Positions 1 through 64,000 of a stretch of DNA of 64,000 nucleotides are shown one piece after another. A program made the translations under genes and the position numbers. The notes below the pieces were generated by a model that made no database searches, was not told the origin of the DNA, and worked only from the letters and a program-made list of their open reading frames with translations. The stretch lies in NCBI GenBank assembly GCA_949296355.1, contig CASFPS010000007.1, positions 51,908-115,907 of the forward strand, given 5' to 3'. The stretch is from an uncultured bacterium. GTDB taxonomy: Bacteria; Cyanobacteriota; Vampirovibrionia; Gastranaerophilales; Gastranaerophilaceae. The first letter of the stretch is position 1. Each line of letters opens with the position of its first letter.

Positions 1-171
1 TCTAAAGACTACCGGGCTGATTTATCATTCGTCCGTGCACCTTTTGAACGAACTACGGTTCCGGAGTTTCGCTTATTTGTCCTTTGGGCGGTGCACATTT
101 TGTCTAAAGACTACCAACCCGTTTTCCGGTTTGTCAGTGCTCCATTGGAACATCTCACATATTTGCGTTGA
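1..171 (+). CDS. C-terminal end of an unidentified upstream ORF (partial, doubtful)
   Basis: Frame 1 is open from the window edge to a TGA at 169-171. The translation has two imperfect copies of a unit beginning S-K-D-Y (residues 1 and 35), each followed by an aromatic/basic stretch and an A-P-(F/L)-E motif. The DNA is visibly more GC-rich than its surroundings. All six arginines use CGN codons, whereas neighbouring genes mostly use AGA. That suggests either foreign coding sequence or a non-coding repeat that happens to be open. The 13-base word TCTAAAGACTACC occurs at 1-13 and 102-114. I do not recognise a family. The promoter of tsaD appears to lie inside its end. Confidence 0.25.
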   Translation, partial: SKDYRADLSFVRAPFERTTVPEFRLFVLWAVHILSKDYQPVFRFVSAPLEHLTYLR

Positions 172-191
172 GCAAACTATCGTACTATAAT
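169..191 (+). promoter_or_regulatory. -10 box for tsaD, leaderless configuration
   Basis: A perfect TATAAT at 186-191 lies 6 nt before the ATG at 198, which would put the transcription start at or next to the start codon. No Shine-Dalgarno sequence precedes that ATG. The -35 region is weak (TTGCGT about 17 nt upstream). Confidence 0.45.
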
Positions 192-197
192 GCTACT

Positions 198-1226
198 ATG
201 AACAAAGTAAAAAATACATTATTCAGTAATAAACCTGTTACAATTGATGAAAACTCTCTCATTATGGGGATAGAATCCAGCTGTGATGAAACCGCCTGCG
301 CTATTGTTAAAGGGGGGAGAGAAGTTATCGCAAATATTGTGGCTTCTCAAATTAAAATTCACGAAGAATACGGCGGAGTTATTCCTGAAATTGCAGCAAG
401 AGAACATTTAGAAGCAATTAATGTTGTAATAGATGAAGCGTTAAAACAAGCCGGTGTAAAAGGTGAAGATATTACAGCATTTTCCGCAACTGTAGGTCCC
501 GGGCTTGTCGGCTGCCTGCTTGTCGGGATGAATGCCGCTAAAACTATGGCGCTTGTATACGACAAACCGTTTATCGGGGTTAATCACCTCAATGCGCATC
601 TGGCTGCAAATTTTATCGATACAGAATTAAAACCACCGTTCATTGCGCTTCTTGTAAGCGGCGGACATACGCAAATTATTAAAGTAAGTTCTTATTCAGA
701 TATGGAAATAATAGGCGAAACTATTGATGATGCGGTCGGAGAGGCTTACGACAAAGTTGCAAGACTAATCGGGCTTCCGTATCCGGGCGGTCCAAAACTG
801 GATAAACTTGCGCAGGAAGGCAATCCTCACGCATTTAAGCTTCCGGAAGCCAAAGTCGGCGGTTATGATTTCAGCTTTAGCGGGCTTAAAACTGCTGTTT
901 TAAGACTTGTAAAGAGTTTTGACGGCAAAGAAATGCCTGTAAAAGATATTTGTGCAAGTTTTCAGGAATGTGTTTCTTCAACTCTGCTTAAAAAAGTTAA
1001 AAATGCACTGGCTGAAACCGGCTATAAGCAGGTTGTTCTGGCAGGCGGAGTTGCTGCAAATTCAGAAATAAGAAAAAAGATTTTCGATCTGAAAGACGAA
1101 GGGTATGAAGTTTATGCACCTGTTATGAAATATTGCACGGATAATGCCTCAATGGTAGCATCTTCCGCTTACTTCTTTAATAACACCTTTGATGATATTA
1201 ACGTCGAAGTTTTTTCTCGGGCTTAA
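198..1226 (+). CDS. tsaD: tRNA N6-adenosine threonylcarbamoyltransferase TsaD
   Basis: TsaD transfers the threonylcarbamoyl group made by TsaC onto A37 of ANN-decoding tRNAs, working with TsaB and TsaE in the cytoplasm. The family's opening motif GIESSCDET is at residues 24-32 from the chosen start. The metal-binding histidines are in VNHLNAHL (H130, H134). A nucleotide-binding SGGHT is at 154-158, and C-terminal AGGVAAN and CTDNA motifs are present. The length of 342 aa is normal. An in-frame TTG at 168 would add 10 residues, and an ATG at 264 would sit right at the conserved domain. I chose ATG 198 because TATAAT lies 6 nt upstream. The gene stands alone, with no partner genes nearby. Confidence 0.96.
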   Translation: MNKVKNTLFSNKPVTIDENSLIMGIESSCDETACAIVKGGREVIANIVASQIKIHEEYGGVIPEIAAREHLEAINVVIDEALKQAGVKGEDITAFSATVGPGLVGCLLVGMNAAKTMALVYDKPFIGVNHLNAHLAANFIDTELKPPFIALLVSGGHTQIIKVSSYSDMEIIGETIDDAVGEAYDKVARLIGLPYPGGPKLDKLAQEGNPHAFKLPEAKVGGYDFSFSGLKTAVLRLVKSFDGKEMPVKDICASFQECVSSTLLKKVKNALAETGYKQVVLAGGVAANSEIRKKIFDLKDEGYEVYAPVMKYCTDNASMVASSAYFFNNTFDDINVEVFSRA

Positions 1227-1361
1227 ATAGTGATAGAACCGGCATTCCGGTACTATATTAAAATATCTTAAAGAATATATATTCATATTCTTTGTGATTA
1301 TATACTCCTAGCTCTAAAGAATAATTTTTATCAAATTAGCTAACATTTCTTCACATATCAA

Positions 1362-1390
1362 TTGATAAAGGTCAAATTTTATGCTAAAAT
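1362..1390 (+). promoter_or_regulatory. Sigma-70-type promoter for the 50-aa ORF
   Basis: TTGATA at 1362-1367, a 17-nt spacer and TAAAAT at 1385-1390 give a near-consensus promoter. Transcription would start near 1397, leaving a leader of about 75 nt before the small ORF at 1473. The leader holds a short TGAT-GGCT-ATCA hairpin. Confidence 0.55.
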
Positions 1391-1472
1391 AAACCCATAA
1401 AGTTGGTGTAAGATTTAACCTGATGGCTATCAGATATTATAAGTGTGTTACTAAAAAATAGGAGAAAGAAAG

Positions 1473-1625
1473 ATGAAACTGATTTCTAAAGAGACAAAAC
1501 CAGTTAAATCTGCATTCAATGATGAATTCGAAAACTATCTCAAGAAACAGCAGATTAAAACAACTTTCAACGGTTATGAAATTGAATCATTTTCTTGGTA
1601 CAGAAAGGCTTTGGGATTAGCATAG
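1473..1625 (+). CDS. Small protein of unknown function, 50 aa
   Basis: This ORF was read directly from the sequence. It starts with ATG after a strong AGGAGAAAG ribosome-binding site and has its own near-consensus promoter upstream. The product is polar and probably helical, with the charged stretch FENYLKKQQ and an aromatic C-terminal half ending SWYRKALGLA. There is no signal peptide and no recognised domain. Promoter, leader, RBS and a downstream stem-loop together make a compact stand-alone transcription unit, which supports a real gene. I cannot assign a function. Confidence 0.6.
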   Translation: MKLISKETKPVKSAFNDEFENYLKKQQIKTTFNGYEIESFSWYRKALGLA

Positions 1626-1668
1626 GAGTTATTTACAAGGGATTTCGGGAGTATGAAAGAATTATGAT

Positions 1669-1706
1669 AAGGACAAAACTATGCCGGTATTGCTAGTTTT
1701 GTCCTT
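1669..1706. terminator. Stem-loop between convergent genes
   Basis: A 13-bp perfect stem (AAGGACAAAACTA / TAGTTTTGTCCTT) with a 12-nt loop separates the plus-strand small ORF from the minus-strand gene ending at 1710. The A/T-rich stem could serve both directions. Confidence 0.55.
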
Positions 1707-1709
1707 TAA

Positions 1710-2411
1710 CTAATGAATTTTTTGTGTTTGAGGAGCTTTTCTGGTTCCGACTTCCACACCGGGAAGTACAAGTACAGCCGGTACTAACCGTGCTATATTG
1801 TGTACCCAATTCGCGCTTGATATATATGAAGCACCCGCAAGCAAATCATCAAGGTGAGCGGAGAAGTCTATCAACTTGACTCCGCGTTCATTTTTACTGT
1901 TAAACAGGAAGTTACCGAGTTTATTCATTAAAAAATTAGCCAAATAAACTCCTGCAAAAATTCCGGCCAGAGATCCTATTGATTGAGCGAGTTTTCCGTG
2001 TTTGCGGCATAACTTATTAAAAACGGCAACTGTTGAAATCGGGATGGTAATGTTTCCTATTTGCATTACTGCCTCGCGCATTTTTGCTTTGCGGTCATTT
2101 TTATCCTGATCAATTATAAAGCCCCCTGCAAGTCCGCCAAGACAGGTACCTACACCCATAGAACAAATTTCTTTTGCCAAAAAAGGTGTGGTTGCAATAT
2201 AAGACTTTTTAAAATTCTTGAACATCTTTGCCGGATTAAGCGAATACCCTGAAGTTTTAGCTAATACCGCAAGACTTGCCGCAACACCGGCAGCAGAAGT
2301 TGCTGCAACAATAGCTCTTTCCTGCGGAGTGCATTTCTGTTTATCACCTGATGAGTGATGTCCAAAAGCTGTCTTCTGTATATTATTATAACTTATGGGA
2401 CTTATATTCAT
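1710..2411 (-). CDS. Unknown multi-pass membrane protein, 233 aa
   Basis: The protein has several small-residue-rich hydrophobic segments, roughly at 32-50, 78-100, 115-130 and 140-165, so it is probably membrane-embedded. The N-terminus (MNISPISYNN, then AFGHH at 15-19) resembles the short polar leader found on several other unknown proteins in this window. The start ATG follows a GGTAG-like ribosome-binding site. No enzyme motif is visible. It is followed at its 3' end by the shared stem-loop at 1669-1706. Function unknown. Confidence 0.75.
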   Translation of the reverse strand: MNISPISYNNIQKTAFGHHSSGDKQKCTPQERAIVAATSAAGVAASLAVLAKTSGYSLNPAKMFKNFKKSYIATTPFLAKEICSMGVGTCLGGLAGGFIIDQDKNDRKAKMREAVMQIGNITIPISTVAVFNKLCRKHGKLAQSIGSLAGIFAGVYLANFLMNKLGNFLFNSKNERGVKLIDFSAHLDDLLAGASYISSANWVHNIARLVPAVLVLPGVEVGTRKAPQTQKIH

Positions 2412-2475
2412 AATACTACCTTCCGGATATTCTAAAACTCCTGAAGAAATAATTTTGCCCCATTATTAAAAAATA

Positions 2476-2952
2476 TTAAGAAACAGGTGAATAAAATTTT
2501 GAAATTTCTTCAAAATATTTCTCTAAAGCCTTGTATCCGTTATATATTTCGTTAGTGACTGTTGAATATCTGCTTGCAACAATATATTTCAACTCTTTAG
2601 AGCGGATTTGAAGCAAATTGTCAGCATCTTTTCTCAAAAGCTCATTACTTGATGTTGACCATTTTTTCAAATATGATAACTCTTCATTAATCTGTTTAAT
2701 TGTAGAAAATTCAAGAGTGTTAAAATCATATTTTTTAAGAAGCTGCAGCTCCGCGTTTGAAATTCTACTCTGAACAGCTTGAAACTTGTAAACTTTTTTT
2801 ATGATTACATAATTATCTGCAATTCTTCTATGCGAATACGGAACTGCACTTTTTGCAAGCAATGCAGAAGTAGATAATGCCGTAAACGAATCATCATCTC
2901 TCGACAAAGTACTCTGTATCGGATTTACAGTCTCAATCTTCCTATTAATCAC
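2476..2952 (-). CDS. Unknown helical protein, 158 aa
   Basis: The start is a GTG preceded at about 9-10 nt by AAAGGAG. The N-terminal third is Ser/Thr/Asp-rich. The rest is predicted by eye to be long amphipathic helices, with heptad-like spacing of Leu/Ile between residues 55 and 155. There is no signal peptide, membrane segment or known motif. It lies 64 nt upstream of the other unknown gene on the same strand, so the two could be cotranscribed. Function unknown. Confidence 0.7.
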   Translation of the reverse strand: MINRKIETVNPIQSTLSRDDDSFTALSTSALLAKSAVPYSHRRIADNYVIIKKVYKFQAVQSRISNAELQLLKKYDFNTLEFSTIKQINEELSYLKKWSTSSNELLRKDADNLLQIRSKELKYIVASRYSTVTNEIYNGYKALEKYFEEISKFYSPVS

Positions 2953-3049
2953 GAGCCCAAACTCCTTTCCCCTCTATACTATTTAATCATATCCGAATCA
3001 GAAAAAAATGTCACTACTCGTTAAGATAATATTTACAATATTAAACACA

Positions 3050-3078
3050 AAAAGAGGAAATCTAAGATTTCCTCTTTT
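3050..3078 (-). terminator. Rho-independent terminator of metK
   Basis: On the minus strand this is a 13-bp stem, AAAAGAGGAAATC with its complement and a 3-nt loop, running into a T-rich tail just past the metK stop. Confidence 0.85.
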
Positions 3079-3098
3079 AAATTATTGATTAACTGATA

Positions 3099-4370
3099 CT
3101 AGCAAAGAGCGCAAGCACTAGACAAAGACTTTTTTAAAGCATCAACCTTGTCTAATTGTTCCCAAGGTATATTCATATCAGTTCTTCCGACATGACCGTA
3201 TGCAGCAAGCTTTTGATAGAACTTACCGCCGTTTTTAGCCGGAAGATTTCTTAAATCAAAGTTAGAAATAATTGCAGCCGGACGGAGGTCAAAGTTTTTG
3301 CGAACCAGTTCAGAAATCTCGTCGTCAGAAATTCTGCCTGTACCAAATGTATCAACAAAAATTGATACAGGTTCAGCAACTCCGATTGCGTAAGCAAGCT
3401 CTATCTCACATTTATCGGCAAGCCCTGCTGCTACAATGTTTTTAGCAACATATCTTGCTGCGTAAGCAGCTGATCTGTCAACTTTCGTAGGATCTTTGCC
3501 GGAGAATGCACCGCCGCCGTGACGGGAATAACCGCCATATGTATCTACGATAATCTTTCTTCCCGTTAAGCCTGAATCACCCTGAGGTCCTCCAACAACA
3601 AATCTACCTGACGGGTTAATAAGAATTTTAGTCTCAGAATCAGGTTTTATAGATTCAGTTTCAAATACATAATCAATAACGCATTCCTTCAAATCTTCAC
3701 TTATAATTTGCTGGATTTTTGCATTGTCACTTACACCGTTAATTTCTGCAGCGTGCTGGGTTGAAAGAAGAATTGTATGTATTCTTGCAGGTTTGCCGTC
3801 AACATACTCTACTGTTACCTGAGATTTACCGTCAGGTCTCAAGTAGGTCAAAATACCTTCTTTTCTTACCTGAGCAAGCCTGTAAGCAAGTTTATGCGCC
3901 AGACTTATAGGAAGCGGCATTAATTCAGGGGTTTCATTGCAGGCATAACCGAACATAATACCCTGATCGCCTGCACCTATATCAGAAGTTTCCGTAGTTG
4001 ATGTATCTGAATTTTCGCTTCTGCTTTCGAGTGCTTTATTTACACCGCCTGCAATATCAACAGACTGTTCGTCAATACTTGTAAGAACAGCACAGGTATC
4101 ACAATCAAAACCGCCGCCGGAAGTACCTACATAACCGATATCTCTTATTTTATTTCTTACAACCTGCGGGATATCAACATAACAATTAGATGTAATTTCA
4201 CCGCAAACAAGCACCATGCCTGTAGTTGCAGTAGTTTCTGCCGCAACACGCGAATGAACATCCTTTGTTAAAAATTCATCCAAAATAGCGTCAGAAATCT
4301 GATCGCAAACTTTGTCGGGGTGTCCTTCCGTAACTGATTCGGAAGTAAATAAAAATCTTTTTGATGTCAT
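3099..4370 (-). CDS. metK: S-adenosylmethionine synthase
   Basis: MetK makes S-adenosylmethionine from methionine and ATP. Visible signatures are [13 protein letters not shown] (from residue 16), the ATP/phosphate loop [12 protein letters not shown], and the glycine-rich [16 protein letters not shown] near the middle of the C-terminal half. At 423 aa it is somewhat longer than the usual 380-400. Translation starts at ATG with AAGGAG nearby. No SAM riboswitch fold is recognisable in the roughly 120 nt upstream. The gene is bounded by its own terminator and by the clpP terminator, so it is probably monocistronic. Its product feeds SpeD, encoded at 28.7 kb. Confidence 0.97.
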
Positions 4371-4473
4371 AATAATTTTCTCCTTAATTTATATTACTCC
4401 GGTAAGGTTTTTAATTCCGACCCGGTACACATTAGCAACATTTTAGTATGAATCATTTTAAAATGCAACAAAA

Positions 4474-4499
4474 AACGGGAATAATATTTTATTCCCGTT
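4474..4499 (-). terminator. Rho-independent terminator of clpP
   Basis: The stem AACGGGAATAA pairs across a short AT loop with its complement, followed on the minus strand by a run of T. It lies between the clpP stop and the metK start. Confidence 0.85.
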
Positions 4500-4520
4500 A
4501 CATTTGCAATATTTTACCGT

Positions 4521-5135
4521 TTATTCTGCAGAAGCAGAAGTCACAACTTTATCAATTAAACCGTACTCTACAGCTTCGGCAGCAGAAAGATAATGGTCTC
4601 TTTCACAATCTTCTTTGACTTTTTCAAATGGCTGACCTGAATTTTCTGCCATGATACCTATTAACATATCTTTCATTCTTAAGATTTCTTTGGCTTCTAA
4701 TTCTATATCAGTAGCCTGACCTTTTGCGCCGCCCAGAGGCTGGTGAATCATAATTCTTGCACTCGGAAGAGCCATTCTCTTGCCTTTTGCGCCGGCTGAT
4801 AACAGAAAAGCTCCCATAGAAGCAGCCTCGCCGAGACAAATTGTCTGAACATCAGCCTTAATAAGATTCATTGTATCATATATTGCCATGCCGGAAGTTA
4901 TTACACCGCCAGGAGAATTGATATAGAGCATAATATCTTTTTCCGGATTTTCGCTATCCAGAAGCAAAAGCTGGGCAACAACAGAATTTGCTACATCATC
5001 GTCTATTTCTGTACCTAAGAAAATAATACGTTCCCTGAGAAGTCTTGAAAAAATATCAAAAGACCTTTCGCCTCTTGATGAAGCCTCAATAACTGTCGGA
5101 ACGTAACTCAAAATCTTTTTATAGTCTGTTGCCAT
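4521..5135 (-). CDS. clpP: ATP-dependent Clp protease proteolytic subunit
   Basis: ClpP is the serine peptidase barrel that degrades proteins fed by ClpX or ClpA/C chaperones. The catalytic triad is in place: S106 in [10 protein letters not shown]131 in [10 protein letters not shown] and D180 in CERDHYLSA. These are offset by nine residues from the E. coli numbering because of a slightly longer N-terminus. The length of 204 aa is normal. The ATG start follows AAGGAAGAG. No clpX neighbour is present here. The gene ends at its own terminator. Confidence 0.97.
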
Positions 5136-5219
5136 ACATCTCTTCCTTATACTAAATTACTCTTGCTGAAATTATTCTATAATAAAGTCAAGATGTATGC
5201 AATAAACCGTACAGACGAA

Positions 5220-5534
5220 TTATCTGTCTTTTTTATCATTGTCTTTTTTCTTGAAATCCCCTTCTTTATTGATTGCATCTTCTGCAACATCACCGCCTAC
5301 CAGCCCTACAATAAGACCGGCACCTGCAAGACATGCCGCCGCCGGAGCTGCTACAAAGGACGCTACCAGTACAGCTCCGGCACCTATTGTTCCGCCTACT
5401 ATTTGACCGAATTTGCCTTTAAAATTAACATTAGGCGAATTTTCCGTGACTGTTGTATTAGATTCTTTATTTTTTACTACCGCCTTCCGGCAATGGGGAC
5501 TATAAGACACACTGGATACAGAACCAACTCTCAT
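5220..5534 (-). CDS. Small glycine-rich membrane protein, 104 aa
   Basis: I chose the ATG at 5534 because GGAGG sits just upstream; a longer open frame continues to 5585. The first 35 residues are polar and lead to NFKGKFG at 37-43. A Gly/Ala-rich hydrophobic stretch follows from about 45 to 82 (GGTIGAG, AAPAAACLAGAG, GLVGG), resembling glycine-zipper membrane segments. The tail is strongly charged with Lys and Asp. No function is recognisable. It sits between clpP and the AAA+ ATPase gene and reads the same way as both. Confidence 0.65.
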   Translation of the reverse strand: MRVGSVSSVSYSPHCRKAVVKNKESNTTVTENSPNVNFKGKFGQIVGGTIGAGAVLVASFVAAPAAACLAGAGLIVGLVGGDVAEDAINKEGDFKKKDNDKKDR

Positions 5535-5621
5535 CACACACCTCCAATTTACACACATGTTAAAACAGAAGTTTACTGTTTTCAATAATACTTTATAACT
5601 ATTTTTTATATATTAAAAATT

Positions 5622-6776
5622 TTATACTGCACCTGCCATTTCACCATCTGTTGCATCAATAGCTTTCTGAGCTTTTTCAAGATATTCAATAGTGAATTTT
5701 GTATTTTTGTCCTTCATATAATCTTTTAAATAATAACTCTTGGACGCATTTGCAATATTATTTAAATCTCTGTAAGAACACCCTCTCTTTTCCATCAATG
5801 CCGCAAAGTTTTCCAATTTATCCTTATTTGCTTCTATAAATTCTTTTCCTTCGCCCATTGCAAGCAAGTGTTCTTTTAAAGCTTCATTCAAACATCTTTT
5901 ATCAGGATAAGAAACCTCCATAATATTTTTGAATCTGCTCATTGCAGCCCCGTCTAGCCCCCGGTTTTTAGGAGAAACATTTGTTGTCCCGATAATTGTT
6001 ACATTAGGAGCATTATGGGCAACTTCATCAAGGTAATTCAAAAATACAGAACGTTCTTCAACCTTAAAAGCAGAATGTCCGCCGTCACCTCTTGCAACAC
6101 GCTCTACAGGAAGCACCATTGAGTCTATTTCATTTAACACTACTACATATTTTTTGCTTTTGTCTTTTTGAGCGGTCGTTATCACGTCTTCAAAACATTT
6201 TTTTATATTATCAAGATGCTCACCTGACCATTGGGAATTTAAATCTGAATATTTAACTTCTTTGTATTCAGCATCAAGAGTTTTAGCATAGATTTTTGCA
6301 AAAAACGATTTTCCTGAACCCGGCGCACCATACAATAAAAGTCTCTTCGCATCATTAGGATTACCCGCATACGCAATATCTTCAGGCTTTGCCTTTGCAA
6401 AGTCAACCTGATTTTGCAAAAACTCTCTTAGTTTTGAATTTATACTGTTACAAGAATCAAGTGTCGGAATTTCCGCTTCATTTTTAAGAGATCTGAACCC
6501 GTTAAATTCATCAATTATACCCTTGGGAACTTTTGAGGCTTTTTTATTATGTGCATATAAAAAAGCTAAAGTCCCTGCTGTAAGAAACAGAGACAATCCG
6601 CTTAATAATATTTGATTTTGTTTATCACTCTTCTCCTTAGACTCCAGATAAATCATCAAGTCTGATTTATCAGCAGGCAAAGTCTTAGGGGCAGAAGACA
6701 CAGGGGATGTATTATTTTTAAAACTTAAATTATAATTTCTGCACTGCGTCATTGCCGGTCTTATTGGTTGAATCAT
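5622..6776 (-). CDS. Membrane-anchored AAA+ ATPase, 384 aa
   Basis: The N-terminus is a polar leader with NLSFKN at 16-21, followed by one membrane segment at about 56-75 and then a single AAA+ module. Walker A is GAPGSGKS (150-157). Walker B is VVVLNEID (211-218), with Asn before the catalytic Glu. A sensor-1-like IIGTTN and an arginine-finger-like region (MSRF) follow. The architecture recalls FtsH or mitochondrial ATAD-type ATPases, but there is no protease domain. It probably remodels a membrane-associated substrate, which I cannot name. The start has an excellent RBS (GGAGGAGAG). A 39-codon ORF ends 13 nt upstream and may be cotranscribed. Confidence 0.85.
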   Translation of the reverse strand: MIQPIRPAMTQCRNYNLSFKNNTSPVSSAPKTLPADKSDLMIYLESKEKSDKQNQILLSGLSLFLTAGTLAFLYAHNKKASKVPKGIIDEFNGFRSLKNEAEIPTLDSCNSINSKLREFLQNQVDFAKAKPEDIAYAGNPNDAKRLLLYGAPGSGKSFFAKIYAKTLDAEYKEVKYSDLNSQWSGEHLDNIKKCFEDVITTAQKDKSKKYVVVLNEIDSMVLPVERVARGDGGHSAFKVEERSVFLNYLDEVAHNAPNVTIIGTTNVSPKNRGLDGAAMSRFKNIMEVSYPDKRCLNEALKEHLLAMGEGKEFIEANKDKLENFAALMEKRGCSYRDLNNIANASKSYYLKDYMKDKNTKFTIEYLEKAQKAIDATDGEMAGAV

Positions 6777-6789
6777 ACTCTCCTCCGTT

Positions 6790-6909
6790 TTATCTTCGTT
6801 GGTTTTCTAAATAATCAGCCGCATTATATTTTAAACCGAAATATGTACCCACTTCCATAAGTGATACAAGACTAATATAACCTGCTGTTTTAATACAATT
6901 AACTCTCAT
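6790..6909 (-). CDS. Possible 39-aa hydrophobic small protein upstream of the AAA+ gene
   Basis: An ATG-initiated frame of 39 codons ends with TAA 13 nt before the AAA+ ATPase start. The product begins MRVN and has a hydrophobic middle (residues about 8-26, including AGYISLVSLMEV) and a polar tail, consistent with a single membrane helix. The ribosome-binding site is weak (GGAT with a 7-nt gap). Position and frame suggest a cotranscribed membrane microprotein, but chance is possible for an ORF this short. Confidence 0.35.
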   Translation of the reverse strand: MRVNCIKTAGYISLVSLMEVGTYFGLKYNAADYLENQRR

Positions 6910-7017
6910 ATTAAATATCCGGTTTGATATCCCTTATGAAATTATCGTATTATATCAACTCGGATTGTGTCAATATTTATTATTAAATATTAATAACAAT
7001 TGTTTACAAAACACTAA

Positions 7018-7311
7018 TTATTTCTTCAAAGCGTTTTCCAAAGCCTTTTCCAGAACTTCTATTTTTGATTCAAGAACTTTAACACGTGAAGAATTTTCTG
7101 TAGATAATATTGATTCCTTTTCTAATTCTCTCGCGTATGAATTAATTTTCTTATTTTTGGAAAAAATAATTATATTCATTAAAAATATACCGAACAAAGA
7201 GCCGCAAATGAATTCAGAGGCAAGGGCATAATTGCCGGATAAATATATATATGAAGCTGCGGCTGCAGCCAAACTCAGTAGAGTTAAAGATATCAAAAGA
7301 AATTTTTTCAT
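7018..7311 (-). CDS. LapA-like small membrane protein, 97 aa
   Basis: There are two hydrophobic segments, residues 4-22 and 31-50, followed by a charged coiled coil from about 52 to 95 with regular Leu/Val spacing (KVLESKIEVLEKALEN). This layout matches the LapA/DUF1049 family of inner-membrane proteins, which in enterobacteria act with LapB in lipopolysaccharide assembly control. The assignment rests on topology, not on a signature motif. The gene is divergent from flhB. Confidence 0.55.
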   Translation of the reverse strand: MKKFLLISLTLLSLAAAAASYIYLSGNYALASEFICGSLFGIFLMNIIIFSKNKKINSYARELEKESILSTENSSRVKVLESKIEVLEKALENALKK

Positions 7312-7396
7312 AAGCCTGCTCCTTGTTTATTAAAATTGTACTATAAACCTTAATTTTATGATAGAATTATATTACAGGAAATCCAACAGGTAGCCA

Positions 7397-8464
7397 ATGG
7401 GTGATGAAGATAAACAGTTTGATGCCACGCCCCAGAAGTTAGAAAGAGCTAGAAAAGAAGGGCAGGTAGTTAAATCAAAAGACGTGTCAGTGGCACTGTC
7501 TCTGCTTGTAATGTTTTCTTTTATAAACATGCTTGCGCCTATTATATGGAAACTTATTGTCGGTCTGTTCGGAGCATTATATGAACAAATTCCCAACCAG
7601 CATTTATCAACCGTAGGATATCCGTACATTCTTACAGTAACACTGATTCCTACAGTTGCAATAATCGGCTCAATTTTAGCCGTTGCGGCGTTTGTATCAA
7701 TTATAGGTGACTTTATTCAGGTTGGACCTCTGGTTGCGACAGCACCTCTTGTTCCTAAACTCGATAAATTAAACCCTACAAAATACTTCAAAAACCTTTT
7801 TCAGGTAAAAACCTTGTTTGAACTCGGGAAAAATATTCTGAAAGTTACTATACTCGGACTTGTCGGCTGGAGCGTATACAAAGACCATTTAGAAAGCATA
7901 CTTATGCTTGCCGCTATTGACAATAATTTTGCGGTAATGATTGAATTCGGGAAGCTGGTTGTAGAATTTATATACAAAGCCTGCATTGCATTTTTAATTA
8001 TTGCAGCAGCTGACTATGGCGTCACAAAATGGAAATTTTTAAAAGACCAGAAAATGTCATTTAAGGAAATCAAAGATGAGTACAAAAACTCTGAAGGCGA
8101 CCCGCATGTTAAGGCAGCTTTGAGACAAAGACGTATGCAAATGCTCCAACAGGGGGCAATGGATTCAGTTCCTGAGGCTGATTTTGTCGTCAGAAACCCG
8201 ACCCACGTTGCCTGCGCTCTTAAATATGATGCTGAAACTATGCAATCCCCTACGCTTACTGCAAAAGGCACTGAGCTTATTGCCAAGAAAATTATTGATA
8301 TCGCAATACAACATAATGTTCCGGTTATTGATAATGCGCCCGTTGCGAGAGCTTTATTCAGGATGGTTGATCTTAACCAGCAAATTCCGCCGGAATTATA
8401 TAAAGCAGTCGCAGAGATTCTGTTATTCGTTTATGGTTTGAAAAATAAGAACCAGACCAATTAA
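7397..8464 (+). CDS. flhB: Flagellar type III export apparatus protein FlhB
   Basis: FlhB is the export-gate component that switches the flagellar secretion system from rod/hook to filament substrates. The N-terminus has the typical DATPQKLERARKEGQ followed by V-KSKD. Four membrane segments lie between about 30 and 215. The cytoplasmic domain contains the autocleavage motif NPTH (N267-H270), followed by conserved VACALKYD and APVARALF. At 355 aa it is full length. The start follows an AGGTAGCC site. The gene lies directly upstream of a flagellar-type sigma factor; no other fli/flh genes are adjacent, so flagellar genes are dispersed. A non-flagellar type III paralogue is unlikely given flagellin and fliW elsewhere in the window. 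Confidence 0.95.
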   Translation: MGDEDKQFDATPQKLERARKEGQVVKSKDVSVALSLLVMFSFINMLAPIIWKLIVGLFGALYEQIPNQHLSTVGYPYILTVTLIPTVAIIGSILAVAAFVSIIGDFIQVGPLVATAPLVPKLDKLNPTKYFKNLFQVKTLFELGKNILKVTILGLVGWSVYKDHLESILMLAAIDNNFAVMIEFGKLVVEFIYKACIAFLIIAAADYGVTKWKFLKDQKMSFKEIKDEYKNSEGDPHVKAALRQRRMQMLQQGAMDSVPEADFVVRNPTHVACALKYDAETMQSPTLTAKGTELIAKKIIDIAIQHNVPVIDNAPVARALFRMVDLNQQIPPELYKAVAEILLFVYGLKNKNQTN

Positions 8465-8534
8465 CAGATTGTTACATCTTGAAAAAATAGAAAAGTCAAT
8501 GTAAGATAGATTTAGGTTAGTTTGATAAGAGAAG

Positions 8535-9224
8535 ATGGATAATAAAACTTTAATCAAACAATACATAGGTATTGTACAAAAAGTAGCGAGAGTTGAGCAT
8601 AAGCGTGTACCTAACCATATGATTGAATATGAAGAGCTGGTTAGTATAGGCGTTATTGCCGTGCAAACTTTGATTAAAGGAAAAACAGAAGAGCAGCTTG
8701 CCAGATATAATGACGCATATATAGCAACTGCAGTTAAATGGGCTATCCGTAACGAACTCAGACATCGTTACAAATGGTATACCCTCAAACATAAAAAAGA
8801 AGAAGGGGAGGAAGACAGCAGCTATGTATCGGATGCAGTTTCTGACGATAATTCCGAGGATATGGGCTTTGCAATCTCTCCTACAAAAGTCCGTGAAGCA
8901 GTGTATGAAACCATCTTATCTATAGATGGTCTTGCTGCGGCTGCTACAGATAACGCTTCACCTTTCGATTTTATAAAAGACACCTCTGCTATGCCTGATG
9001 AGAAAGCTGAAATTATTGAAATGAGCAGGCTTATTAAGCAGGCTATTGCGAAACTTCCGCAAAAAGAACGTACGGTTGTTGAATATCGTTTTTACAGAAA
9101 TATGCAGGCAAAAGATATTGCAAATATGGTCGGGCTTTCGCCATCAAGAATTACAAGAATTATCCAATTTTCTCTTAACCAGATTAGGGAATACTTAAAA
9201 TCAAAAGGTCGGACAGATTACTAA
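8535..9224 (+). CDS. Sigma-70 family RNA polymerase sigma factor, FliA/SigD-like
   Basis: Region 2 is visible near the N-terminus (YEELVSIGVIAVQTLI, then AVKWAIRNELRHRYKWY, a region 2.4-like stretch). A C-terminal region 4 contains a helix-turn-helix (LPQKERTVVEYRFYRNMQ, then AKDIANMVGLSPSRITRI). The linker between them, about residues 85-165, is long and acidic and matches no region 3 I recognise. The length of 229 aa and the spacing fit the FliA/SigD/WhiG class. It lies 70 nt downstream of flhB in the same direction, which supports a role in flagellar transcription. Target promoters are unknown; I found no clear FliA box upstream of the flagellin. Confidence 0.85.
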   Translation: MDNKTLIKQYIGIVQKVARVEHKRVPNHMIEYEELVSIGVIAVQTLIKGKTEEQLARYNDAYIATAVKWAIRNELRHRYKWYTLKHKKEEGEEDSSYVSDAVSDDNSEDMGFAISPTKVREAVYETILSIDGLAAAATDNASPFDFIKDTSAMPDEKAEIIEMSRLIKQAIAKLPQKERTVVEYRFYRNMQAKDIANMVGLSPSRITRIIQFSLNQIREYLKSKGRTDY

Positions 9225-9228
9225 CCTT

Positions 9229-9657
9229 TTATCTAGCCCGAAAAGAACCCCTTACATTCCCGAAATTATCCGTCATAACTCCCCTGCCTCCCGGGAAAGT
9301 TCGGAAACTTCCGGTGCGGTTTCCGTAATTATCATATACACTGCCTCTTCTTGCAGGTAAGTTTCTTACTGTCCCGACTTTGTTTCCGGAATTATCAAAT
9401 ACATTAGTTTGTCCGGAAGGAGTAGTCCTGAATCTTCCTACCGTATTCCGGTTCTGGTCGTACATTACACCACGCCCGTTTGAATACTCTCTGATACGAC
9501 CCTTGCTGTTCATATCATTATCATACAGTTCATAATTTCCGCTTGAAGTTTTGCGCATGATCCCCGTACGATTCCAATCATTATCAAAAGTGCTTATTGT
9601 CTCTGCATACGCAGGCATTAAAAACAGGCAAAAAATTATTAAAAAAACTCGTTTCAT
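9229..9657 (-). CDS. Secreted protein made of short YDNxGN-type repeats
   Basis: From the ATG at 9657 the product begins with a clear signal peptide (MKRVFLIIFCLFLMPAYA, cleavage before E). The mature part is about six tandem repeats of roughly 20 residues with the pattern (Y/F)-D-N-x-x-N-x-x-G-x-x-R-x-x-x-x-G. The repeats are rich in Gly, Arg and Asn and reminiscent of small beta-repeat surface or periplasmic proteins. A longer start at 9681 is possible (GAGAGGGG lies about 13 nt before it). I prefer 9657 because of the signal peptide and a TATAAT 7 nt upstream on the minus strand. Function unknown. Confidence 0.7.
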   Translation of the reverse strand: MKRVFLIIFCLFLMPAYAETISTFDNDWNRTGIMRKTSSGNYELYDNDMNSKGRIREYSNGRGVMYDQNRNTVGRFRTTPSGQTNVFDNSGNKVGTVRNLPARRGSVYDNYGNRTGSFRTFPGGRGVMTDNFGNVRGSFRAR

Positions 9658-9682
9658 ATTATGTATTATATCAAATTTCATA

Positions 9683-10960
9683 TCAGGATATAATCCCCTC
9701 TCTGATTAATTGTTCTTTTATTTCTTTCTTTGTCTGAAATTCCTTGCCGGATTTGTCCGTAAGTCTTTTTATAAGCATTATTCCCGGAGTTATTACACCG
9801 AGAGCCAGTATACAGGCGCCGATATTGTTTCTTATTGATCTTCTCTTTAATTTTCTTACACCTTTAAAGAATGTATCAGTTGTTTCGCCTTTTTTAAGCG
9901 CGTCTTTATACTGACCATAAAGCTCTGAAACTTTGTCATTTACGCCTTCTATTTCTTTTAAATCAATAAACTGTCTTGTATCAATTTTTCCGGTTCCCTT
10001 TAATTCTTTTATCAAATCAGACTGTTTAGCGATTTTTACAATCTTATTATCAGGATTTTTGTGCAAAAACTCATACAAAGCTGTATTAGATGTATTTGCA
10101 CTCTTAAATTCGCTGATACTCTTTTCTATAGAACCGTCCTCAAACGCCTTTTTGAAAACATCGTCCTCAAGCACCCTTGAATCCAGTGTAATCGATTTAT
10201 TATGTTTTTTCTTAGCATTATTTTCCATCATTTCCTGAATTTTCTTGCCGGCATAATATAAGAAGAACAGGCAGGAACCCTCTTTTATTGCGTAACCGAA
10301 AAATTCCTGAGAGGATCTTGAATCTGTAAGTCTTTCAGTTGTAATAAAACCGTCCATCAGGTACATATTTTTTACAGGTGAAAATGCAAACTCTTCAACA
10401 ATTTTTCCGATACCTTTAAAAGACGGATTTTTAGAAGAATTGTTGTTTTCCTTCTCTTTAGCTTTCTTTTCATTGTATTCTTGTATAAGATTTTTTCTGA
10501 TTTTGTTTTCAGTGTATTTTTGCTTTAACCGTGTTAAAGTTACATAAGATACAGCCGCCAGAACCGTTGATACAACAAACTTTGTAGCAGCAAGATTCTT
10601 AAACAATCTGCTGTTTTTTCCGGCTTTTTCCAAATTCTTTTTAATTTCTTCTGTCGGGGCAAATTCTTTTATTTTTTCATAAATTTCTTTGTCTTTTAAG
10701 TTTCTCGGATCAATTTTTGAATCCAAGCCGTACGCCTTGAATACAGTTTTATCAAAAATCCATTTAAACGCCGGGATTCCTCCTAGCCATAAAATTTCAG
10801 TACCAAACTCATCAATAAATCTGTCAACGCCCTCTTCTTTTCCTGTTGCATAAGAACCCGCCGTCATCCCCAGACAGCTTGACGCATCTTTTACCCCCAA
10901 AGGAATCAATGAATTGGGGTTGCCTAATGTAGAATAAATTTTTGCTGCATTTACGAACAT
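9683..10960 (-). CDS. Unknown membrane protein, 425 aa
   Basis: This is a Lys-rich protein with hydrophobic segments at about 52-66, 125-145, 205-222 and 390-410, separated by long charged helical stretches. An NPSFKG motif sits at 178-183, after a Lys/Glu/Asn linker, and resembles the N-terminal motif of other unknown proteins here. The start ATG follows GGGGGTTG. No catalytic motif or known domain is apparent. It ends 2 nt before the 9681 frame on the same strand, so it may be cotranscribed with the secreted repeat protein. Probably lineage-specific. Confidence 0.75.
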   Translation of the reverse strand: MFVNAAKIYSTLGNPNSLIPLGVKDASSCLGMTAGSYATGKEEGVDRFIDEFGTEILWLGGIPAFKWIFDKTVFKAYGLDSKIDPRNLKDKEIYEKIKEFAPTEEIKKNLEKAGKNSRLFKNLAATKFVVSTVLAAVSYVTLTRLKQKYTENKIRKNLIQEYNEKKAKEKENNNSSKNPSFKGIGKIVEEFAFSPVKNMYLMDGFITTERLTDSRSSQEFFGYAIKEGSCLFFLYYAGKKIQEMMENNAKKKHNKSITLDSRVLEDDVFKKAFEDGSIEKSISEFKSANTSNTALYEFLHKNPDNKIVKIAKQSDLIKELKGTGKIDTRQFIDLKEIEGVNDKVSELYGQYKDALKKGETTDTFFKGVRKLKRRSIRNNIGACILALGVITPGIMLIKRLTDKSGKEFQTKKEIKEQLIREGIIS

Positions 10961-11084
10961 AATTCTACAACCCCCATTTTAAATTCATTAATTTTTTGCT
11001 GTGCTTGTTCATACCATACCTTCCTTTCATTGTAAGTTTTGTGAATACTAAAAATTGCCATCTGATTAACATTTTTTTACAATA

Positions 11085-11117
11085 AAAAAGAACTTCCGCT
11101 TATAGGAAGTTCTTTTT
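11085..11117. terminator. Bidirectional terminator
   Basis: The perfect stem AAAAAGAACTTCC / GGAAGTTCTTTTT with a 7-nt loop is A-rich on one side and T-rich on the other. It works as an intrinsic terminator for the minus-strand gene ending at 11137 and could act in the other direction too. Confidence 0.85.
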
Positions 11118-11136
11118 ATAATTTAACAATTAAAAC

Positions 11137-11379
11137 TTAGCCTACAAGTTCGGTATCATCCGACTCGGAAGCTTTAACCATAATTGCGTGTTCTACAGGG
11201 TTTTCCTTCTTATACGCACTTTCTGCGGTAGCTTCCTCAAAACCAAACTCGTCTCGGGCTTTCTTCATTTGTGTTTCATCAACAAGCTTTTTTGCAAGCT
11301 CTGCAATTTCATATACAAGCTTGTAACGATTATCTGTATTTTCGTTTAATTCCCAGGCTATTTTTACAATCTGATCCAT
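11137..11379 (-). CDS. rpoZ: Probable RNA polymerase omega subunit
   Basis: The 80-aa product has the omega layout. A short N-terminal helix leads to NRYKLVYEIAELAKKL, matching the family's N-R-(F/Y)-x-L-V-x-x-A-x-x-A-(K/R) core. A downstream ENPVEHAIMVKASE matches the conserved P-x-x-x-A-(L/I) helix. Omega helps RNA polymerase assembly by binding beta-prime. I chose ATG 11379, preceded by AGAGG, over the longer frame to 11421. The identification is by pattern only because omega subunits are short and divergent. It ends at the strong hairpin just downstream. Confidence 0.6.
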   Translation of the reverse strand: MDQIVKIAWELNENTDNRYKLVYEIAELAKKLVDETQMKKARDEFGFEEATAESAYKKENPVEHAIMVKASESDDTELVG

Positions 11380-11525
11380 ATTTAACCTCTTTTTGTCAAT
11401 ATACTTGATTTTATAACACACATAATTATTTGTCCAGAGGTATTTCTTAATATAAGTTTACAAAAAGGCAATTATTTAAAATAGGAATACTTTATATATA
11501 CATACACGAGATAAAGGAGAAAAAT

Positions 11526-12263
11526 ATGCCAACACCATCTTATGACATCGCATCATACTTTAAACACGGAAAAACCTATGCTTGGGCGCAATACGTGGAC
11601 AACCCGGAAAATGGAGGAAACGGCAACGGTAAAGTTGACGGAAATGAGATTCAGTTATTTACAAAAATCATTGAACATAGATATAACGGTTTTAAGTACG
11701 ATTTTAATGAACTTGATTCAAAACAATCTGAGGAACTCAATTCTGACAGATATCAAAACAGTCTGGAAGCTAAAATTGCTCAACAGTTGTATTTTGAGCC
11801 TAATATGCTCGGACACGGCAGAGGACCTGATGCTTTAGGCTATACAGTATCAAAAGATTTGAAAGGATATACCGGCAGTTATGAATACGTTAAAGCTGTT
11901 TTGAATGAAATTGCAGAATTTCCGGTTCAAGCAAAAAAATATGAAACGATTAAACATTTTCTGACTGCATACGCTGTAGGCGGCGCACGGAATGGTATTT
12001 TTGAACAGCTTGGCTCCGAGTGGGGAGAAGGTGTAACCAACGGTGACGCTATGCAGTTTTTAAAAGCAATAATCGATTGTATTCCGGAAGATAAGAAAGA
12101 GTCCAAAGACTATAAACGGATTTGCTCTATTTATCAGGAATATTCCGCAAAACCTGCGGATGAAAAATTCTGTGACAGCAAATACGCGTTTATCTCCAGC
12201 ATGTTTAGCTTAAATACTTTAGACCAACTTGACGATTCTGTCGAAAGATTATTTGATATTTAA
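11526..12263 (+). CDS. Unknown protein with an EF-hand-like loop, 245 aa
   Basis: The start has a strong RBS (AAGGAGAAAAAT). Near residues 27-40 the product has a Gly/Asn/Asp-rich loop, NGGNGNGKVDGNEI, spaced like a calcium-binding EF-hand or dockerin loop and followed by a helix. The rest is mixed helical with many acidic and aromatic residues. There is no signal peptide or membrane segment. Its last four bases overlap the stop of map on the opposite strand. I do not recognise the family; calcium binding is inference only. Confidence 0.7.
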   Translation: MPTPSYDIASYFKHGKTYAWAQYVDNPENGGNGNGKVDGNEIQLFTKIIEHRYNGFKYDFNELDSKQSEELNSDRYQNSLEAKIAQQLYFEPNMLGHGRGPDALGYTVSKDLKGYTGSYEYVKAVLNEIAEFPVQAKKYETIKHFLTAYAVGGARNGIFEQLGSEWGEGVTNGDAMQFLKAIIDCIPEDKKESKDYKRICSIYQEYSAKPADEKFCDSKYAFISSMFSLNTLDQLDDSVERLFDI

Positions 12264-13012
12264 TCCATTAAAGTTGTCATAAGAATCGGATCACCGTCTG
12301 TTGCAAGAACCGTATGTTCAAAATGTGCAGACGGTTTTCTGTCTTTTGTAACAACTCCCCACTTGTCATCTTCAACAAACACTTCATCACAGCCGAGATT
12401 AAGCATCGGCTCTATTGCAATTACCATGCCGGATTTAATAAGAGTTTCATCACCTACCCTGTAGTTAAAAAGAAACGGGTCTTCATGCATTGAATGTCCG
12501 ACCCCGTGTCCGCCGTATTGTCTTACAATTCCTAATTTATAGCTTTTTGCAACATCTTCTACCGCACCAGAAATGTCATCAAGAACATTTCCGGCTCTCA
12601 TTTTTGAAATACCTGCAAACAAGGCTTCTTCCGTTGCTTTCATAAGCATCTGCTTTTCTTCGGAAATTTTCCCTACAGCATAAGACCAGGCACTGTCTCC
12701 CACCATGCCGCCGTAAGTTGCACCGACATCAATTGCTATAATGTCGCCTTCTTTTAATATTTCTTTGTCAGAAGGAATCCCGTGTACAACTTTTTCATTA
12801 ATTGATGTGCAAATACTTGCAGGAAATCCGTTATACCCGAGAAACGTCGGAATGGCTTTATTTTCTTTAATAACTTTCATAGCTATGTTATCAAGTTCTT
12901 TTGTTGAGATTCCCGGCTCTACAACTTCTTTCATTTTTTGATGCACAAGTGCAACAATATGTCCGGCATGTCTCATTCTTTTAATTTCATCACGTGATTT
13001 TCTGTTTATCAT
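12260..13012 (-). CDS. map: Methionine aminopeptidase, type I
   Basis: Map removes the initiator methionine from nascent proteins. The M24 fold's metal ligands are recognisable: Asp in IAIDVGATYGG and MVGDSAW, His in YGGHGVGHSMHEDPF, Glu in IAIEPML and a C-terminal Glu in SAHFEHTV. At 250 aa it is the short type I form with no N-terminal extension. The ATG follows GAGG. It is convergent with, and overlaps by 4 nt, the EF-hand-like gene. It is not in a ribosomal operon, where map often sits. Confidence 0.95.
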   Translation of the reverse strand: MINRKSRDEIKRMRHAGHIVALVHQKMKEVVEPGISTKELDNIAMKVIKENKAIPTFLGYNGFPASICTSINEKVVHGIPSDKEILKEGDIIAIDVGATYGGMVGDSAWSYAVGKISEEKQMLMKATEEALFAGISKMRAGNVLDDISGAVEDVAKSYKLGIVRQYGGHGVGHSMHEDPFLFNYRVGDETLIKSGMVIAIEPMLNLGCDEVFVEDDKWGVVTKDRKPSAHFEHTVLATDGDPILMTTLMD

Positions 13013-13204
13013 AATAACCTCACCTAAAAATCTTTCCTTGCCCCTATTGTAGTCTTAATAAGCAGTGATTTCAAGTCGGCAGGAAAGGGGGAAAAACAAT
13101 GCATTATTTATGTAGTATTATTGCTATGTTTCAGCCCGTCTACATTTCTACATTTCATATTCCCAGTCACTCAGTCACTATTTTAAGACATTTACCCCCA
13201 CCCC

Positions 13205-13232
13205 TTGACTTTAAAAATTGATTTGGTACTAT
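13205..13232 (+). promoter_or_regulatory. Promoter of tRNA-Glu
   Basis: TTGACT at 13205-13210, a 16-nt spacer and TACTAT at 13227-13232 place transcription start about 10 nt before the mature tRNA 5' end. Confidence 0.65.
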
Positions 13233-13248
13233 AGAAATTGTCGGATGT

Positions 13249-13321
13249 GCCCCCATCGTCTAGAGGCCTAGGACAACACCCTTTCACGGTGTAGACAGCG
13301 ATTCGAATTCGCTTGGGGGTA
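13249..13321 (+). tRNA. tRNA-Glu (anticodon UUC)
   Basis: The 73-nt gene folds as a cloverleaf with acceptor GCCCCCA, the D-arm CGTCTAGAGG region, anticodon loop CCTTTCACG (TTC anticodon) and T-arm loop TTCGAAT. The 3' acceptor strand TGGGGGT is followed by discriminator A. CCA is not encoded. From memory the sequence closely follows the tRNA-Glu of photosynthetic cyanobacteria, including the G1-U72 pair and the D-loop. That supports the placement of this genome near Cyanobacteria. Confidence 0.96.
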
Positions 13322-13455
13322 TTTTTTAAAAGAGAATACGCGACCGGTTTCAGACCGGTTATTTTTTTGCTTAAACTCCGGCTTAAACCATTTACCCGAA
13401 GGCGTGAATATGCTATAATAAATATGTTAATGAGTCTTTGATTCAAGGAGAGTTT

Positions 13456-14799
13456 ATGCCGGTTATATCAAGATCAGTGTTTGTATTAGCAGCAGTAGAC
13501 GCTTTAATTATAATGTTTGCGGCACTTTATTCTTTTATTAGTTTTGTGCCTGTTTCTATTCTGTTTTACTTAATGCTATGGTTTCTACTAATCATTATGC
13601 TTGTTTTATACATAAAAGGTTTTTACGAAGTAAGAAAATATAAACCGGCGGATATTTATTTATTATTTGAAGGCATAACAATAGCAACTGTTTTTGCAGG
13701 AATCCCGTTATGCTTGACAGGGTTTAATATAATAACAGTCCTGCTTCTTATAATTGATGCAGTGATAACTTTCTCCGGAATTTTGGCTGTAAGAATTATA
13801 TATCTTATTTACGCAAAATTTATGAAAACAACAAAAAATGTTCTGATAATAGGCGCCGGTCAGGACGGCAAACTTATTGCAGAGGAAATCCAATCTCGCC
13901 CTGAGCTTGGCATGAAAGTTGTAGGATTTCTTGATGACAACATGAATACAATTGAAGACGAAGATTCTACAATTCCGATACTAGGATTAACGTGTGATTC
14001 TGAGGCTGTTATTAAAGACAATAACGTAAAAATAGTTATTATAGCTGTAAAATCCCGCATGGACACAACAATTTTGACAGATTTAATAAAAGGAATTCCT
14101 CTTGCCGTAAAGGTTTGGAGAATGCCTAAATTCTATGAAAAAATTACACATAGATATCTTGTATCAAAAATGACGGTAAATTGGCTTTTCTATGCCTGCG
14201 TCAAGAAAAAAGCCTTACTTTTCGCTTACATAAAAAGATTTTGTGACATTATTGCCTCACTTGCTATAATTATTATTACAAGTCCTCTGTCATTAATTGC
14301 TATGCTCGGGATTAAACTTTCAGACTTCGGACCTGTATTTTTTACCCAGACCAGAATCGGCAAATTCGGCAAGCCTTTTAAAATGATTAAGTTCAGAACA
14401 ATGTATCAGGATAAGGTTGATGCTAATTTTGATGATGATTTAACTGAAATAAAATATGACGATAAGAGAATCATGCCTTTCTGTAAAATTTTGAGGAAAT
14501 TCCATATAGATGAACTTCCGCAAATGATAAATATTTTACGAGGGGAAATGAGTCTGGTCGGACCAAGACCTGTTAGAGAAGAAGTTTACTATGAAAACAG
14601 GGAAAAACTGCCGTACTGGGAATGCAGAAACTGGGTTCGCCCGGGATGGTGCGGCTGGCAGCAGGTTAATTCCTGCGAGCCGACTTCCGAAGAGCGTCTT
14701 GAATATGACTTATATTATATAAAACACCGTCATATTATATGGGAATTTATAATCTTCATACAATTTACAGCAAAAGTAATATGCGGACGATGCAAATAA
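13456..14799 (+). CDS. Undecaprenyl-phosphate sugar phosphotransferase (WbaP/CpsE type)
   Basis: The enzyme loads the first sugar-1-phosphate onto undecaprenyl phosphate to start a surface polysaccharide. The N-terminal half has about four membrane helices (residues 5-120) and a Rossmann-like segment (NVLIIGAGQDG at about 130, then GFLDDN). The C-terminal bacterial sugar transferase domain has the re-entrant helix KRFCDIIASLA, a KFRTM motif, HIDELPQ and SLVGPRPVREE. I chose ATG 13456 over TTG 13438 because AAGGAGAG sits directly upstream. The 447-aa length is normal. It is not in a polysaccharide cluster; WecG- and GT2-type genes are elsewhere in the window. Confidence 0.92.
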   Translation: MPVISRSVFVLAAVDALIIMFAALYSFISFVPVSILFYLMLWFLLIIMLVLYIKGFYEVRKYKPADIYLLFEGITIATVFAGIPLCLTGFNIITVLLLIIDAVITFSGILAVRIIYLIYAKFMKTTKNVLIIGAGQDGKLIAEEIQSRPELGMKVVGFLDDNMNTIEDEDSTIPILGLTCDSEAVIKDNNVKIVIIAVKSRMDTTILTDLIKGIPLAVKVWRMPKFYEKITHRYLVSKMTVNWLFYACVKKKALLFAYIKRFCDIIASLAIIIITSPLSLIAMLGIKLSDFGPVFFTQTRIGKFGKPFKMIKFRTMYQDKVDANFDDDLTEIKYDDKRIMPFCKILRKFHIDELPQMINILRGEMSLVGPRPVREEVYYENREKLPYWECRNWVRPGWCGWQQVNSCEPTSEERLEYDLYYIKHRHIIWEFIIFIQFTAKVICGRCK

Positions 14800-14811
14800 T
14801 AGTTACACAAT

Positions 14812-15378
14812 TTAATTTCTATACGCAACCAATATTCCGCCCGGAACATCCACAATTGTGTATTGAAATTCTTCATCCCTGTCTACCGCATCAATAAAAG
14901 TCTGAACTTTTTCAGCGTGTGATGTAATATTATCAGCAACAATCATTGCTTTTTGAGTCAAATGGGGCTTCACCAGTTCAAAGTATTTTACATACTCTCT
15001 TTTATTTGCATCTATAAATACAAAATCAAATTTTTCGCTTTCATCTAAGGATTCCAAAATATCGCAAGCTGAGCCTTGAAGCGGTCTTACGACATCCATA
15101 ACCCCGCATTTTTTAAAATTCTCTACAGCAATACTCTGCCTCTTATCATAATACTCTATTGTAGTAAGTCTGCCGCCGGTTTCTTTTAGAGCTTTTGCAA
15201 GCCAGAGACCGGAATATCCGTTTGATGTCCCGATTTCAAGCACGCTTCCGGCATTCATCATTTTTACAAACATGTTCAAAAGAATCCCCGTTGTTCTCGG
15301 AACATTCCAGAAATCTTTTTGTGTTTTTTCTAATTCGCCCAGTGTTTGAGATGTTATCTCGTCAAATACAATATCCAT
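14812..15378 (-). CDS. SAM-dependent O-methyltransferase, family 3
   Basis: The 188-aa product has the class I Rossmann methyltransferase fold: motif I VLEIGTSNGYSGLWLA, motif II TTIEYYD and the metal/catalytic region FVFIDANKREYVKYF, with VADNI further on. These match the catechol/caffeoyl-CoA O-methyltransferase family (PF01596), whose bacterial members methylate hydroxylated small molecules or tRNA wobble uridine derivatives (TrmR). The N-terminal extension is short. The substrate cannot be read from the sequence. It is convergent with the sugar transferase gene and 8 nt downstream of the beta-propeller gene, so possibly cotranscribed with it. Confidence 0.88.
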   Translation of the reverse strand: MDIVFDEITSQTLGELEKTQKDFWNVPRTTGILLNMFVKMMNAGSVLEIGTSNGYSGLWLAKALKETGGRLTTIEYYDKRQSIAVENFKKCGVMDVVRPLQGSACDILESLDESEKFDFVFIDANKREYVKYFELVKPHLTQKAMIVADNITSHAEKVQTFIDAVDRDEEFQYTIVDVPGGILVAYRN

Positions 15379-15386
15379 TTTGCCTT

Positions 15387-16826
15387 CTAATCAAACAATT
15401 CTACTTTATTAGTTATAACAACCGATTTTATAGGTACATTCATCTGATAAGTTTTCAACAACTTACCTTTTGCCAGATCAAATATAGAGTACTGATTATT
15501 CTTTATATCATTAATAACCGCAAGAGAAGAATTTTCTATACCCTTAAATCCGGAAGAGAAGCCGCTTGTACCCAGTTGAATTTCTTCAACAACCTGATCA
15601 TTATCAGTGTTAATTTTTTGTACTTCATTATTCTGCGCGCCTAAAACGTACAAATATTTGTCATACTGCAGCATTCCTATAGGTTTATTAACTGTTGTAA
15701 ACTCATTTATTAAGCCCAGAGTTGAATAATCAATTATAGCTATTCTGCTTTTTGTCCTGCTTGAGATGTATAACTTATTATTCCTGAACGCAAGAGCGGA
15801 AACATTCGGAAAAAGCCCTATGTCTTTTAACTCATACTGGTTCTTAAGCTCTATTGCCCAGATTTCGTTCTTAAGTTTGTCTACATAAAAAAGCTTATCC
15901 TCTTTTAATAAAAGTTTTTCACAATATCCGTTAACTTTAATCTTCTGGATTAAAGACATTGTCTCTAAATCAATAACAAAAATCATTGAAGCGGAAGGAG
16001 AGGTTACATAAGCTTTATTATTCGCTTCATCAAGCAAAATTTCCTCCGGATTGGAAGGAACATTTATCTGCTTAATAAATCTTGAATCAGCAACAGATAT
16101 AACATCGACAAAAGGTCTGTCATAAGTTGTTACAAGCAGAAATTTTCCGTCTTTAACCGCTTCCACATCAACAGGGATGGATTTCTGAGCCAGAGAGTAA
16201 CTCGGAACAGCTTTCGCCGGTTCTATTACCTGAATATTTTTTGAATAATTGGTTGTTACAAAAAGAATTTTATTTTTCAATTGTGATATCAAACTCTGCG
16301 GAATATCAGGCTCGCTCTCTGCCAGAAAATCTTCATAAGAATCACTGTTTTCAATCCTTATCATATCTTCGTTTTTGGTATCAATTTTCAGGTTCCCGAT
16401 TATACCCTTGATATTTTCCGGAATAATTAAACCGGAAGGCACCAGCATGTCCTGCGGTAAAAGTCCGGTTCTTACCTGCAGCGGCGGATTTGGCATATGC
16501 AAAACCGTTCTGTGTCCTTCTCCGTCTGTCAATACTTTCATAAGAACAAAATCGTTGTTGAAAATTACAACATCAGGCTCCTGTTTCAAATCCTGTTTTG
16601 CAGGATGTGTTTCTTTAATCTGGATTTTTGAAACATCTGAAAACAAAGCCGGATAAAGAGGCAGGTAAATAGTATTATCAGGGAAAATTATAACCCCGTC
16701 AAACCTTATATCCGCCTGCGGAACTTTTTGCAATATATAATCTTTTACTTCTACAGGAATTTTAGCTGCAAAAACATTTGTACAGCTTAACAATAAAATA
16801 CCTGTTAAAATTAAAAGCTTACGCAT
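15387..16826 (-). CDS. Secreted YVTN/NHL-like beta-propeller protein
   Basis: I chose the ATG at 16826, which is spaced 5 nt from GGAG and yields a signal peptide (MRKLLILTGILLLSCTNVFA). The mature protein is about 460 aa. Residues 200-475 are a series of roughly 40-residue beta repeats with the pattern of YVTN-type propellers, such as IFVIDLETMSLIQKIKVNGY and VLGAQNNEVQKINTDNDQVV. The segment before the propeller is unlike anything I know. The protein is probably periplasmic or surface-exposed and may bind a partner; no enzymatic residues are evident. It runs toward the O-methyltransferase gene with an 8-nt gap. Confidence 0.8.
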   Translation of the reverse strand: MRKLLILTGILLLSCTNVFAAKIPVEVKDYILQKVPQADIRFDGVIIFPDNTIYLPLYPALFSDVSKIQIKETHPAKQDLKQEPDVVIFNNDFVLMKVLTDGEGHRTVLHMPNPPLQVRTGLLPQDMLVPSGLIIPENIKGIIGNLKIDTKNEDMIRIENSDSYEDFLAESEPDIPQSLISQLKNKILFVTTNYSKNIQVIEPAKAVPSYSLAQKSIPVDVEAVKDGKFLLVTTYDRPFVDVISVADSRFIKQINVPSNPEEILLDEANNKAYVTSPSASMIFVIDLETMSLIQKIKVNGYCEKLLLKEDKLFYVDKLKNEIWAIELKNQYELKDIGLFPNVSALAFRNNKLYISSRTKSRIAIIDYSTLGLINEFTTVNKPIGMLQYDKYLYVLGAQNNEVQKINTDNDQVVEEIQLGTSGFSSGFKGIENSSLAVINDIKNNQYSIFDLAKGKLLKTYQMNVPIKSVVITNKVELFD

Positions 16827-16873
16827 CATCTCTCCAACGCATCTCAATAATTTTTATTCTACCATAATTTTGT

Positions 16874-17998
16874 TTATTTAAAAACACCTTTTATGCGTTC
16901 TTTTACAGAGCCTTTTGCTTTACGCCCCGCCTGTATTTCATAGAGTTTTTCATACAAAACTTTTTCATCATTAGAAATATGAGCCGGAATTTTAATACTT
17001 ACAACAACAATATGCTCGCCTCTTACAGACGGTTTTGAAAGATTAGGAACACCGGCGCCTCTGATTCTTACACTCTCGCCATGCTGAATTCCAGCCGGTA
17101 TAGTCACATTTCTTTCGCCGTCCAGGGTTTTTATTGATATAGTATCACCAAGTACAGCCTGAGCAGGTGAAATTTCAAGCTTTGTATAAATATTAATACC
17201 GTCGCGTTTAAAATACAGAGACGGTTTAACATGAACTACCACATATAAATCCCCTGCAACTCCGCCGTTTACACCCGCATCACCTTCGTGAGAAAGTCTC
17301 ATTCTTGAGCCGTTATCAACACCTGCCGGAATTTTTAACTCTATTTTCTTCTCAGCAGTTTTTCTGCCTTCTCCATGACAATCCGGACATGGATCTGAAA
17401 TTACCGTACCTTTACCATGGCAATGAGGACAGGTGACAATTTGTGTAAAATGCCCGAGAACAGTTCTTGTAGTCTGCTGAATAGAGCCGGCGCCACCGCA
17501 GGTTTTGCAGGTTTCAGGTTTTGCCCCTTCTTTTGCTCCGGAGCCTTTGCATGAAGGGCAGGTTTCAAGATGGTCTATAGTAATTTCTTTTGTCATCCCG
17601 AATACAGCCTCTTCAAACTCAATTTCAATATCAAGTCTTAAGTCATCACCTCTTCTCGGAGCATTAGGATCAGACCGCCTGCTGCCTCCGCCGAAGCCGA
17701 AACCTCCGAAGAAAGAATTGAAAACTTCATCCAGATCGCCGAAACCTCCGGCAAACGGTCCCTGAGTATTAAATCCGGCATTTCTCAATCCGTCCTCGCC
17801 AAACCGGTCATAAGTCGCGCGCTTCTCATCATCCATTAATGTTTCATACGCTTTACCGAGTTCTTTAAATTTTGCCTCTGCCTCCGGAGCCTTATTAACA
17901 TCCGGATGCCATTTTCTTGCCATCTTTCTGAATGCGCTTTTAATCTCTTCCTTTGTGGCAGTTTTTTCTATGCCAAGTATCTCATAATAATCACTCAT
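16874..17998 (-). CDS. dnaJ: Chaperone protein DnaJ
   Basis: DnaJ is the Hsp40 co-chaperone that delivers clients to DnaK. It has the J domain with HPD (residues 32-34), a Gly/Phe-rich linker at about 75-115 and four zinc-binding CxxCxGxG repeats (CPSCKGSG, CKTCGGAG, CPHCHGKG, CPDCHGEG). Two beta-sandwich client domains follow. At 374 aa it is a complete type I DnaJ. It is 27 nt downstream of grpE. dnaK, normally between or beside them, is absent from the window. Confidence 0.97.
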   Translation of the reverse strand: MSDYYEILGIEKTATKEEIKSAFRKMARKWHPDVNKAPEAEAKFKELGKAYETLMDDEKRATYDRFGEDGLRNAGFNTQGPFAGGFGDLDEVFNSFFGGFGFGGGSRRSDPNAPRRGDDLRLDIEIEFEEAVFGMTKEITIDHLETCPSCKGSGAKEGAKPETCKTCGGAGSIQQTTRTVLGHFTQIVTCPHCHGKGTVISDPCPDCHGEGRKTAEKKIELKIPAGVDNGSRMRLSHEGDAGVNGGVAGDLYVVVHVKPSLYFKRDGINIYTKLEISPAQAVLGDTISIKTLDGERNVTIPAGIQHGESVRIRGAGVPNLSKPSVRGEHIVVVSIKIPAHISNDEKVLYEKLYEIQAGRKAKGSVKERIKGVFK

Positions 17999-18025
17999 TG
18001 CTATTCTATTTCCTTTTTATTGCAT

Positions 18026-18646
18026 CTATTCTGATACCGCAACATTTACCAGTGTAGGTCTTAAAACTTTATCTCCGAGTTTATACCCCTTTTGAAGTTC
18101 CGCTATTATCGTATGTTCAGGCTTATCTGAGGTTGGAGTCTGCATAACTGCCTCATGGAAATTAGGGTCGAATTGTTCACCTTCTGCTTTAATAGCCTCT
18201 AAACCTGCTTTTGTCAAAACATCGGTAAAGTTTTTATACGCTAAATTGTAGCACTCTTTAACCTTATCACAATCTTCTACAGTTTCAATTGCTTTCAACC
18301 CTCTTTCAAAATTATCAAGAACTTCTATCATTTTCTTTAAAGTATTTTCAGCCCCGTATTTTAATAGAGCCTCCTTCTCCTGCTCCTGACGTTTTCTGTA
18401 ATTGTCAAAATCAGCCGCAAGTCTTATGTACTGATTATTCAAAGTATCATATTTTTCCTGAAGCGGGTTTATTGATTCGCTTTCCTCTGCCGCATTACCC
18501 TCTAATTTCTCCTCCGCTTCCGCTTCGGTATTCTCAGCAGCCGAGTTTTCTTCATCAGCTTTAACTTCCTCTTCAACTCCGGAAGTTTCTTCCTGTTTTA
18601 TATCGTCTTTAATATCTTCATCAGTCCCTTTGAATGGATTTTTCAT
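18026..18646 (-). CDS. grpE: Nucleotide exchange factor GrpE
   Basis: GrpE releases ADP from DnaK. The first 70 residues are acidic and low in complexity. A long coiled coil follows (LQEKYDTLNNQYIRLAADFDNYRKRQ), then the family signature region (VLDNFERGL and later FDPNFHEAVMQ) and the beta-wing ending VLRPTLVNVAVSE. I chose ATG 18646 because GGGGG lies directly upstream; the longer frame to 18679 lacks an RBS. The length is 206 aa. There is no hrcA gene upstream and no CIRCE element that I could find. Confidence 0.95.
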   Translation of the reverse strand: MKNPFKGTDEDIKDDIKQEETSGVEEEVKADEENSAAENTEAEAEEKLEGNAAEESESINPLQEKYDTLNNQYIRLAADFDNYRKRQEQEKEALLKYGAENTLKKMIEVLDNFERGLKAIETVEDCDKVKECYNLAYKNFTDVLTKAGLEAIKAEGEQFDPNFHEAVMQTPTSDKPEHTIIAELQKGYKLGDKVLRPTLVNVAVSE

Positions 18647-19062
18647 AATTGCCCCCTTATAAACATTATTATACAACAATTATATGCCATCAAATCCCAT
18701 AAGAGGGTAAAGTTTATTTTTTTTTAATATTTAATACTGCAAATTGCCAAAATCGTTTTGTCAAATGCAAAAAAAAGTTTGCCAAGAGATTGATGGCAAA
18801 CATTAAATAAACACGAGGATATTAAGAGAGAGTATAAAAAGAAACTTGTTTTCTGAGCTTTAGAATTATTTTTCTTAAGACTCATTTTTTGTTTTTGTTT
18901 TTTATCTTACTTATTTATCCCTTACATTTATATAAAGTATTTCTCTTTTGAAAAATTGCCTTTTTTAAACAAAATTTTACAAAGCTTAAAACATTATTAA
19001 TACTGGATTTAAGGAGTATATAAATATTAAATAATATAACTATGAATTAACACTCCTGCTGC
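18647..19062. other. Non-coding spacer between divergent grpE and gyrA
   Basis: These 416 bases have no ORF with a plausible RBS and no strong hairpin. They are AT-rich with poly-T stretches around 18880-18905. A CIRCE-type inverted repeat was looked for and not seen. They presumably hold the grpE promoter and upstream elements of gyrA. Confidence 0.5.
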
Positions 19063-19090
19063 TTTACACTAATGTTTTTTGTGCTAATAT
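19063..19090 (+). promoter_or_regulatory. Likely gyrA promoter
   Basis: TTTACA at 19063-19068 and TAATAT at 19085-19090 with a 16-nt spacer lie about 30 nt before the gyrA start codon. The leader would carry the AGAGGAGAAAG ribosome-binding site. Confidence 0.5.
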
Positions 19091-19120
19091 ATTAATATAG
19101 AGGGATAGAGGAGAAAGATT

Positions 19121-21667
19121 TTGGCTCAACAAAATATGTTTTCAGACGGTAAAATCGTACCGGTTAATATAAGAGAAGAAATGAAGAAGTGCTATATTGA
19201 TTATGCTATGAGTGTAATCGTTGGTCGTGCGCTTCCGGATGTAAGAGACGGATTAAAGCCGGTTCACAGACGTATTTTATACGCTATGAACGAGCTTGGC
19301 ATGACACCGGATAAACCGTTTAAGAAATGCGCCCGTATCGTTGGTGAAGTTCTCGGTAAATACCACCCGCATGGCGACAGCTCTGTTTATGAAGCACTTG
19401 TTCGTCTTGCTCAGGACTTTAACACCAGATATCTTGTTGTTGACGGGCATGGAAACTTTGGTTCAGTTGACGGTGACGGCGCTGCTGCAATGCGTTATAC
19501 TGAAGCCAGAATGCATAAAATCACAACGTCCATGCTTGCTGATATTGATTGCGAAACAGTTGACTTTGAGCCGAACTTTGACGGTTCATTAGAAGAACCG
19601 TCCGTACTTCCGGTAAGACTTCCGATGCTTCTTTTAAACGGCTCATCCGGTATTGCTGTCGGCATGGCAACAAACATCCCGCCTCACAACTTAAGAGAAG
19701 TTGTTGACGGAACGATTGCATTAATTGATAACCCGCAAATTACAGTTGCAGGGTTGATGGAATACATTAAAGGTCCTGATTTTCCTACTGCTGCAACAAT
19801 TGTAGGTCTGAATGATATCAAGCAGGCTTATGAGACAGGAAGAGGCTCTATCAAGATGTCTGCGGTTGCAACAATTGAAGAAATTCCGGGCGGTGCCGGC
19901 AGGCAGACCAGAACGGCTATTATTGTCACGGAAATTCCTTATCAGGTTAACAAATCTATGCTCATCCTAAAAATAGCAGATTTGGTTAAAGAACAGAAAA
20001 TCAACGGAATTTCCGACATAAGAGATGAATCCGACAGAGAAGGCATGCGCATCGTTATTGAATTAAAACGTGATGCAAAGCCGGAAGTTGTTAAAAACAA
20101 CCTGTTTAAATATACTCAGCTTGCTACAACATTTGGTGTAAACATGGTTACACTATGCGGAAAGCAGCCGAGACTTTTGAATCTTTATGAAGTCTTGAAT
20201 GAGTTTGTTGAACACAGAGTTGAAATTGTTACAAGAAGAACAATTTACTTCTTAAAGAAAGCAAAAATCAGAGCTCATATTTTAGCAGGTTTGTTGATTG
20301 CTTTAGGGTCATTAGATGAAGTTATTGAACTTATCAAAAAGTCCAAAACAACAGATGATGCCAGGGTAGGTTTGATGAGCAGGTTCGGGCTTGATGTTGA
20401 TCAGGCAAATGCAATTCTTGAAATGCAATTGAGAAGGTTAACAGGATTAGAACAGGATAAGATTAAGAACGAATACGATGAACTTCTTAAGAAAATTTCT
20501 GAGTATGAAGAAATCCTCGCTGACAGACAAAAAGTTCTGGATATAATCAAGGCAGAACTTCTGGAAGATAAAGAAAAATACGGTGATGACAGAAAGACTC
20601 AAATTGTACCTGAGCAGGGCGAAGTTACAATAGAGGATTTGACTCCGAATACACCGATGGCTGTATTTATTACACATCAGGGATATCTAAAGAGAATTGC
20701 ACTGGATACATTTGAGCGCCAAAACCGCGCAACACGCGGTAAAGCCGGCATGAAAACCAAGGATGACGATGATATCCAGCACTTCTTTACTGCAATGATG
20801 CATGATAAAGTATTGTTCTTCTCTTCAAAGGGTATTGTATACAGCTTGAATGTATACGACTTCCCGGAAGGCGGCAGACAATCCAAAGGACTTCCGATTG
20901 TAAATGTTCTTCCTATTGAACAGGGAGAAACAATTACAGCTGTTGTTCCGGTAAGCAGTTTCTCTCATGAATTAAATCTAATTATGCTGACTCAAAAGGG
21001 ATTTATAAAGAGAATTGAGCTTGATAATTTTGCAAGTATAAGAAGAAGCGGTATTATTGCAATTTCTCTTGAAGAAGGAGACAGATTAAACTGGGTTAAG
21101 CTTGCAAAAGCTAATGATGAAATTATAATCGGAACATCCTGCGGTATGGCAATCAGATTCCCGATTGAAGATTTAAGACCGCTTGGCAGAAGCGCAAGAG
21201 GTGTTACTTCTATGAAACTAAGAGCAGCCGATACAATTATCGGATGTGATATTGTTCCGAGAAATTATGATGCTGACCTTCTTGTTGTAACATCAGACGG
21301 TTTTGGTAAACGTACAAAATTATCAGAATTCAGAACCCAGAACAGAGGCGGTATAGGGTTAATTGCAACTAAGTTTAAGTCAAATATGTCAAGACTTGTT
21401 GCTTTAACAATTGTTGATGAGAATGATGAAATCATGCTCGTTACCGCAAACGGTATTGTGACAAGAATCAAAGCGGGTGATATTTCATGCCAGGGCAGAC
21501 CGGCAACAGGAGTAAGAGCTCAAAACCTTGTTGATAACGACACTGTTGTTTCTGTAAACAAAATAGTCAATACTGATAAGGATGATGATACTGTTCCTGC
21601 AAATGGCTGCTCAATTGCAGAAATGACAGAAGGAGCACAAACTACAATCAGTACTATTGAAGAATAA
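19121..21667 (+). CDS. gyrA: DNA gyrase subunit A
   Basis: GyrA cuts and reseals DNA for negative supercoiling. The start is TTG, positioned behind GAGGAGAAAG. The catalytic tyrosine is Y126 in RYTEARM. The quinolone-determining stretch [13 protein letters not shown] (81-93) keeps Ser and acidic Glu at the two main resistance positions, so no resistance change is visible. The C-terminal beta-pinwheel has repeated (K/R)G-(I/F)-x-(K/R)-(R) blades. The GyrA box is degenerate ([10 protein letters not shown] rather than QRRGGKG), so a ParC-type activity cannot be fully excluded. The 848-aa length is normal. It is not adjacent to gyrB. Confidence 0.94.
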
Positions 21668-21680
21668 ATTTCTAATAGAT

Positions 21681-21714
21681 AATAAGGGGCGGGATAAAAT
21701 CCCGCCCCTTATTT
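21681..21714 (+). terminator. Rho-independent terminator of gyrA
   Basis: A GC-rich perfect stem, AATAAGGGGCGGGAT with its complement and a small loop, is followed by ATTTATT. It lies 13 nt after the gyrA stop codon. Confidence 0.9.
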
Positions 21715-21722
21715 ATTAAACA

Positions 21723-21751
21723 TTTAAAAACTTTTTAATAAGGAGTATAAT
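21723..21751 (+). promoter_or_regulatory. Likely ilvC promoter
   Basis: TTTAAA and a perfect TATAAT at 21746-21751 with a 17-nt spacer lie upstream of ilvC, leaving a leader of about 20 nt with AGGGAGAA as RBS. No leucine-type attenuator is visible. Confidence 0.5.
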
Positions 21752-21778
21752 TAAAGCATTAAATATAGGGAGAAAATT

Positions 21779-22804
21779 ATGGAAGATTTAAAAATATATA
21801 CAGATAAAGATATTAATCAGGATTTAATTAAAACAAAGAAAATTGCCGTAATCGGTTTTGGCTCGCAAGGTTACGGACAGGGGCTAAATCTTAAAGATTC
21901 CGGATGCCGCGTTATAATGGGGCTCCGTCAGGGCGGAGCGTCTGATACGAAAGCCAAAGACTATGGTTTGACTACAATGCCGATTTCAGAAGCCGTTAAG
22001 CAGACCGATATTATTCAAATCCTTATACCGGATGAAGTTCAGGCAAAAGTCTACAAAGAAGAAATTGAGACGTATTTAAAAGCAGGTCAGACTCTTATGT
22101 TCTCACACGGTTTTAATATTCACTACGGATTCATAAATCCGCCGGAGGGGGTAAATGTTATAATGGTTGCTCCGAAAGCTCCGGGGCATACGGTTAGAAG
22201 TGAATACAAAGCAGGACGCGGCGTTCCGTCTTTAATTGCCGTCTACAAAGATTTCAGCGGTGATTCAAAAGAAGTTGCACTATCTTATGCTTCCGCAATA
22301 GGTTCTGGTCGTGCGGGAATTATTGAAACAACATTCAGAGAAGAAACGGAAACCGATTTGTTCGGAGAACAGGCAGTTCTTTGCGGCGGCTGCTCGGCTC
22401 TTATAAAAGCAGCCTTTGAGACTCTTGTGGAAGCCGGATATTCACCATATATGGCATATTTTGAAGTCTGCCATGAACTTAAACTTATAGTGGATTTAAT
22501 TTATCAGGGCGGAATCGAAGATATGCATTATTCAATTTCTAATAATGCAGAATACGGAGATTTAACACGTGGAAGCAAATTAATCAATTCAAACGTAAAA
22601 GCAGAGATGAAAAAGATTCTTGAAGAAATCCAAAACGGCAAATACGCAAGAGAATTTATGGAGGAAATGGAATCCGGCGGCGAAAGATTTGCAAGACTCA
22701 GGGCTGAATCTAAGGGACATCTTCTTGAGACAGTCGGAAATAAAATCCGCTCATCTTTTAGCTGGAGCAAGGACAATAAGCTTGTAGACCGCGCAAAAAA
22801 TTAG
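21779..22804 (+). CDS. ilvC: Ketol-acid reductoisomerase
   Basis: IlvC converts acetolactate or acetohydroxybutyrate to the dihydroxy acids of valine and isoleucine synthesis. The N-terminal Rossmann motif is GFGSQGYGQGLNLKDSG. The knotted C-terminal domain has the metal ligands in ETDLFGEQAVLCGG and EVCHELKLIVDLIY. At 341 aa it is a class I enzyme. It has its own promoter after the gyrA terminator. No ilvB, ilvN or ilvD genes are adjacent, so the pathway genes are scattered. Confidence 0.96.
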   Translation: MEDLKIYTDKDINQDLIKTKKIAVIGFGSQGYGQGLNLKDSGCRVIMGLRQGGASDTKAKDYGLTTMPISEAVKQTDIIQILIPDEVQAKVYKEEIETYLKAGQTLMFSHGFNIHYGFINPPEGVNVIMVAPKAPGHTVRSEYKAGRGVPSLIAVYKDFSGDSKEVALSYASAIGSGRAGIIETTFREETETDLFGEQAVLCGGCSALIKAAFETLVEAGYSPYMAYFEVCHELKLIVDLIYQGGIEDMHYSISNNAEYGDLTRGSKLINSNVKAEMKKILEEIQNGKYAREFMEEMESGGERFARLRAESKGHLLETVGNKIRSSFSWSKDNKLVDRAKN

Positions 22805-22915
22805 ACAAACGGCTAGAGATAGAATATACAGGCGGGTTATGGTAAAACATTCCTCTTTTCATACAATAGAGTTGTATTAAAAATACACGACATTTGTATA
22901 AAAAAGGAGTAAGAG

Positions 22916-23281
22916 ATGAAAAAAACATTATCTATCTTAGCTGTACTGGGAATTGTATCAGTTATCGGAACCCAAAGCGCGCAGGCATTCAGCTGGTCAA
23001 GCTTAAATCCTGCATACTGGGGACACTGTCCTAAATGCGAAAAGAAAAAGTCTGATTGCGACTGCAACAAGAAGTGCGACCCTTGTGAAAAAATATCCCA
23101 GCCTTGCCCTACAGGTGCTGCAGCTCCATGCGATCCTTGCGCTAAAAAGCAGCCTTGTGATCCTTGTGCAAAACAAAAACCATGCGAACCATGCCAGAAA
23201 GCATTGCCTTGCAACCCTTGCCAGAAACAAACTCAACAGCCTTGCAGTCCGTGTGATAAGCTGCAGCAGATGAACAAGTAA
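22916..23281 (+). CDS. Secreted cysteine-rich CPxxC-repeat protein, 121 aa
   Basis: A clean Sec signal peptide (residues 1-24, ending QSAQA) precedes a mature region with 20 or more cysteines, mostly in tandem CxPC or PCxPC units such as PCDPCAKKQ, PCEPCQK and PCNPCQK. The region before the repeats has CPKCEKKK and CDCNKKC. The product could bind metal, form a disulfide-crosslinked envelope layer or act in periplasmic redox, but no family is recognised. AAGGAG gives a strong start and a hairpin terminator follows at once, so it is monocistronic. Long minus-strand frames here are shadows of the repeat composition. Confidence 0.8.
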   Translation: MKKTLSILAVLGIVSVIGTQSAQAFSWSSLNPAYWGHCPKCEKKKSDCDCNKKCDPCEKISQPCPTGAAAPCDPCAKKQPCDPCAKQKPCEPCQKALPCNPCQKQTQQPCSPCDKLQQMNK

Positions 23282-23286
23282 CAAAA

Positions 23287-23317
23287 AATACCATCCATTC
23301 CGGATGGTATTTTTTTA
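23287..23317 (+). terminator. Rho-independent terminator
   Basis: The perfect stem AATACCATCC / GGATGGTATT with a 5-nt loop and seven following T residues lies 6 nt after the stop of the CPxxC-repeat gene. Confidence 0.92.
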
Positions 23318-23388
23318 TTTATCCTCTATTTATTTGATTTCAAATTATAAAAAATCCTTTAAACTTAATATATAAATTGGGGAGAGGT

Positions 23389-24258
23389 ATGGTTAGATCA
23401 AATTTAAAGGAACAGAAGAGTTCAAATAATTTAAAAGTCGTTGATAATAATGCGGTTAAGACTACTGCATACAGCGATATTAATTTAAAGAGATGGCAGG
23501 ATTATGATTACATAAAGACGGATACTTTATGGGAATTTCCTCAGCGCGCTAAAGAAGGCGGACATTCTAACGAGTATCACGGGAATTATATTCCGCAAAT
23601 TGCCCAGCAGGTGTATGAGCGTTTTACGAAAAAGAACGATATTGTTCTTGATTTGTTTTTCGGTTCAGGAACATCCGGTATTGAAGCAATTAATATGCAG
23701 AGAAGATGCATAGGAGTTGAATTAAAAGAAGAGCTTGCAGAATCTGTTTCTGAAAAATTTACTCCGAAACAGCTTGTAACCGACGTTAATATTATTTGTG
23801 CGGATTCAGCCAGTGAAATTGCTAAAGAAAAAATTCAGGCAAGACTAGATATTATGGGAAGAAAGCAGGCGCAGCTATTAATGCTACACCCGCCTTATGA
23901 TGATATTATCAAGTTTTCCGATAAAAAAGAAGATTTATCTAATTGCGCAACGACAGAAGAGTTTTATAACCTTTTTGAAAAGGTTGCAAAAAACGGATAC
24001 GATTTGCTGGAAAAAGGTCGTTTTGCCTGCTTGATTATCGGGGATAAGTACGCAAATTCTCAGCATATACCGCTCGGGTTTGAATGTATGGCGCGAATGA
24101 ATAAACTCGGATTCATTACAAAAGCTATAATTATAAAAGATATTCAAGGTAATGAAAGAGCTAAAGGCAAGACTGCAAATTTATGGCGTTACAGAGCCTT
24201 AGCCGGCGGCTTTTATATCTTTAAGCATGAATATGTAATGATATTCCAGAAAAAGTAA
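23389..24258 (+). CDS. DNA methyltransferase (N6-adenine/N4-cytosine type), orphan
   Basis: The SAM-binding motif I is VLDLFFGSGTSGIEA (about residues 84-98). The catalytic motif IV appears as LHPPYDDIIKFSD, that is HPPY in place of the usual (D/N/S)PP(Y/W). An N-terminal target region (WEFPQRAKEGGHSNEYHGNY) and the motif order suggest the beta group of amino-methyltransferases (COG0863). ATG 23389 follows GGGGAGAGG. The 289-aa length is typical. No restriction endonuclease or specificity subunit flanks it, so it may be a solitary epigenetic enzyme. The DNA target cannot be inferred. Confidence 0.88.
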   Translation: MVRSNLKEQKSSNNLKVVDNNAVKTTAYSDINLKRWQDYDYIKTDTLWEFPQRAKEGGHSNEYHGNYIPQIAQQVYERFTKKNDIVLDLFFGSGTSGIEAINMQRRCIGVELKEELAESVSEKFTPKQLVTDVNIICADSASEIAKEKIQARLDIMGRKQAQLLMLHPPYDDIIKFSDKKEDLSNCATTEEFYNLFEKVAKNGYDLLEKGRFACLIIGDKYANSQHIPLGFECMARMNKLGFITKAIIIKDIQGNERAKGKTANLWRYRALAGGFYIFKHEYVMIFQKK

Positions 24259-24271
24259 TTCAGGTTTTGGT

Positions 24272-24559
24272 ATGCTAAAACAAACTCCGGAAGGTATTTT
24301 AATAAAGGTAAAAATTGTTCCTAATTCTTCTAAAAATGAAATAATTAAGGAAGAAGAATTTATTAAAATAAAAGTTACAGCCCAACCCGTAGAAAACAAA
24401 GCCAATAAAGCGCTGATAGAATTTCTATCAAAACAGTTTAAACTGCCAAAATCTAATATAGAAATTGTACGGGGCGGAAACTCGAAAGAAAAAACAATAT
24501 TTTTATCGACTACAGATGAAAATAAGAAATCAAGTATAATTTCGCAATTGACAAAATAG
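24272..24559 (+). CDS. DUF167/YggU family protein
   Basis: The 95-aa product matches the small alpha/beta YggU (DUF167) fold: VKIVPNSSKNEI near the N-terminus, then KVTAQPVENKANKALIEFL, and the C-terminal IVRGGNSKEKTIFL. These are the family's conserved positions (A-P-x-x-G/N-x-A-N and G-x-x-S-x-x-K). The biochemical role of the family is unknown. It follows the methyltransferase gene by 13 nt and may be cotranscribed with it. Confidence 0.88.
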   Translation: MLKQTPEGILIKVKIVPNSSKNEIIKEEEFIKIKVTAQPVENKANKALIEFLSKQFKLPKSNIEIVRGGNSKEKTIFLSTTDENKKSSIISQLTK

Positions 24560-24602
24560 CTTAAAAAATATACTATAATATATAAAGAGGAAAAGGTGTG
24601 GT

Positions 24603-24905
24603 ATGCATAAGCGCTGGTATGACATAGATCCGACTGTTAGTCTGGCTGTAAGTTTGATGAGAAATGCAAATATAATGACGCAGTATGATTGTGCGGAATT
24701 AATTGTTAAACGCTCAAAAGAAAACGGAATTGATTTAGCCGACAACATTCTGACGGATGCTTTTTCATACGTATTAAGACGCTGGTATGATACTGACCAG
24801 AAAATAGCCGAAGCTTTTGAATATTTGAAGTGCCTGCCTCAGAGTGTACAGAAGGAAGTGGCGCTTGAACTTATAACTTTGCTTCAGGAAGCTGAAACAA
24901 GATAA
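24603..24905 (+). CDS. Unknown small helical protein with internal RWYD repeat, 100 aa
   Basis: The product is entirely helical by eye and has two related halves. Each opens with RWYD-x-D followed by a helix (residues 4-20 and 59-75), suggesting an ancient internal duplication. A GAGGAAAAGG ribosome-binding site precedes the ATG. The stop codon is one base from the start of the antiporter gene, so translation of the two is probably coupled. Function unknown. Confidence 0.7.
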   Translation: MHKRWYDIDPTVSLAVSLMRNANIMTQYDCAELIVKRSKENGIDLADNILTDAFSYVLRRWYDTDQKIAEAFEYLKCLPQSVQKEVALELITLLQEAETR

Positions 24906-24906
24906 A

Positions 24907-26223
24907 ATGACGACTATTATAAATTTATGCACAAATCCGGCTTTTATATCCATAATCTTATTATGCATTTTGTGCGTTAGAAAAATAAATGTATTGCTGG
25001 CAATTATTATCTCTACCCTTGCTGCCGGATATACGGCAGGGCTTAACAGTACACATATTATGAATACATTTATATCCGGAATGGGCGGGAATTCCGAAAC
25101 TGCACTGAGTTATATTTTGCTCGGAGCTTTTGCCGCAACTATGGCGCATTCAGGTTTCACCGATGTAATCTCAAATAAAATAACCGGAGTTGTTAAAGGC
25201 AAGAAAATGCTTCTTTTAACTATTCTTACTCTTATTGCAATGGCTTCGCAAAACATAATTCCGATTCATATAGCATTTATACCTATTATAATACCGCCGC
25301 TGTTGGGGATAATGAATAAACTTCAAATAGACCGGCGCGCGGTTGCCTGCGTTCTCGCGTTTGGTTTGAAGATGCCTTATATTGTAATTCCGGCAGGTTT
25401 TGGCTTAATATTTCAGAACCTTATTGCCGATAATATGGTTCAAAACGGTGTAAATATAGCGAGAGGCGATATCTGGAAGGACACGTTAATTCTCGGCTTT
25501 GGTATGCTGGCAGGACTCTTAATATCTGTATTCATAACATACAGAAAACCACGAAGCTACGAGGACAAAAGTGTCTTAACAGAAACAAATCCCGATTCTA
25601 AGTTCTTACCAAAACACTGGCTTGTTGTACTTGCAGCCGTCGTTACATTTGTCGTACAGCTTGTAACTAAATCTCTGCCGCTCGGCGCGCTTGTCGGACT
25701 GGGGATTATTTTCTCTTTTAAAGTCATTCCGCAGGATAAAATGGATCATATGATGAATGAAGGCGTTTATTTGATGGGATATATAGCATTTGTAATGCTC
25801 GTTGCTGCAGGATTTGCAGATGTTCTTAAAGAAACGGGGGCAATAGAGAAGCTTGTAAATACAATTCTTCCGCTATTGCCTGCAAATATCTATATAACTT
25901 CTCTCATAATCCTAATTATAGGACTTTTTATAACAATCGGAATCGGAACATCTTTTGGTACAATACCTATTCTTGCTGTACTGTTTATACCTGTATGTAT
26001 AAAGCAAGGGTTCAACGTCCCGCAAATGGTCGTGCTTCTTGCGGCAGCAGCAGCCTTAGGTGATGCAGGCTCTCCTGCTTCCGACACAACACTCGGTCCG
26101 ACATCGGGATTAAATGCAGACGGGCAGCATAATCACATCTACGATACCTGTATTCCGACTTTTCTGCATTACAACATTGCGTTAATATTATTCGCCTTAC
26201 TTGGAATCCGGTTATTTCATTAA
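24907..26223 (+). CDS. Na+/H+ antiporter family protein (NhaC-like)
   Basis: This is a polytopic membrane protein of 438 aa with about 10-12 hydrophobic segments. Conserved polar patches include SQNIIPIHIAFIPIIIPPLL and, near the C-terminus, GDAGSPASDTTLGPTSG, which are typical of the NhaC/ArsB-superfamily sodium-proton antiporters (PF03553/PF13726). It would exchange cytoplasmic Na+ for H+ or transport a related organic ion. The start ATG directly follows the preceding 100-aa gene, and no separate RBS is needed if they are coupled. Substrate specificity is inferred from family only. Confidence 0.85.
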   Translation: MTTIINLCTNPAFISIILLCILCVRKINVLLAIIISTLAAGYTAGLNSTHIMNTFISGMGGNSETALSYILLGAFAATMAHSGFTDVISNKITGVVKGKKMLLLTILTLIAMASQNIIPIHIAFIPIIIPPLLGIMNKLQIDRRAVACVLAFGLKMPYIVIPAGFGLIFQNLIADNMVQNGVNIARGDIWKDTLILGFGMLAGLLISVFITYRKPRSYEDKSVLTETNPDSKFLPKHWLVVLAAVVTFVVQLVTKSLPLGALVGLGIIFSFKVIPQDKMDHMMNEGVYLMGYIAFVMLVAAGFADVLKETGAIEKLVNTILPLLPANIYITSLIILIIGLFITIGIGTSFGTIPILAVLFIPVCIKQGFNVPQMVVLLAAAAALGDAGSPASDTTLGPTSGLNADGQHNHIYDTCIPTFLHYNIALILFALLGIRLFH

Positions 26224-26655
26224 TTAACCGTTCAATCCGTAATTGAAGTCTTCCTGAATGTTGCTTGAAAGCATTGACTTCAAAGATTCCATATATGCGT
26301 TAACTTCTTCCAATTCAGCACTTGCTGTAGTTATTTGAGCGTCAACAGCAGTTTCCCAGGCAGTTAGCTCGTCGAACTGTTCCTGGAATTTAGCTGTTAA
26401 TTTATCCATTTCTTCTTCAAAATCAGGGATTTCTGTATAATCAGTATATAATTCCTGCAAGCTGGCGTCGCCGTCAAACATTTCTTTAAAATATTCTCTG
26501 ATGGAGCGTGTCTCAGCATTTTTAAGAGACTGAACATCGCCTTGAGAATAAGAAGCTAATGTTTTCTGAGCCTGATATTCAGTTATTTCAAGGTTTAACT
26601 GATTCCTTCTCAGCTTATAGCTCAATAATGTTTCGTGTAAATTTGCGATTGCCAT
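26224..26655 (-). CDS. Unknown coiled-coil protein, 143 aa
   Basis: This is an acidic all-helical protein with long heptad-patterned stretches at about 5-40 and 75-130 (LTAWETAVDAQI, TTASAELEEVNAYMESL). There is no signal peptide, membrane helix or cysteine. Its stop adjoins the antiporter stop in convergent orientation. The start has GGTGAG as RBS. The size and helix pattern recall small flagellar or secretion-apparatus chaperones, but there is no sequence signature to support that. Function unknown. Confidence 0.7.
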   Translation of the reverse strand: MAIANLHETLLSYKLRRNQLNLEITEYQAQKTLASYSQGDVQSLKNAETRSIREYFKEMFDGDASLQELYTDYTEIPDFEEEMDKLTAKFQEQFDELTAWETAVDAQITTASAELEEVNAYMESLKSMLSSNIQEDFNYGLNG

Positions 26656-26743
26656 CTTATCTCACCATCTTTTTAGTCTTACATATATATAAAGTATTTA
26701 ATAATGATATGATTTCAACCGCTTTTAAAATCGTTACAAAAGT

Positions 26744-27217
26744 TTACAATTCTTTTAAATTTTCCTGCTTGTAAGCTTGAACGGCAAGAGTATCGCAGCG
26801 TTCGTTAAATTCATGTCCGGCATGCCCTTTAACCCAGACAAATTCGACCTCATGTTTTTCTTTTGCACTAAGAAGTCTTTTCCACAAATCAACATTCTTA
26901 ACAGGGGTTTTTCCGGCAGTTTTCCAGCCTTTTTTAATCCAGCCTTCAATCCAGTGATTGTTAAAAGCATCTACTACGTATTTGCTGTCTGAATATAAAG
27001 TAACCGAGCATGGCTTTTTTAAAGCTTCAAGCCCGACGATTACCGCCATCAATTCCATTTGATTGTTTGTAACACACTTAAATCCTTCCGAGAGTTCTTT
27101 TTCGTGAGTTATTCCGTTGGCGTCTTTATGAACTAAAATGGTGCCGTAGCCTCCGGGTCCCGGATTTCCGCTACAAGCACCATCTGTATAAATATTAACT
27201 TTAATCTTATTTTCCAC
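26744..27217 (-). CDS. rnhA: Ribonuclease HI
   Basis: RnhA cleaves the RNA strand of RNA-DNA hybrids. The catalytic acids are Asp in [14 protein letters not shown] (D12), Glu in NNQMELMAV, Asp in LYSDSKYV and a C-terminal Asp in ERCDTLA, with the His in [11 protein letters not shown]. The length is 157 aa. The start is GTG, immediately after the stop codon of the upstream gene (TAAGTG), so translation is probably coupled to it. Confidence 0.95.
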
Positions 27218-27499
27218 TTATGCAGCAACACCTTTAATTTCAGAAATAAGATATTTAGCAACCCATTCAAAATCCTTATTGCTGCTTGCAGCTTTTTTAA
27301 GGTATTCAACAGAAGCTTCACCGATTCTTATAAGAGTCATTGCAACAACACCGCGTTTAACGCCTCTTACAACTTGAAGCTGGTGAACAAGTTCCGGCAC
27401 TACAGCTTTGCCCTGATCAACAAGAATATTTTCAATTTTATTTTTAGTTGTATTATCTGCTGTTTCTAATTTGCCAAGAATTTCTTCTACTGATTGCAT
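27218..27499 (-). CDS. Small HEAT-like helical protein, 93 aa
   Basis: I chose ATG 27499, which follows AGGAG; the open frame extends to 27514. The product has paired amphipathic helices (KNKIENILVDQGKAVVPELVHQL and GVVAMTLIRIGEASVEYLKKA) that look like one and a half HEAT repeats. It is directly coupled to rnhA downstream. No function is known; a protein-binding scaffold is a guess from the fold. Confidence 0.75.
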   Translation of the reverse strand: MQSVEEILGKLETADNTTKNKIENILVDQGKAVVPELVHQLQVVRGVKRGVVAMTLIRIGEASVEYLKKAASSNKDFEWVAKYLISEIKGVAA

Positions 27500-27641
27500 T
27501 TTATTCTCCTTCATATTTACTTTATCCTTTGCAATTTTATTATATACTGATTTTTTATAAAAAACGGATTTCCTTACATAATCTTAATATGGATTGTGAA
27601 GATATGTAACATTGAATTCAGCGATTATACAAAGTTAGCCC

Positions 27642-27709
27642 CTCTCGGGGTAAATGTATAGGTTTGATTGTAATTCCACAAGCAGGACGTTCTAGCATAG
27701 AGGGGGGAT
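27642..27709 (+). repeat. Dispersed repeat, copy 1 of a pair with 38567-38640
   Basis: About 70 bases, starting near GGGGTAAATGTATAGGTTTG and ending GAGGGGGGATG, align with roughly 70% identity to 38567-38640. Both copies contain a TAATTC-ACAA-CAGGA core. It lies in a gene-free block (27500-28640) made almost wholly of repeat fragments. Confidence 0.6.
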
Positions 27710-27877
27710 GCGCGCTGATGTTCTATTATTTACCCCCTCCCTAACCATCCCCGTTGGAGAGGGAATGCGCGTTGTCGTCCGATTGTTCATCAACCCCTCA
27801 CCCTAACCCTCTCCCACAAGGGGCGAGGGGATGCGCGTTGTCGTTCGATTAACGCATTTCCCCTCTCCCCACAAAGG

Positions 27878-27935
27878 GGAGAGGGAGCAGATGTGCTTGA
27901 GCTGTGCGAAAGCTACAGATGCGGGTGAGGGGTTA
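27878..27935 (+). repeat. Dispersed repeat, inverted partner of 54322-54380
   Basis: The stretch beginning GAGAGGGAGCAG and ending GATGCGGGTGAGGGG is matched with only a few substitutions by the reverse complement of 54322-54380. It contains a purine-rich start, the TGCTTGAGC core and GTGCGAAAGCTAC. It abuts a palindromic CCCCTCTCC / GGGGAGAGGG hairpin. Confidence 0.7.
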
Positions 27936-27960
27936 AATTTATTGATTATACAAGTAACAG

Positions 27961-28036
27961 GTCGGGCTTTAGCCCGACAAAAATTCTGGTAGTGTAGAGC
28001 TTGCTCTACAAAAGTTATTGTCAGGCTGAGCCTGAC
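27961..28036. repeat. Cluster of three different perfect hairpins
   Basis: Within 76 bases are GTCGGGCTTTAGCCCGAC (27961-27978), GTAGAGCTTGCTCTAC (27994-28009) and GTCAGGCTGAGCCTGAC (28020-28036). Each is a perfect 7- or 8-bp palindrome with a 1-4 nt centre. They resemble REP-like extragenic elements. Confidence 0.75.
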
Positions 28037-28069
28037 CTGTAGAAATGCAAGTTTACTTACCAAAATGCA

Positions 28070-28240
28070 GTCATTGCGGGGGTAAATGATTTCAGTCAAG
28101 AAGTGAACCTACAAGTCTGGTGTCCGTCAGGGTCGTGGCAATCCAGTAAGTTATTGTTGGGTTTCACCCAACCTACATTTTTTAATTGTAGAATTTGTTT
28201 TGGATTGCTTCGGGCTGAATGACTATTCCCTCGCAATGAC
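28070..28240. repeat. MITE-like inverted-repeat element, 171 bp
   Basis: It begins GTCATTGCGG and ends CTCGCAATGAC. Internally, a GGCAATCC near the left and a GGATTGC near the right form the inner parts of the terminal inverted repeats. Its interior carries the reverse complement of the GTAGGTTGGGTGAAACCCAA hairpin (28150-28176). No coding sequence lies inside. It matches the organisation of the element at 42544-42675. Confidence 0.65.
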
Positions 28241-28650
28241 GTCACTCTGGAAAGTCTTAATACCAGACCGATACATTTACCCCCGCAATGACGCCAAGCT
28301 CGTAGTCTCACATGACAACCCAAATACATTTACCCCTGCTGTCATTCAGAGGGCGTGAGCCCGAAGAATCTCTATAACTTTTGTAAAAATTTTCTATTCA
28401 CTATTCACTCCTCACTATTCACCAGCAAAAGGGATTCTTCGCCCCTAAATTGCTGTCGGGCTCTGAATGACTGCAAGCTTGTCGGCTTACTTCATGACTG
28501 AAATACATCCCCCCCCGGGGCGAAGGAGGGAAAAAATTTCTTTGCTCCGGGTCATTTTGTAACAATTTCTTAATATTCATGCGAAAAAGTGTAAAAAGTA
28601 CAAATTTTTTGTTTTTTATAGTAATATATAGAAGTTAGTAAAATTTGATT

Positions 28651-28692
28651 GGTGTTGTATAACACCGGTAGTAAAGGAGGCACATGAATTGA
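28651..28692 (+). promoter_or_regulatory. speD translation-initiation region with hairpin and two-codon ORF
   Basis: A GGTGTT-GTAT-AACACC hairpin (28651-28666) is followed by AAAGGAGG (28673-28680). An ATG-AAT-TGA mini-ORF at 28684-28692 overlaps the TTG start of speD at 28689 in another frame. The SD is 3 nt from the mini-ORF ATG and 8 nt from the TTG. Confidence 0.5.
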
Positions 28693-29147
28693 CAATTGTA
28701 TCATCTTCACTCGACGAGCTTGAAAAGCAGAACTTGGACAGAGTAAACTTAGGACAGCATGTCCTGGCAGAATTTTTTGAGTGTGATCCAAACATTCTTA
28801 ACAGTAATGACAAAGTAGAAAAGTACATGATAGACGCAGCTCTTGAGTGCGGTGCAACAATCGTTCAAAAGTGCTTTCATATGTTTAATCCGTACGGTGT
28901 CAGCGGTGTTGTAATAATTTCAGAGAGTCATCTTGCAATACATACATGGCCTGAATTAGGGTATGCTGCAGTAGACCTATTCACCTGCGGAACAAAATGC
29001 GACCCTAAGGTTGCTTATGAATTTTTGAAAAAGAAATTCAATTCTAAAAAAGCTTCATTTACAGAGCTTAAGAGAGGTATTATTGACAGAGAAACTCTTA
29101 AACTCGCCGAACAGCCTTTTGAGATTGCAGAACAATTTGAAGGCTAG
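28689..29147 (+). CDS. speD: S-adenosylmethionine decarboxylase proenzyme
   Basis: SpeD supplies the aminopropyl donor for spermidine synthesis. The self-cleavage site that forms the pyruvoyl cofactor is in ISESHLAIHTWPE (Glu-Ser bond). The conserved VDLFTCGTKCDP and a C-terminal KRG segment follow. The start is TTG, 8 nt from AAAGGAGG; the nearer ATG leads straight to a stop. The N-terminus is longer than in the shortest prokaryotic form (152 aa in total). No speE is adjacent. The gene ends at a hairpin terminator. Confidence 0.95.
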   Translation: MTIVSSSLDELEKQNLDRVNLGQHVLAEFFECDPNILNSNDKVEKYMIDAALECGATIVQKCFHMFNPYGVSGVVIISESHLAIHTWPELGYAAVDLFTCGTKCDPKVAYEFLKKKFNSKKASFTELKRGIIDRETLKLAEQPFEIAEQFEG

Positions 29148-29166
29148 AATTATAAAGATACAAAAA

Positions 29167-29194
29167 AAGACCGGATAAAATCCGGTCTTTTTTT
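29167..29194 (+). terminator. Rho-independent terminator of speD
   Basis: The stem AAGACCGGAT / ATCCGGTCTT with a small AAA loop, followed by T residues, lies about 20 nt after the speD stop. Confidence 0.9.
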
Positions 29195-29244
29195 AGTAGA
29201 ATACTCAACCATCTTAAACATCTTTATATATTTAATGTTTCGGA

Positions 29245-29250
29245 TATAAT
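29245..29250 (+). promoter_or_regulatory. -10 box of a leaderless-looking promoter
   Basis: Perfect TATAAT lies 7 nt before the ATG at 29258. TTTATA sits 16 nt further upstream. No Shine-Dalgarno sequence precedes the ATG. Confidence 0.5.
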
Positions 29251-29257
29251 TACTTAT

Positions 29258-29662
29258 ATGGAAAGTTTAGCAGAATTTATACAAAAAAAACGAGAGAAAG
29301 CCGGATTGTCAATTACAGGGCTTGCAAATAAAACAAATATCCGCTTGGAAATCCTGGAAGATATTGAATCAGGGAAAGAATTATTTTTATCCGTAACTCA
29401 AAGGCAGCAGCTTGCCCGGGTGTTAAAATGCTCGCCGCAGGATTTAAAAATGAGAGAAAAAGAATACAGGTTCGAGGTTATAAGTGATGAAGTTATTGAA
29501 AATTTGAAACGAAGAATTTTAAATCACGAAACAAATCTGAGATGCCCTATGTGTGGAGAGCCGCTTATTACAAGAGTTGCAAAAATGTACGACCTTGAAG
29601 ATAATCTGATATTGCAGCCAAAGGCTCACTGTGTTAAATGCATATTTCAAATTAAAGAATAA
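29258..29662 (+). CDS. XRE-family regulator with C-terminal zinc ribbon, 134 aa
   Basis: The N-terminal helix-turn-helix (residues 8-65) has the Cro/C1 pattern, including KREKAGLSITGLANKTNI and a second helix rich in Leu. The C-terminal part has CPMCGEPL and CVKCIF, two CxxC pairs spaced like a zinc ribbon. The combination suggests a metal- or redox-responsive DNA-binding protein, but that is inference. Its promoter looks leaderless. It is followed by the GH13-like gene, which may have its own promoter. Confidence 0.75.
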   Translation: MESLAEFIQKKREKAGLSITGLANKTNIRLEILEDIESGKELFLSVTQRQQLARVLKCSPQDLKMREKEYRFEVISDEVIENLKRRILNHETNLRCPMCGEPLITRVAKMYDLEDNLILQPKAHCVKCIFQIKE

Positions 29663-29698
29663 ATAGCGCAAATTAGAATTATTTGTTAAAATTGAATC

Positions 29699-31222
29699 AT
29701 GAATAAAAAAATTTTATGCGCAATAACTTTAATACTAACATTAAACAGTGTTTGTTTTGCAGGAGAAGGTAACAACCTTAGAACTTTGTTTTTAAACAAT
29801 CAGACAAATATTTGTGCTGTAAACATTAGAAATTTTAACGCAAAAGACACTAACGGAAATGAAATTATTGATGAAGATGAAATCTGCGGTAATTTTTTAA
29901 ACGCCGTAGAGAGACTTGACGAGTTAAAGAAGCTAAACATTAATGTGCTGCATGTCCTCCCGATAACTCCGGTCGGAAGGCTAAAAGCTCTCGGGACAGC
30001 CGGCTCTGTATATGCGGCTGAAAATTTCTGGAGCATTAATCCGCAGCTTGTAGATAAGAATTCCGAATTAACTGATATAGAACAGGCAAGAAGATTTATT
30101 GACGAGTGCCATAAGCGCGGCATACGGGTTATTATTGATCTTCCAAGCTGCGGGGCATATGATTTATTCCTCACACATCCGGAACTTTTTATCAAGGACA
30201 GCAGACAATGCTCAATTGTTCCGACAGATTGGACTGATGTAAGGCTTTTGCAGACAGGAACAAACAAAAGATTGAATCAGGATCTTATTGACACTCATAA
30301 AAAATTTATTGACTTGATTCTTTCTATCGGCGCTGACGGCTTGAGAGCTGATGTTGCAACAATTAAACCGGCTAATTTTTGGGTAGAAATCATTAAATAC
30401 ACCCGTTCAAAAGACCCGCAGTTTCTTTTCCTGGCAGAAGCCTCAGATTCCTGGCGCGAACCGCCGAGTGTTTATGCGGAATTCACTCCGTATGACAAAT
30501 TACTGCAAGCCGGATTTGACGGATATTACGGCAGTTTCTTTAATCTAAAAGACTGGAATGCAGAGGAATTTATTGAGCATGTTAAATTTAACCAGAAACT
30601 GTTAAGTTCATATAAAGAACCCAAGAGCGCTATTTTAAGTTTTACAACCCATGACGAAGTAAGTCCGGTACTATTGCATGGCGAAAACTTCTCAATTATG
30701 ATATCCTGGCTAAATGCAACGTTACCGTTTAACCCATACTGTATTGACGGATTTTTCACCGGCGACACCTACCTTTATCAGTGGGCGAATACAAAAGCTC
30801 CTAAATCAGAAACTGATGATGATTATTACTTTGTCCATAGAGGGAAAATCGACTTATTCAACTTTTCAAGGAAGCCGGGCGGAGATAATGAAAATATCTT
30901 AAAAAATTTCAAAAATGCAAATCAATTCCGAAGAGAGAATTTAGAATTAATCACAAAAGGCAGCTTTAATACGCTTAAGAGTGACAATCCTAGTGTATTT
31001 GCTTATTCAAGGTCGTTAAAAAACTCGGTAGTTATTGTAATCGGAAACCTTGATTTTAAAAACCCTCAAAACGGAATAAGTATAAAGTGTACAAATATTA
31101 ATAAAAAAACATCTATAAAAGTTCTTGCAGGCAATGATAATATTAAACTTGTAAGACGCAATATTCATACAGACATGAACCCGGGAGAAATAAAGGTTAT
31201 TAAATTAATTAACCAAAACTAG
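29699..31222 (+). CDS. Secreted GH13-like alpha-amylase family protein with EF-hand loop
   Basis: A signal peptide (residues 1-21, ending CFA) precedes an EF-hand-like loop, DTNGNEIIDEDE (about 50-61), and a TIM barrel. Family GH13 landmarks are the nucleophile region GADGLRADVAT, the acid/base in FLAEAS and region IV TTHDEV. Region I, usually DxxxNH, reads IDLPSCGAYD here and lacks the Asn-His pair, so activity may be altered or absent. The 507-aa length fits a full barrel plus a C-terminal beta domain. TAAAAT lies 6 nt before the ATG. The substrate is probably an alpha-glucan if the protein is active. Confidence 0.82.
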   Translation: MNKKILCAITLILTLNSVCFAGEGNNLRTLFLNNQTNICAVNIRNFNAKDTNGNEIIDEDEICGNFLNAVERLDELKKLNINVLHVLPITPVGRLKALGTAGSVYAAENFWSINPQLVDKNSELTDIEQARRFIDECHKRGIRVIIDLPSCGAYDLFLTHPELFIKDSRQCSIVPTDWTDVRLLQTGTNKRLNQDLIDTHKKFIDLILSIGADGLRADVATIKPANFWVEIIKYTRSKDPQFLFLAEASDSWREPPSVYAEFTPYDKLLQAGFDGYYGSFFNLKDWNAEEFIEHVKFNQKLLSSYKEPKSAILSFTTHDEVSPVLLHGENFSIMISWLNATLPFNPYCIDGFFTGDTYLYQWANTKAPKSETDDDYYFVHRGKIDLFNFSRKPGGDNENILKNFKNANQFRRENLELITKGSFNTLKSDNPSVFAYSRSLKNSVVIVIGNLDFKNPQNGISIKCTNINKKTSIKVLAGNDNIKLVRRNIHTDMNPGEIKVIKLINQN

Positions 31223-31258
31223 CAAAAAAAGTTATTCCATGTTTTTATATAAAAAGAT

Positions 31259-31861
31259 ATGAAAATTCAAAATTACGTCAAAATAATAAGTACAACAATA
31301 GCCCTATCAGCATTACCCCTGCTAAAGCCTCCCGTATATGCACAAACAAGAGACAAAGCTGACAGTTTTGAATATTCTGTACCGCCTAAAGGTACATCAA
31401 ACGATGAAATCCTTAAAAATGCTCCTGATTCAGAAATTATAATAAACGGTGAAAAGAAGAATGCCGCAATAGTTGTGGATTTAAACACCAACACATTATA
31501 TAAATATAACCGGGACGGTAAAGCCGAAAAAGCTTACCTTATAGCAAGCGGTAAACCAAGAACTCCGACGGACAAAGGAGTCCGTATTGTTACGCATATA
31601 GAAAGCTATCCGTATACAAAAGCCCCTGCCGGTACAAGGCGTCGAAGAAAGCCCAATGATTACGGTCCTAAAATTATATGCCTGAATAAAATTGACCCCG
31701 AAACAGGAAACCAGTCCTCAACCGGAGAATTTATACACGGAACCAATAACCCTGCCAGTATTGGGAAATACGTTTCCCTCGGCTGTATGAGAATGGATAA
31801 TGAAGTTATTAAAGAACTGGCAAAAGAAGTAAAGCGGGGAGACATAGTTATTATCAAATAA
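31259..31861 (+). CDS. L,D-transpeptidase (YkuD domain), exported
   Basis: A hydrophobic N-terminal signal (residues 8-28, ending VYAQ) is followed by a YkuD catalytic domain. The active-site motif is FIHGTNNPASIGKYVSLGCMRM, with catalytic Cys in SLGCMRM and His in HGTN. Such enzymes make 3-3 crosslinks in peptidoglycan or attach proteins to it. The length of 200 aa is typical for a minimal exported form. It is convergent with der, the stop codons being adjacent. It follows the GH13-like gene by 36 nt. Confidence 0.92.
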   Translation: MKIQNYVKIISTTIALSALPLLKPPVYAQTRDKADSFEYSVPPKGTSNDEILKNAPDSEIIINGEKKNAAIVVDLNTNTLYKYNRDGKAEKAYLIASGKPRTPTDKGVRIVTHIESYPYTKAPAGTRRRRKPNDYGPKIICLNKIDPETGNQSSTGEFIHGTNNPASIGKYVSLGCMRMDNEVIKELAKEVKRGDIVIIK

Positions 31862-33202
31862 CTATTTTTTCTTCTCGGCTCTTTCTCTCACTGCAATTCT
31901 AACAGGCGTTCCTTTAAACCCGAACGCTTCACGCAATTTATTTTCCATATAACGTTTGTAATGGTCTTTCATCAAATCTTCACTATTCACAAACAGTACA
32001 AAAGTCGGCGGCTCTATAGAAGCCTGAGTTGAATACATTATTTTTAGCCGTTTGTTTCTGATTGTCTGCGGAGGATTAAGGGCGTAAGCTTCATTTACAA
32101 CTTTATTTAACAATCCTGTTGAAACACGCTTAGAACGCTCCTGCTGTACTTCTAAAACATTAGTAAATATCTGATTCAATCTCTGGTGAGTTACTGCACT
32201 TATGAAAATTTTCGGGACGTAATCAAGAAACGGAAGTTCCTGTGCCAATTTCTGAGAAAATTTATTTATTGTATTTGATTTTTTATCCTCAATTAAATCC
32301 CACTTATTGATTGCAATAACCATTCCTTTACCGGCGTCTGTAATAATAGAGGCAATCTTTTTATCCTGATCTGAGATTCCATCCACTGTTTCTACAGCAT
32401 CTATCACCAGAAGAGCAACATCACATTCGCGTATTGAACGAATTGCTCTGTCTACAGCAAATTTTTCAACTCCATAATCGACTTTTGCTTTTTTTCTGAT
32501 ACCTGCAGTATCAATAATAACAAACTCCTGATTATTATAAGTCAGCCTGGAGTCAATACTGTCACGAGTTGTACCTGAAATATCAGAGACAATAACACGA
32601 TTCTCTCCAAGAAGAGCATTAACTATAGAAGATTTTCCGGCATTTGGTCTTCCGACAATAGCAATTTTTATTGTCTTATCATCTTCTAATTCATACTCGT
32701 CCTCAAAATCAGAAGTTATTTCTTGCAGTAAATCCCCTACACCGCCGGAACCGTGGAGAGCGGATATTGCAATAGGTTCTCCGGCTGCCAGTGAATAGAA
32801 ATCACTTATCAATGCCATCTGATTATGCGAATCAATTTTATTTACAGCCAAAAAAACCGGCTTTCCGGACTGGCGTAAAATATTTGCAATATCCTTATCA
32901 ACAGGAGTAGCACCTTCTATACCGTCTACAATAAATATAATTTTATCCGCTTCTTCACATGCAATTTTTGCCTGATCATATATAGAAAGCATTATGTCAT
33001 CTTCATCCCCCGGAACAATACCGCCGGTATCGATTACCGTAAATGACTTGTCCTGCCATTCTACATCAAAATAAATTCTGTCACGGGTTACACCCGGCAG
33101 GTCATGGACAATAGACTGGCGTCTGCCTACAAGTCTGTTAACAAAAGTGGATTTTCCGACATTGGGTCTTCCTACAACTGCAATAATTGGTTTTCTTTTC
33201 AT
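31862..33202 (-). CDS. der: GTPase Der (EngA)
   Basis: Der is the essential double-GTPase needed for 50S ribosome assembly. Two G domains are visible. The first begins GRPNVGKSTFVNRL with DTGG and NKID. The second begins GRPNAGKSSIVNALLG with DTAGIRKKAKVD and NKWDL. A C-terminal KH-like domain (IMYSTQASIEPPTFVLFVN) completes the 446-aa protein. It is convergent with the L,D-transpeptidase gene. The start ATG has only a weak RBS. Confidence 0.97.
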   Translation of the reverse strand: MKRKPIIAVVGRPNVGKSTFVNRLVGRRQSIVHDLPGVTRDRIYFDVEWQDKSFTVIDTGGIVPGDEDDIMLSIYDQAKIACEEADKIIFIVDGIEGATPVDKDIANILRQSGKPVFLAVNKIDSHNQMALISDFYSLAAGEPIAISALHGSGGVGDLLQEITSDFEDEYELEDDKTIKIAIVGRPNAGKSSIVNALLGENRVIVSDISGTTRDSIDSRLTYNNQEFVIIDTAGIRKKAKVDYGVEKFAVDRAIRSIRECDVALLVIDAVETVDGISDQDKKIASIITDAGKGMVIAINKWDLIEDKKSNTINKFSQKLAQELPFLDYVPKIFISAVTHQRLNQIFTNVLEVQQERSKRVSTGLLNKVVNEAYALNPPQTIRNKRLKIMYSTQASIEPPTFVLFVNSEDLMKDHYKRYMENKLREAFGFKGTPVRIAVRERAEKKK

Positions 33203-33241
33203 AATAAATTTACTCTAACATAAACCCTTTTTCTTGTATAG

Positions 33242-33901
33242 CTATTTCAAAGTTCTTGCTATTTTTGCCTGAATTGCATTAGCTCTTGTTATATACTTTG
33301 ATAATTGCTCATACTTATCGACTGCTTCGCCGTACGGTGTCTGCAGGGTCATTAATTCATCAACACTTCTGTTAATATTTTCCAGCTTACTCAAGGACTG
33401 CTTTATTTCCTGTACAGAAGCAAATTTTCCTGAAAGACCGGATAAAAAGCTATCCATAGCAGCTTTAAAAGTATTATTAAACTTACTTAAACTGTTTCTG
33501 ATTTTCGGAGACAGGATATTGAAAATACCGCCTGATATTTTTGATGAAAGACTTTTCTCATTATAAATCTGAGCAAGTAAAACTAAATCTTCATAAATTT
33601 GCTTTTTCCTATTCATCAGATACTCTACTGTATCATAGTCACTAATATCCCTTGCTGACTGGATTTGATTATCTATACTCTGATACTCATTCTCTAACTT
33701 AGAAATCCTGTACTCAAGCTTAAATAACTCATCTGATACATCTTTATAGGCTTCTTCTTTTAATAAGTTAAAGTCATAATCATTCAAACGTCTTGCCGGC
33801 TCCTGAACATAGTCATAAGACTTTTCCTGCTGCAAAAAGAAATTATCGTCATCATTATTTAGGAAATTATTACCATTGTTTTCGAAAATATCACCTTTCA
33901 T
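33242..33901 (-). CDS. Unknown coiled-coil protein in the csrA-fliW run, 219 aa
   Basis: The first 30 residues are Asn/Asp-rich (ENNGNNFLNNDDDN). The rest is helical, with heptad-patterned coiled coils at about 55-95 and 150-215. There is no signal peptide or membrane helix. I chose ATG 33901, with TATAAT 7 nt upstream; a TTG at 33937 would start inside the preceding gene. Lying last in the fliW-csrA run, it may serve flagellar export or regulation, but that is guilt by association. No family is recognised. Confidence 0.7.
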   Translation of the reverse strand: MKGDIFENNGNNFLNNDDDNFFLQQEKSYDYVQEPARRLNDYDFNLLKEEAYKDVSDELFKLEYRISKLENEYQSIDNQIQSARDISDYDTVEYLMNRKKQIYEDLVLLAQIYNEKSLSSKISGGIFNILSPKIRNSLSKFNNTFKAAMDSFLSGLSGKFASVQEIKQSLSKLENINRSVDELMTLQTPYGEAVDKYEQLSKYITRANAIQAKIARTLK

Positions 33902-33908
33902 AAGATAA

Positions 33909-33937
33909 ATTATACTATCAAAACCACTGCTCTTCAA
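33909..33937 (-). promoter_or_regulatory. Internal promoter inside the end of the TPR-like gene
   Basis: On the minus strand, TTGAAG (33932-33937), a 17-nt spacer and TATAAT (33909-33914) lie 7 nt before ATG 33901. This would allow leaderless expression of the last gene independently of csrA. Confidence 0.5.
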
Positions 33938-34499
33938 TTTGCCGTTTTAAAACCAGCGCGGGATAGTATTCAGGAATCAAATTTAAGCATTCATTTATAT
34001 AAAAATCAGCATGCTCAAAATCATTTACTCTTAAATAATACTTAGCAAGCATAAAATGAAGCTCTGCATCATTATAATAAATCTTTTTGGATTTATTCAT
34101 ATATTTTAATGCGGCAGAATAAAGCTTATTCTCATACATTACTCTGGCAGCGTATTTATAAACTTCCTGATTTATCGATGAAAAGATTTCCAGAGCACCG
34201 AGGAGCTGTTCTACGTAAGCAATCTTTTCATTTTTCAATAAAAAGTCCAAATCTATTTCATAAAAATTTCTTATTTGAAAATATGTAGGATACTTATCTA
34301 AAAAACCTTTCAATATTGATATTAAAACCAAAGCCCACTTTGCTCTTGGTGAATCTAAATCTGAAAATACGCGTATTGCCCCGTCTAAATCATCATTTAA
34401 AATCAGCAAATAACCATGCTCAAGTGTTGCCGGGAAAATATTTACACCTGAAACATCTCCGTAGAAAAAGAAAAAGTTATTACCATTAAGAGTCAACAT
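33918..34499 (-). CDS. TPR-like protein overlapping csrA, 193 aa
   Basis: The C-terminal half has two clear TPR-type helix pairs (YAARVMYENKLYSAALKYMNKSK and ELHFMLAKYYLRVNDFEHADFYINECL). The N-terminal half is hydrophobic/aromatic without a signal peptide. Its start overlaps the csrA 3' end by 14 nt, implying translational coupling. TPR proteins beside fliW-csrA could hold a flagellar protein or the regulators themselves; this is inference. It ends within the next gene's promoter region. Confidence 0.78.
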   Translation of the reverse strand: MLTLNGNNFFFFYGDVSGVNIFPATLEHGYLLILNDDLDGAIRVFSDLDSPRAKWALVLISILKGFLDKYPTYFQIRNFYEIDLDFLLKNEKIAYVEQLLGALEIFSSINQEVYKYAARVMYENKLYSAALKYMNKSKKIYYNDAELHFMLAKYYLRVNDFEHADFYINECLNLIPEYYPALVLKRQIEEQWF

Positions 34500-34824
34500 T
34501 CTTTTTATTAATTCTTATAGAATTCTTTGAAGAGTTTTCTTCCACAACAACCTCATCTGTTTGAGGAGAAACTCCGCCTTTATCATTAAGAACAGTACCG
34601 TCTTTTATTAAATTAGATACAGAATCAACAGCAGAAACATTTGTATTCTTACCTATCAAGTTAGCAAGTTTAATCTGCAGGTATATTTCTTCGCGGTAAA
34701 TTTTTACATCTTTATCCGCTTTAATTGCAACTTTACAAACGCCATTCTTAGCTTCGACAATAGTGATTTCAATATTGTCGTTAATCATAATTTTTTGACC
34801 GTTTTTTCTGGTAATTACGAGCAT
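34486..34824 (-). CDS. csrA: Carbon storage regulator CsrA with long C-terminal extension
   Basis: CsrA binds GGA motifs in mRNA leaders and blocks translation. The core (residues 1-55) has MLVITRKNGQKI, a VAIKAD turn and the RNA-contact helix start IYREEIYLQI. Normal CsrA ends near 61-75 residues; this one continues to 112 with a polar Ser/Asn/Glu-rich tail (VVVEENSSKNSIRINKKN). It lies just downstream of fliW, the protein antagonist of CsrA in flagellin control, and overlaps the next gene by 14 nt. An AAGGA RBS precedes the ATG. Confidence 0.94.
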   Translation of the reverse strand: MLVITRKNGQKIMINDNIEITIVEAKNGVCKVAIKADKDVKIYREEIYLQIKLANLIGKNTNVSAVDSVSNLIKDGTVLNDKGGVSPQTDEVVVEENSSKNSIRINKKNVDS

Positions 34825-34838
34825 TTTAATCCTTAAAA

Positions 34839-35270
34839 TTATTGTTTTTTAAACATAGGGTAGCTGATGTCATACCCTGAACCTGAAAGAACAACCTGAC
34901 CTGCAGTTTGGTTATCTATATTAAATATTAACGGGGCTAATAAATTAATTGTTGTTCCTTTCGGGTCATCCTGCGGTATAGAAGTAATATTCATTACCAG
35001 TATACTCTCAACATTTGTTATTTTTAAAGCTTCTACGACATTATCAGGTAAATCGATTGTATAATCAAAATTCAACACAGCTACAGAAATAATCGGAAAC
35101 GCCAACGCAGGATCTTCGACTGACTGGAGCCACTTAAACAAAGTATCTTTATTAGGCTCTATAATAATAAATTTCTTTAAGTTGTCAAAACCTATTATAG
35201 GCAAAACAAAATCAAATATTCTATTTTCGTCTATATCAATTTCACCGAATCTGACTGTACTTAATTTCAT
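34839..35270 (-). CDS. fliW: Flagellar assembly factor FliW
   Basis: FliW binds CsrA and, alternatively, flagellin, linking flagellin levels to translation. The family pattern is present: RFGEIDIDENRIFDFVLPIIGFDNLKKF at the N-terminus, LQSVEDPALAFPII in the middle and TTINLLAPLIFN near the C-terminus. At 143 aa it is normal. It is 14 nt upstream of csrA and reads in the same direction. The flagellin gene is 14 kb away, so the regulatory trio is not one operon here. Confidence 0.95.
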   Translation of the reverse strand: MKLSTVRFGEIDIDENRIFDFVLPIIGFDNLKKFIIIEPNKDTLFKWLQSVEDPALAFPIISVAVLNFDYTIDLPDNVVEALKITNVESILVMNITSIPQDDPKGTTINLLAPLIFNIDNQTAGQVVLSGSGYDISYPMFKKQ

Positions 35271-35282
35271 CCTAACACTTTC

Positions 35283-36038
35283 TTAAAAACCAATTGACAT
35301 CTGGTTTGTCAACAATGATTGTATCACTTGCGGAGAAAGATTAGCATCTCCTTCGCCTGTCAACATATTCATAATAGCAGCAGTATTATTTCTGTCATAA
35401 TTGCCTGTAAGCAAAGAAAGTTCAGAGGTGCCGCTATTCATAATATTACCGAGGCCTGCACGTTGAAGAGTTCTTAAAGCTGCAACAATTTCTTCATTGG
35501 TAGGTTCTGCTGATGAAGAGAAGTCTTTATACTCTTTAAATTTTGCAGGTTCTACATCCTTACCTCTGTTCATCTCTCTCATAAGATTTTCGATTTTTTG
35601 TTGTTCATAATCACTGCGAACCGGTATAGAAAAACCTGAACCGTAACTTCTGTTAATAAATTTATCTAAAGCAGTCTGCTGTTCCTCTTCTGCATTGCAT
35701 TGATCCGGAGTTTCAAGACAAACCTTTCCTTTTGTTGCATATTTTTCAAGCTGGGTACCCGGCTGAGACAGATTAATAACTTTAGCATAATTATCTATGG
35801 CCTCATCCTTCTTGCCTATTTGAGCAGATGCCATAGCTAAATAATAATAAGCAAGTGCATTTGACGGATCTTTAGCTACGACTTGTTTTAAAGAATTGTA
35901 ACACTCGGAATAATTTTTAGCTTTATACAATTTTATAGCAGCATTAACTGCAGGAGTCGCACTTGTCTTTGCTTCCACACAAGCCATACTCATTGAACAT
36001 ATAATCACAGCCAATATTGTCAAAATTTGCTTTTTCAT
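35283..36038 (-). CDS. Exported TPR protein, 251 aa
   Basis: The ATG at 36038 is placed 5 nt after AAGGA and yields a signal peptide (MKKQILTILAVIICSMSMACVEA). The mature protein has at least two TPR motifs (residues about 35-100, for example ALAYYYLAMASAQIGKKDEAIDNYAKVI) and a Gln/Asn-rich C-terminal half. Its stop is 12 nt before fliW, suggesting cotranscription. A periplasmic or outer-membrane scaffold role is possible; nothing more specific can be read. Confidence 0.8.
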   Translation of the reverse strand: MKKQILTILAVIICSMSMACVEAKTSATPAVNAAIKLYKAKNYSECYNSLKQVVAKDPSNALAYYYLAMASAQIGKKDEAIDNYAKVINLSQPGTQLEKYATKGKVCLETPDQCNAEEEQQTALDKFINRSYGSGFSIPVRSDYEQQKIENLMREMNRGKDVEPAKFKEYKDFSSSAEPTNEEIVAALRTLQRAGLGNIMNSGTSELSLLTGNYDRNNTAAIMNMLTGEGDANLSPQVIQSLLTNQMSIGF

Positions 36039-36132
36039 AATCATCCTTCTTATTTAACTATAACATTATTTTTTAATATACACCGGACACTAAATCTTAA
36101 TATCCACCATCTAATTGAATTATACTATATTT

Positions 36133-37083
36133 TTATAATGATAACAAGGCATGGGTCAACAAAAAGTCTGTAATATCTTTCTCCAGTGAAACAGAGTACA
36201 ATCGATTTATTTCATTTATAAAGTAACACGGACTCGTGACATTTATCTCCAGAATTTTTCCGTCAATAACATCCAGCCCTGCCATAGGAAGCCCCATTGA
36301 ATTTAATTTCTTTGCAACATCAGAGAAATTATCAAATTCCTCATCGCTGAGTTCGGCTTTGACTATATAATTATCATTATGGGTATTGAATTTAAAATCA
36401 TCATTGGTTGGCAATTTTTTTATACAATATTTTAACACTTTATCACCAAGAGTTAAGACGCGCTTGTCTCCGTATTTTACACCCGGCAGGAATTTTTGAA
36501 CCATTACAAGTGTTGTTTCATTATTTGTCATAGTATTTATAATAGTTCTTGTATTTGGATCTCCTTCATACAAAAACATTACACCTGAGCCAAAACAGCG
36601 ATTCAGCGGTTTTAGAACAATCTGTTTATGTAATGCAAGAAAAGCTTCGATTTCACCCAATGATGCCGTAACAATATTTTCAGACATCAAGTCTTTAAAA
36701 TAAACACTATGAAGCTTTTCATTGAAATCCCTGATTGCTTTCGGGGAATTAATAACCCGGGGCTTTTCTACAAAATCAAAAACATACGTAGCGTTTATAT
36801 AATCAATATCTACAGGAGGATCCGGTCTGAACATGACCAAATCAAAATCGTTAATTTGCAGCTCCTGTTTTTGCTGCGAATAAAAAATATTTTCATCTTT
36901 CACATAAGCTTCAAAGCATTTAGTATATGCAATATCGGCTTTTAATGAAAGAAGAGGTACTGTTGTTATAAAAACCTCACATTTTCTGTCAAGCAGCTCT
37001 TTAATAAGCCAAAAATTAGTAACAAGTTTATTAAATTCAAAATACTTTAATTCAATTTTATCAATTACAAAAAGAACTCTCAT
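36133..37083 (-). CDS. gshB: Glutathione synthetase-like ATP-grasp protein
   Basis: The 316-aa length and motifs match prokaryotic GshB, which joins Gly to gamma-Glu-Cys: the N-terminal FRPDPPVDIDYINATYVF, NSPKAIRDFNEKLHS, the ATP-grasp lysine in IVLKPLNRCFGSGVMFL and the C-terminal LEINVTSP. The Gly-rich loop is degenerate (CFGSGV where GGxGG is common), so another ATP-grasp ligase activity is possible. No gshA is nearby. It is transcribed toward the TPR/fliW/csrA genes with an 89-nt gap after its stop. Confidence 0.88.
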   Translation of the reverse strand: MRVLFVIDKIELKYFEFNKLVTNFWLIKELLDRKCEVFITTVPLLSLKADIAYTKCFEAYVKDENIFYSQQKQELQINDFDLVMFRPDPPVDIDYINATYVFDFVEKPRVINSPKAIRDFNEKLHSVYFKDLMSENIVTASLGEIEAFLALHKQIVLKPLNRCFGSGVMFLYEGDPNTRTIINTMTNNETTLVMVQKFLPGVKYGDKRVLTLGDKVLKYCIKKLPTNDDFKFNTHNDNYIVKAELSDEEFDNFSDVAKKLNSMGLPMAGLDVIDGKILEINVTSPCYFINEINRLYSVSLEKDITDFLLTHALLSL

Positions 37084-37138
37084 AATATAAAAACCTTAAC
37101 ACCAAACTATTTTATATACAACCTGACAGATGTACGAA

Positions 37139-38419
37139 TTATTCAAATCTTGAAAATACTTTATTAATATTTTTCAGATAGTCTTTAATATCAAAACATT
37201 CCTCTAATTCACTTTCGGTCAGAATGTTTTCATTTTTCAGACCTTCTTTGAAATCACCGCCGTTGAGCGCATTAAGCGCGTGCTTTTGAACAATTCTGTA
37301 TGCATCTTCTCTTGTATATCCTTTTTCTTCCACAAGTTTTAATAATACTTTTTGGGAAAAAACGATTCCTCCGTATAAATTTGCATTTTTCAGCATATTA
37401 TCTTCATGGACAACAAGGTTTTCCATAACTCCTTTAAAACGGTGGAGCATGAAATCTACAAGAATTAAGGAGTCAGGGAAAATAATTCTTTCTGCAGAAC
37501 TATGGGAAATATCTCTTTCATGCCAGAGGTTAATATTTTCAAAAGCAGCTATCATATTTGAACGCACTACTCTTGCAAGCCCGCAAAGATTTTCGCATAA
37601 AACAGGATTCTTTTTGTGCGGCATGGCAGATGAGCCTTTCTGATTTGCACCAAAACCTTCTTCTACTTCTCTGACTTCGGTTTTTTGCAAATGTCTTATT
37701 TCCGTTGCAAATTGTTCAATAAGAGCCGCAATAAGCGCAAGCCCTGACATGAATTTTGCATGCCGGTCTCTTGAAATTATCTGCGTAGAAATTTTTGCAG
37801 GCTTTAAGCCTAAAATTTCACAGGTAAATTTTTCTATCTCCGGAGGCACGTTGCTGTACGTTCCGACAGGTCCGGAAATCTGACCGGCAGAAATTTCTTC
37901 AAGCGCATATTTAAAGCTTTCTTTTGCTCTTTCTAACCCGTCAAGCCAGTTTAAAAGCTTAAAACCAAACGTCATAATTTCTGCATGCACTCCATGCGAG
38001 CGTCCTATGCAAACAGTGTCTTTATACTTAAAAGCTTTTTCGCGAATAACATTAATCAGCCCCTCAAGTTCATTCATTATAATTTTAGAACTGTCGACTA
38101 TTTGAAGCGCAAACGCTGTATCAATCACGTCAGAACTTGTTAAACCCATGTGGATATATTTTGCATTCTCCACACCTACAGACTCGTTAACGGAAGTCAA
38201 AAAAGCTATAACATCGTGTTTCACTTCCCTCTCGACTTCATCAATCCGCTCAAGCGAGAAAGAAGCCTTTTTCTTAATTTCATTTAGAGCAGCTTCGGGA
38301 ATTACTCCCAGTTTTGAATAAGCTTCACACACCGCAAGCTCAACTTTTAGATAATAGCTGAACTTTGTTTCTAAACCCCAAATTTTTTTTATTTCTTCTC
38401 TGGAATATCTGTCAATCAT
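37139..38419 (-). CDS. purB: Adenylosuccinate lyase
   Basis: PurB acts twice in purine synthesis, releasing fumarate from SAICAR and adenylosuccinate. The fumarase/aspartase superfamily signature GSSAMPHKKNPVLCE is present, as are the GLTSSDVIDTAFA region and the H in GRSHGVHAE. At 426 aa it is the short bacterial type. It lies upstream of gshB with a 55-nt gap. Confidence 0.96.
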   Translation of the reverse strand: MIDRYSREEIKKIWGLETKFSYYLKVELAVCEAYSKLGVIPEAALNEIKKKASFSLERIDEVEREVKHDVIAFLTSVNESVGVENAKYIHMGLTSSDVIDTAFALQIVDSSKIIMNELEGLINVIREKAFKYKDTVCIGRSHGVHAEIMTFGFKLLNWLDGLERAKESFKYALEEISAGQISGPVGTYSNVPPEIEKFTCEILGLKPAKISTQIISRDRHAKFMSGLALIAALIEQFATEIRHLQKTEVREVEEGFGANQKGSSAMPHKKNPVLCENLCGLARVVRSNMIAAFENINLWHERDISHSSAERIIFPDSLILVDFMLHRFKGVMENLVVHEDNMLKNANLYGGIVFSQKVLLKLVEEKGYTREDAYRIVQKHALNALNGGDFKEGLKNENILTESELEECFDIKDYLKNINKVFSRFE

Positions 38420-38510
38420 AAGATGATTATATCAAAGAATTGAGAAGTTTAAAAATATTTTTAGATAGAGGTGTAAATATTATTCTAATATGCGAACCTG
38501 ACGAAGTACA

Positions 38511-38640
38511 GTCATTGCAAGGTGCATAAGCGCCGGACAATCCATTATTATCAGCCCCGCTCCCTAACCCTCTCCGGGGTAAATATATTGGTTCGGTATA
38601 TAATTCTACAAACAGGATGTTTTTTCAAGGCGCGGGGATT
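38511..38640. repeat. Repeat fragments: half MITE-like end plus copy 2 of a dispersed repeat
   Basis: GTCATTGCAAG...GGACAATCC at 38511-38544 matches the left terminal repeat of the element at 42544. Then 38567-38640 aligns with 27642-27709. A CCCTAACCCTCTCC word lies between them. No gene is present between 38420 and 38709. Confidence 0.6.
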
Positions 38641-38672
38641 TGCACAATGTCGTTCGTGTATAGAAACATTTT

Positions 38673-38698
38673 AATGGGCGGCTTAAAAGCCGCCCATT
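38673..38698 (-). terminator. Terminator-like hairpin after the coiled-coil gene pair
   Basis: The perfect 10-bp stem AATGGGCGGC / GCCGCCCATT with a 6-nt loop lies 11 nt past the stop at 38710. The T-run on the minus strand is weak. Confidence 0.7.
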
Positions 38699-38709
38699 AT
38701 TTTTAAAAC

Positions 38710-39081
38710 TTAATCTTTATTAAACAAAGATTTCCAGAAATTTGCCTCTTCTCTGAATGCATTCCTTGTATTTTCTCTGCGCTCCTGCGCTTCTTGAAGA
38801 GCTTTTTCGCGCTCTCTCTGTTGTTTCCTCAATTCCCGCTGGCGTTCTCTCTGTTTTTTCTCATAAGCTCTTTGTCTTTCCTTTTGCTGTTTTTCGTAAG
38901 CTTTTTGTTTTTTCTCTCTTGCTTTTCTTTGAGCTTCCGCCTGTGAATTAAGTTCTTTTTCTTTTGTTGTAATCGGTGAAATCAAATCATTCACCCAGTT
39001 TTGAATCCTTGATTCAGCAGCATTGGCTGCAATAGATGAAGTTAACAGTACTGCAATAAGTGCAGTGAGAAATTTTTTCAT
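38710..39081 (-). CDS. Exported highly charged coiled-coil protein, copy A
   Basis: A signal peptide (residues 1-21, ending ANA) is followed by AESRIQNWVNDLISPIT and then about 65 residues of Lys/Arg/Gln/Glu repeats of the type AYEKKQRERQRE, predicted to form a long single helix or coiled coil. It ends with aromatic FWKSLFNKD. Its upstream neighbour has the same organisation, so the pair arose by tandem duplication. A periplasmic spacer, envelope-bridging or nucleic-acid-binding role is conceivable; none is demonstrated. Confidence 0.78.
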   Translation of the reverse strand: MKKFLTALIAVLLTSSIAANAAESRIQNWVNDLISPITTKEKELNSQAEAQRKAREKKQKAYEKQQKERQRAYEKKQRERQRELRKQQREREKALQEAQERRENTRNAFREEANFWKSLFNKD

Positions 39082-39090
39082 ACACCCTCC

Positions 39091-39459
39091 TTATTTTTTA
39101 AGAACAGAGTTCCAGTAATCTTTTTCTGCCTGAATAGCATCTTTTCTTGCTTCACGTCTTGCCTGAGCTTCTTGTTTTTGTTTTTCAAAAGCTTCCTGTC
39201 TTGCTTCACGCTTAGCTTGAGCCTCTTGTCTTTGTTTCTCTAAAGCTGCCTGACGGGCTTCCTGCTGTTTTTTGTATTCTGCCTGCTTAGCCTCATTAGC
39301 TTTCTGCTGAGCTTCCATTTTTTCGTTAAATTCTTTTTCTTTTTGAGTAATCGGGGATAATTGTTTATTTACAAAATTTTCCAATCTTGATTCTGCTGCA
39401 TTAGCCGCAATTGAACCGGTAAGAGCTATAATAGCCATAACCGTTAATAATTTTTTCAT
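39091..39459 (-). CDS. Exported highly charged coiled-coil protein, copy B
   Basis: This is a paralogue of the gene 9 nt downstream. The signal peptide ends SIAANA. The first mature residues AESRLENFVNKQLSPIT are nearly the same as in copy A. The repeat region here is richer in Ala and Gln (ARQEAFEKQKQEAQ, ARREAR) and the C-terminus YWNSVLKK matches copy A in position. AGGAG precedes the ATG. The conserved ends with a divergent charged rod suggest that the termini carry the function. Confidence 0.78.
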   Translation of the reverse strand: MKKLLTVMAIIALTGSIAANAAESRLENFVNKQLSPITQKEKEFNEKMEAQQKANEAKQAEYKKQQEARQAALEKQRQEAQAKREARQEAFEKQKQEAQARREARKDAIQAEKDYWNSVLKK

Positions 39460-39552
39460 ATAACACTCCTTTCTCTCATCACCGTATTATATTATTTAAT
39501 CACATAATATAAAACGATACAAGCTCCAAATTTGTTCAAAATTTCTTTCTGA

Positions 39553-39581
39553 TTTACCTTACAATTATTTTCAAGTATAAT
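39553..39581 (+). promoter_or_regulatory. Leaderless-type promoter of the WecG-like gene
   Basis: TTTACC at 39553-39558, a 17-nt spacer and perfect TATAAT at 39576-39581 place the transcript start at about the ATG (39588). There is no SD before that ATG. Confidence 0.6.
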
Positions 39582-39587
39582 ATAGTT

Positions 39588-40307
39588 ATGAGTGTAGAAT
39601 TATTAGGGTTCAATATAGATAATTATACGTTTGAAGAAGCTGTTACGAGAGCCAAAAGCTTGATTGACGGAGACAGAGTCGCACAGGTTATAACAATTAA
39701 TCCGGAAATGTTTGATACAGCAGAAAAAGATTCCAATTTTGCAAATATTATAAGAGAAGCGGAAATGGTTATTCCTGACGGAGTCGGAGTTAAGCTCGGA
39801 TTAAAGCTCAAAGGTAAAAATGTTTCACGAATTCCGGGGATTGATTTTGCAAAAAGGCTTCTTAAAGAAGCTGCTATCAGCAACATTCCGGTTGCAATTA
39901 TCGGTTCGAAGGAAGAAGTTATTACAAAAGCAGTCGAAAATCTCAAAAAAGAAATAAGCGGATTGAATATTGTATACTATCATAACGGATATTTTTCTGA
40001 TGACAACGAGATTTACGGAGAACTAAAGAAAAGTTCGCCGAAACTAATTCTTGTTGCATTAGGTTCTCCTAAGCAGGAAAAATTTATATACGGAGCAAAA
40101 AAAATACTGAACCCTGCTTTAATGGTAGGTATAGGCGGAAGCCTTGATGTCTGGTCGGGAACGGTAAAAAGAGCGCCTAAAATATTCCGGAAACTCGGGA
40201 TTGAATGGCTGTACAGAACAGTTACCCAGCCTTCTAGATTTAAAAGAATTTTTCCGGCGCTGCCGCTATTTTTAATAAAAGTTTTAAGATATAAAGATAA
40301 GATTTAA
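39588..40307 (+). CDS. WecG/TagA/CpsF family glycosyltransferase
   Basis: Members transfer N-acetylmannosamine or related sugars to undecaprenyl-PP-GlcNAc during teichoic acid, ECA or capsule synthesis. The signature regions are NPEMFDTAEKD, IPDGVGV, SRIPGIDFAKRLL, ALGSPKQEKFI and GIGGSLDVWSGTVKRAPKIFRKLGIEWLYR. At 239 aa it is full length. The ATG lies 6 nt behind TATAAT and lacks an RBS. The transketolase-like gene follows after 9 nt. Confidence 0.93.
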   Translation: MSVELLGFNIDNYTFEEAVTRAKSLIDGDRVAQVITINPEMFDTAEKDSNFANIIREAEMVIPDGVGVKLGLKLKGKNVSRIPGIDFAKRLLKEAAISNIPVAIIGSKEEVITKAVENLKKEISGLNIVYYHNGYFSDDNEIYGELKKSSPKLILVALGSPKQEKFIYGAKKILNPALMVGIGGSLDVWSGTVKRAPKIFRKLGIEWLYRTVTQPSRFKRIFPALPLFLIKVLRYKDKI

Positions 40308-40316
40308 GAGGCAGAA

Positions 40317-41147
40317 ATGTTAACTGATAACGAAAGAGAAGATTTAAAAAAATCTGCAAGAGAAGTCAGAAAAAATATTGTAAAAATGGTTCACAATTCT
40401 AAATCCGGACACCCGGGCGGTTCGCTTTCCGGTGCTGATATTTTGACGGTTTTATATAAAAAATCTCTAAATATCCCGACAGAGTGGGATAAATCACCGG
40501 ATTTTGAAAAAAGAGACAGATTTATTCTATCAAAAGGGCATGCTTCGCCGCTTTTATACTCAATCCTTGCTATGAAAGGGATTATTCCGGAAGAAGAGCT
40601 TATGACGTTTAGAAAAATTCACTCAAGACTGCAAGGACATCCTGCAAAAATCTACCTTCCGGGAATAGAAACCTCAACCGGTTCTCTGGGGCAGGGCTTA
40701 TCAATCGGCTGCGGCATGGCGCTCGGACTCAAGCTCAAAAACAATCCGGCAAATGTAGTTGTATATACAGGTGACGGAGAGCTGCAGGAAGGCTCCTGCT
40801 GGGAAGCTTTTATGCAGGCAGCACACAGAAAACTTGATAATCTTATTGCAATCATTGACCGCAACGGGCTTCAAATCGACGGTCAAACCGAAAATGTCAT
40901 GTCTCTGGATAATCTGAATGACAAACTTAGAGCCTTTAACTGGGACGTTCTGGAAATCAACGGGCATAATTATGATGAAATCTATATGGCTGTTGAAAAA
41001 GCAAAAAAATGCACAAAGCCTTGCGCAATTATAGCCCACACAATTAAAGGCAAAGGTGTTTCCTTTATGGAAAATCAAGCCGGATGGCACGGAAAAGCTC
41101 CGAACGACGAACAACTGGCTCAAGCACTAAAAGAACTTGGAGAATAA
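40317..41147 (+). CDS. Transketolase N-terminal subunit
   Basis: This is the thiamine-diphosphate-binding half of a split transketolase: [18 protein letters not shown], the KGHASPLLY loop, [13 protein letters not shown], then the TPP motif [15 protein letters not shown] and DRNGLQIDG. At 276 aa it ends where split N-subunits end. The C-terminal (pyrimidine-binding) subunit usually follows directly but is absent here; the next gene is a 70-aa cysteine protein. GAGG precedes the ATG. It is probably cotranscribed with the WecG-like gene. Confidence 0.93.
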
Positions 41148-41152
41148 TTTTT

Positions 41153-41365
41153 ATGGAAATGATTAAAACCTGCCCGTTTTCAGAAAACAGAGTTTGTAAT
41201 GATGAATGCCCGCTCTTCGTTTCTCCTGATGATTTAAACGAATTTGTTGCGGCAAGACTCTCCTCCATCGGTGTATTAGACAGAGCCGCCGGAGAATGCT
41301 CGCTTAAAATGCTCGCACTTAGCCAAAGCAGATATATTTTTGAAAACTCCAATACAAGGGGCTAA
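41153..41365 (+). CDS. Small cysteine-motif protein, 70 aa
   Basis: The ATG at 41153 is 5 nt after the transketolase stop, with a second ATG two codons on. Near the N-terminus is C-P-x(6)-C-x(3)-C-P (CPFSENRVCNDECP), with one further Cys at about residue 48. The spacing could bind a metal or iron-sulfur cluster but does not match a known ferredoxin pattern. The remainder is helical. It is likely the last gene of the transcription unit, with a hairpin 90 nt downstream. Confidence 0.6.
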   Translation: MEMIKTCPFSENRVCNDECPLFVSPDDLNEFVAARLSSIGVLDRAAGECSLKMLALSQSRYIFENSNTRG

Positions 41366-41454
41366 AAGTTTTTTTGTGGACAACTATATACCACTTTCAC
41401 AAAGTGAGGCTCTACCCACAGACTACTGTTCTCTATAAATGAGGTAATAAACTA

Positions 41455-41487
41455 AAAAGTAGTAGCAGAGTTATTGCTACTACTTTT
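41455..41487 (+). terminator. Rho-independent terminator
   Basis: The 13-bp stem AAAAGTAGTAGCA / TGCTACTACTTTT with a 7-nt loop, followed by ATTATT, closes the wecG-transketolase unit. A CACTTT-CAC-AAAGTG hairpin lies about 60 nt upstream of it in the same spacer. Confidence 0.85.
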
Positions 41488-41557
41488 ATTATTAGTAACA
41501 ACTTTCGATGAGCACTTTAAGACGAGTTTTATCTATTGCTGCAAAGAATATAAACTC

Positions 41558-41581
41558 TTGTATTAACAATTCTTAATACAA
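41558..41581. promoter_or_regulatory. Perfect 9-bp inverted repeat, possible operator
   Basis: TTGTATTAA-CAATTC-TTAATACAA lies 60 bases before the GNAT gene. There is no T-run, so it looks more like an operator for a dimeric regulator than a terminator. Confidence 0.45.
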
Positions 41582-41641
41582 AAAGCAATTCTATGAGAGT
41601 CAAGGACTTTATATGAGTATAGGGAATTATTAGGAGGATTC

Positions 41642-42478
41642 ATGGCACTTAATCAAATAGTAAATAAGGGTATTAGTTTAGCTGAGGATGTCGCTAGATA
41701 TGTTAAAGCTTGTGGAAAAAGAAGTATTTTAGAAACAAAACCTTTGCAAGCTAAAATTAATATTAATGGCTTAAAATTAGCTCCTAGCGCAACAACTGAC
41801 ACTTTACAACTTTCTAAACGAGTTAACAACATCCGAGCTGAACTTGGGGAAAAAAGAGGCAATACTTGTTTAAGGTTTTATGATGGTGAACAACAAGTTG
41901 GCTATGCAACATATAGTATTGAGCAAGGCAGACGTTTAAGAGGTGAGATTCCAGATGAATGGTTTGTAGATGCAGCCTCTTTGCCAAAAATAGATTTAAC
42001 AGATTGTAGTGCTTTAACTTTCCATAAAAGCAAACCTTATATGCATATTGAAGAATTTATGATGAATGATAAATTAGGAATGGAAGCCTATGCAAAGCGT
42101 GCAAGCGGTAAAAAATATGGTACTATGTGCATGCAAAAAGTTTTAGAACATGCAGAAAAATTGGGACTTGGTAGTCGAATTGAGCTCGACGCAGCTGTTC
42201 ATGGTAGTGCAGTTAATCCTGCGAAATTCTATGCAAAAATAGGATTTAATTCTACACCTGGCAAAGTTGCTAATATAAATAAAAGAAATGCCGAAGCTTA
42301 TAGAACGATTGAAATCATAAAAACAGCAGCAAAAGATTGGCCGGAAGAAAGAAAAAAAGATTTGATTGATAACATTTTTATAGATAGAGATTGTATTGAT
42401 GGACGATATTATAATGCATCAACGGGCGGTCGCATGTGGTTAGAAGCTCCTGAAGTATTAAAAAATTATCCACTATAA
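41642..42478 (+). CDS. GNAT-like N-acetyltransferase domain protein, 278 aa
   Basis: Residues about 80-215 resemble the GNAT fold: a beta-hairpin (CLRFYDGEQQVGYATYSI), the pyrophosphate-loop/helix region KKYGTMCMQKVLEHAEKLG and the terminal ELDAAVHGSAVNPAKFYAKIGF. The N-terminal 60 and C-terminal 60 residues are unlike any family I know. AGGAGG precedes the ATG. The gene uses fewer G/C-ending codons than its neighbours and is flanked by repeats and an isolated palindrome, hinting at later acquisition. The substrate is unknown. Confidence 0.72.
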   Translation: MALNQIVNKGISLAEDVARYVKACGKRSILETKPLQAKININGLKLAPSATTDTLQLSKRVNNIRAELGEKRGNTCLRFYDGEQQVGYATYSIEQGRRLRGEIPDEWFVDAASLPKIDLTDCSALTFHKSKPYMHIEEFMMNDKLGMEAYAKRASGKKYGTMCMQKVLEHAEKLGLGSRIELDAAVHGSAVNPAKFYAKIGFNSTPGKVANINKRNAEAYRTIEIIKTAAKDWPEERKKDLIDNIFIDRDCIDGRYYNASTGGRMWLEAPEVLKNYPL

Positions 42479-42543
42479 TTTTTAATATGTATTCTGGGAT
42501 ATTATGTATTAATCAAGTTGGTAGGTAAGACTACCAGCTTGAC

Positions 42544-42675
42544 GTCATTGCGAGGGGACAGCCATTTTGCCCGAAGCAATCCTGAACGTATTTTACAATT
42601 AAAAATGTAGCTCTGGTTTTACCTGACAAAAACAATATGGATTGCCACGAAAATCAAAGATTTTCTCGCAATGAC
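42544..42675. repeat. MITE-like inverted-repeat element, 132 bp
   Basis: The element begins GTCATTGCGAG and ends CTCGCAATGAC. About 30 nt in from each end, GCAATCC and GGATTGC form the inner matching blocks, so the terminal inverted repeats span about 37 nt with a variable loop. The right repeat contains the GAAAATC-AAA-GATTTTC hairpin also found at 54093-54109. No coding sequence is inside. A TGGTAG-GTAAGA-CTACCA hairpin lies just to its left. Confidence 0.7.
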
Positions 42676-42720
42676 AGAATAAATTCTCTGCACCAATCAC
42701 TCTTCACTATTCACTAAAAA

Positions 42721-42747
42721 GTAGGTTGGGTGAAACCCAACAATAAC
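42721..42747 (+). repeat. REP-like hairpin, family GTAGGTTGGGTGAAACCCAA
   Basis: This is one of four near-identical 27-base copies in the window. The others are 54052-54078 on the same strand and 28150-28176 and 46384-46410 on the opposite strand. The core TTGGGTGAAACCCAA is a 6-bp hairpin with a 3-nt loop. Confidence 0.85.
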
Positions 42748-42794
42748 TTCCTTATTCCGGTGGAAACGCTTACACTTTTCCCACCCTGCTATTC

Positions 42795-43124
42795 TTAAAC
42801 TTCTTCCATAACAGATTTTAATATTTTGTATATCAACTCAAGCTTTTTATTATCGTTTTTCGCCAGTTCGACATACTTGTTAATTTCATTCAAAAGTTCT
42901 TCATTTGATTTAATATGATTATTTGAAAAAAGATCCTGCGTTGATATATTTAATGATTTAAGTATATTTTCAAGAGTTTCTGCTTTTGCAAAGCTGATTC
43001 CCTGCTCAATATTACTGAGATTTCTTGCAGAAATATCTATCATTTCTGCTAACTGCTCCTGAGTCAAACCTCTTATTTTCCGAAACCGCTTAATTTTTTC
43101 ACCTAACTCTTTTTTTAAATCCAT
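42795..43124 (-). CDS. XRE-family transcriptional regulator, 109 aa
   Basis: The N-terminal helix-turn-helix (residues 5-62) has the classic Cro/C1 sequence KIRGLTQEQLAEMIDISARNLSNIEQG. The C-terminal 45 residues are a charged helix likely to dimerise. An AAGGAT site precedes the ATG. It is divergent from the beta-barrel-like gene at 43342 across a 217-bp spacer and could regulate it or itself. Orphan regulators of this size are common, and no toxin partner is adjacent. Confidence 0.88.
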   Translation of the reverse strand: MDLKKELGEKIKRFRKIRGLTQEQLAEMIDISARNLSNIEQGISFAKAETLENILKSLNISTQDLFSNNHIKSNEELLNEINKYVELAKNDNKKLELIYKILKSVMEEV

Positions 43125-43341
43125 AATTATCCTTTTGAATCAAAACATCTGCTTTGTAACAAAATATGAACTTCTAAATCATGATATATGAAGTTTTGTA
43201 AACCTGTAATGTCGCGTCATTTCTATCTTTTATATAAATATGATGTATTTCATCGTATTTATTAGCAATTTTTTATTCACAAAAAACTTTATATTATTAC
43301 AAACGTAAAACACGGAAGAAAGAAAGGAAGAAAGAGTAATT

Positions 43342-44091
43342 ATGTCAGGAGAAGTTACAGAAAGCAGAGAAAGAGTACAAGTAAACGGCTATGCACAGGC
43401 AAACGGAGGAATTATTAAGAATCCTATTGATGAAAAGTTTTCTAACATAGGAGCAGCACTTGGAGGAGAGGTAAGCTACAAAGGGACTTATTTAAGAGGA
43501 GAAGCCGGAGTCGGTACAGCACTAAGCGGGAAATTAGAGGCAGGGCATGAATTTGATTTAGGTAAAAACTTCGGATTAGACCTTTCAGCAAAAGCACAGG
43601 CAGTAAAAAGTTTAAAAGCTAATTCTTTGACAACAACATTTGATACAAGAACCAGCGGTACGATTGCTGTAGAAAACGGAGCAACAGGTGAATATGAAAA
43701 CGTACCATTCTCCTTAGGGCGTTTTCATCAAGAAAGGTCAACCTGGAAACCCGGCGAAAACAGAGTAGGTGTGCAGGCAGAATTAACCTACCAGAATGAT
43801 ATTGTTAAATTAGGATTAGGAGTTGAAGGCGGTATGCGCAAAAGCACCTCTCCTGATATTGACCATCAATTTACCAACAATGAAAGCATTGAATTTTCAA
43901 TAAATGGCGGAAAACCCGAAAAAGTAGAGCTTAATGCAGCCTATAGTTACCAAAAGAATCAAAATATAAGAACAGGCTATATTACTCCTACAGTTTCAGC
44001 AGAAGTAAAATTCGGCAAAAACAGTAACTTCTCATTTGTTGCCAATGGTGATATGTATCAGGGACAGGCTGGTATCAGATACACATTCTAA
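43342..44091 (+). CDS. Outer-membrane beta-barrel-like protein without signal peptide, 249 aa
   Basis: The product is rich in Gly, Asn and alternating polar/hydrophobic strands (YLRGEAGVGTAL, KLEAGHEFDL, VGVQAELTYQ). It ends with GQAGIRYTF, the terminal-Phe pattern of outer-membrane barrels. Yet the N-terminus (MSGEVTESRERVQVNGYAQANGG) is polar, with no Sec signal. The start is well defined by AAAGGAAGAAAG, and no upstream in-frame signal was found. It may be a cytoplasmic beta-rich protein, use another export route or be N-terminally truncated. Its end overlaps the SpoU-type gene by 17 nt on the other strand. Confidence 0.72.
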   Translation: MSGEVTESRERVQVNGYAQANGGIIKNPIDEKFSNIGAALGGEVSYKGTYLRGEAGVGTALSGKLEAGHEFDLGKNFGLDLSAKAQAVKSLKANSLTTTFDTRTSGTIAVENGATGEYENVPFSLGRFHQERSTWKPGENRVGVQAELTYQNDIVKLGLGVEGGMRKSTSPDIDHQFTNNESIEFSINGGKPEKVELNAAYSYQKNQNIRTGYITPTVSAEVKFGKNSNFSFVANGDMYQGQAGIRYTF

Positions 44092-44815
44092 AGAGTACAT
44101 ACAAAATAACACCGGCAGAAATGCTTAAATTTAAAGATTCGACTTTGCTATCCATTTCAATTGTTACGTTTTGGGTAGCAAAGTTTTTTAATTCATCACT
44201 AAGTCCTGTAGATTCTGCCCCGAACATTATAAGAGTTTTATCCGGCGCCTGATAATCCCTCAGCCATATTGTATTTTCTGCTTTCGGAAGAGTCGCAATT
44301 CTTTCAAAGTTATTAAATTTACTTTCCAATTCTGAAAAATCATTTACACTAAAAACCGGCAGCTTCCACAAGTTTCCGACTGACGAGCGTACGCATTTAG
44401 GGTTATACAAATCCACCGTATCTCCGTACAAAATAACTGCATCTACGCCGAAAGCGGCAGAAGTCCGCAAAATCGTACCGAGATTTCCGGCATCTTTTAT
44501 ATTTTCTAAAAGAACAACTTTTTTATAATTCTCTGTCCAATTCTGTTTTAGCTGCTTCGCAACCCCGACTGCTTTAGGGGGAGTCGCGGTTGATGAAATC
44601 TTAGAGAGAACCGCTTCTGTTGTTTCAATTGAGTCCGGAAACTTTTCATATCCTTCAAGTTTAAAAATCCTTTCAATCTCAAGCCCGTATTCCATTGCTT
44701 CTTCAATACATTTATCACCCTCCAGAAGAAACAAACCGCTCTCATCACGGTACTTTCGCTGCAATAATTTAGCAGTTTCTTTCACAAGTTCATTGTTAAC
44801 ACTCGTTATTTTCAT
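44075..44815 (-). CDS. SpoU/TrmH family RNA 2'-O-methyltransferase
   Basis: The N-terminal substrate-binding domain (residues 1-90) precedes a SPOUT knot with the family motifs: motif 1 LENIKDAGNLGTILRTSAAFGVD, motif 2 FGAESTGLS and motif 3 IEMDSKVESLNLSISAGVILY. Such enzymes methylate ribose in rRNA or tRNA; the exact nucleotide cannot be told. At 246 aa it is full length. It overlaps the pepP 3' end by 4 nt (ATGA-type), implying translational coupling. Confidence 0.92.
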   Translation of the reverse strand: MKITSVNNELVKETAKLLQRKYRDESGLFLLEGDKCIEEAMEYGLEIERIFKLEGYEKFPDSIETTEAVLSKISSTATPPKAVGVAKQLKQNWTENYKKVVLLENIKDAGNLGTILRTSAAFGVDAVILYGDTVDLYNPKCVRSSVGNLWKLPVFSVNDFSELESKFNNFERIATLPKAENTIWLRDYQAPDKTLIMFGAESTGLSDELKNFATQNVTIEMDSKVESLNLSISAGVILYVLFRMCI

Positions 44816-46284
44816 AAGATTTCAAATTCCTTCAGCCATTCTTTTTCCTGCTCTGACAATAAGTCAAAATCAATAAGTTTGCCTTCATACCCCATTTTTA
44901 CAAAAGAATAAATTTTTCCATCTTTCATATAGCAGGAATTTTCAAGCCTTACCCCGAAATGCTCCGGATTATAAAGCCCCGGCTCGATTGAAAAAGTCAT
45001 ATTGTCCTGAATTTTTGTATGTGCAATCTCTGTTTGATTAAGTGCCGGCGGAGCTTCGTGAACATTTATGCCGATTCCATGCCCGAGACCATGAGAAAAA
45101 GTAAATCCTTCTATTTTATTATCCAGTATTGAATGCGCTAATTTATCATATTCATAACCTGTATTAAAATTAGCATTATACGCATTCAGAAATGCTTTTA
45201 AAACAGTTGTATAAACTTCTTTTTGTAATCCGGAAGGCTTCCCTTTCACAAATACTCTTGTTATATCAGTTGCCAGACCGCTTTCATAATATGCCCCGCA
45301 ATCAATCAGAACTAGAGAGCCTTCTGTTAAAATAACATCTTTTGCATTCTTTGCATAATGAGCGAGTGCAGAATTTTGATTAATTGCAACAATTGAATTA
45401 AAACTCAAAGATTTTGCCCCGTTTTTAATAAATTCTTCCCTCAAGCGCTTGGCAATATCGTACTCGGAAAGATTGTCATTGGATTCAATATACTCTCTTA
45501 TAGCCAATACAGCCTTATCCGTACGCTCAAATGCTTTTTTATAAGCTTCAATCTCTTCATCCGTCTTAACCGCCTTCATCAGCTTTATTTCAGAAGGTTT
45601 AGATATTGGATGTTTAATTAAAGCATAGTCATAGGCATTTATTGAAGATTTATCAACAACAAGCTCTTCTGTATAACTTTTCAAAAACTCTTCACACTTT
45701 TTGTTATCCGTAAATAATTTGCGCTCATTTTTGTTAACAAAAAGTTTCGCCCAGATTTTTGAAGAGCAGTCTTTTGAAAAATCCCTCATACCGGTTAAAT
45801 AAGAAACCTCTTCCAGATTCGTTATAAATACAGGCTTTTGGGAAATAAATTCTATTGGCGGCATAGCCTTCACCGCAGGAGTCGTGTGCGGCTCCGTAAA
45901 ATCATTTACAGGGTCTTTTTCCAGAAGCTTAATTTTAAAACCTTTAAACCCTTCCAGCCGACTTTGTGAGACTTTTTTAGATACTATTGCCAAAACTTTG
46001 TCAGGTTTAATAATTTTTCTTATTTCATCGTCCTGCTTCTGTCCGAGCTGTAGTTTTACAACAGTAACACCTTCTTTTGCTTCCATATCCGCCTGAGTAT
46101 GGTATCTTCCGTCAACAAAAAGGTAAATATTATCCTCGCAAACCAACGCGTCACCGGTTGAGCCGGAAAAACCGGTTAATGTATATCTCGCATTCTCCGA
46201 TAAAGCCGGATATTCAACTAAATACTCATTAGTAGAGTTTACAAGCAAATAATCAACACCGAGTTTTTTTAATAATTCATTCAT
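44812..46284 (-). CDS. pepP: Xaa-Pro aminopeptidase (M24 family)
   Basis: PepP cleaves N-terminal residues preceding proline. The creatinase-like N-terminal domain (to about 250) is followed by a pita-bread catalytic domain. The metal ligands are visible: Asp in LIDCGAYY and ATDITRVF, His in HGLGHGIGINVHE, Glu in FSIEPGLY and Glu in VRLENSCY. At 490 aa it is longer than E. coli PepP because of an extended N-domain. It is directly upstream of, and overlaps, the SpoU-type gene. Confidence 0.93.
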   Translation of the reverse strand: MNELLKKLGVDYLLVNSTNEYLVEYPALSENARYTLTGFSGSTGDALVCEDNIYLFVDGRYHTQADMEAKEGVTVVKLQLGQKQDDEIRKIIKPDKVLAIVSKKVSQSRLEGFKGFKIKLLEKDPVNDFTEPHTTPAVKAMPPIEFISQKPVFITNLEEVSYLTGMRDFSKDCSSKIWAKLFVNKNERKLFTDNKKCEEFLKSYTEELVVDKSSINAYDYALIKHPISKPSEIKLMKAVKTDEEIEAYKKAFERTDKAVLAIREYIESNDNLSEYDIAKRLREEFIKNGAKSLSFNSIVAINQNSALAHYAKNAKDVILTEGSLVLIDCGAYYESGLATDITRVFVKGKPSGLQKEVYTTVLKAFLNAYNANFNTGYEYDKLAHSILDNKIEGFTFSHGLGHGIGINVHEAPPALNQTEIAHTKIQDNMTFSIEPGLYNPEHFGVRLENSCYMKDGKIYSFVKMGYEGKLIDFDLLSEQEKEWLKEFEIL

Positions 46285-46351
46285 ACATGAAAGTATAACA
46301 CACTTTCCCTATAAATATGCAGGGCGTCTATACTACTTTTCTAACGTAAAA

Positions 46352-46410
46352 CAACAGGTCAGACTTTAGCCCGACAAAAATAAGTTAATGTTGGGTTTCA
46401 CCCAACCTAC
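46352..46410. repeat. Two REP-like hairpins in tandem
   Basis: GTCAGACTTTAGCCCGAC (46358-46375), an imperfect copy of the hairpin at 27961, is followed by the reverse complement of the GTAGGTTGGGTGAAACCCAA element (46384-46410). A GTGTTAAATC-GAT-GATTTAACAC hairpin follows at about 46464-46486. They fill the 220-bp spacer between pepP and the parvulin gene. Confidence 0.7.
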
Positions 46411-46504
46411 TATTCTATAACTTCCCTCTCCCACTAAGGAGCGTGGGGAACAAAAAGTAGGATGTGTTAAATCGATGATTTAACACATCAAATATCCTTG
46501 CCCA

Positions 46505-46783
46505 TTATTCATCAACATCTGTTAACTTAATCAAATGCCAGCCGAATTGGGTTTCTACTGGCTGAGAGACTTCACCTTTTTTAAGAGCAAAAGCAGCATC
46601 TTCAAACGGCTTAACCATCATGCCTTTACCAAACCATCTTAAATCTCCGCCATCACGTCCGGACGGGCATTTAGAATATTCTTTTGCAAGATCTTCAAAC
46701 GGAACCCCGTTTTCAATATCCAGAAGTAAATTTTCTGCCTGTTCTTTTGTATCTACTAAAATATGACTCGCTCTTATTTTCAT
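46505..46783 (-). CDS. Parvulin-type peptidyl-prolyl isomerase, cytoplasmic, 92 aa
   Basis: The whole protein is one rotamase (PpiC) domain: IRASHILVDTKEQAE at the start, FEDLAKEYSKCPSGRDGGDLRWFGKG in the middle and GWHLIKLTD at the end. This is the compact E. coli PpiC type, with no signal peptide. It speeds cis-trans isomerisation of X-Pro bonds. AGGAG precedes the ATG. It sits downstream of rplA beyond a terminator, so it is probably separately transcribed. Confidence 0.95.
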   Translation of the reverse strand: MKIRASHILVDTKEQAENLLLDIENGVPFEDLAKEYSKCPSGRDGGDLRWFGKGMMVKPFEDAAFALKKGEVSQPVETQFGWHLIKLTDVDE

Positions 46784-46866
46784 TTTTCTTCTCCTATTTC
46801 AATACCAGATTTATTCCTTACATAATAACAAAAGAGCGGCTATTATACAACCGCTCTATTATTATC

Positions 46867-46894
46867 AAAAAAAAGGCTAATCTTTCGATTAGCC
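46867..46894 (-). terminator. Rho-independent terminator of the rplK-rplA unit
   Basis: On the minus strand GGCTAATC-GAAA-GATTAGCC is followed by eight T residues, 8 nt after the rplA stop. A second hairpin (AGAGCGG...CCGCTCT, about 46832-46858) lies further on. Confidence 0.93.
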
Positions 46895-46901
46895 GTAAAT
46901 A

Positions 46902-47627
46902 TCAACCAACAATTTCTTTAACTTCTGCTTGCAGGTTCTTCGCATCAATCTTAATGCTTGGTCCCATTGTTGTTGTCAAATAAATTGACTTAACATAAGT
47001 TCCCTTTGCTGCAGAAGGTTTAGCTCTGAGAACTGCATCAACCAGTGTTCCGTAGTTCTTTACTAAATCTTCATTAGAGAACTGAACTTTACCAATCGGG
47101 CAGTGAATCATACCCTGCTTGTCAGCTCTGAATTCTACTTTACCTGCTTTAGCATCTTTAACTGCTTTTGCAATATCTAAAGTAACTGTACCGGTCTTAG
47201 GGTTTGGCATTAAGCCTTTTGGACCTAATACTCTACCTAATTTACCTAACATACCCATACAGTCAGGAGTTGCAATTAATGTATCAAATTCAAACCAGCC
47301 GCCTGCAATTTTATCAATGATATCTTCTGTACCGTAGAAATCAGCGCCGGCGTCTTTTGCTTCATTAACCTTAGCACCTTTAGCAATAACGCAAACACGA
47401 ACTTCTTTACCCAAACCTGCCGGTAATACAACCGTAGATCTGATTTGCTGTTCAGCGTGTTTTACTTCAATACCTAATCTCATGTGGCATTCAACAGTTT
47501 CGTTGAATTTTGCAACTTCCTTAGATACTTCCTGTAATTTTATAAGAGCATCACGACCGCTGGCAGGTTGTTGGAAATCTGCTAACAGTTCCTGAAGCTT
47601 TCTTTGTTTTTTAGTTAATTTTGACAT
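46902..47627 (-). CDS. rplA: 50S ribosomal protein L1
   Basis: L1 binds 23S rRNA at the mobile L1 stalk and represses its own mRNA. The 241-aa product shows the family signature region [12 protein letters not shown], the L1 motif in [19 protein letters not shown] and the C-terminal [16 protein letters not shown]. It is the last gene of the rpmG-secE-nusG-rplK-rplA cluster. An operator-like hairpin sits immediately before its Shine-Dalgarno sequence. Confidence 0.98.
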
Positions 47628-47640
47628 TTTCTTATCCTTT

Positions 47641-47670
47641 CATGGTATTAGCGGACAAAAGTCCTTCCAT
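47641..47670 (-). promoter_or_regulatory. L1-binding operator-like hairpin before rplA
   Basis: On the minus strand an outer stem (ATGG / CCAT) encloses AAGG, an inner GGAC-TTTT-GTCC hairpin and GCTAATA. The conserved words (U-G-G-R-A-G-G on the 5' side and U-A-x-U-A-C-C-A on the 3' side) match the L1-binding region of 23S rRNA as I recall it. The SD (AAAGGA) starts 2 nt after the stem, so bound L1 would block initiation. Confidence 0.65.
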
Positions 47671-47752
47671 TAATTTATTTGTAACTCATACGTGTGTAAC
47701 AGTAAAACGGGAGGTTATTTAACCGGTATTATATTTTACCTTTTATTACCCC

Positions 47753-48181
47753 TTAGCCCTCTTTTACAGTAACACCCATAGCTCTGCAAGAGCCTTTTAT
47801 CATGTTTACAGCAGCTTCCATAGAAGTAGCATTTAAATCGTTCATCTTGATTTTTGCAATTTCTTCTAATTGTTCTCTTGTAATTTCAGCAACTTTAGTT
47901 TTGTTAGGCACTGCAGAACCTTTTGATAAGTTTAATGCCTTTTTAATCAAAACCGGAGCCGGAGGTGATTTAGTAACAAAAGTGAAGCTTCTGTCTTCAT
48001 ATACATCAATAACAACAGGGATAATGTATCCTGCCTGAGATTCAGTTCTTGCATTGAACTGTTTGCAGAAATCCATAATATTAACACCATGCTGACCCAA
48101 AGCCGGACCAACTGGAGGTGACGGATTTGCTTTACCTGCTTCGATTTGCAGTTTAATTTTTCCTACTACTTTTTTTGCCAT
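47753..48181 (-). CDS. rplK: 50S ribosomal protein L11
   Basis: L11 forms the GTPase-associated centre with 23S rRNA. The 142-aa protein has the proline-rich [27 protein letters not shown] near the N-terminus and the C-terminal rRNA-binding [26 protein letters not shown]. It is 125 nt upstream of rplA, an unusually wide gap filled by a second operator-like hairpin. Confidence 0.98.
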
Positions 48182-48194
48182 TTTGTTCTCCTTT

Positions 48195-48226
48195 CGTGGT
48201 ACTAACGGGGGGCATCCCCTTCCACG
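48195..48226 (-). promoter_or_regulatory. L1-binding operator-like hairpin before rplK
   Basis: On the minus strand the stem CGTGG / CCACG encloses AAGG, an inner GGGG-AT-CCCC-type hairpin and CGTTAGTA. The layout is the same as the one before rplA. AAAGGAG follows within 2 nt. The 5' GUGGAAGG and 3' UACCAC words mimic the L1 site of 23S rRNA. Confidence 0.7.
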
Positions 48227-48312
48227 TTATTAGTACAATTTAAGTTCCCTTACGGGCTCGTCCCCGCCCTAACCCTTCCCTATAAAAGAAGGGAAAGCGC
48301 AAGATGCGTTTT

Positions 48313-48924
48313 CTATAGTTTTTGTATTTGTTTGTATTCTAATTCAACCGGAGTTTCACGTCCGAAAATTGAAACCATTGCTCTGAGTTTAGCCTTATCT
48401 GGGTAAACTTCAGTAATATCTCCGACAAACTCTGCAAACGGTCCGGATATGATTCTGACTTTCTCGCCAACCTTAACATCCATTTCAACCTTTTGAGTTT
48501 GAGCGGTAGATCTGTGAATAATTTTCTTAATTTCACTGTCTTTTGCAGGAATCGGCTTTTTAGCTGAGCCTACAAACTTTGTAACACCTGCAGTATGGCG
48601 TACAACATACCAGCTGTCCTCATCCATAATCATTTCAACAAGCACATAGCCCGGAAAAATCTTTTCTTCTTTTTCCTGCTTTCTTCCGCCTTTTATCTGG
48701 GTAATAGTTTTTTGCGGAACTTCTACACGGAAAATCTTATCTCCCATATTCATATACTCAATACGTTTTTCAAGATTGCTCTTTACTTTGTTTTCGTAAC
48801 CTGAATAAGTGTGAACAATATACCAGCGTTTTTGGTTCTTCTTGTCAGAAGACTTATTGCTTTCAGCTTCCTGAGTTTCTTCCGCTGTTCCTTCATTCAT
48901 AATATTTTCATCTTTTTCAGTCAT
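48313..48924 (-). CDS. nusG: Transcription termination/antitermination factor NusG
   Basis: NusG couples RNA polymerase to ribosome and Rho. An acidic N-terminal tail of about 30 residues precedes the NGN domain (RWYIVHTYSGYENKVKSNLEKR, FPGYVLVEM, RHTAGVTKFVG). The C-terminal KOW domain is KVGEKVRIISGPFAEFVGDI. The length is 203 aa. It lies between secE and rplK, as in most bacteria. Confidence 0.98.
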   Translation of the reverse strand: MTEKDENIMNEGTAEETQEAESNKSSDKKNQKRWYIVHTYSGYENKVKSNLEKRIEYMNMGDKIFRVEVPQKTITQIKGGRKQEKEEKIFPGYVLVEMIMDEDSWYVVRHTAGVTKFVGSAKKPIPAKDSEIKKIIHRSTAQTQKVEMDVKVGEKVRIISGPFAEFVGDITEVYPDKAKLRAMVSIFGRETPVELEYKQIQKL

Positions 48925-48941
48925 TATTTTTACCCTTCAAA

Positions 48942-49142
48942 TTATAACTTTGATAACAATGCATTAAAAATAATATCCACAACATAAATAAAGACAGTGA
49001 ATATAAACACAATTGCAACAACAAAACCTGTTTCAACAACAACCTGATTTTTTTCAGGCCATGTAATTTTGCCCCATTCAGTTCTTACGCCTTTAAAATA
49101 TGTAACTATATTCTTCTTTGCCGTTTCAAAAGTGTCGTTCAT
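48942..49142 (-). CDS. secE: Protein translocase subunit SecE
   Basis: SecE clamps SecY in the translocon. The 66-aa product has an amphipathic helix (YFKGVRTEWGKITWPEKNQV, with the conserved W-P) and a single membrane helix (VVAIVFIFTVFIYVVDIIF). This is the minimal one-helix form found in cyanobacteria and Gram-positives. It is 17 nt upstream of nusG and 25 nt downstream of tRNA-Trp. Confidence 0.97.
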   Translation of the reverse strand: MNDTFETAKKNIVTYFKGVRTEWGKITWPEKNQVVVETGFVVAIVFIFTVFIYVVDIIFNALLSKL

Positions 49143-49167
49143 TTTAATTACCTATTCTCATATAATT

Positions 49168-49240
49168 CGCGCCCTGAAGGACTCGAACCCTCGACATCCG
49201 GTTTTGGAGACCGACGTTCTACCAACTGAACTAAGGACGC
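49168..49240 (-). tRNA. tRNA-Trp (anticodon CCA)
   Basis: On the minus strand the acceptor GCGTCCT, D-loop AGTTGGTAGA, anticodon loop TCTCCAAAA (CCA), T-loop TTCGAGT and discriminator G form a normal cloverleaf of 73 nt. CCA is not encoded. Its place between rpmG and secE is the conserved bacterial order. Confidence 0.97.
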
Positions 49241-49253
49241 TTAACTGGTGATT

Positions 49254-49303
49254 AGTGACTAGTGAATGGTGAATAGAATACTACTCACTATTCACTAGTC
49301 ACT
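49254..49303. repeat. 23-bp inverted repeat between tRNA-Trp and rpmG
   Basis: The arms AGTGACTAGTGAATGGTGAATAG and its near-perfect complement (21 of 23) are separated by 4 nt. Related TCACTATTCAC words occur at 28395-28420, 42700-42715 and near 13160. Confidence 0.8.
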
Positions 49304-49311
49304 GTTCACTT

Positions 49312-49479
49312 CTATTTTGTTTCCTTATGTGTTGTATGTTTTTTGCAGGTAGGACAATATTTGCTTAATTCTAATCTGTCCTTAGTATTCTTTTTGTTCT
49401 TAACTGTTGTGTAGTTTCTTTCTTTGCAGTCTTCACAAGCTAAAACTACCATTCTGTCATTTTTACCTTTAATACCCAT
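49312..49479 (-). CDS. rpmG: 50S ribosomal protein L33
   Basis: The 55-aa ORF was read directly from the sequence. It encodes [18 protein letters not shown], then [13 protein letters not shown] and [13 protein letters not shown]. Two CxxC pairs (CEDC and CPTC) make it the zinc-binding form of L33. AAAGG precedes the ATG. It is the first gene of the minus-strand rpmG, tRNA-Trp, secE, nusG, rplK, rplA cluster. Confidence 0.96.
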
Positions 49480-49577
49480 TTTGACTTTCCTTTATAACTT
49501 ATTTCAATGCTATTTTATTTTTGGAGTAACCTAGTGTAATTTACCGCTTTAATTTTACCCCATTTTTAACCTTTTTA

Positions 49578-49604
49578 AAAAGAATGTGTTAAACACATTC
49601 TTCA
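49578..49604 (-). terminator. Rho-independent terminator of the flagellin gene
   Basis: On the minus strand AAGAATGTG-TTTAA-CACATTCTT is followed by TTT, about 90 nt after the flagellin stop. Confidence 0.75.
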
Positions 49605-49696
49605 TAAAAAATCGGCGTATGATTAAATCCTAAAATAAACATAAATAAAATGCAAATAATATGTGAAGTTTTTTTAATATAAAGATTCAGGATATA

Positions 49697-51377
49697 TTAA
49701 AGCAGCTGTAACGCAATAGACGGAGTCTGATTTGCTGTCGCAAGCAAAGTTGCGGAAGCCTGCTGCAGGATCTGATTTTTAATATAATCACTTGAAGCTT
49801 CAGCAATATCAGCGTCTTGAAGAGTTGAACGAGAGGAAGTAAGATTATCAATACTTACCCCTATAGTGTCCAGCGCTGATTCCAGACGGTTATATGCAGC
49901 ACCGTATTCTGTTTGTTTTGAAGTCACCTGTGCCAGCATATTATCCAATTTTGCAAGAGCCTTGCGCGCTGCCTCGGATGTTGAAACATTCAGAGCGGAT
50001 AATCTAAAATTAAACTCTGTATCAATAGATATTTGAGAGGAAACATCACTATGAATTCCAACCTGAAATACTATCTCTGTTTCTTCCTCTTCTAACACCA
50101 AGTTATATCCGGGGAGCTGATTGTTCATTTTTAGTTCCTCAATCTCAGCCGATGTTGCGCCGGTAATTCCGGATGTCGAGCCTTGCCCCGCTCCGGTGGT
50201 TGGTCGGGAGGTTTCAGTATTCCAATAGCTTGAAGTAACGGTACCTGTTTCATTAGAACCAGCTAACGCACCCACCTGAGAAGTTCCGGTAGCCTTACCT
50301 TCTGAAAAAGAATTTGACACGGTACTTGAAGAATTGTTATGCCCTACAAGACCTCCCACTCTGTTATCACCGGTGACATCACTCTGAGCGAATGAATAAT
50401 TTATTGAGGAATTAATTGTATTAAACCCTACAAGCCCGCCTACACGATAACTATCCCCTGACACATCTGCCATAGAGTAGCAGCTTTCTATTGAAGAATT
50501 ATTGGTATTATACCCCACAAGAGCCCCTATATCGCTATACCCTGATACGTTACCGGTTACATAACAATTTGTAATATTGCTGCTAAGACTATATCCGGCT
50601 AAAAGGGCAGAGTATCGTCTTCCTGTAACACTTGCATTCTCAATAGCAAGATCAGAAATCGTTGCATTCTGAATTTTTCCGAATAAACCATAATAATCAT
50701 AAGTATTATTATTCAAAAAAAAGATTCGAGACCGTGTATCCGTTTCCGTTAAACTCTCCTGTAAAAGGATCACTCAAATCCCCGATAGGCGTCCAGTTTT
50801 CTCCGGATAAATCAATGTCTCCCATAAGAATATATTTACCGCTTAAGTTATTATTAATTGCCTGAAGGTCATCTGCACTTGTAATAACAGTATAACCTTC
50901 CGCAATAGCTTCATCATAAGTAAGTGAATCAACATCCTGTATAAAATTGCTTCCTGATTCCTTAAATAATTTAATACCGTTGTATTCAGTATTAATCATC
51001 AGTCTGTCAATTTCATCAATTCTCTGGTTAAACTCTGCCTGTATTGCTCTTAAAGAATCCGTTCCGTAAGTACCGTTTGCTGCCTGTTCTGCCAGATCCC
51101 GCATTCTTTGTAAATGCGAAGTAATAAGACTCAAACTGTCAGATGCGGTAGTTAATAAATCCAAACCCATTGCTGTATTGTCCTGCGCAACACTGTATGA
51201 AGATAACTTGCTGGAATATTGAGTAACGATTGAATATCCTGCCGCGTTATCTTTTGCATGGTTAATCTTGTACCCTGTTGTCATTCTTTCAATAGCAGAA
51301 TTTAGTCTTGACGTAGATGACGTAAGACTTCTTTGCACAAGATTACTCAAAGAATTTGTGTTTAACGACAATATCAC
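49697..51377 (-). CDS. Flagellin with GLUG-repeat variable domain, frame interrupted at a T8 run
   Basis: The N-terminal frame (GTG 51377 to TAA 50709) carries the flagellin D0/D1 domain (NTNSLSNLVQRSL, NSAIERMTTGYKINHAKDNAAGYSI) and the start of an inserted domain (GKYILMGDIDLSGENWTPIGD). A second frame, to 49697, continues with about five GLUG-type repeats of 26 residues (VGGLVGFN, VGGLVGHN) and a normal C-terminal D1/D0 (LDTIGVSIDNLTSSRSTLQDADIA). The total span is 1681 nt, one more than a multiple of three. Deleting one T from the T8 run (plus-strand A8, 50715-50722) restores a 559-aa protein. SD AAGGA precedes the GTG. It could be phase-variable, slippage-dependent or a sequencing error. 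Confidence 0.9.
50715..50722. repeat. A8/T8 homopolymer at the flagellin frameshift
   Basis: The eight-base tract lies exactly where the two flagellin frames meet. The upstream frame stops two codons after it (GAA TAA). With seven T the downstream frame is joined; with eight it is not. Confidence 0.9.
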
Positions 51378-51391
51378 ATTTATACATCCTT

Positions 51392-51420
51392 ATATAAATA
51401 TTATATATTTTGTTTGTCAA
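51392..51420 (-). promoter_or_regulatory. Possible flagellin promoter
   Basis: On the minus strand TTGACA (51415-51420) is 17 nt from TTATAT (51392-51397). A perfect TATAAT lies at 51400-51405 but without a good -35. With the first arrangement the transcript would begin about 8 nt before the GTG and exclude the SD; with the second the SD is included. No FliA-type TAAA/GCCGATAA promoter is seen. Confidence 0.35.
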
Positions 51421-51467
51421 TCACTTTTGTTATTTGTGTTAAAATTGTAAAAAAACGGGAGATTAAA

Positions 51468-52748
51468 ATGATTAAATCAATTATACTGGCTGCCGGAAAA
51501 GGCACGAGAATAAAATCTGATATGCCGAAAGTTTTGCATACAATTTTTGATAAACCGCTTGTCGGTTATGTTATTGATGCTGTAAACAATACAGGGTTTG
51601 CGGATGAAAGTTTTGTAATCGTAGGACACAAAGCCGAACAGGTTGAAGAATATGTACACAATAATTACACTAATGCAAAGTGCATCCTGCAATCCCCGCA
51701 ATTGGGAACAGGACACGCTGTAAGTATGGCGCTTCCTTATCTGAAAGACTTTGGGGGAGAAGTTATTATTTTATGCGGAGATACTCCATTAATAACTACT
51801 GAAACCTTGAAAGAATTTATTGATTATCATAAAGAAAAAAACTCCGATATAACTGTTATGAGTGCTATTTTTGAGAATCCTTCTAATTATGGAAGAATAA
51901 TCAGAAAATCTGACGGTTCAGTAAATTCTATTGTAGAAGAAAAAGATGCAAATCCTGAGCAAAAAGCAGTTAAAGAAATTAATGCGGGAATTTATTGTAT
52001 CAACTGGGGCAAAGTAAAAGCAGCCTTTGCTGATTTGAAAAACAACAACGCTCAGGGGGAATACTATCTTACCGATATAATACAATGGGGAAATGAGCAT
52101 AATTTAGCCGTAAATGCGTACACGCTTTCCGATAATACAGAAATTTACGGTATAAATTCCAGAGCAAACCTTGCAGAAGCATCTAAGATATTGAATAACA
52201 GAACATTGAATAAACTTATGGCAGAAGGGGTTACTATAGTTGACCCGGCTGCAACCTGGATAAGTCCTGAGACAGAAATTGATTCTGATACTATAATTTA
52301 CCCGTCCTGTTATATTAACGGCAAAAATAAGATAGGAAAACATTGCAAAATCGGTCCTTTTGCCCACTTGAGAGGAGATGTTGTACTGGAGGATTATGTA
52401 AAAATCGGGAATTTTGTTGAAGTTAAGAAAACAACAATAAAATCACATACAAACGCCTGTCATTTAACTTACCTCGGCGACAGTGAAATCGGAGCTAACG
52501 TTAATATCGGTGCAGGAACGATTACAGCCAATTACAATCCTTTAACAAAAGTCAAGAGTAAAACTATTATAAAAGACAACGTAAAAATCGGCTCTAACTC
52601 CGTTCTTGTAGCTCCTATAACAATAGAAGAAGGAGCTAACGTAGGAGCGGTCGGAGTAATTACCAAAAACATTCCGGCTTGGGCATTAGCAATAACAAGA
52701 GCACCTTTAAAAATAATTGAAAACTGGGTTGCAAATCATAAGAAGTAA
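51468..52748 (+). CDS. glmU: Bifunctional UDP-GlcNAc pyrophosphorylase / GlcN-1-P acetyltransferase
   Basis: GlmU makes UDP-N-acetylglucosamine for peptidoglycan and lipopolysaccharide. The N-terminal uridylyltransferase motif is LAAGKGTRIKSDMPKVLH. The C-terminal left-handed beta-helix (hexapeptide repeats) contains KIGNFVEVKK, HLTYLGDSEIGANVNIGAGTITANY and the terminal PAWALAITRAP. I chose ATG 51468, which follows GGGAG; the longer frame has no RBS. The length is 426 aa. It is divergent from the flagellin gene. Confidence 0.97.
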   Translation: MIKSIILAAGKGTRIKSDMPKVLHTIFDKPLVGYVIDAVNNTGFADESFVIVGHKAEQVEEYVHNNYTNAKCILQSPQLGTGHAVSMALPYLKDFGGEVIILCGDTPLITTETLKEFIDYHKEKNSDITVMSAIFENPSNYGRIIRKSDGSVNSIVEEKDANPEQKAVKEINAGIYCINWGKVKAAFADLKNNNAQGEYYLTDIIQWGNEHNLAVNAYTLSDNTEIYGINSRANLAEASKILNNRTLNKLMAEGVTIVDPAATWISPETEIDSDTIIYPSCYINGKNKIGKHCKIGPFAHLRGDVVLEDYVKIGNFVEVKKTTIKSHTNACHLTYLGDSEIGANVNIGAGTITANYNPLTKVKSKTIIKDNVKIGSNSVLVAPITIEEGANVGAVGVITKNIPAWALAITRAPLKIIENWVANHKK

Positions 52749-52769
52749 GGCGGTTTTATTAGCTATTTA

Positions 52770-53453
52770 CTAATCGAAAAAACGATATTTTAGCAGCGCA
52801 ATAATTGCCTGCACGCCGTCTTTCCAGCCGATTTTCTTACCTTCTTCCGATTTGCGGGCGTTATAAGAAATAGGAACTTCCTGAAAACGTATATTTTTTT
52901 TCAGGACTTTTGCCGTTATTTCAGGTTCAAAGTCAAAACGGTTGGATTTTATTGATATTCCCTTTAAAACATCTGCACGGAATGCTTTATAGCAGGTTTC
53001 CATATCAGTCATATAAACTCCGTACAGAACACGCGTTAGAAAGGTTAAAAATAGATTTGCAAGATAGCTAAGCATTAAAAAGTTGCCGCTGTTTCTTGTA
53101 TCAGCAAGGCGGGAGCCGTAAACAACATCTGCTGTATCAGTTACTATTAAGTGTACAAGAGGTTTATAGTCCGCAGGATTATACTCAAGATCCGCATCCT
53201 GTATTATAATAATATCCCCTGTTGCAGCCCTTAAACCTGTTCTTAGAGCAGCGCCTTTGCCCATATTGCGCTGATGATATAAAACTTTATACGGAATTTT
53301 TTCATACAAATCTTTTGTCCCGTCTGTAGAACAATCATCAATCAATATTATTTCTTTTTCCAGACCAAAATCTACAAACTCAACCTGTTTCAAAATTTCA
53401 AGTAATAAATCTTTCTCATTATAAACAGGTATAAGTATTGATATCTTATTCAT
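52770..53453 (-). CDS. Family 2 glycosyltransferase (polyprenyl-phosphate sugar synthase type)
   Basis: This is a GT-A fold: [33 protein letters not shown], the [12 protein letters not shown] motif and the metal-binding QDADLEYNP, then GSRL. These match DPM1/GtrB-like enzymes that transfer glucose or mannose from a nucleotide sugar to a polyprenyl phosphate. It has no C-terminal membrane helices, so it is the short soluble form (227 aa). It is convergent with glmU. The acceptor is unknown. Confidence 0.92.
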
Positions 53454-53564
53454 ATTTCCCCTTCTTTAAACCCTATTATATTATACACAAAAATGTTATG
53501 CTTGAAAATTATTGCAAAGTTCCATTACCCGTCAAATACATTTTCATCTCTGACCGCTATGGTC

Positions 53565-53656
53565 GTGTGGAGCTTGCTCCACACAGGGCAAATGGACTAT
53601 CACGCTTAGCGTTCTGCCAACCATCCCCCTGTGGGAGGGTCGAAATCTTTGATTTC
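53565..53656. repeat. REP-like hairpins at the start of the second repeat block
   Basis: GTGTGGAGCTTGCTCCACAC (53565-53584), an ACGCTTAGCGT palindrome (about 53602-53612) and GAAATCTTTGATTTC (53642-53656) follow each other. A GCCCTAAAGGGC palindrome is at about 53722. The block from 53454 to 54600 contains no convincing gene. Confidence 0.7.
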
Positions 53657-53768
53657 TGGGAGGGGTTTTATACAGACATTACGTTAATAATTTTAATGCC
53701 TAAAATTATCTTGGACAGTTGTGCCCTAAAGGGCGAGAAAATACATTAATTGAACAACAGCGCGTGTT

Positions 53769-53814
53769 CCTTCCCCAGCGTGGGAAGCGGATTGTCGGCA
53801 GAGAACGAAGGAGC
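53769..53814 (+). repeat. 47-bp direct repeat, copy 1
   Basis: It starts CCTTCCCCAGCGTGGGAAGC, then GGATTGTCGGCAGAG, ending GAAGGAGC. It matches 53994-54040 with about 85-90% identity. A CTTTGC-GGGA-GCAAAG hairpin follows. Confidence 0.75.
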
Positions 53815-53993
53815 TTTGCGGGAGCAAAGTCCGTAGACTCGTTTATCGCCGGCAACCAAGCAGGTTAGGATGGGTGCTGATGCTTTTGGGACTATTATTA
53901 TCACCCTCTCCGACTCTCCCTCATTCAGGGAGAGAGGCGCGGCAGCGCTCTTCTGGCGCTGAATAGATGCTTGTTGAACCTCGCTAGCGCATT

Positions 53994-54040
53994 CCTTCCC
54001 CAAATCGGGGAAGCGGATTGCCGGCAGAGAGCAAAGGAGC
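53994..54040 (+). repeat. 47-bp direct repeat, copy 2
   Basis: It starts CCTTCCCCAAATCGGGGAAG, then CGGATTGCCGGCAGAG, ending AAAGGAGC. The differences from copy 1 preserve the internal TTCCCC/GGGGAA-type hairpin. Confidence 0.75.
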
Positions 54041-54051
54041 AATTAAAAACA

Positions 54052-54120
54052 GTAGGTTGGGTGAAACCCAACAATAACAGTATGGATTGCCACGAAAATC
54101 AAAGATTTTCTCGCAATGAC
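54052..54120 (+). repeat. REP-like hairpin joined to a half MITE-like element
   Basis: GTAGGTTGGGTGAAACCCAA (from 54052) is followed by GGATTGCC (54084) and the GAAAATC-AAA-GATTTTC hairpin, ending CTCGCAATGAC at 54120. The right half is nearly the same as 42638-42675, but no left end is present, so this is a solo end. Confidence 0.75.
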
Positions 54121-54321
54121 TCTATACTAATGCGCATCCTTCGCCCGATAATCGCGCTAACCCTCTCCTACGGGGAGGGTTAGCGAGGGGGTGGAACTTA
54201 TATAAGCAAGCTTGTACCCCACCCGCATTTGTAGCTCGCTTACGCTCACACAACTGCGACCACCCCGATTGGAGAGGTGAGCGAGTTTTTTGAACGCGGC
54301 AAACATCAAACATCAGCACGT

Positions 54322-54380
54322 ATCCCCTCACCCGCATCCGTAGCTTTCGCACGGCTCAAGCACGGCTGCTCCCTCTCCCA
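54322..54380 (-). repeat. Inverted copy of the repeat at 27878-27935
   Basis: Read on the minus strand it gives GAGAGGGAGCAG, the TGCTTGAGC core, GTGCGAAAGCTAC and GATGCGGGTGAGGGG. It differs at only a few positions from the copy 26 kb away. Confidence 0.7.
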
Positions 54381-54432
54381 CAAGGGGGCGAGGGGTTATG
54401 ACGCAAAGCTTGTAGCCCCCACTTACCAACCG

Positions 54433-54536
54433 ATTCATTTACCCCTGCAATGACAAAGCTCCTGTAGTCTCCACTTACCGACCAATTCATTTACCCCTGC
54501 AATGACAAAGCTCCTGTAGTCTCCACTTACAAACCA
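54433..54536 (+). repeat. 52-bp tandem repeat, two full copies plus partials
   Basis: ATTCATTTACCCCTGCAATG begins at 54433 and again at 54485. Each copy continues through GACAAAGCTCCTGTAGTCTC and CACTTAC. A degenerate partial copy precedes (from about 54398) and an ACATTTCCCC remnant follows at 54540. Confidence 0.8.
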
Positions 54537-54605
54537 ATACATTTCCCCCCCCTTTGCCAAAAATCCTATTTTATTATATGATAGTACATAACAAGAGAGG
54601 GTGAA

Positions 54606-56276
54606 ATGACTTTAGAGAATTTCATTTATGAGTCAGTTTCAGAAATACTCAACGGCGGGTATGAAGAAGTAAAAAACAGTATAGAAAAACATAAAGAGAT
54701 TTACAAAGACGATACGGCTATATGCTATAGTATGCTTGCTCTTGCTGCATTTTTAAAGCAAGATAACACCAGATTCTATCAGTTTATGAATGATGCCGTA
54801 TTTCTCGTAGAACAGTCTAAAGATCCTGTTACCCATATACTGCATGAAATGGTTCTGGGGTATATTAATTTTACCGAAAAAAATACGACATTGTATGCTA
54901 TAAATTACAATCAGGCGCGTAAATTATCAATCAAGAACCAGAAAACAGATTTTTTTGAAAGATTAAATGCGCTTTTAAAATGCCCGCCGATTACACATTA
55001 TAATAACAACCACAATCAGACAAAAGACCCTCTGATTGCACTTGTAAACATCGGGCAGGCAGTTGCGGCGGAAAAAAATATTGATTTGTTAATCAAAAAG
55101 ATTGCAGAAGAGACAAAAACCGCGCTTAATGCCGACAGATGCACGGTTTATATGTATGATAAAGAGCATAATGAGCTTTATTCCAAAGTTGCAACCGGAC
55201 TTGATACAAAAGAGTTAAGAATTCCGGCAGACAAAGGGCTGGCAGGGCATGTTCTGCATACGGGCGAGACTATTAACATCAAAGATGCGTATAAAGACAA
55301 GAGGTTTAACCCTGATGTTGATAAAAAAACAGGGTACAGGACAAAAACAATTCTTTGTATGCCAATAAAGAACTTTAATCAGGAAATAATCGGTGTTTTC
55401 CAGGTTCTTAATAAGTTTGATGAATACTTTACGCCGGATGATGAGGATTTGCTGGTTGCAATAGCCTCAAGCGCCGGTATATCACTGGAAAATGCCCAGT
55501 TATTCGAAAGACAGAGAAAACTTCTTGAAGAGCAGAAAGTTGTTCTGGACAGCTTCATTGAAACACTTGCAACCTCTATTGATGCAAGAGATAAGATTAC
55601 TTCCGGTCATTCTTCGAGGGTTAAAATGTATTCTTCCCTGATTGCACAAGAATTCGGGATGGAGAAGAAAGACATTTATATTCTGGAAAAAGCTGCAGCG
55701 CTTCACGATATCGGTAAAATCGGGATTAAAGATTCCGTTCTGCAAAAAGAAGGCAAGCTTACGCCGGAGGAGTACAAGCACATTCAGCAGCATGTGGAAA
55801 TCACTCATCACATTCTTGAAAAAATTCATATGTCTAAAGATTTTCAGCAAATCACCGAGATTGCCTGCTCTCACCACGAAAAATACGACGGAACAGGATA
55901 CTATAGACACTTAAAAGGAGAAGAAATCCCGTTCGGCGGCAGGATTCTTGCAGTTTCTGACGTATTTGACGCAATTACATCAAAAAGGCATTACCGTGAC
56001 AAAATGCCTATTGAAAAAGTTATTGATATTATTAAAAACGGCGCCGGCAGCCATTTTGACCCGAATGTTGTAGACAAATTTTTATCAATAAAACTTAACA
56101 AAATAGTAGGAGTATTTAATACAGAAAACCACATGGAAATTGATAAAGAGGATTTGATTACACTGGAAAAATACAACCTACTTGATTTATATTACTCAAT
56201 AGTAAATAATTGTAGTAACAAGTTATTACAGGTCTTTAATAAATATTACGTAGGTGTAGATTTAGAGCATGAGTAA
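54606..56276 (+). CDS. GAF-domain HD-GYP-type phosphodiesterase, 556 aa
   Basis: The N-terminal 140 residues are helical (TPR-like). A GAF domain spans about 145-300 (RCTVYMYDKEHNELYSKVATGL, PADKGLAGHVLHTGE). An HD-GYP domain spans about 313-500, with the catalytic HDIGKIGI (H367, D368) and HHEKYDGTGY. HD-GYP proteins hydrolyse cyclic di-GMP or cyclic GMP-AMP. The GYP motif reads GYY (431-433), so specificity or the partner interface may differ. GAGAGGGTG precedes the ATG. The next gene overlaps its end by 8 nt, starting an operon of signalling genes. Confidence 0.9.
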   Translation: MTLENFIYESVSEILNGGYEEVKNSIEKHKEIYKDDTAICYSMLALAAFLKQDNTRFYQFMNDAVFLVEQSKDPVTHILHEMVLGYINFTEKNTTLYAINYNQARKLSIKNQKTDFFERLNALLKCPPITHYNNNHNQTKDPLIALVNIGQAVAAEKNIDLLIKKIAEETKTALNADRCTVYMYDKEHNELYSKVATGLDTKELRIPADKGLAGHVLHTGETINIKDAYKDKRFNPDVDKKTGYRTKTILCMPIKNFNQEIIGVFQVLNKFDEYFTPDDEDLLVAIASSAGISLENAQLFERQRKLLEEQKVVLDSFIETLATSIDARDKITSGHSSRVKMYSSLIAQEFGMEKKDIYILEKAAALHDIGKIGIKDSVLQKEGKLTPEEYKHIQQHVEITHHILEKIHMSKDFQQITEIACSHHEKYDGTGYYRHLKGEEIPFGGRILAVSDVFDAITSKRHYRDKMPIEKVIDIIKNGAGSHFDPNVVDKFLSIKLNKIVGVFNTENHMEIDKEDLITLEKYNLLDLYYSIVNNCSNKLLQVFNKYYVGVDLEHE

Positions 56277-57786
56277 AGTATTCAGAAAATTACTTATATC
56301 AACATTAATACTGGCTTCTGTTACGGCTTGCCGGGCAGAAGAGGTTAAGCAGCTCAAAGTTAAGGCTGAAACCAATGTTGCCAATATGGATATGGTGATA
56401 AAAGATAATTTTGTGAAGTCAAAATACGCTTCTGCGGAAAACAGATTTGCCCAGAATAATATAAAAGCTTCTTATGACGATTTTAATGATTTAATACAAA
56501 GAGCTTCACACGACGATTATGTTTTTCTTGTTTACGGAATGAAAATGGCAGAATACGGCTTTTTTGATTTGTCCGATGCATTAATAAAAAAGCTTGATAA
56601 TAATATTTTTACTTCATCATACGTAAAAGACATAAGAAAATATTATTACCCTTCTGCAATGGTTAACCCGAAAGATATTATATATTTAGCAGACGCATAT
56701 TCAAACATAATGTATAACAATATGGCTATTGAGACGACTTCGGAACTCCTCAACAGCAATCAGGCAAGTGAGAGCGACTATAAGAATTATTTAATTTCTT
56801 TAGGGTATTATAAGTCCAACAATCTCCAGCAGGCTTTGAAATATATTAACAACGCAATTGTGGAAAATGATACAAATATAAATTATTTATCATTAAAAGC
56901 CAAGGTTTTAGCAGATTTGAATAAGCCGAAGCAGGCTTTAAAAGTTCTTGATAAAATCAAGAAAACAGAATTTGCAACCGTAGATTTTCAAAATAAAGTA
57001 AGGTCTGTTGAAGAATACATTTTATACAAAACTTCAAAAGACGAGCCTTTGAAGGATTATCACCTTGCTTATTACTATCATCTGCAAGGCAAAAGCCTTC
57101 TTGCAACTAAAGTCCTTCAAGCTTCAGTCTTGCAGGCAAAGCAGTACAGTCCTATGATTTTCTCACTTTTAGGCAAAATCTATTATGAAAACGACGAGTC
57201 ACTAAAAGCGCAGGAATTTGCTTCACGCGCATTCAGAGAAGATAAGAATAATTATCTTGCGGCAATCACGCTTGCTGACATAAGTTACGATAACAGAAAA
57301 TTTGAAGATGCTTTAAAATATTATAAAAAAGCTCAGAAATTAACAAAGGATGCAGAACCTGATGTCGGGGTCGCTAAAACATACCTTGCATTAGAAAAAG
57401 ATAAAAAATCACAAAAACTTTACGAAAAACTTCTAAAAAAACATAATACAAATGAAGAACTCCTGGTGGAATCACTGCAGGTGTTCCCTCAAAAAGCGGA
57501 TTATTATCTGCCGAAAGTTGCCTCAATTGATATTTCTAATAATGATATCTGGCTTGGCTTAGCTAATCTTGCGATTAGAGATAACAACTTTAATATGGCT
57601 GCAACATACTTAAACAACTCATATTATATTGACGCAAATAACTTTAAATATTATTATTACCTGAGCCTTGTACTCAGAGCAAAAGGGGACATAGAACTTG
57701 CTAATCAGTCTTTAATCAGGTGCTCCAGATTAAATTCTGATTATGCAGCAGACGTAAATCCGGGGCATAGTGTGTATGAAGAGTAG
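56269..57786 (+). CDS. TPR-repeat lipoprotein, 505 aa
   Basis: The N-terminus is a signal peptide ending in a lipobox, ASVTAC (Cys at about 21), so the protein is probably anchored by lipid to a membrane. The rest is a chain of TPR-like helix pairs, clearest at about 190-235 and 300-390 (NYLAAITLADISYDNRKFEDALKYYKKAQKL). It overlaps the HD-GYP gene by 8 nt and the response-regulator gene by 11 nt, implying coupled translation. A scaffold or sensor-partner role in the envelope is plausible. Confidence 0.85.
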   Translation: MSKVFRKLLISTLILASVTACRAEEVKQLKVKAETNVANMDMVIKDNFVKSKYASAENRFAQNNIKASYDDFNDLIQRASHDDYVFLVYGMKMAEYGFFDLSDALIKKLDNNIFTSSYVKDIRKYYYPSAMVNPKDIIYLADAYSNIMYNNMAIETTSELLNSNQASESDYKNYLISLGYYKSNNLQQALKYINNAIVENDTNINYLSLKAKVLADLNKPKQALKVLDKIKKTEFATVDFQNKVRSVEEYILYKTSKDEPLKDYHLAYYYHLQGKSLLATKVLQASVLQAKQYSPMIFSLLGKIYYENDESLKAQEFASRAFREDKNNYLAAITLADISYDNRKFEDALKYYKKAQKLTKDAEPDVGVAKTYLALEKDKKSQKLYEKLLKKHNTNEELLVESLQVFPQKADYYLPKVASIDISNNDIWLGLANLAIRDNNFNMAATYLNNSYYIDANNFKYYYYLSLVLRAKGDIELANQSLIRCSRLNSDYAADVNPGHSVYEE

Positions 57787-58423
57787 TATTTTAATTATTG
57801 AAGATCATGAACTAACAAGATTCGGACTCAAAACCGCGTTTGAGTCATGCGAATTTGTAGACAAAATTTATGAAGCAGAGTCAGCCGAAAAAGGTTTAGA
57901 AATTGCTGCTTCTAATGATGTAAATTTAATCATTATGGACTTAGGACTTCCGGGTATGAACGGAATAGAGGCAACGAGACAAATTAAGGACATGAATAAA
58001 GATATAAAAATAGTTGTCCTGACTTCTCACAACGATGAACAGGAAGTTCTAAACAGTCTTAAAGCCGGCGCAAACGCCTATTGTTCAAAGGAAATTAACC
58101 CTAAAAGACTTATTCAGGTTGTGCAATCAGTTCTTGACGGAGCAGCATGGTTTGACCCTTCAATTTCCCATATTGTGCTTGAAGCTGCAACAAAATCGCA
58201 GGAGGCAGCACTGCCTAAACCTGAAAAAAATTACGGTCTGACATCACGTGAGACCCAGATTTTAAAACTTATAACAGAAGGATACAGCAATATTGAAATA
58301 GCAAAAGAGCTTTTTGTAAGTATTAATACAACAAAAGCCCATGTTGCGAGCATATTGCAAAAACTTGAAGTAGATGATAGACTACAAGCAGCACTAAAAG
58401 CATTAAAAGAAAGATTGGTATAA
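57776..58423 (+). CDS. NarL/FixJ-type response regulator
   Basis: The receiver domain (residues 1-120) has IIEDHELTRFG, the phosphoacceptor in LIIMDLGLPGMNG and the conserved Lys in NAYCSKE. The C-terminal LuxR-type helix-turn-helix is LTSRETQILKLITEGYSNIEIAKELFVS, then INTTKAHVASILQKL. I chose ATG 57776 over the frame opening at 57770. Its stop overlaps the next start (TAATGG). No histidine kinase lies in the operon, so the phosphodonor is elsewhere. Confidence 0.94.
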   Translation: MKSSILIIEDHELTRFGLKTAFESCEFVDKIYEAESAEKGLEIAASNDVNLIIMDLGLPGMNGIEATRQIKDMNKDIKIVVLTSHNDEQEVLNSLKAGANAYCSKEINPKRLIQVVQSVLDGAAWFDPSISHIVLEAATKSQEAALPKPEKNYGLTSRETQILKLITEGYSNIEIAKELFVSINTTKAHVASILQKLEVDDRLQAALKALKERLV

Positions 58424-59046
58424 TGGACGGAATAGCTTCAATACTTGTCGTAGACGATAATCCAAAGTTTTTAGCCGATGCACTCCCTATGTACGGTTAT
58501 AATGTAACAGTGGCTAAAGACGGGCTGGAAGCTTTGAAGATTCTGGATAAAGAACAGGGTTTTGATATAATCCTGCTTGATGTAATGATGCCGAATATGG
58601 ACGGCTGGGACACTTTAAAAGCCATAAGAACAAACAAAAAGATAAAATATATTCCGGTAATCATGATTACAGCAGTAAGTGAGGATCAAAAAATTGTATC
58701 CGGACTTAAAATCGGGGCTGATGATTATATTGTAAAACCGTTTATTCTGCCAAACCTGCTTGCAAGAATTGAAGCAGTATTAAGACGATGCAGATGGCAA
58801 AGTGAGTCTGCCCAGAAAACAAGCGTAAGCCTTAATAAGGACGTTAATATAGATCTTCTTACACCAAAAGAAAAAGAAGTTCTGGAGCTTCTTGCAAAAG
58901 GTGCCAGCAATCAGCAGATTGCAGATAAATTGTGCGTAAGAGATGTTACTGTTAAAACACACCTGAACAGTATTTTTAAAAAACTTAAAGTTGCAAACAG
59001 AACTCAGGCTGTGCTGCTTGCAATGCAGATAAATTTAGTCAGCTAA
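58423..59046 (+). CDS. Response regulator with LuxR-type output domain
   Basis: The receiver (residues 5-125) has LVVDDNPKFLADAL, the phosphorylation site in IILLDVMMPNMDGWD and the KPF switch motif, more like OmpR/CheY receivers than NarL. The C-terminal helix-turn-helix is LTPKEKEVLELLAKGASNQQIADKLCV, then VKTHLNSIFKKL. Translation is coupled to the preceding regulator by a one-base stop/start overlap. Two different receivers on similar output domains suggest paired or branching signal input. Confidence 0.94.
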   Translation: MDGIASILVVDDNPKFLADALPMYGYNVTVAKDGLEALKILDKEQGFDIILLDVMMPNMDGWDTLKAIRTNKKIKYIPVIMITAVSEDQKIVSGLKIGADDYIVKPFILPNLLARIEAVLRRCRWQSESAQKTSVSLNKDVNIDLLTPKEKEVLELLAKGASNQQIADKLCVRDVTVKTHLNSIFKKLKVANRTQAVLLAMQINLVS

Positions 59047-59061
59047 TATAGGAGTCAGTTA

Positions 59062-59589
59062 ATGTTATCAAAAGAAGAATTAGTAAATCTTGTACTTACA
59101 GACGTAGACGCATTTAATGAAGAAATTAAAAACTCAAAGAGCGGCGTGGATTTGAGCGAGACTGATTTTAGCAACTCTAATATTCAAGGCGCTGAATTTA
59201 TCAACGTAGATTTAACCTCATCATCATTTGCTGACAGCCATTTAAGCGAAGTAAAATTTGAAGGGTGTGATTTAACTTCCGTAGACTTTACAAGGGCGGA
59301 AATTGTAGAATCATCATTTAATGAATCTGTTTTAAACGGAACTGATTTCAGCTATTCAAAAGTTGATTACTGCAACTTCTCCGATGCAGATATGGCAGGA
59401 GCCGTATTTCAAGGGGCTGAACTTACCAATTCCGATTTATCAATGTCAGAAAATTTAAGCGCCTGCAGGTTTGATGAAGAAACAGTATGGCCGGACAATG
59501 AATATCTGCCGGAAGACTTTGATACAAAGTATTCTTCAGATTTATCCTCCTTGCAGGATGATGACGATTACCAGCAATCAGACTATTAA
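59062..59589 (+). CDS. Pentapeptide-repeat protein, 175 aa
   Basis: Residues about 35-130 follow the A(D/N)Lxx pentapeptide pattern (LSETDFSNSNIQGAEFINVDL, GADFxx units, CNFSDADMAGAVFQGAEL), predicted to form a right-handed quadrilateral beta-helix. The N- and C-terminal parts are acidic. Some members mimic DNA and protect gyrase (Qnr), others are structural; nothing here selects one. It follows the second response regulator by 15 nt with AGGAG nearby and is likely part of the same operon. Confidence 0.88.
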   Translation: MLSKEELVNLVLTDVDAFNEEIKNSKSGVDLSETDFSNSNIQGAEFINVDLTSSSFADSHLSEVKFEGCDLTSVDFTRAEIVESSFNESVLNGTDFSYSKVDYCNFSDADMAGAVFQGAELTNSDLSMSENLSACRFDEETVWPDNEYLPEDFDTKYSSDLSSLQDDDDYQQSDY

Positions 59590-60225
59590 ATCCTCTAGAT
59601 TAACATTTTCAGGATTTTTAACAGGTTTGTAATCTATAATAGAAGAAAGCTCGCCGAGTTTTTCTTTAACTTTGAACTGATTGCAGCTCATTTTTACATA
59701 ATCCCCTTCCATACCAAGATCTTTGAACCCGAGTCTTTTGTATTTGGAAATCACATCAAAAGGACCGTCCGTTACTGCTGAAAGCTCGACAGACTTGACT
59801 TTAAAGCTCTCTGCAAACTTAAACAGCTGATAAATAAGAGTCGTGCCGCCAAGATTGACTTTTTTCCCGTCAGAGCGCGGGAATGCGCAAACTGCATCCA
59901 GAAAAAGAGTTCTTACTTCATCAACAAATGAAAGTATACCGCAGGGTTTATTGTCAGAAAATGCAATAATTGATTGATTTTCAGGATTTTGAGCAGATTC
60001 AACTGCATAGTCAAAGACCTTTTTCCAACGCTTGCGGTCAAATTCATCCATCTTTTTAAGAGAGGTATTAAAATCTACTGTAGAAGCAAGTTTTTCCAAA
60101 AACTTCCTGTCTGATTTAGTAAGTTCATACAAATCAATTTTTGTAGTCATTCCTTTAAATTTGTTTGTAGTTCTTGCTATTGGAATTGCTTTAAAATTAG
60201 TATTTGCTGCAGGGGTGATTTTCAT
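59578..60225 (-). CDS. GNAT-like acetyltransferase with N-terminal Phe-Lys motif, 215 aa
   Basis: I chose ATG 60225, giving MKITPAANTNFKAIPIAR. The longer frame to 60339 reaches back to the SRP RNA 5' end. Residues 95-190 look like a GNAT core (SIIAFSDNKPCGILSFVDEV, KVNLGGTTLIYQLFKFAE, SKYKRLGFKDLG). NFKA (10-13) and KFKG (22-25) match the N-terminal motif of other unknown proteins here. There is no clear RBS. It overlaps the pentapeptide-repeat gene by 12 nt on the opposite strand. The substrate is unknown. Confidence 0.68.
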   Translation of the reverse strand: MKITPAANTNFKAIPIARTTNKFKGMTTKIDLYELTKSDRKFLEKLASTVDFNTSLKKMDEFDRKRWKKVFDYAVESAQNPENQSIIAFSDNKPCGILSFVDEVRTLFLDAVCAFPRSDGKKVNLGGTTLIYQLFKFAESFKVKSVELSAVTDGPFDVISKYKRLGFKDLGMEGDYVKMSCNQFKVKEKLGELSSIIDYKPVKNPENVNLEDLIV

Positions 60226-60307
60226 ATCTATATTAAAACCTGTAAATAAAAAATTTGCTTTACCATTAATTATGTATAGAAAGTTTACCCCGAGTTTTTG
60301 CGCAATC

Positions 60308-60336
60308 TTGTAATTCCGGTTTATCCGTGCTAAAAT
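60308..60336 (+). promoter_or_regulatory. Promoter of the SRP RNA
   Basis: TTGTAA (60308-60313), a 17-nt spacer and TAAAAT (60331-60336) are followed 7 nt later by the RNA 5' end. Confidence 0.65.
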
Positions 60337-60343
60337 CAATATT

Positions 60344-60602
60344 GCCGTACTCCACGGGGACTTAGCGGATCTCTCGACTCGAACGCTCTATGCGAGGTGC
60401 AGAGCCTGCTGTGAGGGTTACAGGCGGATTGCCTATGTTTATAGGATTGTTGATAGCTTAGAATATAATGGCGTAAGATATCGAACCGTGTCAGGATGGA
60501 AACATAGCAGCACTAAGGTAAGCCTTGCGGGTGTTATAATTTTAAGAAGTAGGTTTTATAAGCAAAATCACTCCGGCTGTAGTTCGATAGGCAGTGGTAC
60601 GG
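60344..60602 (+). ncRNA. ffs: Signal recognition particle RNA, large type with Alu domain
   Basis: The 5' end GCCGTAC pairs with GTAC-GG(T) at the 3' end, closing a molecule of about 259 nt, as in the Bacillus-type SRP RNA. The 5' part resembles the Alu domain of that RNA. The Ffh-binding helix 8 is at about 60489-60515: GTCAGG, then ATG-GAAA-CAT (a GNRA tetraloop), then AGCAGCA. A T-rich run follows the 3' end and may act in termination. The 4.5S short form of most Gram-negatives lacks the Alu part. Confidence 0.88.
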
Positions 60603-60627
60603 TTTTTATAAAATATTACAAAGCTTT

Positions 60628-61497
60628 TTAAAATATAATCAAACTTTCCCCGTCCAAAATACATTCTTTCCCTATTGGTATTGTTATTTTATCTTTTGCG
60701 TGTGTTATTCTAAAACCGCCGGCAGCAGGAACCGGAATTTCATAGAATAAATCTTCTAACCATTCTTTATTATCAACATCGAGGAAATCTCCGAGAACTA
60801 TTCCTTTGCAGTTTTTTCTAAACTTTTCAATATTAAATAATTGCGTAAACATCCGGTCGATTTTATAAACCTGCTCGTTTAAATCTTCCGTAAAGAAAAC
60901 AAAATCTTTATCCGGAATAAAGTCTAAACCGCAAAGCGATACTACTGTTGCAAGGTTTCCGCCCCAGATTATACCTTCAGCTTTTCCCTTCTTGTATACT
61001 TTTTTACCTTCAAACTTTAACTTATTTCCGTTTATGGCTTGCAAAAAGTTCGTCAAAGTAAATGAACGATTTTCCACCCCATTATGGTATGAAAGGCTTG
61101 GCTCCGCAATTTCCCCGAAATCAGAACATGCCATAGGTCCGTGATAAGTCACCATACCGGTTAGTTTGTAAATCATAAGCAGTAAGGCTGTTATATCCGA
61201 AAAACCGACAAGCGGTTTAGGATTGTTCTTAATGATTTCATAGTCTATTTTATTTATAAGCCTTATTGCGCCGTAACCGCCTCTTGCTGCCATAATAATA
61301 TCAACTTCCGGATCTGCAAAAAACTTCTCCAATTCTTCCAGTTTATCGTTATCACTTCCTGCAAGATACCGATTTTTATCAAAAATATTTCTTGAAAGTT
61401 TGACGTTAAACCCCGACTTTTCAAGATTAGATCTTGCATTATTTATTTTTTCTTCACTGACGCAACCTGAAGGTGCAATAATTCCTATTGTTTTCAT
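60628..61497 (-). CDS. ldcA: LD-carboxypeptidase (S66 family)
   Basis: LdcA removes the terminal D-Ala from tetrapeptides in recycled murein. The N-terminal IGIIAPSGCVSEEKI, the AARGGYGAIRLI loop and the nucleophile Ser in VGFSDITALL (preceded by KPL) fit family S66. The Glu/His partners are in the C-terminal half (IIWGGNLATVVSLCG and the FFTEDLNEQVYKIDRM region). The length of 289 aa is normal. The protein is probably cytoplasmic, as no signal peptide is seen. Confidence 0.92.
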   Translation of the reverse strand: MKTIGIIAPSGCVSEEKINNARSNLEKSGFNVKLSRNIFDKNRYLAGSDNDKLEELEKFFADPEVDIIMAARGGYGAIRLINKIDYEIIKNNPKPLVGFSDITALLLMIYKLTGMVTYHGPMACSDFGEIAEPSLSYHNGVENRSFTLTNFLQAINGNKLKFEGKKVYKKGKAEGIIWGGNLATVVSLCGLDFIPDKDFVFFTEDLNEQVYKIDRMFTQLFNIEKFRKNCKGIVLGDFLDVDNKEWLEDLFYEIPVPAAGGFRITHAKDKITIPIGKECILDGESLIIF

Positions 61498-61606
61498 ATA
61501 ATAATTATAATTTATTTGTAAAGTTTTGTAAAATTTTTTATAAAAAACGCAATTTTTACCTAAAAATAACGTTAATATATATGTATAAGTAAAAAAGGAT
61601 ATGAGT

Positions 61607-61906
61607 ATGACATTCCCAGTATCAGGTTTAGAACAAAATTATCCATACGGTTTATACCAGGGCGGCTCAAAGATTCCGTTTGGCGGATTGACTGTCGGAC
61701 CTCGTGTTGAAGGTACTCAGGGAGTCCAACCTACCCCGCATATAGAAGCACCTTCTATTGGAAGTGTTAGCGGAGAGGATGGTAATACCCCGATTTCACT
61801 CGGTACTCAGGGGGTCGGTCTCGGAACAACAATGGCTGACGGGGCAGGCGCAACTTATACAAGCGGTCTCGGGCATTCAATGCATACAAAATGGATGGTT
61901 GCATAA
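61607..61906 (+). CDS. Small glycine-rich protein of unknown function, 99 aa
   Basis: ATG 61607 is 8 nt from AAAAGGA; an ATG at 61601 is only 1-2 nt away. The product is low in charge and rich in Gly, Thr and Pro, with a GTQGV pentamer twice (about residues 36 and 67) and many turns, so it is probably disordered or beta-rich. No signal peptide or cysteine is present. A terminator follows. Function unknown. Confidence 0.62.
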   Translation: MTFPVSGLEQNYPYGLYQGGSKIPFGGLTVGPRVEGTQGVQPTPHIEAPSIGSVSGEDGNTPISLGTQGVGLGTTMADGAGATYTSGLGHSMHTKWMVA

Positions 61907-61920
61907 AATAATTTCAGAAT

Positions 61921-61953
61921 AAAAAAATATCCGGAAAAACCGGATATTTTTTT
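61921..61953. terminator. Bidirectional terminator between convergent genes
   Basis: The perfect stem AAAAAAATATCCGG / CCGGATATTTTTTT with a 5-nt loop serves the plus-strand Gly-rich gene and the minus-strand ABC gene, whose stop lies at its edge. Confidence 0.92.
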
Positions 61954-62680
61954 ATGTTTCATGGTTTCTAATCTTCATCCACTCATCTTTTGGAAGATCT
62001 GATACAATATTCCCGTCTTTAAACCTTATTACTCTGGAACAATATTCTGCAATATCAGGTTCGTGTGTTACAAGAACTATTGTTTTACCTTCTTTTCCGT
62101 CAAAACCTTTATTCAATTTGACAAAAAATTCCATAACTTCAATGCTTGTTTTAGTGTCCAGATTACCGGTAGGTTCGTCTGCCAGAATAAGAGGAGCATC
62201 ATTTACCAAAGCTCTTGCTATTGCAACTCTTTGCTGCTGACCGCCGGACATCTGGTTCGGCATATGAGATTCACGGTTTTTAAGCCCGACAATTTCCAGA
62301 GCTTCTTTTGCACGTCGATGGCGCTCTTCTTCCGGTACACCTTTGTAAATCATCGGAAGCTCTACATTTTCTAAAGCAGAAGTTCTTGAAATCAAATTAA
62401 ACCCCTGAAAAACAAATCCGATTTTCAAATTTCTAATTTTAGAAAGCTCTTCTGAATTAAGAGAAAAAACATCAACCACATCAAGATGATAACTTCCGCT
62501 CGTTGGTCTGTCTAAAGTTCCGAGAGTATTCATGCAGGTAGATTTACCCGAACCGGATGTTCCCATTATTGCAACAAACTCTCCCTTTTCTACAGAAAAA
62601 GAAACTCCATTCAGAGCATTAAAACTATCCTCGCCTGTGGTATAAGTTTTTACAATATCTTTTATCTCTATTAAAGGCAT
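61952..62680 (-). CDS. ABC transporter ATP-binding protein, LolD/MacB type
   Basis: The nucleotide-binding domain is complete: Walker A GTSGSGKST, Q-loop VFQGFNLI, signature MSGGQQQRVAIAR, Walker B LILADEPTGNLD and H-loop VTHEP. The length of 242 aa and the xTGEDSFNALNGVS start place it with the LolD/MacB/FtsE group that powers type VII ABC transporters for lipoprotein trafficking or peptide export. No permease gene is next to it, so its membrane partner is encoded elsewhere. Confidence 0.93.
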   Translation of the reverse strand: MPLIEIKDIVKTYTTGEDSFNALNGVSFSVEKGEFVAIMGTSGSGKSTCMNTLGTLDRPTSGSYHLDVVDVFSLNSEELSKIRNLKIGFVFQGFNLISRTSALENVELPMIYKGVPEEERHRRAKEALEIVGLKNRESHMPNQMSGGQQQRVAIARALVNDAPLILADEPTGNLDTKTSIEVMEFFVKLNKGFDGKEGKTIVLVTHEPDIAEYCSRVIRFKDGNIVSDLPKDEWMKIRNHET

Positions 62681-62704
62681 AGATTTATTTTACTAAAAAA
62701 ATAA

Positions 62705-62732
62705 AAAAGGTGCGATTGATATCGCACCTTTT
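62705..62732 (-). terminator. Rho-independent terminator
   Basis: The perfect 12-bp stem AAAAGGTGCGAT / ATCGCACCTTTT with a TGAT loop and a T-rich minus-strand tail lies 5 nt after the stop of the 98-aa gene. Confidence 0.92.
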
Positions 62733-62736
62733 AGTA

Positions 62737-63033
62737 TTATTTTTTATATACATTTTTTGCTTTTGTTGTTGCAAGATATTCATTGATACCTTTAACAAAA
62801 TCGAAATTTCCTAAAGCAGTTTCCCTTAAAACTGTTTCTTTTAAAACAGCAGGGCTTTTAACACTTGCAGCATAACACATACCTGCATTTTGTTCCATAA
62901 AAGCCTCTTCCGGAGTTAATTTCTTTGCGTTTTTCATAAAACCATCAGCTATTTTTTTTGCATTCTTACCCTTTGCCTTGAATGCAGGAGCTTTTTCTAC
63001 AGTAGTTTGCACCGGATTAATTTTTGTTGACAT
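62737..63033 (-). CDS. Unknown small basic protein with N-terminal Phe-Lys motif, 98 aa
   Basis: The N-terminus MSTKINPVQTTVEKAPAFKAKGK has the I-N-P / F-K pattern shared by several unknowns in this window. The rest is helical and Lys-rich, with one Cys at about residue 53. AGGT precedes the ATG and a strong terminator follows, so it is expressed as a single gene. Function unknown. Confidence 0.68.
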   Translation of the reverse strand: MSTKINPVQTTVEKAPAFKAKGKNAKKIADGFMKNAKKLTPEEAFMEQNAGMCYAASVKSPAVLKETVLRETALGNFDFVKGINEYLATTKAKNVYKK

Positions 63034-63223
63034 ATTTTTACCTCCATTTCATTTTCTACATTTATAATTAAAACAAACATTTTTTGGAAATTGCTTTTTA
63101 TAGCGGTTAAATTTACAAATATTTACATTTCAATAATTTTTATATGTTAAAGCGGGCTTGTTTGTGTTAAAATCCGAATACTGAGACGTTAATACAAATC
63201 TATATTAAAAAAAGGAGACAAGT

Positions 63224-64000
63224 ATGATTCAAGGGACAAAAGAAAAGAGAGTGTGGCTTTTCCGTCAGGGTAACGCAAATATGCGCAATCTTTTAGGCGG
63301 CAAAGGTGCTAACCTAGCAGAAATGACAAATTTAGGACTTCCGGTGCCTCCGGGACTAACTATCACAACAGAAACCTGCATGGACTACATTAACCACGGC
63401 AATAAGATGCCGGACGGTTTGATGGATGAAGTTAAAGAAGCTCTTAAGGATGTTGAAGCTCAAGCCGGCAAAAAATTCGGTGACACTTCAAATCCGCTCT
63501 TAGTATCCGTTCGCTCCGGTGCAAGAATTTCTATGCCGGGCATGATGGAAACTATTCTTAACCTCGGTTTGAACGATGAAACAGTAGAAGCTATGGTTAA
63601 ATTAACCAACAACCCTAGATTCTGCTATGATTCTTACAGAAGATTTTTAACAATGTTCGGTTCTGTAGCTTGGGAAATGGATAGACAAAAATATTTTGAG
63701 TCTGAAGTTGAAAAAGTAAAGGCTAGAGAAGGTGTAAAATCTGATACGGAAGTTTCAGCGGAAGGCTGGAAATCTTTGATTCCGATTTACAAAAATACGA
63801 TCAAAGAAGTTACCGGAAAAGAATTCCCGCAAGATCCATACGTTCAATTGCAGGAAGCTATTGAAGCAGTATTCCGTTCCTGGAATATTCCTCGTGCGGT
63901 TGCTTACAGAAACATGAACAAAATCGACCATAACTTCGGTACTGCAGTTAACGTTCAGACAATGGTATTCGGTAATATGGGCGACGATTGCGCAACAGGT
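63224..64000 (+). CDS. ppdK: Pyruvate, phosphate dikinase, N-terminal part (runs off the window)
   Basis: PpdK interconverts pyruvate and phosphoenolpyruvate using ATP and phosphate. The visible 259 residues hold the ATP-grasp-like nucleotide-binding domain: LLGGKGANLAEMTNLGLPVPPG near the start, SVRSGARISMPGMMETILNLG and later VQTMVFGNMGDD. AAAGGAG precedes the ATG. The phosphohistidine and PEP-binding domains lie beyond the edge. The enzyme fits glycolysis in fermentative bacteria. Confidence 0.97.
   Translation, partial: MIQGTKEKRVWLFRQGNANMRNLLGGKGANLAEMTNLGLPVPPGLTITTETCMDYINHGNKMPDGLMDEVKEALKDVEAQAGKKFGDTSNPLLVSVRSGARISMPGMMETILNLGLNDETVEAMVKLTNNPRFCYDSYRRFLTMFGSVAWEMDRQKYFESEVEKVKAREGVKSDTEVSAEGWKSLIPIYKNTIKEVTGKEFPQDPYVQLQEAIEAVFRSWNIPRAVAYRNMNKIDHNFGTAVNVQTMVFGNMGDDCATG

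Follow-up and report, generated by a model that had tools for sequence, protein, structure and literature searches.

An accessory flagellin gene in the window (the whole stretch of 64,000 nucleotides that was analysed) is divided between two reading frames that meet at a run of eight T in the coding sense. On balance, we find it probable that a recent, lineage-private T7-to-T8 slippage during replication put this gene out of frame, and that the tract is not an evolved switch. The frame break is private to the sequenced lineage.

Organization of the split flagellin gene

The window belongs to contig C7 in a draft genome (G000; 2.09 Mb, 41 contigs, estimated 99% complete). The named relatives with this flagellin are MAGs of Candidatus Gastranaerophilales, which places the organism near Gastranaerophilales. 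The features of the gene are collected in Table 1. A Pfam search of both frames returned Flagellin_N (E-value 9e-33), GLUG repeats (1e-15) and Flagellin_C (2e-18); the two flagellin domains score above the curated cut-offs, as in a bacterial flagellin, though they lie in different frames. The initial annotation had described two intact halves joined at this tract and a span of one base beyond 560 codons. Its coordinates are confirmed and the arithmetic is right, the 1681 nt from 51377 to 49697 being 3 x 560 + 1. It had also placed the break in a variable domain, which proves to be the GLUG region: the break falls at about residue 220, early in the GLUG solenoid, with the tract ~39% into the gene. 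No further stop is present in either half in its frame (1668 coding bases). The TTGACA box upstream is promoter-like; its second hexamer is not clear, and a consensus scan missed the box. Two separate genes can be ruled out, since each half is without the opposite flagellin end and the homologues are single genes.

Table 1. Features of the flagellin gene and its upstream region (window coordinates).
Feature	Position	Strand	Basis or remark
GLUG-domain flagellin gene, 1681 nt, two frames	49697..51377	-	ORF list, Pfam domains, frame arithmetic
First-frame ORF: GTG start, 222 aa, TAA two codons past the T run	50709..51377	-	
Flagellin_N (PF00669)	50955..51362	-	residues 6-141 of first-frame ORF
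T8 run (coding sense), frame change point	50715..50722	-	plus strand = A8
Second-frame ORF, 358 codons from earliest possible start; remaining GLUG domain and Flagellin_C	49697..50773	-	
GLUG motifs (PF07581) passing alone	50291..50605	-	four matches on contig C7
Flagellin_C (PF00700)	49700..49954	-	residues 274-358 of second-frame ORF
TTGACA box (51420-51415) and AAGGAT before start	51386..51420	-	alignment; both present in 4/4 homologues

Homologues and sequence constraint

Within the genus, four genomes have a homologue at this locus, with 69-76% identity at the DNA level. All four homologues are open in a single frame of about 555-558 aa, and compared with these intact genes the frame in the window is disrupted, as in a pseudogene. 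The initial annotation had regarded seven T in related assemblies as a sign that the break is an error; T7 was not seen, and in the alignment all four homologues have no T run whatever at the site. In a family sample of 191 genomes, the other GLUG-flagellin matches above threshold either occupy one frame or are truncated where a contig ends. Searches of the genus, the family sample and GTDB contigs for a closer allele sharing this variable region found none, and phage records gave no match to the flagellin gene. The relatives carry different alleles and therefore say little about the tract history of the window allele.

Past the break (last 100 alignment columns excluded), dN/dS amounts to 0.13-0.18 in pairs that include the window gene and to 0.08-0.22 among the intact homologues, these ratios being rough because synonymous sites are near saturation. 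In this region the window gene has 11 private amino-acid changes, against 4-13 in the other homologues. Neither relaxed constraint nor further lesions were seen in the two halves; the extra mutations that the initial annotation named as a mark of a decayed gene are not there, and the gene is not visibly decaying. Under neutrality, zero extra stops in the 1668 coding bases correspond to a divergence since the break below ~0.038 per site, a bound compatible with a recent pseudogene. Since both halves look constrained and are free of an extra stop or indel, the break should be recent, read through, or an artefact. Such constraint would likewise be expected if the protein were still made in full, through switching or read-through.

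Proposed origin and consequences of the frame break

The simplest origin of the tract would be the expansion by one base, through replication slippage, of a T7 ancestor. Translation would then end two codons past T8; the resulting fragment of 222 residues would keep the N-terminal helices and lose the C-terminal ones together with most of the GLUG solenoid. In the D0/D1 region of flagellin, the C-terminal helices are required for polymerisation, so the truncated product should stay out of the filament, which would be built from the five intact flagellins of this genome. The lesion is probably leaky, as RNA polymerase may drop a U at T8: in E. coli, about 10% of a reporter was recovered through T8 deletions made by RNA polymerase (PMC6260861), which makes low-level full-length flagellin plausible. 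An opposite slip could likewise revert the lesion. Leaky frameshift mutants are known in which RNA polymerase slippage at A/T runs rescues the gene (PMC6260861; tssM of Citrobacter rodentium, PMC4256274). They share with the present case a disrupted frame whose break coincides with a slippery A/T run; rescue of the window flagellin in this manner is a prediction.

Homopolymers and reliability of the assembly

A sample of 434 kb of this genome, consisting of the window plus 20 stretches (370 kb) and containing 366 ORFs, was scanned for long frames that flank a homopolymer and can be joined by one base. Only at the flagellin T8 does a homopolymer clearly break a single gene; inspected by eye, the remaining candidates look like genes that adjoin or overlap, or like stretches of low complexity. 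Inside ORFs of at least 100 codons there are 30 A/T runs of eight or more, 29 of them sense A and one, that of the flagellin, sense T. Resampling of synonymous codons gives about 19 expected sense T8-or-longer runs for the one observed (the resampling count takes the flagellin T8 twice, the tract being in both half-ORFs), 45 for the 16 sense T7 runs, and about 91 for the 29 sense A8-or-longer runs. Coding-sense T8 is avoided in this genome, and its sole instance lies where a frame is broken. Slippage in replication and/or transcription has been argued to cause the avoidance of runs in bacteria generally (PMC1088944). The four sense A8/A9 runs inspected in the window all lie in open genes.

These counts bear on the possibility of a consensus or assembly error, or of a collapsed mixed population, with the gene intact in most cells. 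One base in a homopolymer is the commonest type of error, and the constraint retained on both sides of the break is what an intact gene would show. In the GeneTack survey, unclustered frame breaks were interpreted as sequencing errors or recent indels (PMC3711429); the latter agrees with the reading that we favour, and a break of this sort is often an error. However, with 29 other long A/T runs and no second clear homopolymer break in 434 kb, a generally error-prone assembly is unlikely, and we judge an error at this tract to be unlikely as well.

Poly-G/C runs of 8-14 are recurrent in this genome (37% G+C). The DNA around them resembles repeats, is mostly intergenic and has a TAAATGTATT-type neighbourhood in common; the runs occur at 28509-28516 and 54545-54552 of the window, at L050 11651 and 12132, L052 8811, L053 18285 and elsewhere. 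The two C8 tracts of the window (28509, 54545), intergenic and in repeat-rich DNA, were ruled out as a sign of phase variation. A G9 run at L054 ~15146 (minus strand) overlaps a ribosome-binding region, whose gene starts MGLTLAEKIISEHAGKEV and is leuC-like by eye.

Phase variation and programmed recoding

The initial annotation had proposed a phase-variable filament, in which slipped-strand mispairing between T7 (on) and T8 (off) would reversibly switch a surface-exposed filament variant in the population. We regard this as quite unlikely. The mechanism is possible and a slippage origin fits: T8 sits at the frame change, a change in its length alters the frame, both halves are intact, no second sense T8 occurs in the sample, and this flagellin is surface-exposed and fast-diverging. 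There is also a precedent in C. coli flhA (Park et al. 2000, cited in PMC2831843 and PMC3928116), a flagellar gene with a T8 in which a one-base slip shifts the frame, with reported rates of 3e-4 from T8 to T7 and 7e-6 in the opposite direction (PMC2831843). In that case, however, an export gene has the tract at its 5' end, switching was measured and all flagellin expression is affected, whereas the tract in the window lies in one of six flagellin genes, where switching is hypothetical. The comparative support for the proposal is absent, the tract being neither kept nor length-variable in the four same-locus homologues, which are divergent alleles. Nothing other than the tract positively favours a switch. 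Moreover, it lies mid-gene, whereas long bacterial A/T tracts tend toward the 5' end (PMC2831843), and no second break of such kind was found in the 434 kb. This genome has MutS (875-codon frame) and MutL (615-codon frame), whereas C. jejuni is without mismatch repair (PMC3928116); slower tract change is therefore expected here than in Campylobacter. Other broken GLUG flagellins, described below, carry different lesions, which also speaks against the proposal. The T8 tract was probably not selected as a switch.

Programmed recoding sites are normally conserved, and at the prfB frameshift a stop codon occupies the A site. Recoding by RNA polymerase slippage or a +1 ribosomal shift at T8, giving full-length protein at a set level, is very improbable: although the second frame is constrained and the E. 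coli reporter shows what deletion at T8 can restore (PMC6260861), neither the site nor a separate downstream frame is conserved in the single-frame homologues, and a ribosomal shift would need to take place ahead of GAA-UAA, where, unlike in prfB, the A site contains no stop codon.

GLUG domains in flagellins and in the filament cap

The intact homologue of genome G044 was modelled with AlphaFold2, from an alignment of six sequences only. In the model (overall pLDDT 71, pTM 0.57), beta structure at ~residues 150-410 is predicted with confidence (block pLDDT 82-97) and the terminal helices have low confidence. Among solved structures, M26 IgA1 proteases match it best (E 4e-5) and flagellins come next. 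The protein thus has the D0/D1 ends of flagellins with an inserted variable domain, as judged from Pfam and solved flagellins, the difference being that the insert would be a GLUG beta-solenoid with an M26 IgA1 protease as its best solved match. No report of GLUG flagellins was found in the literature searched, where the two papers with both 'flagellin' and 'GLUG' look unrelated from their titles and abstracts.

In this genome, GLUG was found only in the window flagellin and in a FliD. The latter is an open frame of 2,392 aa (L043:5036-12214, contig C4, minus strand) with terminal FliD_N and FliD_C and GLUG motifs in the middle. Among the matches listed for the genus, GLUG frames of 1,481-6,148 codons also exist, and at least 46 others of 518-818 codons are in the size range of flagellins and are candidate flagellins by size.

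Three short GLUG frames outside this genome, among the genus matches listed, were inspected in draft assemblies. The flagellin of G007 (contig C10) has an in-frame stop in the GLUG part (L101 1629-1631); in that of G035 (C5) the N-terminal half is missing and an A6 run ahead of Flagellin_C marks a change of frame (L103 361-1270); and that of G020 (C158) is also without the N-terminal half (L102 minus strand 2033-2998). As these are drafts, the lesions may partly be an assembly effect. Their type and position vary from gene to gene, which is better explained by repeated loss of accessory flagellins than by a conserved switch.

Divergence of the flagellin locus

Over the nearby 9 kb, long matches to this genome have 93-96% identity in G044 and 84-97% in G039. 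In the middle of the flagellin (50956-50156), identity is 56-68% to G044 and 53-73% to G039. The 3' flank is 97-100% identical to both, and glmU, on the other side of the flagellin, is mostly 84-97% identical to G044 and 69-80% to G039. With the flagellin far more divergent than its flanks, the region 48426-52142 looks like one in which flagellin alleles were exchanged by homologous recombination.

A wider form of the switch hypothesis would combine both features. In this non-photosynthetic cyanobacterial lineage of the gut, a T7/T8 contingency switch inside the structural gene would turn a flagellin filament with GLUG domains on and off, and recombination between sister species would add to the diversity of that filament. 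We consider this combination decidedly doubtful; if true, a filament antigen would be phase-variable in a group of gut bacteria from which our search brought up no comparable case. In the reading that we favour, the break is an ordinary event, one slippage knockout of an accessory flagellin, and its value would be as a pointer to a fast-diverging flagellin locus and to GLUG solenoids on filament and cap. With these, flagellar surface variation in Gastranaerophilales becomes a testable subject.

Other flagellar genes

The genome has six flagellin genes, and the five others are open (288-372 aa). The frames of FlhA, FliG and FliD are open as well, and FlgL and a FlgK-like gene, both named from sequence and position, are present. 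General decay of motility is ruled out, with five flagellins and the tested core flagellar genes open. Within Gastranaerophilales, full flagellar sets have been described in some members and only a subset in others (PMC4040986).

In the family, a flagellin of genome G153 (L070, contig C14) has a C11 run at nt 445 of an open 610-codon frame, just past the N-terminal domain; by tract type, it is a better candidate for phase variation than the T8 of the window. Finally, three FHIPEP (FlhA-family) matches are present in the genome analysed here, at C4:88679-90670, C30:11913-13889 and C15:28647-29699. Two of them are full length, and three matches in one genome make a second export system possible.
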